A stretch of DNA of 34,049 bases from positions 1-34,049 of IMG/VR virus record IMGVR_UViG_3300040809_000441. One strand, written 5' to 3'. The stretch is from a virus. A model generated the notes under the pieces. The model did no database searches. It was not told the DNA's origin and saw only the letters and a program-made list of their open reading frames with translations. Shown in pieces: positions 1-34,049 of this stretch; within the stretch, counting starts at the first letter, position 1, and the number at the start of each line of letters is the position of its first letter. The position numbers and the translations under genes were made by a program.

Positions 1-2
1 GA

Positions 3-782
3 CGTTCTAATTTAAAGTTCCATTATGTTCATGTTGCTGATGGCAATTTTAGAATTGACCCAAGTTCGAGCAATATTATAGATACTTACATATTAACAAA
101 AACTTATAACGAACAAGTTAAACAATATATTACAGGTGACCTTCTAACTCAACCGTTGCCACCAAGTAATGATGAATTGCTAAGAAATTATGGCAATTCT
201 ATTAACAGAATTAAAAGTATTAGTGATGATATCATTTATCATCCAGTAAAATATAAAATACTTTTTGGAAGCAAAGCAAGGCCGAGCTTACAAGTTAAAT
301 TCAAAATAGTTAGAAACAAAAATTTAGTTATTAACGATAATGAATTAAAAGCAGATATTATCGATGCAATAAACAAGTTTTTTGATATTGAAAATTGGGA
401 TTTTGGAGAAACATTTTACTTCCAAGAACTTAGTGCATATATTATGAATCAATTATCACCAAAACTTGTTAGCTTTTTAATAGTTCCAAGACAAACAACT
501 CAGTCGTTTGGTAGTTTATTTGAAATAAAAAGCGAACCAGATGAAATTTTTGCAAGTGCAGCAACAGTTGGCGATATTGAAACTATAGATGAAATTACAG
601 CAACACAAATACAATCATCAGGCAACGTAATTAGTTCAGCAGCAACTACAGTAGTATCTGGTATAGTATCGAGCGTATCTAATACAACTAATAGCAGTAG
701 CAGTAGCACCAACAATAGCAGTAGCAATAGTAGTAGCAATAGTAGTAATAATAGCGGTAACAGCGGAGGATATAGTTACTAA
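3..782 (+). CDS. gp6-like baseplate wedge protein, C-terminal part (5' end outside window)
   Basis: The reading frame is open from base 3 with no stop, so the gene begins before the window; the TTG at 156 is internal, not a start. The visible part is about 259 residues. Segments such as FRIDPSSSNIIDTYIL, NWDFGETFYFQEL and FGSLFEIKSEPDEIF match, from memory, the C-terminal region of gp6 baseplate wedge proteins of marine T4-like phages. In T4, gp6 forms the inner wedge ring that joins the wedges around the tail tube. The last ~40 residues are an Asn/Ser run ending GNSGGYSY, which T4 gp6 lacks as far as I recall; it is probably disordered. The stop TAA (780-782) overlaps the next ATG by one base, so the two are probably translationally coupled. 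The assignment rests on remembered family resemblance and on position before a huge baseplate-like gene. Confidence 0.65.
   Translation, partial: RSNLKFHYVHVADGNFRIDPSSSNIIDTYILTKTYNEQVKQYITGDLLTQPLPPSNDELLRNYGNSINRIKSISDDIIYHPVKYKILFGSKARPSLQVKFKIVRNKNLVINDNELKADIIDAINKFFDIENWDFGETFYFQELSAYIMNQLSPKLVSFLIVPRQTTQSFGSLFEIKSEPDEIFASAATVGDIETIDEITATQIQSSGNVISSAATTVVSGIVSSVSNTTNSSSSSTNNSSSNSSSNSSNNSGNSGGYSY
688..770 (+). repeat. AGC/AGT/AAT trinucleotide tract coding for Ser/Asn
   Basis: The end of the gp6-like gene is a nearly continuous run of in-frame AGC, AGT, AAT and AAC codons giving poly-Ser/Asn. Because the unit is three bases, slippage would change length without breaking frame. The GGAGG ribosome binding site of the next gene (765-769) lies at its end. 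Confidence 0.85.
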
Positions 783-3700
783 TGGCATATAATGACGATC
801 AAAATGTATCTCCACTTCCGGTGCCCGGAAAAGATAATAAAATCACAGCATCTGATTTTTTACCTGCATTCTTTAGAACAAAGGCTAACAAAAAGTTTTT
901 ACAAGCAACACTTGATCAACTTATACAGCCCGGCGTGGCAGAAAAAATAAATGGCTATTACGGCAGAAAAACAGCAAAAGCATATAAACCAACTGACAAC
1001 TATGTTGCAGATGTTAGTAAAAATAGAGAAGATTATCAATTTGAACCAGCTGTTGTTATTAAAGACAATTATGATAATGTAACTTTTTATAAAGACTATA
1101 ATGATTATATGGGACAACTTAATGTATTCGGCGCAAATACAGATAATCATAGTAGGATAAACTCACAAGAAACATACGGCTGGAACCCAAATATTGATTG
1201 GGATAAATTTGTAAACTTCCGTGAATATTATTGGTTGCCGACCGGTCCTTTAAGTATTCCTGTGCGATGTCAAAGTAGAGAGATTGTTAGTACTTATACA
1301 GTTACTACAGAAGATCAAGGAGACAATATTGCATATGTGTTTAATGATGGATTAACAAGAAACCCGTCACTAAAACTGTACAGAGGTCAAACATACCGCT
1401 TTGAAATTAATACACCTGGACACCCTCTTGCATTTGCAATTACTAGAAATTTTACACCAGGCAGTGCAGTATTAACTGCTGGTAATGAAGGAATTAGAGG
1501 CGAAGGTCTTTTTGATGCAGTATTATATGGCAATGAATATGACCAAGGCGAATATATTGTATTACCGTCTAGTGGCAGTGTAACATTTGAAGCTGACGAT
1601 AATGTTTCAACATTATACCCGGATGGTATTCGTAAGTTAGGAGAAGATGGCGAAGAAGTAGCAGTTGCTTATATTGAAAAAGGAACAATAGAATTTACTA
1701 TTCCTGCAAACGCTCCTGATAGATTATATTATATCAGCAAAAATGAAATCGACACTAGTGGTTTATTTAAAATATATGACATTGAAGAAAATAGTTTTTT
1801 AAATGTTACTGATGAAATTTTAGGTAAGAAAACATATAAAAGTGCAAATGGCGTTGAATTATCTAACGGAATGCAAATTCGATTCCAAGGTGATACTGAG
1901 CCAGCATTTTATAATCAAAACAATTGGTATGTTGAAGGTGTTGGCGACAAGATTAAATTAATTAAAGATCAAGATTTAATTATTCCTGCTGTCTATAGTG
2001 AAAATAAGACTGTTCCTTTTGATAGCGAAGAATTTGATACTTTACCTTTTTCAAATGCAGGAAACTATGCTGCAAATAAAGATTATATAGTTATTAATAG
2101 AGCAAGTCAAGATAGGAATGCATGGAGCAGGTATAATTGTTGGCACCATAAAGATGTAATTTTAGCAAGTTATGAATATAATAATATATCTGAAAACTTA
2201 GACGAGTCAAAAAGAGCATTGCGTCCTATTATTGAATTTGAAGCTGGTCTAAAACTTAATAACTTTGGTGCAAGTGCTAAACAAGATGTTGATTTGATTG
2301 ACACTTATACTACTGATGTTTTTAGCACAATCGAAGGCCAAATAGGATACAATATTGACGGTATTGATTTAGCTGAAGGTATGAGAATCTTATTTACTGC
2401 TGACACTGACATACGAGTTAGCGGCAAAATCTTCAAAGTCAAATATGTTGATATTGGAAACAATAGGCAAATATCTTTAATTGAAACTTCGGACACAAAT
2501 CCAATTGATCTTGAAACTATTTTAGTTACACAAGGTTTAGTAAATGCAGGTAAAAGTTATCACTACCACGGCGATGCATGGGTAATAGCACAAGAAAAAA
2601 CAAAAACTAATCAGCAGCCGTTATTTGAAGTTTGCGATAATGCTGGTAATAGTTACAGTGATCCAGTATACTATCCTCAAACAGACTTTAAAGGAACTAA
2701 GTTATTTTCATATGCAGTAGGCGAGGGTAATGTAGATACTGAACTCGGATTTCCGCTATCATATAGAAATATTGATAATTCAGGTGACATATTGTTTAGT
2801 TTTGATTTGTTAAATGATACGTTTGAATATGAATTAAATAATTCTGTAATTAACGGATCGATTAATGCTGGTTACTTGAAAAAGTATAAAACTTTATCTA
2901 CATTTGATTATGCAAATGGTTTTAGTAGCACACCTCAAAAATCTAAACAGTTTGTAGTAAAGGAATATACAGCAACAGATTTAAAATTTAATAACTTTGA
3001 TATAGATGTATACGATGAATCATCTTCAATTACTGATTTAAAAGTTGCAGTATTTGTTAACAACAAAATAAAATTAAAAAATACTGATTATATTATTAAC
3101 ACAGACAACAAACTTGCTCAAATACAATTTACAACAGACTTAGCTGTTAATGATATTGTTAAAATTAAAACAGATTCTAAGAAAGTAAAAAATTCAAACG
3201 GGTATTACGAATTTCCATATAACTTAGAAAGAAATCCGTTAAATGAAGACATTACACAATTTACGTTAGGCGAAGTAATCGATCATGTAGATAGTATGTT
3301 AGAAGATTTACCAAATTTTACTGGTAAATTTTTAGGACCTAACAACTTAAGAGATTTAGGCGACTTAGATCGTTACGGTAAACGTTTTGTAAAACATAGT
3401 GGCCCACTGAATTTGCCACTTTACCACATAACAAGCAAAGACTTTAATATTGTTAAAGCAGTAAAATATGCTAAAACTGAATATGCAAAATATAAGAGAA
3501 ATTTTATTGAAACTGCTACTAACTTAGGGTTTGACGGAGCAACGAAGACTCATGTAGACTTAGTGTTGTCTACTATTAATAAAGATAAAGTTAAGACACA
3601 ACCGTTTTATTTCTCAGATATGATACCCTATGGTTCATCTAACAGAATTGAATATGCTGTATTAGATTCAAGAACCAAAGATTACCCTTTAACAGATAGT

Positions 3701-6700
3701 TTTACATTAGACTCACTACAGCCAAAAGGATTATTGGTCTATTTAAACCAATCTCTTTTAACACATGGTAAAGATTATAATTTTAATAATCTAGGTTATA
3801 TTACAATTACTGCTAACCAAAAAGAAAACGACATAATTGAAATATATGAATATGAATCTTCGGACGGATCTTTTATAGCTCCTACACCATCAAAGTTAGG
3901 TCTGTATCCTAAGTATCATCCAATGGTAGTAATTGATGATACCGTACAACCTAAATATCCTTTAGATCCTAATGTCGCCGGTCCATATAAAATATACGGA
4001 CAGATTGAAGCCACATCAAAAGAAAACGTTAGTACAGAAGCAATTGGGTGGACGTATCCAATTTACACATCTAAAGCAGTTGCAAAATCTATGTCGACAG
4101 ATGGAAAAGCTCACACTATAACATTTAATGGTTTAAACACATTATTATACATTCCTAATATTAATAGCACACAAGTTATTTTAGGAAACGACGATGTTGA
4201 AATTAATGAATATCCAATAGGTGTTGCATTTGTAAAAGGACACGACGGAAGTTATATTAAAGCATATAAAGATTATAGAGATCATTTGCTACTTGAATTT
4301 GAAAAAAGAATTTATAATAATATTAAAGTTGAATATTCTAACAACAGATTAGATGTTAATCATTTTATTGGCGGCGAATATAAAACAAATGACTTTAGCC
4401 GCCAGGATATAAACAATGCTTTACTAACTGACTTTCAACAGTGGTTACAAACAAGTTTAAACAATCAAAATTTTAGTAATAATACTTTTTATGATAGAAA
4501 TAATGATTGGACATTTAACTACTCAGATACAAACTCTCCAAACGGTAATGAGAATCCAGGATTTTGGAGAGGCATATATCAACATGCATACGATACAGAT
4601 CGTCCCCACAGCCATCCTTGGGAAATTCAAGGCTTTAGTTCAAAACCGTTTTGGTGGAATACAGTATATGGTCCCGCTCCATATACAAGCGATAATTTAA
4701 TATTGTGGAAAAACATTGAAGAAGGTAGAATAGCAAATCCAAATAATACTACAGTAGATGAAAAAGTTGCTCGACCTGGCATAACAAGACATTTACCAGT
4801 TAGTCAAGATGGTTCTTTACTTTCTCCATTGCGATCAGGCTACGTACAAGATTTTGTTTTAAATCGTACTGTAAGAAATTTTAAATTTGGTGATCAAAGC
4901 CCCGTAGAAAATGCATGGCGCAAAAGTTCTGAATATCCATTTGCTGTTATGAAAGCAATGCTAGTAAATAATCCTGCAAAAACAATGGGATTAGGTTTTG
5001 ATGTTTCTAGAATAACTAGGAATTTAGTAGGTCAATGGACATATACTGAAACTAATAAGCAAATAGTAATTAAAGACTTTTTAGTGCCTAATACTAACGA
5101 GTCTACTTTAAGAACAATGACATCCGGTTTTGTAAATTACATTTATAACTTAGTTGCTAGTGATATTCTAACTGTATATAATAGCTATCAAAATGATTTG
5201 AAAAACCTAGATAATCAAATAGGATTAAAAATTGCTGGATTTACAAGCAAAGAAAACTTTAATTTAATTTTAGACAGCAGATCGCCAACACAATCTCTTA
5301 CACGTGACGGCATTTTTATACCCCAAGAAAATTATCAAGTTTTTCTAAACACAAGTAGTGCAACAGAATTGGCAACATATAGTGGTGTTATTATAGAAAA
5401 GGCAGACGTAGGATATGTACTTAGAGGATATAGTATAGAAAAGCCTTACTTTGAATATTATGAAACAGTGCCTGGATCTTCTTTTTACGAAGTTACAGTC
5501 GGCGGCAGAAATGTAAGAGCATCTGAATTTGCATCCAATGCTGAATACAGATCAGGCGAAGTAATATTTGCTGGAAATAATTATTTTAGAGCTGTTAATA
5601 ATTTTATTACTGGCGGAAGTATAGATAAAACGTTTGATGCTAACACAGTTAAACTACCAGCACTGCCTATAGAAGGCGGCAGGACAGCAAAGTTTAAAAA
5701 AGATTTTAGAAGAACAAACGTTAAAAAACTAAGTTATGGAGCAAAATTTAATACAGTACAAGACACTGTTGATTTTCTGTTGGGATATGCTGCACGTTTA
5801 GAAGATATAGGGTTTAATTTTGATAAATTTGATTCAGAAGCAAACGTTGTAGAAAATTGGAATACTTCAACTAAAGAATTTATGTACTGGACAACTCAAG
5901 GCTGGGCTGCAACAGCATTAATTGCATTAAGTCCGGGCGCAAACTTTTTAAAATTTAAGAAAGATTACCATGTAGTTGATGATATAAAAGATGCATTTTA
6001 CGGATATTCAATTCTCAAAGCTTCTGGAGAATTTTTAGATTCCGATTTTAGTAGTTTATTAAGAAATGAAAATTCTTTTGGGATTGAAATAACAAATACC
6101 GATGACGGATTATATCATGCATCATTACCATTAGTTCAAAAAGAACATGTTGTACTATTAGATAATAAAACAGTATTCAATGATACTATATATAATCCTA
6201 GCACAGGATACAGACAAGAAAGAATACGTGTAAACGGATATAGATCTGATAACTGGAATGGTGGATTAAATATTCCAGGATTTATATTTGACGATGCAAA
6301 GTACGGTGATTGGGAAAAATGGAAAGACTATACAATTGGCGATCTTGTAAAATACAAACAGTTTTATTATGTAGCATTAAGAAATGTTATTGGCGAAGAA
6401 AAATTTAATCCTAATTTTTGGTACAGATTAAATGAGAAACCAGTATCTGAATTAATAACAAACTTTGATTATAGAATTAATCAATTTGCAGATTTTTATG
6501 ATTTAGACTCTGATAACTTTGATAGTGAACAACAAAAAATGGCGCAACACTTGTTTGGATATCAAAAACGCCAATATCTTGCTAATATTATCAACGACGA
6601 TGTAAGCCAATATAAATTTTACAGAGGTGCTATTTCTGACAAAGGTACTATGCGAGTGTTTACTAATTTGTTTGACGCATTAGGCAACACCCAAGATACT

Positions 6701-9700
6701 TTAGAATTTTACGAAGAATGGGCAATACAGGCAGGACGATATGGTTCAACAGAAGATGTACAGCAAGTTGAATTTCAACTTAATGACAAAAAGTTTGTAG
6801 AGACTTCTCAAGCATTTGAACTTGTAAAAACATTACCACCTACAAATGTTGACAACCATTACAGAATATTACCAAACGAAGTTTACAGCAAACCAGAAGG
6901 TTATGTACATACTCCGTTTCCTACAAAAGTATTAGATAGAGAATTTGTTAAAACAGGCGGATATGTAAGAAATGAAGATGTCAATTTCCTTGCAGGAGAC
7001 ATTTCAACTTTAACTGGTGTTAATATAAACCAAATAGGTTTAGGACAAACAGTTTGGATTACAAATACTGCTAATGATGATTGGGATGTTGCCCAGCTAA
7101 CAACACCAAATATAAATTGTATTGAATTAACTAAGGTTGTAAATATTCCTGTAAATAGAGATTTAACTCCAGGATATATTAGAGTTGAAATTACTACAGA
7201 CGCATGGGCTGATAATTTAGTCGATGTCGAAGATTTTATTGGATTTAAAGCTGCAAATAAATATGACCTTAATGGTCTTTATAAAGTAGCTGCTGTATTA
7301 TTAGACAAAATAGTAATTGAAATACCGTTAGATAACGACATTAATGTATTTGACAGCGAATCGTTTCTTATAGTTAGATTAATTTCTGTTAGGATTCCTA
7401 CAGTCCCAGAAATTAACACTGTAATTGGACAAAATTTATATGAAGGACAAAGGCTCTGGATTGACAAGTATGACGATGACTGGGCAGTATTAGAAAACAG
7501 TCCTGCATATTCTAACCAACAAACAATTGAAAATCCAGCAGATTACGACAGTACAGATCAAGGGTTTTCTGATAGTATTGCAGTAACAAGTAATAATAAT
7601 AATGTCTTTGTTTCAGCGCCTAATGCAGGTAACGGACAAATTTCATATTACAGAAGATCTAGAGATGTAGCTAATTTAAATTTATCACAAGAAATAACTA
7701 TCGATGAAACTAATTTGTTTAATCCAGTTAGTTGCGACTTTGGTAAAAGCATAGACGTTTCACCTGATGGCGAATACTTAGTTGTTGGTATTCCAAAAGC
7801 AAGTAATATTAAAACTAAGTTAGCATATAAAGACGACGGCAATGGTCAACAGACGTTTGATTTCCAACCCGACGCTAGTTATGTTAAGGGTGATATAATA
7901 CGTTATAGAGAAAGTCTATGGAAAGCTAATAGAGAAATTTTACCTGAGATAGCTAGTCAGCCTTTTTCAACATTTGACTCTTATATTAACATTGCAAATT
8001 CTGCAGATGCAGATAGCACAACACTAAATTTATTAGTTGCAGGTAATCCTGGGTTAACAAATTATGCTAACACAGATCATATGTTAGTACGTGCTCCTAA
8101 AGATCAATATTTAGGAACATCTTTAGGTGATAGGATTAATTTATTTTGGAATCAACGCAGTTTTTCATATCCGACTTTAGATAATTATATACCGTTTGAT
8201 GGAGAAATACCAGAACTTAATACTGCATTTATTACAGGCGAACATACTATTTTGGAAAAAATTGACCACATTATGTTTGTTGATACTTTTGTAACATTGC
8301 CTGTAGCGGGTCAACGTATAACTACTGACACAGGTAGTGCAGATGTATCCTATGTTGCATTTAAAGGCGACAGTGCAGTTATATATCTTAAAAGTTCAAA
8401 TGGTATTTTTGATATATCAGGCGAACTTTACATTGACGATACTGATTTTGTAGGATTTTATACCGAAGAAGACACATATTCTACATCAAATGCAGTTGGC
8501 GGATATTGGCAAATAGCAACACCTACATATAATAATAATTCACGTTATTATGATGTAGGAAGAGGGTTAGTGTATGCCGATGTTTTGTTACAATCGTCAG
8601 TACGTGACACTAATTTATACTATAATGTTCAAGCCACAGTAGGTGATATTGGTTTATATGTAACAAATAAAAATAGGGTTAGCTTTTTATCACACTTGTC
8701 ATATCGCGGTGATCCAACACCTGCTGACGGACAAGACGGCGTTGAAGCAGATCAACCAAGTAATAAATGGATAGCACGAGTTGGTAGACAATATTCAGAT
8801 CAACTTAGTATCGGCGACACTCCAACCTTTAATTTTTATAATCTTGATAATAGAGATATTAATTTAGATGCTGCCGGTTTATCTTACGATATTTTAAACA
8901 AGCAACATACTGTTATTGATCTATGGGACGGATATATTGATATAACTCTTAGTGAGTTTGACTTTTCAGGTTTTGCGTTTCAGCCACAAGTTAACGATAT
9001 AATTGAAGATGTACAAAGTCCAAAAGATGGACAAGGTGGATTAGCATTAACAACAATTACTACAAGTACAGCATCAGTTGTATATGTACAGCGTAACTTT
9101 AATAGTGTTAGATTGTATGTAAAAGTATTAACTGGTGATTTTGTTGAACAGTCTAATATTGGAAAATATGAAATTAGAAGAAAAGCAAATACTGTACTAA
9201 GAGGAGCAACAGATACTGATCGTATATGCGGTACAGTAGAAGACGTAAACAACGATATTGTCGTCCAAACTAGTTTAGTTGGAAAATTAGTAGTCTTTGA
9301 ACATACTTCTAATTTTAACATTGTATCTAATCCTGAAATAATTGATGAAGAATATTCATTCTTTACTGAAGTGACCGAGTCGGGAATATCTAGAAGTTCT
9401 AATCCTCCATTTAGTTTAAACAAAGATTATACACAAGTGTTTAACATTCCTGCTATGGAATTAGGAATATCTAATGACTTAACAAACGAAGGTGCTGTTG
9501 CAATATATAGAAGATTGAATAACGGCACATATAGAATTAAAGATATATTTGTATCTGAGTATAGAGCAAATAATAGACAGTTTGGTAGCAAAGTTAAGAT
9601 AGTACAGTCTGGAAATTACTACACATTATTAGTAGGAAGTAAAAGCGACAGCGGCATTGCAGAAAATGATTCCGCAGGTAGAAGAACACAGCCAGGGTCA

Positions 9701-12700
9701 ATTGAAATATTCCGCCACGGCGTATCACCGCAGCAAGAATTCCTTGGTGTATATAGACTAAATGCATATTCTAAAGGAGATGTAGTTCTTTATAAAGATG
9801 ATTATTATGAAGCACTAAAAGATGTTCCAGAAACTATGAATGAAATATTAAACACAGTTTATTGGAATAAAATTAGTTGGCGTTACGGAAAAGATCCTGA
9901 GTTTATGGGCGAGTTTAATAACGCATATGCATACAGACAAAATAATATAGTCTCATACGATAATGATTTATGGAAAGCAACAACTAATATTGACGCTGCT
10001 AGTGCTGTTCCTTCAAGCACAAATAATTCTTGGACATCATTAACTACAAGAATTGACTATGTAGGATATTTGCCAAATTTAACTGCAAATGCATTTTATG
10101 ATGAAACAGTATTTGATCCGTTAGAAAATATATTAGAATTTAGTGAAAGTTTTGATGTAAGTGACGATTCGAATGTATTAATCGTAACAACAAAGTTGGC
10201 ACAGGCTGATAGTACTACTGACTATAACATAGTTGTATATAGAGAAATTGATAACAAATATTCAGTATCACAAGTCATACCGGCGCCAGTTGACGGTGAT
10301 GATTGGGCAAAGTCAGTATCACTAAGTCCAGATGGAACACAAATAGCAATCGGCGCCCCATTAAACGATGACGTTAAAGTTAATCAAGGCATAGTATATA
10401 TTTGGACACAAAATAGTGACGGCATTTTTAGCCTATCTCAAACAATCAAATCACCTAGTAACGAAGAAAGTGAAAAATTTGGATTTAGTGTTGATTTTGG
10501 AAAAGACGATTTACTTATTTCAAGTTTAAATGGCGATCAAAAAATACCAACAACTTTTGATAAAGATAATGAAATTCAAACTACATTTGATAAAGAGTTT
10601 ACTACATTTAAGAATACAAAACTAGACAAAGGCTTAGTTTATGTTTATGAAAAAATTGGTACTACTTTAGTGTACGGTGAGCAGTTTGTTTATCCAATGA
10701 CACAAACTACATTTGGTGAAAATGTTTATTCAGTAAACAATCATGCATATATAGGTGTTCCAACACAATACGTTGATGGCAGAGATCATAAGGGAATTTT
10801 ACTGAATTATAGGAAGAAACCTAATACAAGGTCATGGAGTATAATAAGTCAGGGTATTACGCCCGTAGATATTAAACAACTTGACGGAGCACTTATTTAC
10901 AATAAGAGAACCAATAGTATTGTTTCATACATCGATTATGTTGATATTATACAAGGTAAAATACCAGGTCCGGCTGAACAAGAAATATCTTATAAGTTAC
11001 CAGCTGATCCTGCGTTCTATAATACAGGAACAATAGCTGATCCGTTGGTTGAACCTGATTTAGGATGGACTGACAAGTATGTTGGTAAAGTTTGGTGGAA
11101 TACCCAAACAGCTAAATTTGTTAATCCTTATCAAGGTTCAACAACGTTCCAAAGAGATAATTGGAATAAATTAACACCAAGTTCTGCTATTATTATTTGC
11201 GAATGGGTAGAAAGTATTTTCTTACCAAGTCGTTGGGATCAATTATCAGGATCAACAGAAGGAACTGCTAATGGAGTAAGCGGAGTGTCGATTTACGGCG
11301 ACACTAGATATTCTACAAAAATTACTTATGATAATATAAGCAAGACATTTAGTAGAAAATATTACTATTGGGTAATTAATAAAAGGACTATTCCAGTTGG
11401 CAGAAAACTTAATACTATTACAATTGCAAATTTAATTTCTAATCCAAGAACTTCTGGATATAAATTTATAAGTTTCTTAGGAAAGGACAAGTTTGTTCTT
11501 AATAACTGTAACGATTTAGTACAAGGTGATGACGTTGTTCTGCAAATTAAATATCACACGTTAGACAAAACTGCACAAAAATATCATAATCAATATAAGT
11601 TGTTTGCTGACGGATCTAGCGATAGTGTACCAGATCCTAGTTTAGAGCGCAAATGGTTTGATAGTTTAATTGGTTTTGACAGTAATGGTAAGGCAGTTCC
11701 TGATCCAAACATTCCCGTAAGCATGAGATACGGCATCCAGTCTAGACCTAGGCAAAGTTTATTTGTTAATAGAACTGAAGCATTAAAACAAGCAGTTGAA
11801 AGAATTAATATAGTTTTAAAAGAAAACTTAATTACTGACGAATATAATTTAACTAGATTGTCGTATAAAGATGAAATTCCTACAATTAATTCTCAAACAT
11901 GGGATTTAAGTGTTGACAGTGTAGATGAATTACAGTATATTAGTACTAATAAATTGGAGACTGCTGCACTAACTCCTGTTATTGTAAATGGCAACCTTGT
12001 AAGAGTTAATATAGATAATTCGGGTCGTGGATATAAAGCACCTCCTAAAATAAAAGTTATTGGTGCAGGCAAAGATGCAGATATTAAGGTTGAAATTAAT
12101 AATCTAGGACAAATTACATCGGCAACTGTTGTTGATGACGGTATAGGATATAACGATCAAACAACAATCAGTGTTAGACCATTTACAGTACTAGTAACAG
12201 CAGATGCTAATATTAATGGTAAATGGGCTTTATATTCGTACAACACTGGTACCAAAGAATGGTATAGACGAGCATTACAAAGTTTTGATACATCGTTATA
12301 CTGGGAATATGTAGATTGGTATGCAGAAGGCTATAATCAATTTACTCCGATTGCAACTAGTATTGAAGGATCTTATCAACTCTTTCCTTTAGATTTAAAT
12401 ATTAACGATGTTGTTAAAATTAATAATGTCGGAACTGGCGGTTGGTTATTATTAAGAAAAATTGCTGATGAAAAGACTGAAGATTATACAGTAAATTTTG
12501 AAACAATTGGTAGACAAAATGGAACGATAAAACTTAAACAAAGTCTTTATAATTTCCTTGAAAATACTGTAGGATTTGATAATAGAAGATTTGATAATAC
12601 TTTCTATGATAATAATCCTTCTCAAGAAATAAGAACTATTTTAGAAACTCTTAGAGATAATATTTTTATAGGTAATTTAAAAGTTGAATACAATAAATTG

Positions 12701-15700
12701 TTTATGTCTTCACTTCGATATTTAATGGCAGAACAACCAACTGTAGATTGGCTGTTTAAAACTAGTTTTGTAAAAGCAAAACATATTAGAGGAACACTAA
12801 ATCAAGACGATATTACCTTTAACAATGACAACTTGTCAAGTTACCAAGAGTTTGTAGAAGAATTTAAACCTTACAAAACTAAACTAAGAGAGTTTGTAAG
12901 TAATTATGATGTTCTTGACAATACTAGTTCTCGAACAACTGACTTTGATTTAAGCCCAGCATATAATGAAGTCACAGGTCGAATTGAATCAAGCACAGCA
13001 CGTATATTAGACAATGTTATTGTAAATGAAAACTTAGATAGTACTGTTAATCCAAGACAAAATTGGAAAAACAATATAGGCCAACAAATAACCGAAATTA
13101 AAATCGGCGATGGCGGCAGCGGCTGGACATTTGAACCAATTGTTAAAATACAAGGCGGCGGTGGCACAGGCGCAACAGCAAAGGCATATCTCGGTTATGG
13201 AAAAATAACTAAAATTGAAATTGTTACTCCTGGAAGTGGATATACAAGTGCTCCAACTGTTGTAATTGAAGGATCGCAAACCGACGATGGCACTCCTGCA
13301 AAGGCAACAGCAGTCTTAGGTAGCGGATTAGTAAGGTCAACCAAAGTTGCAATGAAGTTTGATCGTAACGCAGGTAGTTATACTTTTGATACACTTGAAG
13401 AAACAGAAACACTAACAGGTACAGGTGCTAGATCAACATACGATTTAATATGGCCGATGGACCTTGATTTAAAGAAAGTTTCAGTTTTAGTTGATGGTGT
13501 ATTACAATTACGTAGCAAATATACATATGAAAATTTTGAAGATACAACAAAAACGTATAATAGAGAAAGAGGCAGAATTAAATTTAATGTTCCTCCTAAA
13601 CTAAATTCTGTAATAACAGTAAATTATTTAAAACCTATAAGTTTATTAAGTGCTGAAGATAGAATTAAATTTGCATACCAACCCGGCGCAAATATGTTTG
13701 GTAAAGAGTTGTCTCAGTTACTAGATGGTATTGATTATGGCGGAGTAGAAGTACGCAGTTTTGACTTCTCAGGCCCAGCAGGTTGGGATACATCAGGTTG
13801 GTATACTGATAATTGGGACACTTTTGAAAATACATTTGAAGATGAAATTTTTGTATTAGATGGAAGTACAGTTGCTATTGAATTGTCAAAACCTTTAGAA
13901 AATACAATTGAGTACAATGTTTACAGAAACGGTATAAGAATTGACGCAACTGATTTTGTAGCAGGAACACCGGCAGTACCGGGTGTTCCAGCAGTACCTG
14001 GTGCGCCAGCAGATGCAGAATACAACAATGGTGCATTAATTACTGAGAACAATGGTACAGTGTTTGACAGAGCCTTAACTGTAAACGGATTGAAACTAGT
14101 TGTTGCAGGAGCAGTAGGCGGACAACTTGCAGTACCAGATGAATGGGCAAAGAAAACTGCAAGAACATTTGAATTAATAACTGATCCTAACGGTGCTGGC
14201 ATTAACACCACACATCAACGTAACTTTATTAAAACACTACGTGGTGACGCAGGAACATATCACGCAGGAATACCTGCAATACAAAGAGTTGCATATAACG
14301 GTGGTAGTACATATACACCTAACTGGTTAGAAGATGTTAACGTGGCAAGTTATGCAGGACTACAAGCATTTAATGATAGTGTTGCTCAAAAGGATATGGT
14401 ATGGTATAAAAATATCAACGGAAACAATCCTCCAACACAGCGTAGAGATATTGAAGAAATATTCGAACACGTATTCCACACCGTACACGCATTTGGTATT
14501 CCGGGTGCAGTGCCTGGTAGTATAGACGCAGTGGAAATGAATCCAGATATTAGAATTAATAATGAACCAAGTTTTGATTGGAAAAACACAGCACTACATT
14601 TAGCAATGAAAGAAGCAATTGATGCAGGATTATATGATCCAAGTGGTTATGCTACTGATTGGAATACAGATCCAGAGAAAGCAGCAGTTGCATACACAGA
14701 ATACACCTACTTGGTAAACTGGTCAATGTGGGATATGAGTGTATACTGGGATGGCGGCAGTCTTAGTCCTGAATGGGATGATAGTTTAAAAACACCAGCA
14801 GGTATGTTAGCAAACAACCCATTAGGTTATGCATTGTTCAATACATACTTTGCCCCAGTGTTGAGCAAACCAGATTTTGCTACAATAGAAAGTATTTTTG
14901 GTGAAAATGATACAGGCGTGTCAGGATATGTTGTTGATGAATTAGTAGGCGGAACTCCGGAAGTAGCAGCTATTCCGGAAGTTCCGGGATCATCCGCTAC
15001 TAATCCTAGTGCAACTTGCACTACTATTGTAGGTAACGGTGTACAAACTACAATATATCTTGACAATGATGGACTTAATTTAACAAATTTAGTTGATGGC
15101 GATGTAATTGCTGTAAGAAAATCTACAAGTGATGGAGCAATACAGTTAGATCCAACAAGTTATGATACACAAATTAACGGCGGAGATTTATTATATTCGT
15201 CGGCTACTGGTCTAAATGCTGAAGACATTGTTGTAGATGGTGACGGATTTGTTACGCCGACAACATCTAAAGGTCCAGAAGAACTTGTACCAGGACAAAT
15301 ACTTGATACGTTAGATATTAAAGTTTATACTAGAGATAGTGACGGGCAAGGACAAATCTTTAGCCAAAGCTATATTATGGATAGCACATTGACTTATAGT
15401 CTTGGCGCACTACCAAGCACTAGTGATGCAATATTTGTAAAATTAAACAATCAATTATTACCGAGCACAGATTATACAGTTAATTGGACAGACAAAACTA
15501 TTACGTTTGCTAGTGCAACAGTAGGTGCTGAACTTAATATAGTAGCAGCGGCACAAGGAATACAAAGTATACTAGATTTTGGAACGTTAATTACTGACGG
15601 AACGTCAGAAGAATACACACTTCCTATCAAATATGTAGAAGGAATGCAAGTTTCTGTTACAGTTGACGGTACTCCTAAAACTGTAGATGTTTTAGAAACA

Positions 15701-17242
15701 GAAACAGTAGGATTATTTGCAGCTATTAGATTTGATGAGGTACAAGATGCAAATAAAACTATTCACTTTACAGCATTTGGTAATTCAGATACTGTAAATT
15801 ATAGTCAAATTACTAAAGATACATTTACCGGTAACGGCACGTTAGCTGATTTTGAATTACTACAATCGCCGTTTTACTCAATTCCAACAGAACACAACTT
15901 AATTGTAAAAGTAAATAATACAATTTTAAAAGCAGGATACAATGTTGAATTTGTAATTCCGCAAGCAGGACAAAAAGAATTTGCTGTTGAAACATTCCAG
16001 CATCCGTCAGGAAGTCTTGAAGTTAATGATATTAAAGTATTCTTAAATGGAATTGAAAAAACTACACCAATTGACTGGAGATTTGAAATTTCAAATAGTA
16101 GTATTATATTTGCAGATGATGTAGGCGTCCCGGGAGATGTTGTTGATATATTTGTAATTACTGACGGTGATTATAGAGTTACAGGCAAAACGGTTACATT
16201 TGACACACCCCCTGCATTGGATGATACTATTGAAATATTCCAATTCTCTAATCACAATATAATTGACATTGATAGAATTAACTATGATGTTGTATCTAGA
16301 AAACTAATGTCTCCAGATGAATTAGATTATGTAAATTATATTAGATTAACAACTGGTGAAATTAGTTTACGCTCGCCTGCTCCTGATGCACAGTATGTTT
16401 GGGTATCTGTAAATAACGAATTGTTAACACCTAGTGTTGATTACTATGTTACTAATGACGGTATGAAAGTAAGATTAATTAGACAACCGTCAACTAACGA
16501 TAAAATTGATGTTATACATTTTACTTCTCCTGTAAGTAAGCCTAAATTTGCATTTAGACAGTTTAAAGATATGTTAAATAGAACACACTTTAAGCGTTTA
16601 GATGCACCGGCTACTAAATTAGCAAATCCGTTAAATTATTATGATTTAAGAATTGAAGTAGAAGATGCAAGTATGTTGTCAGAACCAAATAAGCCTCAAA
16701 ATTTACCAGGTATTGTTTTTATTGACGGCGAACGTATTGAATATTTTGTAAAAGAAGGTAATATATTACGTCAATTACGCAGAGGAACGCTAGGAACAGG
16801 AGTTAAAAACTTACATGCAGCAGGATCAAAGGTATTTGATCAAAACGTAAGTAAAACTGTTCCGTACACAGATGCTACAATGACACATACGTTTAGAGAA
16901 GAAGTTGACGGTGCGCAAACAACGTTTGCTATACCATTTACAGTTGATTCGGTTAATGAAGTTGAAGTATTTGTTGGCGGAATTAGACAAAGAAAAAATA
17001 CGTTGGAGGTATTTGATCCAACAATAGCACTTGATAGTCCAGAAGGCGATGTTACACATTCGATTGATTTTACTATTAGTGCAAATGCGTTAATACTTAC
17101 TAATGCGCCTGCAGAAGGAACAGCAGTAACAGTAGTGAAAAAACAAGGAAAAAGCTGGACAGAGTCGGGTGTATCATTAGGTGATTCAAAAAATGCAATA
17201 TCTAGATTCTTACGTGCCGGCACAACAGAGCTACCTGAATAA
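782..17242 (+). CDS. Giant 5486-residue mosaic baseplate/tail structural protein
   Basis: One open frame of about 16.5 kb, roughly 600 kDa. The ATG at 782 overlaps the upstream stop, with GGAGG at 765-769. Map in residues: 20-70, N-terminal segment with LPAFFRTKANKKFLQ; ~195-325, cupredoxin-like sandwich; ~593, YHYHGDAW; ~1583-1610, 1844-1884, 2363-2385, 2992-3033 and 3044-3090, short GD-V-Y-x-YxA segments like CBM5/12 modules; ~1897-1975, conserved-looking segment with QYKFYRGAISDKGT, faintly like the FYSTKG region of T4 gp7; ~2247-2350 and 2880-3350, FG-GAP-like beta-propeller blades; ~3748-3802 and 4111-4183, GxGY repeats; ~4315, DGIDYGGVEV fibre-type segment; 4393-4728, apparent inserted domain; ~4740-5486, beta-rich repeats ending in a segment with IDGERIEYFVKEG. 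Position after a gp6-like gene suggests it fills the gp7 role and perhaps parts of gp8 and gp10; this is inference. No transmembrane helix or signal peptide is evident. It may instead be a peripheral baseplate fibre. Confidence 0.8.
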   Translation: MAYNDDQNVSPLPVPGKDNKITASDFLPAFFRTKANKKFLQATLDQLIQPGVAEKINGYYGRKTAKAYKPTDNYVADVSKNREDYQFEPAVVIKDNYDNVTFYKDYNDYMGQLNVFGANTDNHSRINSQETYGWNPNIDWDKFVNFREYYWLPTGPLSIPVRCQSREIVSTYTVTTEDQGDNIAYVFNDGLTRNPSLKLYRGQTYRFEINTPGHPLAFAITRNFTPGSAVLTAGNEGIRGEGLFDAVLYGNEYDQGEYIVLPSSGSVTFEADDNVSTLYPDGIRKLGEDGEEVAVAYIEKGTIEFTIPANAPDRLYYISKNEIDTSGLFKIYDIEENSFLNVTDEILGKKTYKSANGVELSNGMQIRFQGDTEPAFYNQNNWYVEGVGDKIKLIKDQDLIIPAVYSENKTVPFDSEEFDTLPFSNAGNYAANKDYIVINRASQDRNAWSRYNCWHHKDVILASYEYNNISENLDESKRALRPIIEFEAGLKLNNFGASAKQDVDLIDTYTTDVFSTIEGQIGYNIDGIDLAEGMRILFTADTDIRVSGKIFKVKYVDIGNNRQISLIETSDTNPIDLETILVTQGLVNAGKSYHYHGDAWVIAQEKTKTNQQPLFEVCDNAGNSYSDPVYYPQTDFKGTKLFSYAVGEGNVDTELGFPLSYRNIDNSGDILFSFDLLNDTFEYELNNSVINGSINAGYLKKYKTLSTFDYANGFSSTPQKSKQFVVKEYTATDLKFNNFDIDVYDESSSITDLKVAVFVNNKIKLKNTDYIINTDNKLAQIQFTTDLAVNDIVKIKTDSKKVKNSNGYYEFPYNLERNPLNEDITQFTLGEVIDHVDSMLEDLPNFTGKFLGPNNLRDLGDLDRYGKRFVKHSGPLNLPLYHITSKDFNIVKAVKYAKTEYAKYKRNFIETATNLGFDGATKTHVDLVLSTINKDKVKTQPFYFSDMIPYGSSNRIEYAVLDSRTKDYPLTDSFTLDSLQPKGLLVYLNQSLLTHGKDYNFNNLGYITITANQKENDIIEIYEYESSDGSFIAPTPSKLGLYPKYHPMVVIDDTVQPKYPLDPNVAGPYKIYGQIEATSKENVSTEAIGWTYPIYTSKAVAKSMSTDGKAHTITFNGLNTLLYIPNINSTQVILGNDDVEINEYPIGVAFVKGHDGSYIKAYKDYRDHLLLEFEKRIYNNIKVEYSNNRLDVNHFIGGEYKTNDFSRQDINNALLTDFQQWLQTSLNNQNFSNNTFYDRNNDWTFNYSDTNSPNGNENPGFWRGIYQHAYDTDRPHSHPWEIQGFSSKPFWWNTVYGPAPYTSDNLILWKNIEEGRIANPNNTTVDEKVARPGITRHLPVSQDGSLLSPLRSGYVQDFVLNRTVRNFKFGDQSPVENAWRKSSEYPFAVMKAMLVNNPAKTMGLGFDVSRITRNLVGQWTYTETNKQIVIKDFLVPNTNESTLRTMTSGFVNYIYNLVASDILTVYNSYQNDLKNLDNQIGLKIAGFTSKENFNLILDSRSPTQSLTRDGIFIPQENYQVFLNTSSATELATYSGVIIEKADVGYVLRGYSIEKPYFEYYETVPGSSFYEVTVGGRNVRASEFASNAEYRSGEVIFAGNNYFRAVNNFITGGSIDKTFDANTVKLPALPIEGGRTAKFKKDFRRTNVKKLSYGAKFNTVQDTVDFLLGYAARLEDIGFNFDKFDSEANVVENWNTSTKEFMYWTTQGWAATALIALSPGANFLKFKKDYHVVDDIKDAFYGYSILKASGEFLDSDFSSLLRNENSFGIEITNTDDGLYHASLPLVQKEHVVLLDNKTVFNDTIYNPSTGYRQERIRVNGYRSDNWNGGLNIPGFIFDDAKYGDWEKWKDYTIGDLVKYKQFYYVALRNVIGEEKFNPNFWYRLNEKPVSELITNFDYRINQFADFYDLDSDNFDSEQQKMAQHLFGYQKRQYLANIINDDVSQYKFYRGAISDKGTMRVFTNLFDALGNTQDTLEFYEEWAIQAGRYGSTEDVQQVEFQLNDKKFVETSQAFELVKTLPPTNVDNHYRILPNEVYSKPEGYVHTPFPTKVLDREFVKTGGYVRNEDVNFLAGDISTLTGVNINQIGLGQTVWITNTANDDWDVAQLTTPNINCIELTKVVNIPVNRDLTPGYIRVEITTDAWADNLVDVEDFIGFKAANKYDLNGLYKVAAVLLDKIVIEIPLDNDINVFDSESFLIVRLISVRIPTVPEINTVIGQNLYEGQRLWIDKYDDDWAVLENSPAYSNQQTIENPADYDSTDQGFSDSIAVTSNNNNVFVSAPNAGNGQISYYRRSRDVANLNLSQEITIDETNLFNPVSCDFGKSIDVSPDGEYLVVGIPKASNIKTKLAYKDDGNGQQTFDFQPDASYVKGDIIRYRESLWKANREILPEIASQPFSTFDSYINIANSADADSTTLNLLVAGNPGLTNYANTDHMLVRAPKDQYLGTSLGDRINLFWNQRSFSYPTLDNYIPFDGEIPELNTAFITGEHTILEKIDHIMFVDTFVTLPVAGQRITTDTGSADVSYVAFKGDSAVIYLKSSNGIFDISGELYIDDTDFVGFYTEEDTYSTSNAVGGYWQIATPTYNNNSRYYDVGRGLVYADVLLQSSVRDTNLYYNVQATVGDIGLYVTNKNRVSFLSHLSYRGDPTPADGQDGVEADQPSNKWIARVGRQYSDQLSIGDTPTFNFYNLDNRDINLDAAGLSYDILNKQHTVIDLWDGYIDITLSEFDFSGFAFQPQVNDIIEDVQSPKDGQGGLALTTITTSTASVVYVQRNFNSVRLYVKVLTGDFVEQSNIGKYEIRRKANTVLRGATDTDRICGTVEDVNNDIVVQTSLVGKLVVFEHTSNFNIVSNPEIIDEEYSFFTEVTESGISRSSNPPFSLNKDYTQVFNIPAMELGISNDLTNEGAVAIYRRLNNGTYRIKDIFVSEYRANNRQFGSKVKIVQSGNYYTLLVGSKSDSGIAENDSAGRRTQPGSIEIFRHGVSPQQEFLGVYRLNAYSKGDVVLYKDDYYEALKDVPETMNEILNTVYWNKISWRYGKDPEFMGEFNNAYAYRQNNIVSYDNDLWKATTNIDAASAVPSSTNNSWTSLTTRIDYVGYLPNLTANAFYDETVFDPLENILEFSESFDVSDDSNVLIVTTKLAQADSTTDYNIVVYREIDNKYSVSQVIPAPVDGDDWAKSVSLSPDGTQIAIGAPLNDDVKVNQGIVYIWTQNSDGIFSLSQTIKSPSNEESEKFGFSVDFGKDDLLISSLNGDQKIPTTFDKDNEIQTTFDKEFTTFKNTKLDKGLVYVYEKIGTTLVYGEQFVYPMTQTTFGENVYSVNNHAYIGVPTQYVDGRDHKGILLNYRKKPNTRSWSIISQGITPVDIKQLDGALIYNKRTNSIVSYIDYVDIIQGKIPGPAEQEISYKLPADPAFYNTGTIADPLVEPDLGWTDKYVGKVWWNTQTAKFVNPYQGSTTFQRDNWNKLTPSSAIIICEWVESIFLPSRWDQLSGSTEGTANGVSGVSIYGDTRYSTKITYDNISKTFSRKYYYWVINKRTIPVGRKLNTITIANLISNPRTSGYKFISFLGKDKFVLNNCNDLVQGDDVVLQIKYHTLDKTAQKYHNQYKLFADGSSDSVPDPSLERKWFDSLIGFDSNGKAVPDPNIPVSMRYGIQSRPRQSLFVNRTEALKQAVERINIVLKENLITDEYNLTRLSYKDEIPTINSQTWDLSVDSVDELQYISTNKLETAALTPVIVNGNLVRVNIDNSGRGYKAPPKIKVIGAGKDADIKVEINNLGQITSATVVDDGIGYNDQTTISVRPFTVLVTADANINGKWALYSYNTGTKEWYRRALQSFDTSLYWEYVDWYAEGYNQFTPIATSIEGSYQLFPLDLNINDVVKINNVGTGGWLLLRKIADEKTEDYTVNFETIGRQNGTIKLKQSLYNFLENTVGFDNRRFDNTFYDNNPSQEIRTILETLRDNIFIGNLKVEYNKLFMSSLRYLMAEQPTVDWLFKTSFVKAKHIRGTLNQDDITFNNDNLSSYQEFVEEFKPYKTKLREFVSNYDVLDNTSSRTTDFDLSPAYNEVTGRIESSTARILDNVIVNENLDSTVNPRQNWKNNIGQQITEIKIGDGGSGWTFEPIVKIQGGGGTGATAKAYLGYGKITKIEIVTPGSGYTSAPTVVIEGSQTDDGTPAKATAVLGSGLVRSTKVAMKFDRNAGSYTFDTLEETETLTGTGARSTYDLIWPMDLDLKKVSVLVDGVLQLRSKYTYENFEDTTKTYNRERGRIKFNVPPKLNSVITVNYLKPISLLSAEDRIKFAYQPGANMFGKELSQLLDGIDYGGVEVRSFDFSGPAGWDTSGWYTDNWDTFENTFEDEIFVLDGSTVAIELSKPLENTIEYNVYRNGIRIDATDFVAGTPAVPGVPAVPGAPADAEYNNGALITENNGTVFDRALTVNGLKLVVAGAVGGQLAVPDEWAKKTARTFELITDPNGAGINTTHQRNFIKTLRGDAGTYHAGIPAIQRVAYNGGSTYTPNWLEDVNVASYAGLQAFNDSVAQKDMVWYKNINGNNPPTQRRDIEEIFEHVFHTVHAFGIPGAVPGSIDAVEMNPDIRINNEPSFDWKNTALHLAMKEAIDAGLYDPSGYATDWNTDPEKAAVAYTEYTYLVNWSMWDMSVYWDGGSLSPEWDDSLKTPAGMLANNPLGYALFNTYFAPVLSKPDFATIESIFGENDTGVSGYVVDELVGGTPEVAAIPEVPGSSATNPSATCTTIVGNGVQTTIYLDNDGLNLTNLVDGDVIAVRKSTSDGAIQLDPTSYDTQINGGDLLYSSATGLNAEDIVVDGDGFVTPTTSKGPEELVPGQILDTLDIKVYTRDSDGQGQIFSQSYIMDSTLTYSLGALPSTSDAIFVKLNNQLLPSTDYTVNWTDKTITFASATVGAELNIVAAAQGIQSILDFGTLITDGTSEEYTLPIKYVEGMQVSVTVDGTPKTVDVLETETVGLFAAIRFDEVQDANKTIHFTAFGNSDTVNYSQITKDTFTGNGTLADFELLQSPFYSIPTEHNLIVKVNNTILKAGYNVEFVIPQAGQKEFAVETFQHPSGSLEVNDIKVFLNGIEKTTPIDWRFEISNSSIIFADDVGVPGDVVDIFVITDGDYRVTGKTVTFDTPPALDDTIEIFQFSNHNIIDIDRINYDVVSRKLMSPDELDYVNYIRLTTGEISLRSPAPDAQYVWVSVNNELLTPSVDYYVTNDGMKVRLIRQPSTNDKIDVIHFTSPVSKPKFAFRQFKDMLNRTHFKRLDAPATKLANPLNYYDLRIEVEDASMLSEPNKPQNLPGIVFIDGERIEYFVKEGNILRQLRRGTLGTGVKNLHAAGSKVFDQNVSKTVPYTDATMTHTFREEVDGAQTTFAIPFTVDSVNEVEVFVGGIRQRKNTLEVFDPTIALDSPEGDVTHSIDFTISANALILTNAPAEGTAVTVVKKQGKSWTESGVSLGDSKNAISRFLRAGTTELPE
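13958..13978 (+). repeat. Left imperfect direct repeat bounding the inserted domain
   Basis: Codes for VAGTPAV at residue 4393 and matches 14945-14965 at 17 of 21 bases in the same reading phase. It opens a Pro/Ala/Val linker (TPAVPGVPAVPGAPADA) that leads into the extra domain of the giant protein. Confidence 0.6.
14945..14965 (+). repeat. Right imperfect direct repeat bounding the inserted domain
   Basis: Codes for VGGTPEV at residue 4722, the partner of 13958-13978. It opens the second proline-rich linker (PEVAAIPEVPGSS), after which fibre-like beta sequence resumes with CTTIVGNGVQTTIYL. Confidence 0.6.
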
Positions 17243-17245
17243 ATA
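17238..17245 (+). promoter_or_regulatory. Probable phage late promoter (AATAAATA)
   Basis: The octamer AATAAATA differs from the T4 late consensus TATAAATA only at the first base. It overlaps the stop codon of the giant gene and lies 17 bases before the next ATG. A start about six bases downstream would give a short leader still containing the AGGAA ribosome binding site at 17252-17256. The motif is short and AT-rich, so chance occurrence is possible; placement in a gap is the main support. Confidence 0.5.
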
Positions 17246-17262
17246 CAGTATAGGAAAATTAA

Positions 17263-17865
17263 ATGAGCGACAACATGAAAGATACAAATGGAGTAGTAGT
17301 GCAAGGACACATTAAAATACATGATCCTGAATCTAAAAAAGTTTACGTTGACAAACGTAATGCAATTCACTATGAAAATATGAGTATTGCACTTGCAGAA
17401 AGTCTAAGCAATTCAGGACAAGGATTTATTAACAAATTAAGCCTTGGTAACGGTGGCACGAGCGTTGATCCTACTGGGGTAATCACATATCTAACACCAA
17501 ACAGCACAGGTACTAATGCAGGTTTGTATAATGAAACATATTCAAAGGTTGTCGACGATAGAAGTGTAAACAATACAGACCCTGCTAGGAATAAATTAGA
17601 AACTAGGCATGTTGCAGGGACAAATTATACTGATATTATTGTAACTTGTTTGCTTGATTATGGAGAACCAAACGGCCAAGATGCGTTTGACACTGCCGCA
17701 GCAAGCGATAGTCCTTATGTATTCGATGAATTAGGATTGCGCAGCTACAGCACAACCGGCGAAGGAAGATTAATAACCCATGTTGTTTTCCACCCAGTAC
17801 AAAAAAGTTTGAACAGATTAGTTCAAATTGATTATACTGTTCGCATACAGAGTTTGGCAGGGTAA
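17263..17865 (+). CDS. Small virion structural protein of marine T4-like phages, function unknown
   Basis: 200 residues; the ATG has AGGAA six bases upstream. The N-terminal half carries the charged segment HDPESKKVYVDKRNAIHYEN, followed by NKLSLGNGGTSVDPTG and a beta-rich C-terminal half ending FHPVQKSLNRLVQIDYTVRI. I recall similar proteins listed as structural in marine T4-like phages, but no defined role. Soluble, with no signal peptide, membrane segment or coiled coil evident. It sits between the giant baseplate protein and the first fibre gene, 13 bases from the latter, so a role as a baseplate or fibre-attachment component is a reasonable guess. A late-promoter-like motif directly upstream suggests it heads a late transcript. 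Confidence 0.6.
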   Translation: MSDNMKDTNGVVVQGHIKIHDPESKKVYVDKRNAIHYENMSIALAESLSNSGQGFINKLSLGNGGTSVDPTGVITYLTPNSTGTNAGLYNETYSKVVDDRSVNNTDPARNKLETRHVAGTNYTDIIVTCLLDYGEPNGQDAFDTAAASDSPYVFDELGLRSYSTTGEGRLITHVVFHPVQKSLNRLVQIDYTVRIQSLAG

Positions 17866-17878
17866 AGGGAGTATATAG

Positions 17879-19933
17879 ATGCCATATACAGTAAATTACA
17901 CTGACATAGTTAACAAAGGTTCGATTATTGTTGAAGATAATACATTAAATGATGAAACAAGTTTAATGCTACCGGGCCGTAACACAACAGCATACGGTCA
18001 AGCAATTGCAGAAGACTTATTACACTTATTAGAAAACTTTGCAAGTCCTAATGCTCCAGCAAAACCTGTAGAAGGACAACTTTGGTATGACACTACACAA
18101 AACGTAGATCAGCTAAAAGTTTATGACGGTACTAATTGGGTTGCTAGTGGCGGCCTTAAAAAAGCAAGTGCAGAACCGGCAGTTGCAAATTCAAATGCAG
18201 GAGACCTGTGGGTAAACACAGAAAGTCAGCAATTATATTTGTTTACCGGTAGTACTTGGGTACTAGTTGGACCAGACTTTAGTGACGGATTATTAACAGG
18301 CGCAGCAGCACAGTCTATAGTTGGTACAGACGATGTTACTTATAGTGTGTTATCAATTAAAGTAAAAGATAAGCCGGTTGCTATTGTTAGTAGTCAAGCA
18401 TTTACACCTAAGACATCTATTACAGGATTTAGACAAGGAATACAACCAGGAATAAATCTTGCAAATGAAGCAATTGTAGGATTACAAACATTAAAGTTTT
18501 ATGGTATTTCAGAAAAAGCAGAAAACTTAATTGTTGGCGGCGACATAATACCTGCAAGTAATTTCCTAAGAGGTAATGCAGCAAGTACAACAGACTTCCA
18601 ATTAAGTATTAAAAACAACGATGGCATTAAAATTGGTACAGGCGGTCAACTAAGTTTAGGTATTGACGGTGAAACTGGCATTATACAACATAATACTAGC
18701 GGTTCAAGTATTGACTTTAGATTACGTGAAGGTAATTTAACACCTACTGTATTAAGTATTAATAGTTCAGGCAATATTGGTGTAAACACATCAGCGCCAG
18801 AAGAGGCATTTGATCTTAAAGGTAATGCTAAAATTTCTCCTAAAACAGGTGAACCGGGCACTGGAGTTTTAAGTGTTGTTAATCCTTTAAATTCAACATC
18901 AGTAGGAACTGGTAGTATTGTTACAACAGGTGGTTTAGGTGTTGCACTGAACGCCTATATTGGTGGCGATGTAGATATAGGTGGAATTCTATATACAGGA
19001 AACATTGTTCCTGATTCTCCAAGTGTTAGAAATATTGGTACTGTCAATAATAAGTATGACCAAATTTATGCTACTACATTCTATGGAAATATTCAAGGTA
19101 ACGTAAGTGGTACAGTTTCAGGAAGAGCTGGCTCAGCAGATAGACTAGCAAGTGCAACAACCTTTGCAGTTGCTGGAGATGTAAATCCTACTAGTTTTGA
19201 ATTTGATGGACAAACAGGCGGAAGTACAAAAACGTTTAATATAAGCATTGCAAATAGTTTTGTTAGTAATAAAGAAACAGTTTTTGCGGCAGAAAATGCA
19301 GACGAACTATTAATAAACAGAACTACTGGCGTTACAGGTGCATATAAAATATCTAAACGTAATTTCTTAAAAGATATTCCGTTAGTACCCCCAGGCGCAA
19401 TCATGCCATACGGCGGTGAAGAAGCACCAGCAGGTTGGTTATTATGCGACGGCACAGAAGTTTTAAAATCAGACTATAATGAATTGTGGTTAGCAATACA
19501 ATACAACTTTAAAGATCCGTCATTGTTAAACAACAACGGAGTTAGTTCTTTTGCACTTCCTGATTTAAGAGGTAGATTTGCAATGGGACTTGATAACATG
19601 GGCGGCCCAAGTGCTAATCGTGTTACAGATATTGCTGCAGATGCAATTGGCGGGAACGCAGGGACTGAATCTAAAACAATTACTACTAATAACTTACCAG
19701 AACACGAACACGATCTAGAAGGTGAATCAGGAACACAGTTCTATGGTATACGAGTTGGCGCAGGCGAACCTGTTGACGACAATGCTATTGAACTTCCAAT
19801 AGAACCTGGACTAGGCGGAACACAAGGTATCGCTTCAAGCGGCGGCATAAAAACTGAATCGTCAGTTGGCGATCCACTTGATGTTATGAACCCGTTCTTA
19901 GCAGTGAATTATATAATTTATACGGGGCAATAA
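17879..19933 (+). CDS. Tail-fibre protein with C-terminal phage Tail Collar domain
   Basis: 684 residues; AGGGAG lies seven bases before the ATG. Residues 1-200 form the N-terminal module shared with the next two genes: a LLENFASPNAPAKP segment, a W-Y-D stretch with LKVYDGTNW, and GDLWVNTESQQLYLF. The middle is fibre-shaft-like with repeated SIGxN/IGG beta strands (INSSGNIGVNTSAP). From about residue 503 there is a typical Tail Collar domain (PF07484): PPGAIMPYGGEEAPAGWLLCDG, then FALPDLRGRFAMG, then a His motif LPEHEHD and the ending NPFLAVNYIIYTGQ. The collar domain occurs in receptor-binding short tail fibres such as T4 gp12, where paired histidines bind metal. The protein probably contacts the host surface, making it a gp12 analogue by domain but not by overall sequence. 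Confidence 0.8.
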   Translation: MPYTVNYTDIVNKGSIIVEDNTLNDETSLMLPGRNTTAYGQAIAEDLLHLLENFASPNAPAKPVEGQLWYDTTQNVDQLKVYDGTNWVASGGLKKASAEPAVANSNAGDLWVNTESQQLYLFTGSTWVLVGPDFSDGLLTGAAAQSIVGTDDVTYSVLSIKVKDKPVAIVSSQAFTPKTSITGFRQGIQPGINLANEAIVGLQTLKFYGISEKAENLIVGGDIIPASNFLRGNAASTTDFQLSIKNNDGIKIGTGGQLSLGIDGETGIIQHNTSGSSIDFRLREGNLTPTVLSINSSGNIGVNTSAPEEAFDLKGNAKISPKTGEPGTGVLSVVNPLNSTSVGTGSIVTTGGLGVALNAYIGGDVDIGGILYTGNIVPDSPSVRNIGTVNNKYDQIYATTFYGNIQGNVSGTVSGRAGSADRLASATTFAVAGDVNPTSFEFDGQTGGSTKTFNISIANSFVSNKETVFAAENADELLINRTTGVTGAYKISKRNFLKDIPLVPPGAIMPYGGEEAPAGWLLCDGTEVLKSDYNELWLAIQYNFKDPSLLNNNGVSSFALPDLRGRFAMGLDNMGGPSANRVTDIAADAIGGNAGTESKTITTNNLPEHEHDLEGESGTQFYGIRVGAGEPVDDNAIELPIEPGLGGTQGIASSGGIKTESSVGDPLDVMNPFLAVNYIIYTGQ

Positions 19934-19936
19934 TAA

Positions 19937-21829
19937 ATGAGTTATCAACTAAACAAAACAAACGGAACATTACTTACAGATTTAATTGACGGACAGATTG
20001 ATACAAATAGTACTAATCTTGTTTTAGTTGGTAGAAACTATAGTGGCTACGGTGAATACTTTAATGAAAACTTTATTAAGTTACTTGAAAATTTTAGTAA
20101 TACTGCTGCACCGAGTAATCCGTTACAAGGCCAAACTTGGTGGGATAGTGCAGAATCAAGATTAAAAGTTTATGACGGTAATGCATGGAAATCGTCAGGC
20201 GGTCCTTTTGTAGATGATACAAGGCCTCAAATGGTTGCAGGAGATTTATGGATTGATAATGAAAACAACCAAATGCATGCCTACGACGGCTCCGACTTAA
20301 TTTTAGTAGGTCCGTTATATACAAAAAACCAAGGAGTTAGTGGCTTTCAAATTGAAAGTATACTTGATACACAAAGTAGATCACGTACAGTTGCTAATCT
20401 ATATATTGGCGGCACTTTATCAGCAGTAATTAGTAACATTCAATTTACGCCAACCTATGCACAAAGAATTACAGGACTTGTTACAGCAGATAACCCAGAT
20501 GGGATAATTTATCCAGGATTTAATTTAATTGATCCTGGTAATTTTAAATGGAAAGGTACAGTAGAATCTGCAAATGCTCTAGTTACATCTAGCGGCCAAG
20601 TTAGAACAGCTGACTCGTTTTTACCTTCTACAACTGACGGAGTTACAGTTGGTACATTAACCATACAAAACTCAGGTGGATTAACAATTGGACTTGGACA
20701 AAACCATGTGCAAAAAGTTGTTGGTCCAAGATTTTATTTTGAAAATCAGCTAACTGACCACGATATTAGTATGCGTGTAAAATCAACAGCATTTGGTTCT
20801 GTTAGTGTTGATGCAATATATGTAGATGCAAGTACAGCTAGAGTAGGTATTTTCAATAGAACAGATGCTGGCGATTTTAGACTACCTGAATATACATTTG
20901 ATATTCAAGGTGATTTAAGAGTTACAGGTAATATGGTAATTGAAGGCGATACAACAAGTGTTGATGTTGCTACATTACGAGTAGAAGATAAAAACATTGA
21001 AATTGCTAAGACAGCAGACGGAACAACACTAACGGGTGCTAATGCTAACAATGCCGGCTTTGTATTAGATACAAGTGATGTAGGTCAAAAATTATGGACA
21101 TGGCAAACAACAGCAAATGCATGGACATCTAATGTTAATATTGATGTTAGCGATACAACTAAAGCATACAAAATCGGCGGCGTAGATAAACTTACAGATG
21201 ATACACTTGTAAATGTTACAAAAGCACTAGATTTAGACCAAATTGGTACACTTACAGTATTACAAGTTGATGAAATTAATATTAATAGTAAAACTATTAG
21301 CTCAACTAACGATATGATCTTAGCATCAACGTCGGGTATTTCTATAACAGCATCCGGTGACATTAATATTACTGACAGCCAAAAAATTACTGGCATGGCT
21401 GACCCAACTGCTGCACAAGATGCTGCAACAAAAAATTATGTAGATACACAAATATCTACTGAAGTAATAGCATTTAGTATGGACATTACTGGTTTAGGTG
21501 TAGGAGCAACATTAGAAAACAATGTTGCTGCTTATCTAGGAGATTTATATCCTGCTAATGCAAATAATAACGGAAAAATTGCTCGCATACATACAACATC
21601 ATATGCAGGGGCTACGGTAGAAGGGGTTGATGTAGAATCAGCAAAGAATATTTCATTTATTCCTGTTGATTCTAATGGAACACAAAATGAATCAGTTGTA
21701 CAAAGTGTTACATTTGCTGCTGAAGGTGCTAGTGGTACAGTTATTCTGTCACCAGCTAGAGCATTAATGCAGTATATATCAAATGGAACAGCTTGGGTAA
21801 TTGACCAGCCGACATCCAACTATCCGTAA
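19937..21829 (+). CDS. Tail-fibre-like structural protein, second of three paralogues
   Basis: 630 residues. The ATG follows the previous stop after three bases and has no strong ribosome binding site, so it is probably coupled to its neighbour. Residues 1-200 repeat the N-terminal module: YSGYGEYFNENFIKLLENFS, QTWWDSAESRLKVYDG and GDLWIDNENNQMHAYDG. The middle has the pattern FDIQGDLRVTGNMVIEGDTT and LRVEDKNIEIA, common in fibres of marine T4-like phages. Around residue 490 a segment like DPTAAQDAATKNYVDTQI occurs, a recurring phage fibre motif. The C-terminus (about 510-630) is beta-rich with no domain I can name and may be the distal tip. It lacks the Tail Collar domain of its upstream paralogue. 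Confidence 0.72.
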   Translation: MSYQLNKTNGTLLTDLIDGQIDTNSTNLVLVGRNYSGYGEYFNENFIKLLENFSNTAAPSNPLQGQTWWDSAESRLKVYDGNAWKSSGGPFVDDTRPQMVAGDLWIDNENNQMHAYDGSDLILVGPLYTKNQGVSGFQIESILDTQSRSRTVANLYIGGTLSAVISNIQFTPTYAQRITGLVTADNPDGIIYPGFNLIDPGNFKWKGTVESANALVTSSGQVRTADSFLPSTTDGVTVGTLTIQNSGGLTIGLGQNHVQKVVGPRFYFENQLTDHDISMRVKSTAFGSVSVDAIYVDASTARVGIFNRTDAGDFRLPEYTFDIQGDLRVTGNMVIEGDTTSVDVATLRVEDKNIEIAKTADGTTLTGANANNAGFVLDTSDVGQKLWTWQTTANAWTSNVNIDVSDTTKAYKIGGVDKLTDDTLVNVTKALDLDQIGTLTVLQVDEININSKTISSTNDMILASTSGISITASGDINITDSQKITGMADPTAAQDAATKNYVDTQISTEVIAFSMDITGLGVGATLENNVAAYLGDLYPANANNNGKIARIHTTSYAGATVEGVDVESAKNISFIPVDSNGTQNESVVQSVTFAAEGASGTVILSPARALMQYISNGTAWVIDQPTSNYP

Positions 21830-21833
21830 AAAC

Positions 21834-21841
21834 GATAAATA
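21834..21841 (+). promoter_or_regulatory. Probable phage late promoter (GATAAATA)
   Basis: GATAAATA lies in the 43-base gap before the third fibre gene and matches the T4 late -10 consensus at seven of eight bases. A start near 21848 would leave an AGGGG ribosome binding site (21858-21862) in a leader of about 25 bases. A TATAAT-like sequence (ATATAATA) follows closely but has no -35 partner that I can see. Confidence 0.5.
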
Positions 21842-21872
21842 ATATAATAGCACTATTAGGGGTTACACAAGA

Positions 21873-23354
21873 ATGGCTTATTCAATTGATAGATATAACA
21901 ATACACTGTTAACAACAGTGGAGGACGGCACAGTTGATCAAACAACTGACCTTAAATTCATAGGTAAAAACTATGCAGGATATGGTGAAATTCAAAATGA
22001 AAATTTCCTATTTTTGCTAGAAAACTTTAGCGGAGCTAATGAACCAGCAAGACCATTAAGCGGTCAAGTTTGGTTTGATAGCGGTTCAAGTAAATTAAAG
22101 TTCTTTGACGGAACAAAATGGCGCACAACTGGCGGCGCTGAAATTGGTGCAACAGAACCTACAGGATTAGCAACAGGTGATTTTTGGTGGGATAGTGCAA
22201 ACGATCAACTTTACGTATTTAATGGTGTAAGTTTTATTTTAATTGGTCCACAAAACGCAGGCGAAGGTGTAACCCAAATGCAAAGCCGAGAAGTTGTGGA
22301 TGCTCAAGGCGGAACAAAAAGTATTATTACTGCTACAATTGAAGATGAAATTATATTTGTTATTAGCCCGCACGAGTTTGATTTAAACTCAAGTGAAACT
22401 GTTGTAAAAGGACAAGGCTATGATAGATTAAGAAAAGGTATTACACTAAAAAATACTAAAACAGCAACAGGTGGAGTTACAAGTACAGATCATTATTTCT
22501 GGGGTACAGCATCGAACGCATTAAAATTGGGCGGCATTGATGCAAGTAACTTTATTCAAACTTCAGATGGAAACATTCAGTTTACACAAGGTTTAGAATT
22601 ACCAGATGCAGGTTTATTAGTCGGCGATTCAAATGATTTACATATTAAAATTGATGATAACGGTTATGATGGTGTTATTCAAAATGTAACTAACAATAGT
22701 AGCATTAAATTTAAAGTTACTACATCTGGCGGAACACTTACACACGTAGCAACAATAAACGATAGTACAGTAGTACCAGCAGCGGATAATACATTTTCAT
22801 TAGGATCAGCAAGTTTAGGCTGGTCTAATGTTTATGCAGCAAATTTTACAGGCGAAGCATCAACTGCTACTGCACTGAGAGTAGGAAGTGATTTCCGCAC
22901 TTCGAGTGTTAGTGCATCAAATAATACAGTTGCAGTTAGAGATGCTACAGGAAACATTGCAGCAAACTTATTCCAAGGTACAGCAACTACAGCACGTTAT
23001 GCTGACTTGGCAGAAAAATATTCTACAGCAGAAGAACTTGCTCCTGGCACAGTAGTTTGTGTTGGCAGAGGCGAGGCAGAAGTACAACCAGTTAATTCAG
23101 GTTGCATAGCAATTGGTGTAGTTTCAACTGATCCTGCACTAATGATGAATAGCGATGCAGATGGCCAGTACATTGGCTTAAAAGGCCGACTACCAGTACG
23201 TATTGTTGGTTCTGTAAATAAGGGCGATGCAGTATATGTCAACGATAACGGATGTGCAGGGACTGCAATAAACGGCGGTTCGTTAGTAGGTATTGCCTTA
23301 GAAGGTAGCAGCGACGAGGGTGAAAAGCTAATTGAATGTGTACTCAAAGTATAA
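21873..23354 (+). CDS. Tail-fibre-like structural protein with C-terminal ADLAEKY domain, third of three paralogues
   Basis: 493 residues; AGGGG sits ten bases before the ATG. The N-terminal ~190 residues repeat the shared module: YAGYGEIQNENFLFLLENFS, GQVWFDSGSSKLKFFDG and GDFWWDSANDQLYVFNG. The middle has fibre-type phrases such as TFSLGSASLGWSNVYAANF. The last ~125 residues start with ARYADLAEKYSTAEELAPGT and continue with VCVGRGEAEVQP, MMNSDADGQYIGLKGRLPVRI and VNKGDAVYVNDNGCAG. This C-terminal domain recurs in structural proteins of marine T4-like phages. It resembles the last strand-rich segment of fibre proteins, but I know of no defined activity. It is not a recognisable intramolecular chaperone of the S74 type. 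Confidence 0.72.
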   Translation: MAYSIDRYNNTLLTTVEDGTVDQTTDLKFIGKNYAGYGEIQNENFLFLLENFSGANEPARPLSGQVWFDSGSSKLKFFDGTKWRTTGGAEIGATEPTGLATGDFWWDSANDQLYVFNGVSFILIGPQNAGEGVTQMQSREVVDAQGGTKSIITATIEDEIIFVISPHEFDLNSSETVVKGQGYDRLRKGITLKNTKTATGGVTSTDHYFWGTASNALKLGGIDASNFIQTSDGNIQFTQGLELPDAGLLVGDSNDLHIKIDDNGYDGVIQNVTNNSSIKFKVTTSGGTLTHVATINDSTVVPAADNTFSLGSASLGWSNVYAANFTGEASTATALRVGSDFRTSSVSASNNTVAVRDATGNIAANLFQGTATTARYADLAEKYSTAEELAPGTVVCVGRGEAEVQPVNSGCIAIGVVSTDPALMMNSDADGQYIGLKGRLPVRIVGSVNKGDAVYVNDNGCAGTAINGGSLVGIALEGSSDEGEKLIECVLKV

Positions 23355-23366
23355 GGAACAATAAAA

Positions 23367-24296
23367 ATGGCCGTCGGCGACACTATTACAGCAGCAAGAA
23401 TTAACAACTTACAATCTCGTATAGAACTTATTTTAGGAGCCGGCTCCGGACAAAATGGATACGGACAATCATTATCGAGTGCGCAAGTGGCAAATGATAC
23501 AACCGCAACAGCAAATGACTTAAACGCCATATATGCAGACGTTCTTAAAGCTAGAGTACACCAAGTAGGTCCGGGAGACTTGTCAATAGCACAAGTTGTA
23601 CAAAATTTAAACGTAATTGCCGAAGATGAAAGTTTTTTTGTAGATGATGATGGTGTAACCTCGGCAGATCCAGATGGTGCTAAAAAAGGTTTAGCAGACT
23701 TTGAATCACTTATGTCAACCGTTGAAAGCGACAAAGCACTAGTTGATTCAAGTCAAGCAACATTAGAAACAGGTATTAGTTCAGTTAGGTCGTCAACATG
23801 GAACGGTTTAATTTATCATGAGTTTATTGCTACATTTAGCAGTGCTGATGAAAGACGTTATTTCTTTAATACAGGCGGTGAAATACGAATTTCATCAGCA
23901 AACACTAGTGCAGGAACTCCTAAAGGATTAGATTGGTCAGCGTTATGTACAAGTACAGGTACTATTAGATTTGGTTCAAATACTACATCGTCGACAGCCG
24001 GTGGCGGAACGTCAGTTGGTAACTTTGATTTAACCAGTAATTATCAAAATGTTTACAACAAAGTTGGTTCAGGAACAGGTTCAGGAATATATGCAGCTAA
24101 TACATATACTGTTAAAGTAAGATCAGACATCGACACACGTATTATTTTTAGAATTGAATTTAATGATTTGGCAGTAGATAATGTAATTGATAATAACGTA
24201 GACGGAATTTTACGTAGCACAATTCAGCATTACAGAGCAACAGGTGATGTTGCTGTTGCTGCTCCAACATATTTTAATAGTGTTACACTTTCATAA
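23367..24296 (+). CDS. Virion structural protein of marine T4-like phages, first of a tandem pair
   Basis: 309 residues; AAGGAA overlaps the upstream stop just before the ATG. The N-terminal region is helical with ITAARINNLQSRIELILG and GYGQSLSSAQV. The centre has STWNGLIYHEFIATF, then ERRYFFNTGGEIRISS, then a Gly/Ser/Thr-rich beta region and the C-terminal strand VKVRSDIDTRIIFRIEF. The next gene has the same plan (RYNNLRARVNTVLG, GYGQGITSNSV, ARRHFFNSGGQIRCQA), so the two arose by duplication. I recall such proteins among marine T4-like phage virion components without a known role. Neighbouring fibre genes suggest a tail or fibre accessory part. Confidence 0.62.
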   Translation: MAVGDTITAARINNLQSRIELILGAGSGQNGYGQSLSSAQVANDTTATANDLNAIYADVLKARVHQVGPGDLSIAQVVQNLNVIAEDESFFVDDDGVTSADPDGAKKGLADFESLMSTVESDKALVDSSQATLETGISSVRSSTWNGLIYHEFIATFSSADERRYFFNTGGEIRISSANTSAGTPKGLDWSALCTSTGTIRFGSNTTSSTAGGGTSVGNFDLTSNYQNVYNKVGSGTGSGIYAANTYTVKVRSDIDTRIIFRIEFNDLAVDNVIDNNVDGILRSTIQHYRATGDVAVAAPTYFNSVTLS

Positions 24297-24346
24297 CATT
24301 ATCTCTGTTGTAATTTCTAACTAAATACTAAAAATGAGAGATAATG
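24297..24346 (+). promoter_or_regulatory. Stem-loop that can hide the ribosome binding site, with a late-promoter motif in its loop
   Basis: A perfect 10-base inverted repeat (CATTATCTCT at 24297-24306, AGAGATAATG at 24337-24346) begins right after the upstream stop and ends one base before the next ATG. The only purine-rich ribosome binding site (GAGAG, 24336-24340) lies almost wholly in the right arm. The 30-base loop holds CTAAATA at 24321-24327. A transcript starting some six bases past this motif would contain only the right arm and could not form the stem, whereas read-through RNA could. The pairing is mostly A-U with a large loop, so stability is uncertain. Confidence 0.6.
24321..24327 (+). 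promoter_or_regulatory. Probable phage late promoter (CTAAATA)
   Basis: CTAAATA followed by CTA lies in the 51-base gap and resembles the late -10 element, with C in place of the consensus T/A at one position. It sits about 20 bases before the ATG, the same arrangement as the motif before 17263. Confidence 0.45.
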
Positions 24347-24347
24347 C

Positions 24348-25337
24348 ATGCCAACAGTTGTACAAGCCAGTAGATATAATAATTTAAGAGCGCGGGTAAA
24401 CACCGTTCTTGGGGCTTCTACGATATCTGCTCCTCAATTTGGTTACGGACAAGGTATTACATCAAATTCAGTAATTGGAATAGCAGCAGTTACTGACCCA
24501 GTTGATGCTGACAAAATTCAAGCACAAGACTACGAAGATTTATATGTTGATATTGTACGTGCTAGATACCATCAAGTAGGATCTGCTTATTCTATTGATG
24601 ATTTTGTTATAGGAGATTACGAAGCTAATCCTGCAACTGCTGACAAAATTGAAGAAGCATATATTACCGGATTAGAAAATTTAGCAACAAATCTTGAAAC
24701 TGATAAATTTTTAGTTGATACTTCTCAACTAGCAATTACAGGATTTGTAGATGCTAATGGTGATGACATGTCAAGTGTACGAGATGGAATTTCAGGACCG
24801 TGGCAAGGATCAATTAGTCATATTTTTACAGTAGAATTCACCAACGCCGCAGCAAGGCGACATTTTTTTAACTCAGGCGGACAAATAAGATGTCAAGCAA
24901 GCGTTGAATATACAGGCAGTCAAGCAAAAACAGTTGATTGGCAAACAATTCTAAATAATATGGGGCAAATTTCATTTGCTGCAAATTCAACATATAGCAA
25001 TTCTGGTGTAGGAACAGGATATCCTGTAGGAAATTACCAATTAAATAGCGCATATAGGCTTTGCTACTCTAAAAGCGGCGGCGCATTATATGCTAGAAAT
25101 GATTATGAAATATATGTTAGAGAAATAAGCCAAAACGTAATACAATTTAAAGTAACATTTGTTGATGGACAGCCCAACGATCCTACATACGGTATTGATG
25201 AAAGTGTTTTAGGCGATTTTGAAAGTTCAATATTGCTTGCTGCACCTACTGGTTCAGTAAACATCAATGGAACAGTATACGATACTGTTGTTTACCAAGA
25301 AGCGTTGCCAGTTGGCGCAACTATTTCTCCTTTATAG
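24348..25337 (+). CDS. Virion structural protein of marine T4-like phages, second of a tandem pair
   Basis: 329 residues, paralogous to the preceding gene. Shared landmarks are RYNNLRARVNTVLG near the start, GYGQGITSNSV, a YEDLYVDIVRARYHQVG segment (compare LNAIYADVLKARVHQVG upstream), WQGSISHIFTVEF, ARRHFFNSGGQIR, and the strand YEIYVREISQNVIQFKVTF. Differences cluster in the central loop region and at the C-terminus. It is soluble with no signal peptide and probably a tail-associated virion protein of unknown role. Its ribosome binding site sits in a potential stem, so its translation may be held back on read-through RNA and released on a late transcript. It is the last gene before a sigma70-type promoter and a change in gene content. 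Confidence 0.62.
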   Translation: MPTVVQASRYNNLRARVNTVLGASTISAPQFGYGQGITSNSVIGIAAVTDPVDADKIQAQDYEDLYVDIVRARYHQVGSAYSIDDFVIGDYEANPATADKIEEAYITGLENLATNLETDKFLVDTSQLAITGFVDANGDDMSSVRDGISGPWQGSISHIFTVEFTNAAARRHFFNSGGQIRCQASVEYTGSQAKTVDWQTILNNMGQISFAANSTYSNSGVGTGYPVGNYQLNSAYRLCYSKSGGALYARNDYEIYVREISQNVIQFKVTFVDGQPNDPTYGIDESVLGDFESSILLAAPTGSVNINGTVYDTVVYQEALPVGATISPL

Positions 25338-25348
25338 TCACTATTAGC

Positions 25349-25377
25349 TTGACAACTCCAAAAAACTGTTATATACT
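25349..25377 (+). promoter_or_regulatory. Sigma70-type promoter for the downstream modification cassette
   Basis: A perfect TTGACA at 25349-25354, an exact 17-base spacer and TATACT at 25372-25377 (one mismatch to TATAAT). The expected start near 25384 precedes AGGAG at 25392-25396 and the ATG at 25404. This is the only gap in the window with a host-type promoter of this quality, and it lies where structural genes give way to glycosyltransferase-like and radical SAM genes. Confidence 0.75.
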
Positions 25378-25403
25378 AATATAATATCATTAGGAGTATT
25401 ACT

Positions 25404-25760
25404 ATGGACGAACGTCTTGAAAAAGCATTAGATTTTTCAAATTACATGATCACACTAAACAACCAAAAAAGATTACTTCGAGAAAAATTTGAAGAAGGGT
25501 TGCTGTACTTTTATGCTGGATCTCAATTTACAATTACTAAAGAATTAATTAATTTTTGTAAAGCAATGGACGACGCAGACCAAGATAGTATAGTACTAAT
25601 TGACGACCATGGTAATCCTGCATTAATTGAAAATATTGAAGACTTTTACGGAAAAATACTTGCGCAATATTTTGAAACAGCCAACTCCTATCATGCAGGA
25701 TATATTTCATTAAAGAAAAATAGAAGTGTAGAAAAGTTAGTCGAATATGAGCAAGAGTAA
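25404..25760 (+). CDS. Conserved 118-residue protein of marine T4-like phages, function unknown
   Basis: AGGAG lies seven bases before the ATG, behind the sigma70-type promoter, so this is the first gene of the cassette. The protein is largely helical and charged, opening MDERLEKALDFSNYMITLNNQK, with FTITKELINFCKAM, an acidic centre (DDADQDSIVLIDDHGNP) and the end ISLKKNRSVEKLVEYEQE. I recall small proteins of this pattern in many marine T4-like phages, always unassigned. No catalytic motif, metal site, signal peptide or membrane segment is visible. Its reading frame overlaps the next gene by 14 bases, which suggests coupled translation. Confidence 0.68.
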   Translation: MDERLEKALDFSNYMITLNNQKRLLREKFEEGLLYFYAGSQFTITKELINFCKAMDDADQDSIVLIDDHGNPALIENIEDFYGKILAQYFETANSYHAGYISLKKNRSVEKLVEYEQE

Positions 25761-26604
25761 AGGTGTTTTTCTTTTTGCTAAAAACAATGGTCAACTAGAT
25801 TATGTAAAACAGGCAGTTTTTCTAGCAAAAAGAATTAAAAAATATTTAAATGTCCCTGTTTCTCTTGCAACAGACAGTCCTGTATATTTAGAAGAAACGT
25901 ATGGTACTGATGATTTTGATAAGGTTATAAAATTAGATTATACTGACGAACGTAATCTACGCTACTTCTATGACGGTGCAATGTCAAAAAAGAAGGGCGG
26001 ATTTAAAAATGCAAATCGTGCAAGTGCATATGAATTATCTCCGTATGATGAAACACTACTATTAGATACTGATTACATTATATCTAATAATTTACTAGCA
26101 TCAGTATTTGAATCTGATGCAGACTTTATGATATACAAAAAATCAAGTGATATTTCTCAAGCTAGAAATGAAGACGAGTTTCAAAAAATTGACGATGTTA
26201 GTGTTGATTTTTATTGGGCAACTGTTGTGTTTTTTAAAAAAACAGAAACTAATAAAAAGTTTTTTGATTTAGTTAAGCACATCGAGGACGAGTGGCATCA
26301 TTATAGAAGAACATATCAAGTTAAGTCACATCTTTTTAGAAATGACTTTGCATTTAGCATCGCTATTCATATAATGAATGGATTTCAGCTAGGCAGTTTT
26401 GCTAAAGAGTTACCTGGCACAATGTTTTATACTGCCGACTTAGATATACTTTGGCAATTAGATGACGATGAAATGATGTTTCTTGTAGGCAAGGAAAACT
26501 ACTTAGGCGAATATACTACAGTACGAACAAAAGGACTAACGGTTCATGTTATGAATAAGTTTAGTTTAACACGGATGATTGATATGGAGTTAGCAAATGA
26601 ATAG
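25747..26604 (+). CDS. GT-A-type glycosyltransferase-like protein, first of two paralogues
   Basis: 285 residues. The N-terminal strand GVFLFAKNNGQLDYVKQAVFLA followed by VPVSLATD fits a nucleotide-sugar-binding Rossmann-like start. A DxD motif in SPYDETLLLDTDYI places D107 and D109 where GT-A enzymes hold metal and nucleotide sugar, as in family GT8. Later segments include VDFYWATVVFFKK and the C-terminal LTVHVMNKFSL, whose His could help bind metal as in GT8. The downstream neighbour shares the same layout including SPYDET and DTD, so this is a duplicated pair. It starts inside the previous gene by 14 bases and overlaps the next by eight. Donor sugar and acceptor cannot be told; fibres or host surface glycan are both possible. 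Confidence 0.66.
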   Translation: MSKSKGVFLFAKNNGQLDYVKQAVFLAKRIKKYLNVPVSLATDSPVYLEETYGTDDFDKVIKLDYTDERNLRYFYDGAMSKKKGGFKNANRASAYELSPYDETLLLDTDYIISNNLLASVFESDADFMIYKKSSDISQARNEDEFQKIDDVSVDFYWATVVFFKKTETNKKFFDLVKHIEDEWHHYRRTYQVKSHLFRNDFAFSIAIHIMNGFQLGSFAKELPGTMFYTADLDILWQLDDDEMMFLVGKENYLGEYTTVRTKGLTVHVMNKFSLTRMIDMELANE

Positions 26605-27436
26605 AGGAATAGTTGTATTAGCTCAAAATAATGAAACAGATAATTATGTAGATCAAGCAATTTTATTAGCAATGAGTTTGCTAGTACATAATCCTGATAC
26701 AAAAATTAGTTTAGTTACAAACGATGAAGTATCAAACCCAAATGTATTTGATCAAATTATTCCAATTCCTTACGGAGATCATGCTGAAGATAGTGACTGG
26801 AAAGTAGAAAACCGTTGGAAATTGTATCATGCTAGTCCTTACGATGAAACTATCGTAATGGACACAGATATGTTAGTATTACAAAATATAGATGTATGGT
26901 GGGATTTTTTATCAAACTATGAATTATTTTTTACTAACAATGTGTTAACATATAGAGGAACTTCTGCAAATACACAATTTTATAGAAGAACGTTTATTGA
27001 TAGCAATCTTCCTAATTTGTTTAGCGGATTTCACTATTTCAAAAAATGTGAGTTTGCACAAGACTTTTATGCATGGTTAGAGTTAGTGGTTAACAATTGG
27101 GAAACGTTTTACGAACAACAATTAATGCCACAGTCTCGGCCGCAACAAGTTAGTATAGATGTATGTGCGGCAATTGTTGCAAAAATTTTAGATTGTGAAG
27201 ATGAAATTACTAATAGTATTTCATCAATACCTACATTTGTACACATGAAAGCACACTGTCAAGACTGGAAAGAAATAGAAGCTTCGTGGCTAGATAAAGT
27301 TGGATTTTATATTTCAAAAGATTGCAGTATTAAAATAGGAAATTTTTTACAAAATGGCATATTGCACTATACAGAAAATAGTTTTTTAGAAAAGACTCCA
27401 GTAGTTGAGCGTTATAGGAGTTTAGTAAATGTCTGA
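26597..27436 (+). CDS. GT-A-type glycosyltransferase-like protein, second of two paralogues
   Basis: 279 residues; the ATG overlaps the upstream stop by eight bases, with a GGAG-type site before it. The start GIVVLAQNNETDNYVDQAI aligns with the upstream paralogue, and the DxD motif is in SPYDETIVMDTDML (D89, D91). The middle differs, with LFSGFHYFKKCEFAQDFYAW and a probable sugar-acceptor region PQSRPQQVSIDVCAA. FVHMKAHCQDW is a candidate C-terminal metal or substrate site. The pair may add successive sugars or act as a heterodimer. Whether both are active is unknown, though the DxD is intact in each. Confidence 0.66.
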   Translation: MNRGIVVLAQNNETDNYVDQAILLAMSLLVHNPDTKISLVTNDEVSNPNVFDQIIPIPYGDHAEDSDWKVENRWKLYHASPYDETIVMDTDMLVLQNIDVWWDFLSNYELFFTNNVLTYRGTSANTQFYRRTFIDSNLPNLFSGFHYFKKCEFAQDFYAWLELVVNNWETFYEQQLMPQSRPQQVSIDVCAAIVAKILDCEDEITNSISSIPTFVHMKAHCQDWKEIEASWLDKVGFYISKDCSIKIGNFLQNGILHYTENSFLEKTPVVERYRSLVNV

Positions 27437-28766
27437 ACTAGCAAGTTTATTAAGAAAATTAAAAGTAGAAGCTGTTTCAAATGATGCATATATCTATTAT
27501 GAAAAAGAAACTGGATCAGTTAAAAAAGTTAGTAATAGAAAATACGATTCAGACGAATACGAAGTATTAACAGTCACTCAAGATGAAGCAAAACCGTTAC
27601 TTCAAGGAGAGTTTAGGCTTGATGAGTATATTATTGCATATGATGTTTCACTCAAAGATAGAAAATTAAAACGTAAAACATATGAAGATCAAAATAAAAT
27701 TGCATCAACACTATGTTACGAATTACCATTAATAAAAAACTATAACGATGGACATAGTTCGCTCGAACCAGCATATGACGGTGTTGATGTTTATATATGG
27801 GCAATTGAAGGCGAATATGTAAAAGATCAAATAGTATTTTATGAAAATAATGTTTACAAACTTTTAGAAGATAACGATGAAGGTCAAATATTTGGTAACG
27901 CAGAGCTTTTTGTAAAAGATGTACTATTAACAGATATGTCAACAGTTACACATGATTTACAATTTTTAACAATGCAGCCCGAATATGAAGGTGTACATGT
28001 TGATGTTTGGTATGACGAACTACCGCATACAGAAGGTCAACATGTTTGGCATCAAGAAACAGTTTATAGAATCAAAAAAGATCAAAAAGCAGAAACTAAA
28101 TTTAGAAAAGCAAATTGTGAAATTATCGTAGAAGATGTTATTTTATATGCTGATGAAAACAAGTACTTAAAAGTTATTGACCCTAAGGATCTACAATCAG
28201 GTATGATTGTATTGAGTAATAATAAAATTTTTAGTATTAGATATGCTTCTGAACAATTTGAAAAACAACAAGAAACTTCTTTTTGGAGAGAATCTAATAG
28301 ACATTTGATTGTTTGGGACTCAAAAGAACTTTTAAAATTTGATTCATTAAATAAGAAAACTTTGTTTTACGAGACTGGACATACTGTAGTAAGTAAGGAC
28401 TCTTTAGAAAATGGACAATTAGTACTAGTAGGTACAAGGATTTATAATTATAAGACTAATAAGGATTATGACGTTATTATCCAACAAAACTTTATGGATA
28501 AATGCTGGACAATTATACTTAATCCTTATACTAAAGCATTTTTAAACACTAGTGGTTATTCTATTAATGACAAACTATACTTTAGTGTAACAGAAAAATA
28601 TGATCCTAATATTCTTTATAGAACTTTGGAAATAAATGCAGAAGAATTACTTTGGGCAAAGCCAAAAACTATACCTTTCATATATGACAGCGAACTAGAT
28701 GGAGTTAACGTAAGTATATACACAGCAAAATATTTTGAACACTATGCACATGAGGTAGTACAGTAA
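27429..28766 (+). CDS. Unknown protein with carbohydrate-binding-like repeats
   Basis: 445 residues, overlapping the upstream gene by eight bases and running directly into the next (TAA then ATG). Two similar stretches occur around residues 115-150 and 180-220: AYDGVDVYIWAIEGEYVKDQ with VFYENNVYKLLED, and EYEGVHVDVWYDELPHTEGQ with VWHQETVYRIKKD. The pattern W, then x-G-x-x-V-x-Y/H and a Y-K/R end resembles CBM5/12 chitin/cellulose-binding modules. A third, partial copy starts near residue 425 (ELDGVNVSIYTAKYFEHYA) and ends at the C-terminus. The central part (220-400) is beta-rich without a fold I can name. Position between glycosyltransferase-like genes suggests a fibre or glycan-contact role, or an acceptor of the modification; this is inference. 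Confidence 0.55.
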   Translation: MSELASLLRKLKVEAVSNDAYIYYEKETGSVKKVSNRKYDSDEYEVLTVTQDEAKPLLQGEFRLDEYIIAYDVSLKDRKLKRKTYEDQNKIASTLCYELPLIKNYNDGHSSLEPAYDGVDVYIWAIEGEYVKDQIVFYENNVYKLLEDNDEGQIFGNAELFVKDVLLTDMSTVTHDLQFLTMQPEYEGVHVDVWYDELPHTEGQHVWHQETVYRIKKDQKAETKFRKANCEIIVEDVILYADENKYLKVIDPKDLQSGMIVLSNNKIFSIRYASEQFEKQQETSFWRESNRHLIVWDSKELLKFDSLNKKTLFYETGHTVVSKDSLENGQLVLVGTRIYNYKTNKDYDVIIQQNFMDKCWTIILNPYTKAFLNTSGYSINDKLYFSVTEKYDPNILYRTLEINAEELLWAKPKTIPFIYDSELDGVNVSIYTAKYFEHYAHEVVQ

Positions 28767-29699
28767 ATGAGTAAATTTAAGCCCATTGATTATGACATAA
28801 TTTATTTGTCTTATGACGAGCCAAACGCAGAAAAAAACTATGCAGACTTATGTCAAAAAGTACCATGGGCTAAACGTGTACATGGAGTAGAAGGCTCAGA
28901 TGCTGCACACAAAGCCTGTGCGAGATTAAGTGAAACAGATAGATTTATTACAGTTGACGGCGACAACAGAATACGTGCAGAATTTCTAAACCAAGAAATT
29001 GATTTTACTGAACATGTTGATTTACAAAATGCTGTTATTAGCTGGTGCGGAAGAAATGAAATAAATGGATTAATGTACGGTAACGGTGGTATTAAATGCT
29101 GGCCAACTGATTATGTGTTAAATATGCGAACACATGAAAATGCTGACCCTAACAATGCACATGCACAAGTAGATTTTTGTTGGGATGCACAGTATATACA
29201 AATGAATAGTGTTTATTCAGACGTATTTAATAATGAAACACCAGGACAAGCATGGAGAGCAGGTTTTAGAGAGGGTGTAAAACTTGCTACTGATCGCGGC
29301 GTAAGAATTACACCCCAAGAGTTTAAAGATAATCATTGGAGATGTTTGCATTGGTTATATATTTGGTCTATGGTAGGTGCAGATGTTGACAATGGCCTTT
29401 GGGCAATCTATGGCGCACGAGAAGGTCTGTATAAAACAATGTGTACAGATTGGGATTATGTGCAAGTAAGAGACTTTAAATACCTAAATAGTCTTTGGGA
29501 CGAAGTTGAACCAAGGGTTTCAATGGAAGGACTACAAGATTCCATTGAAGATTTAGGCAATAAAATCCTAACTAACTTAGATATTCCTATTGCAGAACAG
29601 CCGTTAAACGCTAAACAAAGTAAATTTTTTAAATCAGTTTATCAAAATCCTTCAAGAACTGATAATCAAAGATTTATCGAAGAACTAAAGGACGTATAA
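28767..29699 (+). CDS. Glycosyltransferase-like protein with a DGDN motif
   Basis: 310 residues. The ATG directly abuts the previous stop, and the end overlaps the next start by one base. The N-terminus YDIIYLSYDEPNAEKNYADL, a basic stretch AKRVHGVEG and then RFITVDGDNRI (D64, D66) follow the GT2-like order of strand, helix, strand, DxD. I recall proteins with this start in marine T4-like phages under the name glycosyltransferase family 2-like. The region CGRNEINGLMYGNGGIKCW, followed by WRAGFREGVKLA and HWRCLHWLYIWSM, has many Trp and aromatic residues that could form the acceptor pocket. It is distinct from the two paralogues upstream. Confidence 0.58.
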   Translation: MSKFKPIDYDIIYLSYDEPNAEKNYADLCQKVPWAKRVHGVEGSDAAHKACARLSETDRFITVDGDNRIRAEFLNQEIDFTEHVDLQNAVISWCGRNEINGLMYGNGGIKCWPTDYVLNMRTHENADPNNAHAQVDFCWDAQYIQMNSVYSDVFNNETPGQAWRAGFREGVKLATDRGVRITPQEFKDNHWRCLHWLYIWSMVGADVDNGLWAIYGAREGLYKTMCTDWDYVQVRDFKYLNSLWDEVEPRVSMEGLQDSIEDLGNKILTNLDIPIAEQPLNAKQSKFFKSVYQNPSRTDNQRFIEELKDV

Positions 29700-31111
29700 T
29701 GGGTGACGTTTTAACCGGATATAAGAGTGTAAGAGAAGAACTTAATAATATTAGTTGTTCTATGTGCCTTGCCAAATGGAAGCAAGTTACACTTCACTTA
29801 CAAACAGGTCATACGCACAGTTGCCACCACCCAGCAACACATAAAATACCTTTAGAAGAAATTGAAGTAGATCCTAGTGCGCTACACAATACTAGTTTTA
29901 AAAAGCAACAACGTGCTAAAATGCTCAAAGGTGAACGTCCAGAAGAATGCGACTATTGCTGGACAGCAGAAGACTCGTCAGATGGCTCTACATTTAGTGA
30001 CAGAATAACTAAAAGTGCAGAAGATTGGGCTTGGCCTGAGAAAGATATTATTGCAAAGAGCTCTCCAGATGAAAATACAAATCCTAGCTATGTAGAAGTT
30101 AGTTTTTCAAATGCTTGTAACTTTGCGTGTACATACTGTTCACCTGAAATTAGTAGTACTTGGATGCAAGAAATACAAAAGCACGGCGGGTATACTGGCA
30201 CTACATATAATTTTAATAATTTAGAATGGATTGCACAAAACGGTAAAACACCGATTCCGCATAAAGATCCAAATCCTTATGTTGATGCGTTTTGGAAGTG
30301 GTGGCCAAAGTTGTATCCAGACTTACACACATTTAGAATTACTGGCGGCGAGCCGTTGATGGCAAAGGATACTTTCAAAGTTTTAGATTATATTATTGAA
30401 AACCCTAATCCTAACTTAGAATTAAACATAAACAGCAATCTTTGTGTACCAGACGGTTTAGTTGACAAGATGATAGAAAAGGCTAAACGCATTCAAGGTG
30501 AAGGTTTAATCAAAGATTTTAAAATTTATACTAGTGCAGAAGCTTATGGTAAACGTGCTGAGTATATCAGACACGGTATGGATTATAACCAGTGGATTGA
30601 TAACTGCGATAAAGTTTTAACAGAAATACCAGATTGTAAAATTACAAATATGGCAACATACAACTCATTAAGTTTGTCTAGTTATCAAGATTTAATGAAA
30701 GACTTGTTAGACTTGCGTAAAAAACATCACACTGACCCTGCAAAAAGCCATGCAGTAAGTTTAGATGTTAGTTATTTACGTTGGCCACCGCATCAATCAA
30801 TACTAATAGTACAGAATGAAAAATATTTAAAAATGCTTGAAGATCAAGTAACATGGATGTTTCAAAATAAAGAACATAGTCATTGGCCTCCATTGTGCGG
30901 TATTGGAATGTATGATTATGAGATTAATAGATTACAAAGGATATATTGGGTAATGCAGCAGAGTCCTAAGCACATTAAAGAAAAAGATCTTATTGAAGGA
31001 AGAAAAAACTTCGTTGCATTCTTTGATGAACATGACAAACGTAGAGGAAAGAACTTCTTAGAAGTATTTCCTGAAATGGAAGATTTTTATTGGGAGTGTA
31101 AAACGTTATGA
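29699..31111 (+). CDS. Radical SAM protein of the twitch-domain type, first of two paralogues
   Basis: 470 residues. The radical SAM CxxxCxxC motif is intact in SFSNACNFACTYCS (C140, C144, C147), which binds the [4Fe-4S] cluster that cleaves S-adenosylmethionine. A downstream FRITGGEPLM carries the GGE element that contacts the SAM amino group. Ahead of the core lies a Cys-containing region: C20 and C23 (CSMCLAKW), C42 (HSCHHP), then C84 and C87 (ECDYCW). Four of these five recur in the paralogue, so they probably ligate an auxiliary cluster or metal. Phage proteins with this layout are named twitch domain-containing radical SAM proteins. The substrate is not known. Overlap is TAATG with the gene before and ATGA with the gene after. 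Confidence 0.78.
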   Translation: MGDVLTGYKSVREELNNISCSMCLAKWKQVTLHLQTGHTHSCHHPATHKIPLEEIEVDPSALHNTSFKKQQRAKMLKGERPEECDYCWTAEDSSDGSTFSDRITKSAEDWAWPEKDIIAKSSPDENTNPSYVEVSFSNACNFACTYCSPEISSTWMQEIQKHGGYTGTTYNFNNLEWIAQNGKTPIPHKDPNPYVDAFWKWWPKLYPDLHTFRITGGEPLMAKDTFKVLDYIIENPNPNLELNINSNLCVPDGLVDKMIEKAKRIQGEGLIKDFKIYTSAEAYGKRAEYIRHGMDYNQWIDNCDKVLTEIPDCKITNMATYNSLSLSSYQDLMKDLLDLRKKHHTDPAKSHAVSLDVSYLRWPPHQSILIVQNEKYLKMLEDQVTWMFQNKEHSHWPPLCGIGMYDYEINRLQRIYWVMQQSPKHIKEKDLIEGRKNFVAFFDEHDKRRGKNFLEVFPEMEDFYWECKTL

Positions 31112-32520
31112 GTAAAGGACTATTTGATTGGCGTAAAAGAGTACTAGACTCAGTTAGTCCTAGCTTCTGTGCTGCTAAATGGCTTAATGCAACTATCCAT
31201 TTAGGTCATGGCATGACACATAGTTGTCATTTGCCTATTCCTCATCCTATTGATAAGGAAGAAATTAAAACTAATCCTAGTGCGTTGCATAATACAGCAC
31301 ACAAAAAGAAACAACGTGAGCGTATGATCAAAGGTGAACGACCACCCGAATGTGAATACTGCTGGAAAATTGAAGATATTGGTAGAGATAATATTTCTGA
31401 TAGAGTATATAAGAGTCAAATATACAAAGAAAAAGACATCATTGCAATTTCAAAAAATGATCCATATGAGGATGTTATTCCAAAAACATTAGAAATTAGT
31501 TTTGATAGAACGTGTAACTTAGCGTGTAGTTATTGTAATTCAAGTTATAGCACTACATGGGCACAAGATATTAAAAAGAATGGCCCGTATCAACAAATGA
31601 AATCAGACGGTGCAGGCGCATACCACCATGACGGCGAATGGACCGAACCGTACGGAAAGTTTAACGAAGGTAATCCTTATGTAGAAGCATTTTTTAAATG
31701 GTGGCCTCAATTAAGCAGTGAACTAGAAGAACTTAGGATAACTGGCGGCGAAGCGTTAGTAAGTCATCAGTTTTGGAACTTTGCAGAAGTTGTAAAACAA
31801 AATCATGCTCCTAATTTAAGAATTGCAATTAATTCAAATCTTATGGTAAAAGATGACTTAATACAAGACTTAGTTGATTTTACTAAACTTGATAATTATA
31901 AAGAGTTTGACTTGTTTACCAGTTGCGAAGCTACTGGATTGCAAGCAGATTATATAAGAGACGGACTAGAATATAATACTTGGAAAGATAACTTAGAATA
32001 TGTTATTAGTAATGGACGTTTAAGATGTGCAACAATCATGATGACTATTACAAGTTTAAGTTTGTTTAGTATTACAGAATTTTTAGATGACATGGCAGAA
32101 TTAAAGGCAAAATATGCACCTCATAAACCTGCTGTCGATTTAAATATTTTACGTTGGCCAAGTTTTATGAGCCCGTTAGCATTGCCTGATCATATTAAGG
32201 ATCATTGCAGAGAAAAATTAGAAGCATGGTCAGAAGAAAATAAATTAAATCCGTTATTTAATCCAGGTGAAAGAGCACAGATACAAAGATTAATAGATTA
32301 CATTGAAGTAGTAGATAAACCACATAGACGTACGACCGAAGACAAAGATAAATTGCAACACGATTTTAAAAGTTTTTATGCACAATATGATAAGCGTAGA
32401 GGTAAGGACATAGGTGTATTTCCAAAGATACTTACTGATTGGTTAGATACTATCGATTTAGACAATACTATTCCGGTAATAGAAATGCATGAAGGGAGCA
32501 TCACACACTATGACGACTGA
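31108..32520 (+). CDS. Radical SAM protein of the twitch-domain type, second of two paralogues
   Basis: 470 residues, the same length as its upstream neighbour and overlapping it by four bases (ATGA). The core motif is SFDRTCNLACSYCN (C136, C140, C143), and the GGE element is in LRITGGEALVS. The N-terminal Cys set is C21 (FCAAKW), C40 (HSCHLP), C82 and C85 (ECEYCW); the extra Cys before FCAAKW seen in the first copy is absent. Both copies share SALHNT and KGERP. A CxxC near an N-terminal Cys pair fits an auxiliary cluster. Sequences near the C-terminus such as YAQYDKRRGKD (compare FDEHDKRRGKN upstream) are also shared. The two may act in sequence or as a heteromer. Confidence 0.78.
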   Translation: MSKGLFDWRKRVLDSVSPSFCAAKWLNATIHLGHGMTHSCHLPIPHPIDKEEIKTNPSALHNTAHKKKQRERMIKGERPPECEYCWKIEDIGRDNISDRVYKSQIYKEKDIIAISKNDPYEDVIPKTLEISFDRTCNLACSYCNSSYSTTWAQDIKKNGPYQQMKSDGAGAYHHDGEWTEPYGKFNEGNPYVEAFFKWWPQLSSELEELRITGGEALVSHQFWNFAEVVKQNHAPNLRIAINSNLMVKDDLIQDLVDFTKLDNYKEFDLFTSCEATGLQADYIRDGLEYNTWKDNLEYVISNGRLRCATIMMTITSLSLFSITEFLDDMAELKAKYAPHKPAVDLNILRWPSFMSPLALPDHIKDHCREKLEAWSEENKLNPLFNPGERAQIQRLIDYIEVVDKPHRRTTEDKDKLQHDFKSFYAQYDKRRGKDIGVFPKILTDWLDTIDLDNTIPVIEMHEGSITHYDD

Positions 32521-33850
32521 TAGAAAAAAATATTATTTTGCATGGGACAGAATGCCCTTCAATAAAAAGGGAATACGAACTCCTGATCGTAATTTAATGG
32601 ATGCATGGTTTGATGGACGTTACATCTTATGCAATCAATTTCTAAAAGAATATTGTAGGCATGTTGGAGACTATGAAGATGTATCACTACGCGATGCTAA
32701 AAAATTAAAGTTTATATATGAAATTGGCACATCAGGACCTCCAGCAAATTGGTTAGGAGGATATGACTCGCCAAGACATAATTTATTTGATTTGTTACAC
32801 ATACATAGGCCTATTGTAGTGCAGTCAATGCGTAAGCGCAGAGCAATTTTACACATTGATCAAGGATGGGAAGGATTTCCTTTAATAGAAAGTAAAGTGT
32901 TAAAGAGCGTCGGTATTCCAAGAGATTATTATGATGTAATTTATACAAAATGTGAAGAATATAAAATTCCACCCTCACAAATTATTATTACAACATCAAA
33001 CTTATTAGAAAAACAAGTACACGAACAGCACTACGGCAATAGAAAAGAAAAAATTAATATTGTACCTTCTATTTCTTTTTGCGGTTTGTTAAAATATCAA
33101 AACGGACAAGATGCTATTTCTTTTGAAGAACAAATTGAATACAAATCAAAAGCAAAGGAAATGAAAAGTTTTAGCTGTTTGAATAGAGTTACTCGGCAGC
33201 ACAGAATGACGCTAGGCGTTATGCTTAATTATTATGAGTTACTAGATCCTAAAATAAGCGACTTTAGCCATTCTGCACATTTAGGAGGACATCCTAATCA
33301 ATCAGCTGAATTAATAACACATAGACACGCAATACCGCCTGACTGGGATCCGCATCCTGCATTTACTAGAGGAAATGCTAATAATTTTATTGAAAAACTA
33401 CCGTGTGTGTTAGATCAAAAAGATTTTAATCAAAATCATGTTTGGACAATGTTTAAAGATACATATCTAAGAACATGGTTTAGTCTTATTTCTGAAACAG
33501 CATTTAATGAAGAACATAAAACAACATGCTTCTTATCAGAAAAAATATTCAAACCGATGCTATGCCATCAACCGTTTGTACTTGTTGGCCATCCAAACTC
33601 TCTTGCATGGCTTAAAAAATTAGGATTTAAAACTTTTGATAAATGGTGGGACGAAGCATATGACGGTATGATTAATCCTACAAATAGAATGCAAGCTATT
33701 ATGGATTTAACTGTACAACTAACTAATAAATCTGATTCAGAATGGTTAGAAATGTACAAGGATATGCAAGAAGTATTAGAACATAATTACAATCATCTAG
33801 ATACGATGAAAGGTATAGACTATACGGACGTATTCAATGAAATACAATAG
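32510..33850 (+). CDS. Putative glycosyltransferase-like protein with a fucosyltransferase-type EKxFKP segment
   Basis: About 446 residues from the ATG at 32510, which has GGGAG at 32494-32498 eleven bases upstream. An ATG at 32489 would add seven residues but would put that site inside the gene, so I prefer the later start. It overlaps the upstream gene by 11 bases. The C-terminal part has TTCFLSEKIFKPMLCHQPFVLVG, then LAWLKKLGFKTFDKWWDEAYD. That resembles the conserved donor-site region of GT-B-type enzymes such as GT10 fucosyltransferases (EKxxxAL...P). In marine phages I recall such proteins only as hypothetical. The earlier part (FSCLNRVTRQHRM) may bind the acceptor. The end overlaps the next gene by 14 bases. 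Confidence 0.5.
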   Translation: MTTDRKKYYFAWDRMPFNKKGIRTPDRNLMDAWFDGRYILCNQFLKEYCRHVGDYEDVSLRDAKKLKFIYEIGTSGPPANWLGGYDSPRHNLFDLLHIHRPIVVQSMRKRRAILHIDQGWEGFPLIESKVLKSVGIPRDYYDVIYTKCEEYKIPPSQIIITTSNLLEKQVHEQHYGNRKEKINIVPSISFCGLLKYQNGQDAISFEEQIEYKSKAKEMKSFSCLNRVTRQHRMTLGVMLNYYELLDPKISDFSHSAHLGGHPNQSAELITHRHAIPPDWDPHPAFTRGNANNFIEKLPCVLDQKDFNQNHVWTMFKDTYLRTWFSLISETAFNEEHKTTCFLSEKIFKPMLCHQPFVLVGHPNSLAWLKKLGFKTFDKWWDEAYDGMINPTNRMQAIMDLTVQLTNKSDSEWLEMYKDMQEVLEHNYNHLDTMKGIDYTDVFNEIQ

Positions 33851-34049
33851 ATTTTTTGCTTTTGGTTGCAGTTATACGCACTATCTTTGGCCGACTTGGG
33901 CAAATATAATTGCTAGAGATACTGGCTTGCCCTTTCAAAATTGGGCAAAGTCGGGTGCAGGCAATGTATATATTCATCACAAAATGGTTGAAGCAAAAAT
34001 TAAAGAAAGTATTAATGACGATGATTTAATCATAGTTAATTGGACATCT
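33837..34049 (+). CDS. SGNH/GDSL-hydrolase-like protein, N-terminal part (3' end outside window)
   Basis: The ATG at 33837 lies 14 bases inside the upstream gene, and the frame stays open for 71 residues to the window edge. FFAFGCSYTHY (Gly10, Cys11, Ser12) has the shape of SGNH block I, with Ser12 as candidate nucleophile. NWAKSGAGN around residue 40 fits block II, and DDDLIIVNWTS the strand before block III. The catalytic Asp/His segment would lie beyond the window, so activity cannot be judged. SGNH members often remove or add acetyl groups on glycans, which would suit its place beside glycosyltransferase-like genes. No strong ribosome binding site is seen; coupling is likely. Confidence 0.6.
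   Translation, partial: MKYNRFFAFGCSYTHYLWPTWANIIARDTGLPFQNWAKSGAGNVYIHHKMVEAKIKESINDDDLIIVNWTS

Follow-up and report, generated by a model that had tools for sequence, protein, structure and literature searches.

How is the second of two tandem virion genes expressed when the short gap before it holds both a late-promoter motif and an RNA stem that covers its start? The question arose from a 34,049-base virus record, analysed whole and called the window here, for which the original prediction was a late-only gate, with read-through RNA blocked and only RNA begun at the internal promoter freely translated.

Flanking genes and phage lineage

The window encodes a 5,486-aa open reading frame, a tail-collar gene and the two genes that flank the gap, followed by a radical-SAM block. 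Profile-profile comparison with hhalign identified the two flanking proteins as tandem paralogues (probability 100, 37% identity). Among named phages, homologues of the upstream protein occurred only in PA5oct-type Pseudomonas jumbo phages; the PA5oct homologue, PQE65_gp360, is flagged ESI-MS/MS (virion-detected) and belongs to a block whose order (giant virion protein, a protein of about 200 aa, gp10-like protein, virion protein, PQE65_gp360) is similar to that of the window. The downstream protein had no homologue among named phages, and despite a confident model (pLDDT 88) PDB sequence and fold searches gave no convincing match. This 329-aa paralogue corresponds in some relatives to the N-terminal part of an open frame of 745-875 aa (L112:3001-5625, L051:3001-5235 and L111:2998-5598), for which there was no Pfam match.

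We had initially assumed a classic marine T4-like phage, an assumption that was dropped since a baseplate protein and the synteny with PA5oct point to a jumbo lineage. The baseplate-wedge protein of a long relative is 31-36% identical to those of jumbo phages (e.g., Atu_ph07, SCTP-2), and the same relative encodes a gp5-like hub lysozyme and a gp47-like nuclease subunit. A search for relatives in bacterial genomes found none. Taken together, these comparisons point to an uncultured giant phage of a PA5oct-related lineage. The radical-SAM block comprises two tandem radical-SAM-like proteins of 470 aa each (29699-32520), only one of which passes the Pfam cut-off; a long contig of a relative carries several radical-SAM genes and a tryptophan halogenase.

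Late-promoter motif and sigma factor

From 125 homologous loci in viral contigs we obtained 38 distinct gaps, the window's included, and every one of these carries TAAATA 21-32 nt 5' of the ATG. Other genes of these contigs are preceded by the motif as well. Its regular position in the gaps agrees with the TATAAATA-like -10 element expected of a gp55-type promoter at a fixed place before late genes. A gp55-family late sigma factor is encoded in 9/16 related contigs (phrog_12791, E about 1e-75 to 1e-81); one of these proteins (L126:1760-2605) also matches phrog_234 (E 2.8e-22). Because the motif is kept in 38/38 gaps and relatives encode this sigma factor, the identity of the window motif as a late promoter is well supported, its activity being presumed and its start site placed by T4 spacing. 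In T4 the late consensus occupies -13 to -6 (PMC2988020), which places the predicted +1 of the window at 24333, in agreement with the original prediction. An out-of-frame ATG lies one base past this position (24334-24336) in all four sequences of the window's clade; a short frame beginning there would overlap the true start.

The operon upstream of the gap (gene 21873) bears its own TAAATA, conserved with 32 homologous gaps in relatives, and read-through RNA is therefore probably late as well. A sigma-70 promoter scan of 21500-26000 gave matches no more numerous than in shuffled sequence. A near-consensus sigma-70 element, TTGACA-17-TATACT (11/12), lies at 25349-25377 in the gap before gene 25404; as that gap is without TAAATA, host-type control of the block 3' of the paralogue pair is possible. 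By eye, the homologous gaps of L082, L094, L069 and L075 have a sigma-70-like element upstream of TAAATA (TTGNNN, 17 nt, then TATTAT, TATAGT or TACTAT, with TGTGYTA common to them), which suggests dual early and late promoters within one gap.

A stem between the stop codon and the start codon

The upstream stop codon (24294-24296) and the downstream ATG (24348-24350) enclose the features listed in Table 1, the left arm beginning at the first base after the stop codon. The two arms are complementary at 10/10 positions around a 30-nt loop, so the proposed perfect 10-bp inverted repeat, which begins at the stop codon and leaves a single base ahead of the ATG, is indeed present. Four of the five bases of the Shine-Dalgarno (SD) sequence lie within the right arm and CTAAATA lies in the loop, both as originally described.

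Table 1. Features of the gap and its surroundings (window coordinates)
Feature	Position	Strand	Basis and remarks
Upstream gene, 309 aa, predicted virion (tail/baseplate region) protein	23367..24296	+	ORF; stop codon abuts left arm
Left (5') arm CATTATCTCT	24297..24306	+	Inverted-repeat search, folding; absent from RNA begun at late motif
Late-promoter motif CTAAATA (TAAATA 24322-24327), in loop	24321..24327	+	Conserved in relatives; sigma factor in relatives
Predicted late transcription start (+1)	24333	+	Predicted from T4 spacing (-13 to -6)
SD-like GAGAG	24336..24340	+	4/5 bases within right arm
Right (3') arm AGAGATAATG	24337..24346	+	Inverted-repeat search, folding; invariant in clade A
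Downstream gene, 329 aa, tandem paralogue of upstream gene	24348..25337	+	ORF; putative start control by stem
TAAATA ahead of upstream operon (gene 21873)	21836..21841	+	32 homologous gaps with TAAATA in relatives

Folding agreed with what had been anticipated for the two RNA forms. The 71-nt read-through RNA (24290-24360) gave exactly the 10-pair stem, with an energy of -10.4 kcal/mol and a z of -1.8, and 24333-24360 was unstructured. In contexts of 100-350 nt the predicted pair probability of the stem was 0.92-0.98 at 37°C, with the SD paired, and was similar at 10-20°C. In late RNA of 118 nt there is partial pairing between the SD and coding sequence (probability 0.2-0.57 at 37°C), so that the late form is predicted to be open, if incompletely.

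Perfect 10-bp repeats with a loop of at most 45 nt occur seven times in the window (five distinct) versus 3.8 ± 2.3 in Markov sequence. With a count this near expectation, repeat length alone is not significant in such an AT-rich window, and we rejected it as evidence for the stem. The gap-only arms of the window nevertheless paired better than dinucleotide-shuffled left arms (p = 0.010). By computation the stem is a real structure with co-varying counterparts in many relatives, and its effect in vivo is putative.

Pairing across the motif in relatives

Clade A comprises four sequences, namely the window, L022/L003, L010 and L011. In addition to the right arm, the left-arm core TATCTCTGTT is identical in all four although it is non-coding, and 4-fold sites of the neighbouring genes are 43-67% identical in clade-A pairs including the window. 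L010 has one outer pair broken and an inner extension gained. L021/L061 differ in their flanking arm sequences, yet these remain complementary (AATTCTCTTA/TGAGAGAATT) and enclose the motif in the loop; in L087, which is related to them, this stem has been lost. In clade B, the largest, the 3' end of the upstream gene, stop codon included, pairs with the start region of the next gene (for example GGCAUAAUCA with UGAU..AUGCC), often with an inner helix as in L051. A complementary change was seen by eye in L044, which has TAAGTCA/TGACAA versus the common TAATCA/TGAT, i.e., GUCA/UGAC versus AUCA/UGAU. A single consensus stem for clade B was also sought; RNAalifold predicted none from the column alignment, because the pairing registers differ. 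L017, L019, L094, L120 and L087 keep the motif and gave no significant cross-promoter stem in the duplex test. L017, L019 and L094 have local hairpins between stop codon and motif; those of the diverged L017:2919-3000 and L019:2914-3000 are 9-11 bp long, differ in sequence and leave the SD uncovered.

We compared left-right pairing across the motif with that of dinucleotide-shuffled left sides in 34 target lineages. The mean z was -1.36, with p ≤ 0.05 in 12/34 lineages (Fisher 3e-10). As controls we used 35 other TAAATA gap lineages from the same contigs (13 of the gene-21873 promoter gap and 22 others), which centred on about 0 (targets versus controls, Mann-Whitney p = 2e-5). Since the 34 lineages are not fully independent, each arm was also tested against swapped partners. 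For this and for the following independent-pair test several region definitions were tried and p-values are uncorrected: own arms outperformed swapped arms among 32 representatives (whole region, p = 2.5e-4; stop/start helix, p = 3e-4) and within clade B alone (p = 0.007 and 0.003, respectively), with no such effect in the control gaps (p = 0.74 and 0.40). Across 15 tree-disjoint pairs, which are independent, the whole region gave a mean of -2.5 kcal/mol (10 negative, 3 positive, p = 0.008) and the outer helix p = 0.006, versus p = 0.76 in control gaps and p = 0.33 for the gap-only arms.

Gap-only pairing was not significant outside clades A and C and was rejected as the conserved unit. The expectation that the arms would be conserved thus held in the window's clade and in the L021 clade and failed elsewhere; likewise, pairing does co-vary across the motif as foreseen, but in most lineages it joins the stop and start regions instead, and several have no stem. 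In most lineages the pairing apparently under selection is that between stop-codon and start-codon regions, not the window's gap-only arms. Our reading is that the pairing is genuine but not tightly specified, with the stop and start codons at its centre, and that some lineages have lost it.

Accessibility of the start region

Over the 38 gaps, the median start-region opening energy was 7.0 kcal/mol for read-through RNA, 1.5 for late-started RNA and 5.2 with a shuffled left side. Covering the stop side with a terminating ribosome lowered the read-through median from 7.0 to 2.8 kcal/mol. In the folding model truncation alone would free the start in any such leader, and the specific signal is the occlusion by the own versus the shuffled left side. 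The own left side occluded more than shuffled ones (p ≤ 0.05) in 14/38 gaps. The window is not among these 14: its opening energy of 4.5 kcal/mol did not exceed the 5.2 kcal/mol obtained after shuffling the left side (p = 0.57), and a fall to 0.9 kcal/mol is predicted if +1 is 24333.

Such numbers might mean that the promoter alone is functional and the stem is incidental complementarity between a purine-rich SD and a pyrimidine-rich, AT-rich leader, late promoters simply lying near start codons. The near-chance repeat length, the unexceptional occlusion in the window, the lineages that lack a stem and the missing RNAalifold consensus in the large clade would all fit. We nonetheless consider this unlikely, as both the swapped-partner test and the independent-pair test gave a positive result at this gap and a negative one in the controls, and the left arm has a non-coding core that does not vary in clade A although 4-fold identity in pairs with the window is 43-67%.

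Proposed two-mode expression of the second paralogue

The best explanation, to which we give an even chance, is a gp55-type promoter in the loop of a stop/start stem that allows both coupled and independent expression of the second paralogue. It builds on computed features (the stem, the conserved motif, the late sigma factor of relatives, the paralogy and the co-varying pairing in relatives), from which we infer promoter activity, a start site, an effect on translation and coupling. The cis-acting stem would connect the SD and start of the second paralogue with the stop-codon region of the virion gene before it. On read-through operon RNA both arms would be present and the downstream start closed, until ribosomes that terminate on the upstream gene unfold the left arm and so couple the two translations. 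RNA begun at the internal promoter, at about 24333, would lack the left arm and be freely translated. The second paralogue would thereby be made at about the upstream level on read-through RNA and independently from its own promoter.

The alternative is the late-only gate of the original prediction, in which, as in T4 gene e, read-through RNA stays silent whatever the translation upstream and only late-started RNA is translated. The layout is the same as that of gene e (PMC3014915), the stem forms with high predicted probability and the late-start RNA is predicted to be more open. However, the left arm runs from the first base after the stop codon, inside the footprint of a terminating ribosome, so the proposed block of read-through RNA is not supported in that form. 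Nor is the proposed late-only timing, because the conserved TAAATA before the upstream operon leaves no obvious early read-through to silence. A late-only gate therefore appears unlikely. Coupling is the more natural outcome, since a left arm on or directly after the stop codon would be covered by terminating ribosomes; the structure abuts the upstream stop in the window, and in relatives the stop codon itself pairs. Read-through RNA is thus more likely to be translation-coupled than blocked, and together with its probable lateness this favours two-mode expression. That the stem instead protects or ends the upstream mRNA (as a 3'-end hairpin, processing site or terminator) and covers the start incidentally is very improbable: L017, L019 and L094 do have local hairpins between stop and motif instead, but the site has no U-run, no terminator call and no Rfam match, and the pairing runs beyond the promoter as far as the start codon, an extension unnecessary for a hairpin at a 3' end.

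Two-mode expression might further be family-wide, as a bimodal gate in PA5oct-related giant phages that is operon-coupled, late-released and sets the ratio of paralogous virion proteins; this extension we put forward tentatively, inclining somewhat against it. If true, giant phages would set the ratio of a duplicated virion protein through coupling on operon RNA and independence on late RNA, and gp55-type late promoters with testable leader structures would extend to an uncultured PA5oct-related lineage. The 38-gap set and its controls provide a ready comparative test bed.

Comparison with known systems

In stem-based translational coupling, a single structure contains the stop codon of gene 1 and the start of gene 2 and is opened by terminating ribosomes. 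The window likewise has stop and start in one structure, but its loop holds a late promoter, which would give a second RNA form without the stem.

The T4 genes e, soc, 49 and I-TevI have start-sequestering leaders, with the promoter-within-structure layout described for e and I-TevI (PMC3014915), and the precedent was thus correctly invoked. In gene e, as proposed here, late promoters lie between the arms of a stem sequestering the SD and start, and late-started RNA lacks the 5' arm (PMC3014915). In contrast, gene e is a lysis gene (lysozyme) silenced on early read-through RNA, whereas the window gene is a virion paralogue, its read-through RNA is probably late and its left arm lies against the stop codon of the preceding gene. 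T4 soc and gene 49 also have inhibitory RNA structure at the translation start; they differ in gene and phage lineage and are likened by that structure, with soc as a virion-gene precedent. The I-TevI and mobE hairpins sequester the RBS on long RNA, and the I-TevI late promoter adjoins the 5' part of the structure; these are homing endonucleases in introns or inside genes, whereas no mobile element was seen at the window. The Rak2-like jumbo phage CBB resembles the window in having a gp55-like sigma factor and, ahead of structural genes, a T4-like motif (predicted late promoter ATAAATA); in the part of that account considered here the motif is reported without surrounding RNA structure (PMC5259590).

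The claim that such an arrangement would be new between structural genes was too strong, because T4 soc, a capsid decoration gene, is already known. If two-mode expression holds, the device of T4 gene e would be more than a lysis timer or a control of homing endonucleases. The present case differs from the T4 leaders in that the structure overlaps the upstream stop codon, the two genes are tandem paralogues, the phage belongs to a jumbo lineage and comparisons with relatives lend support.
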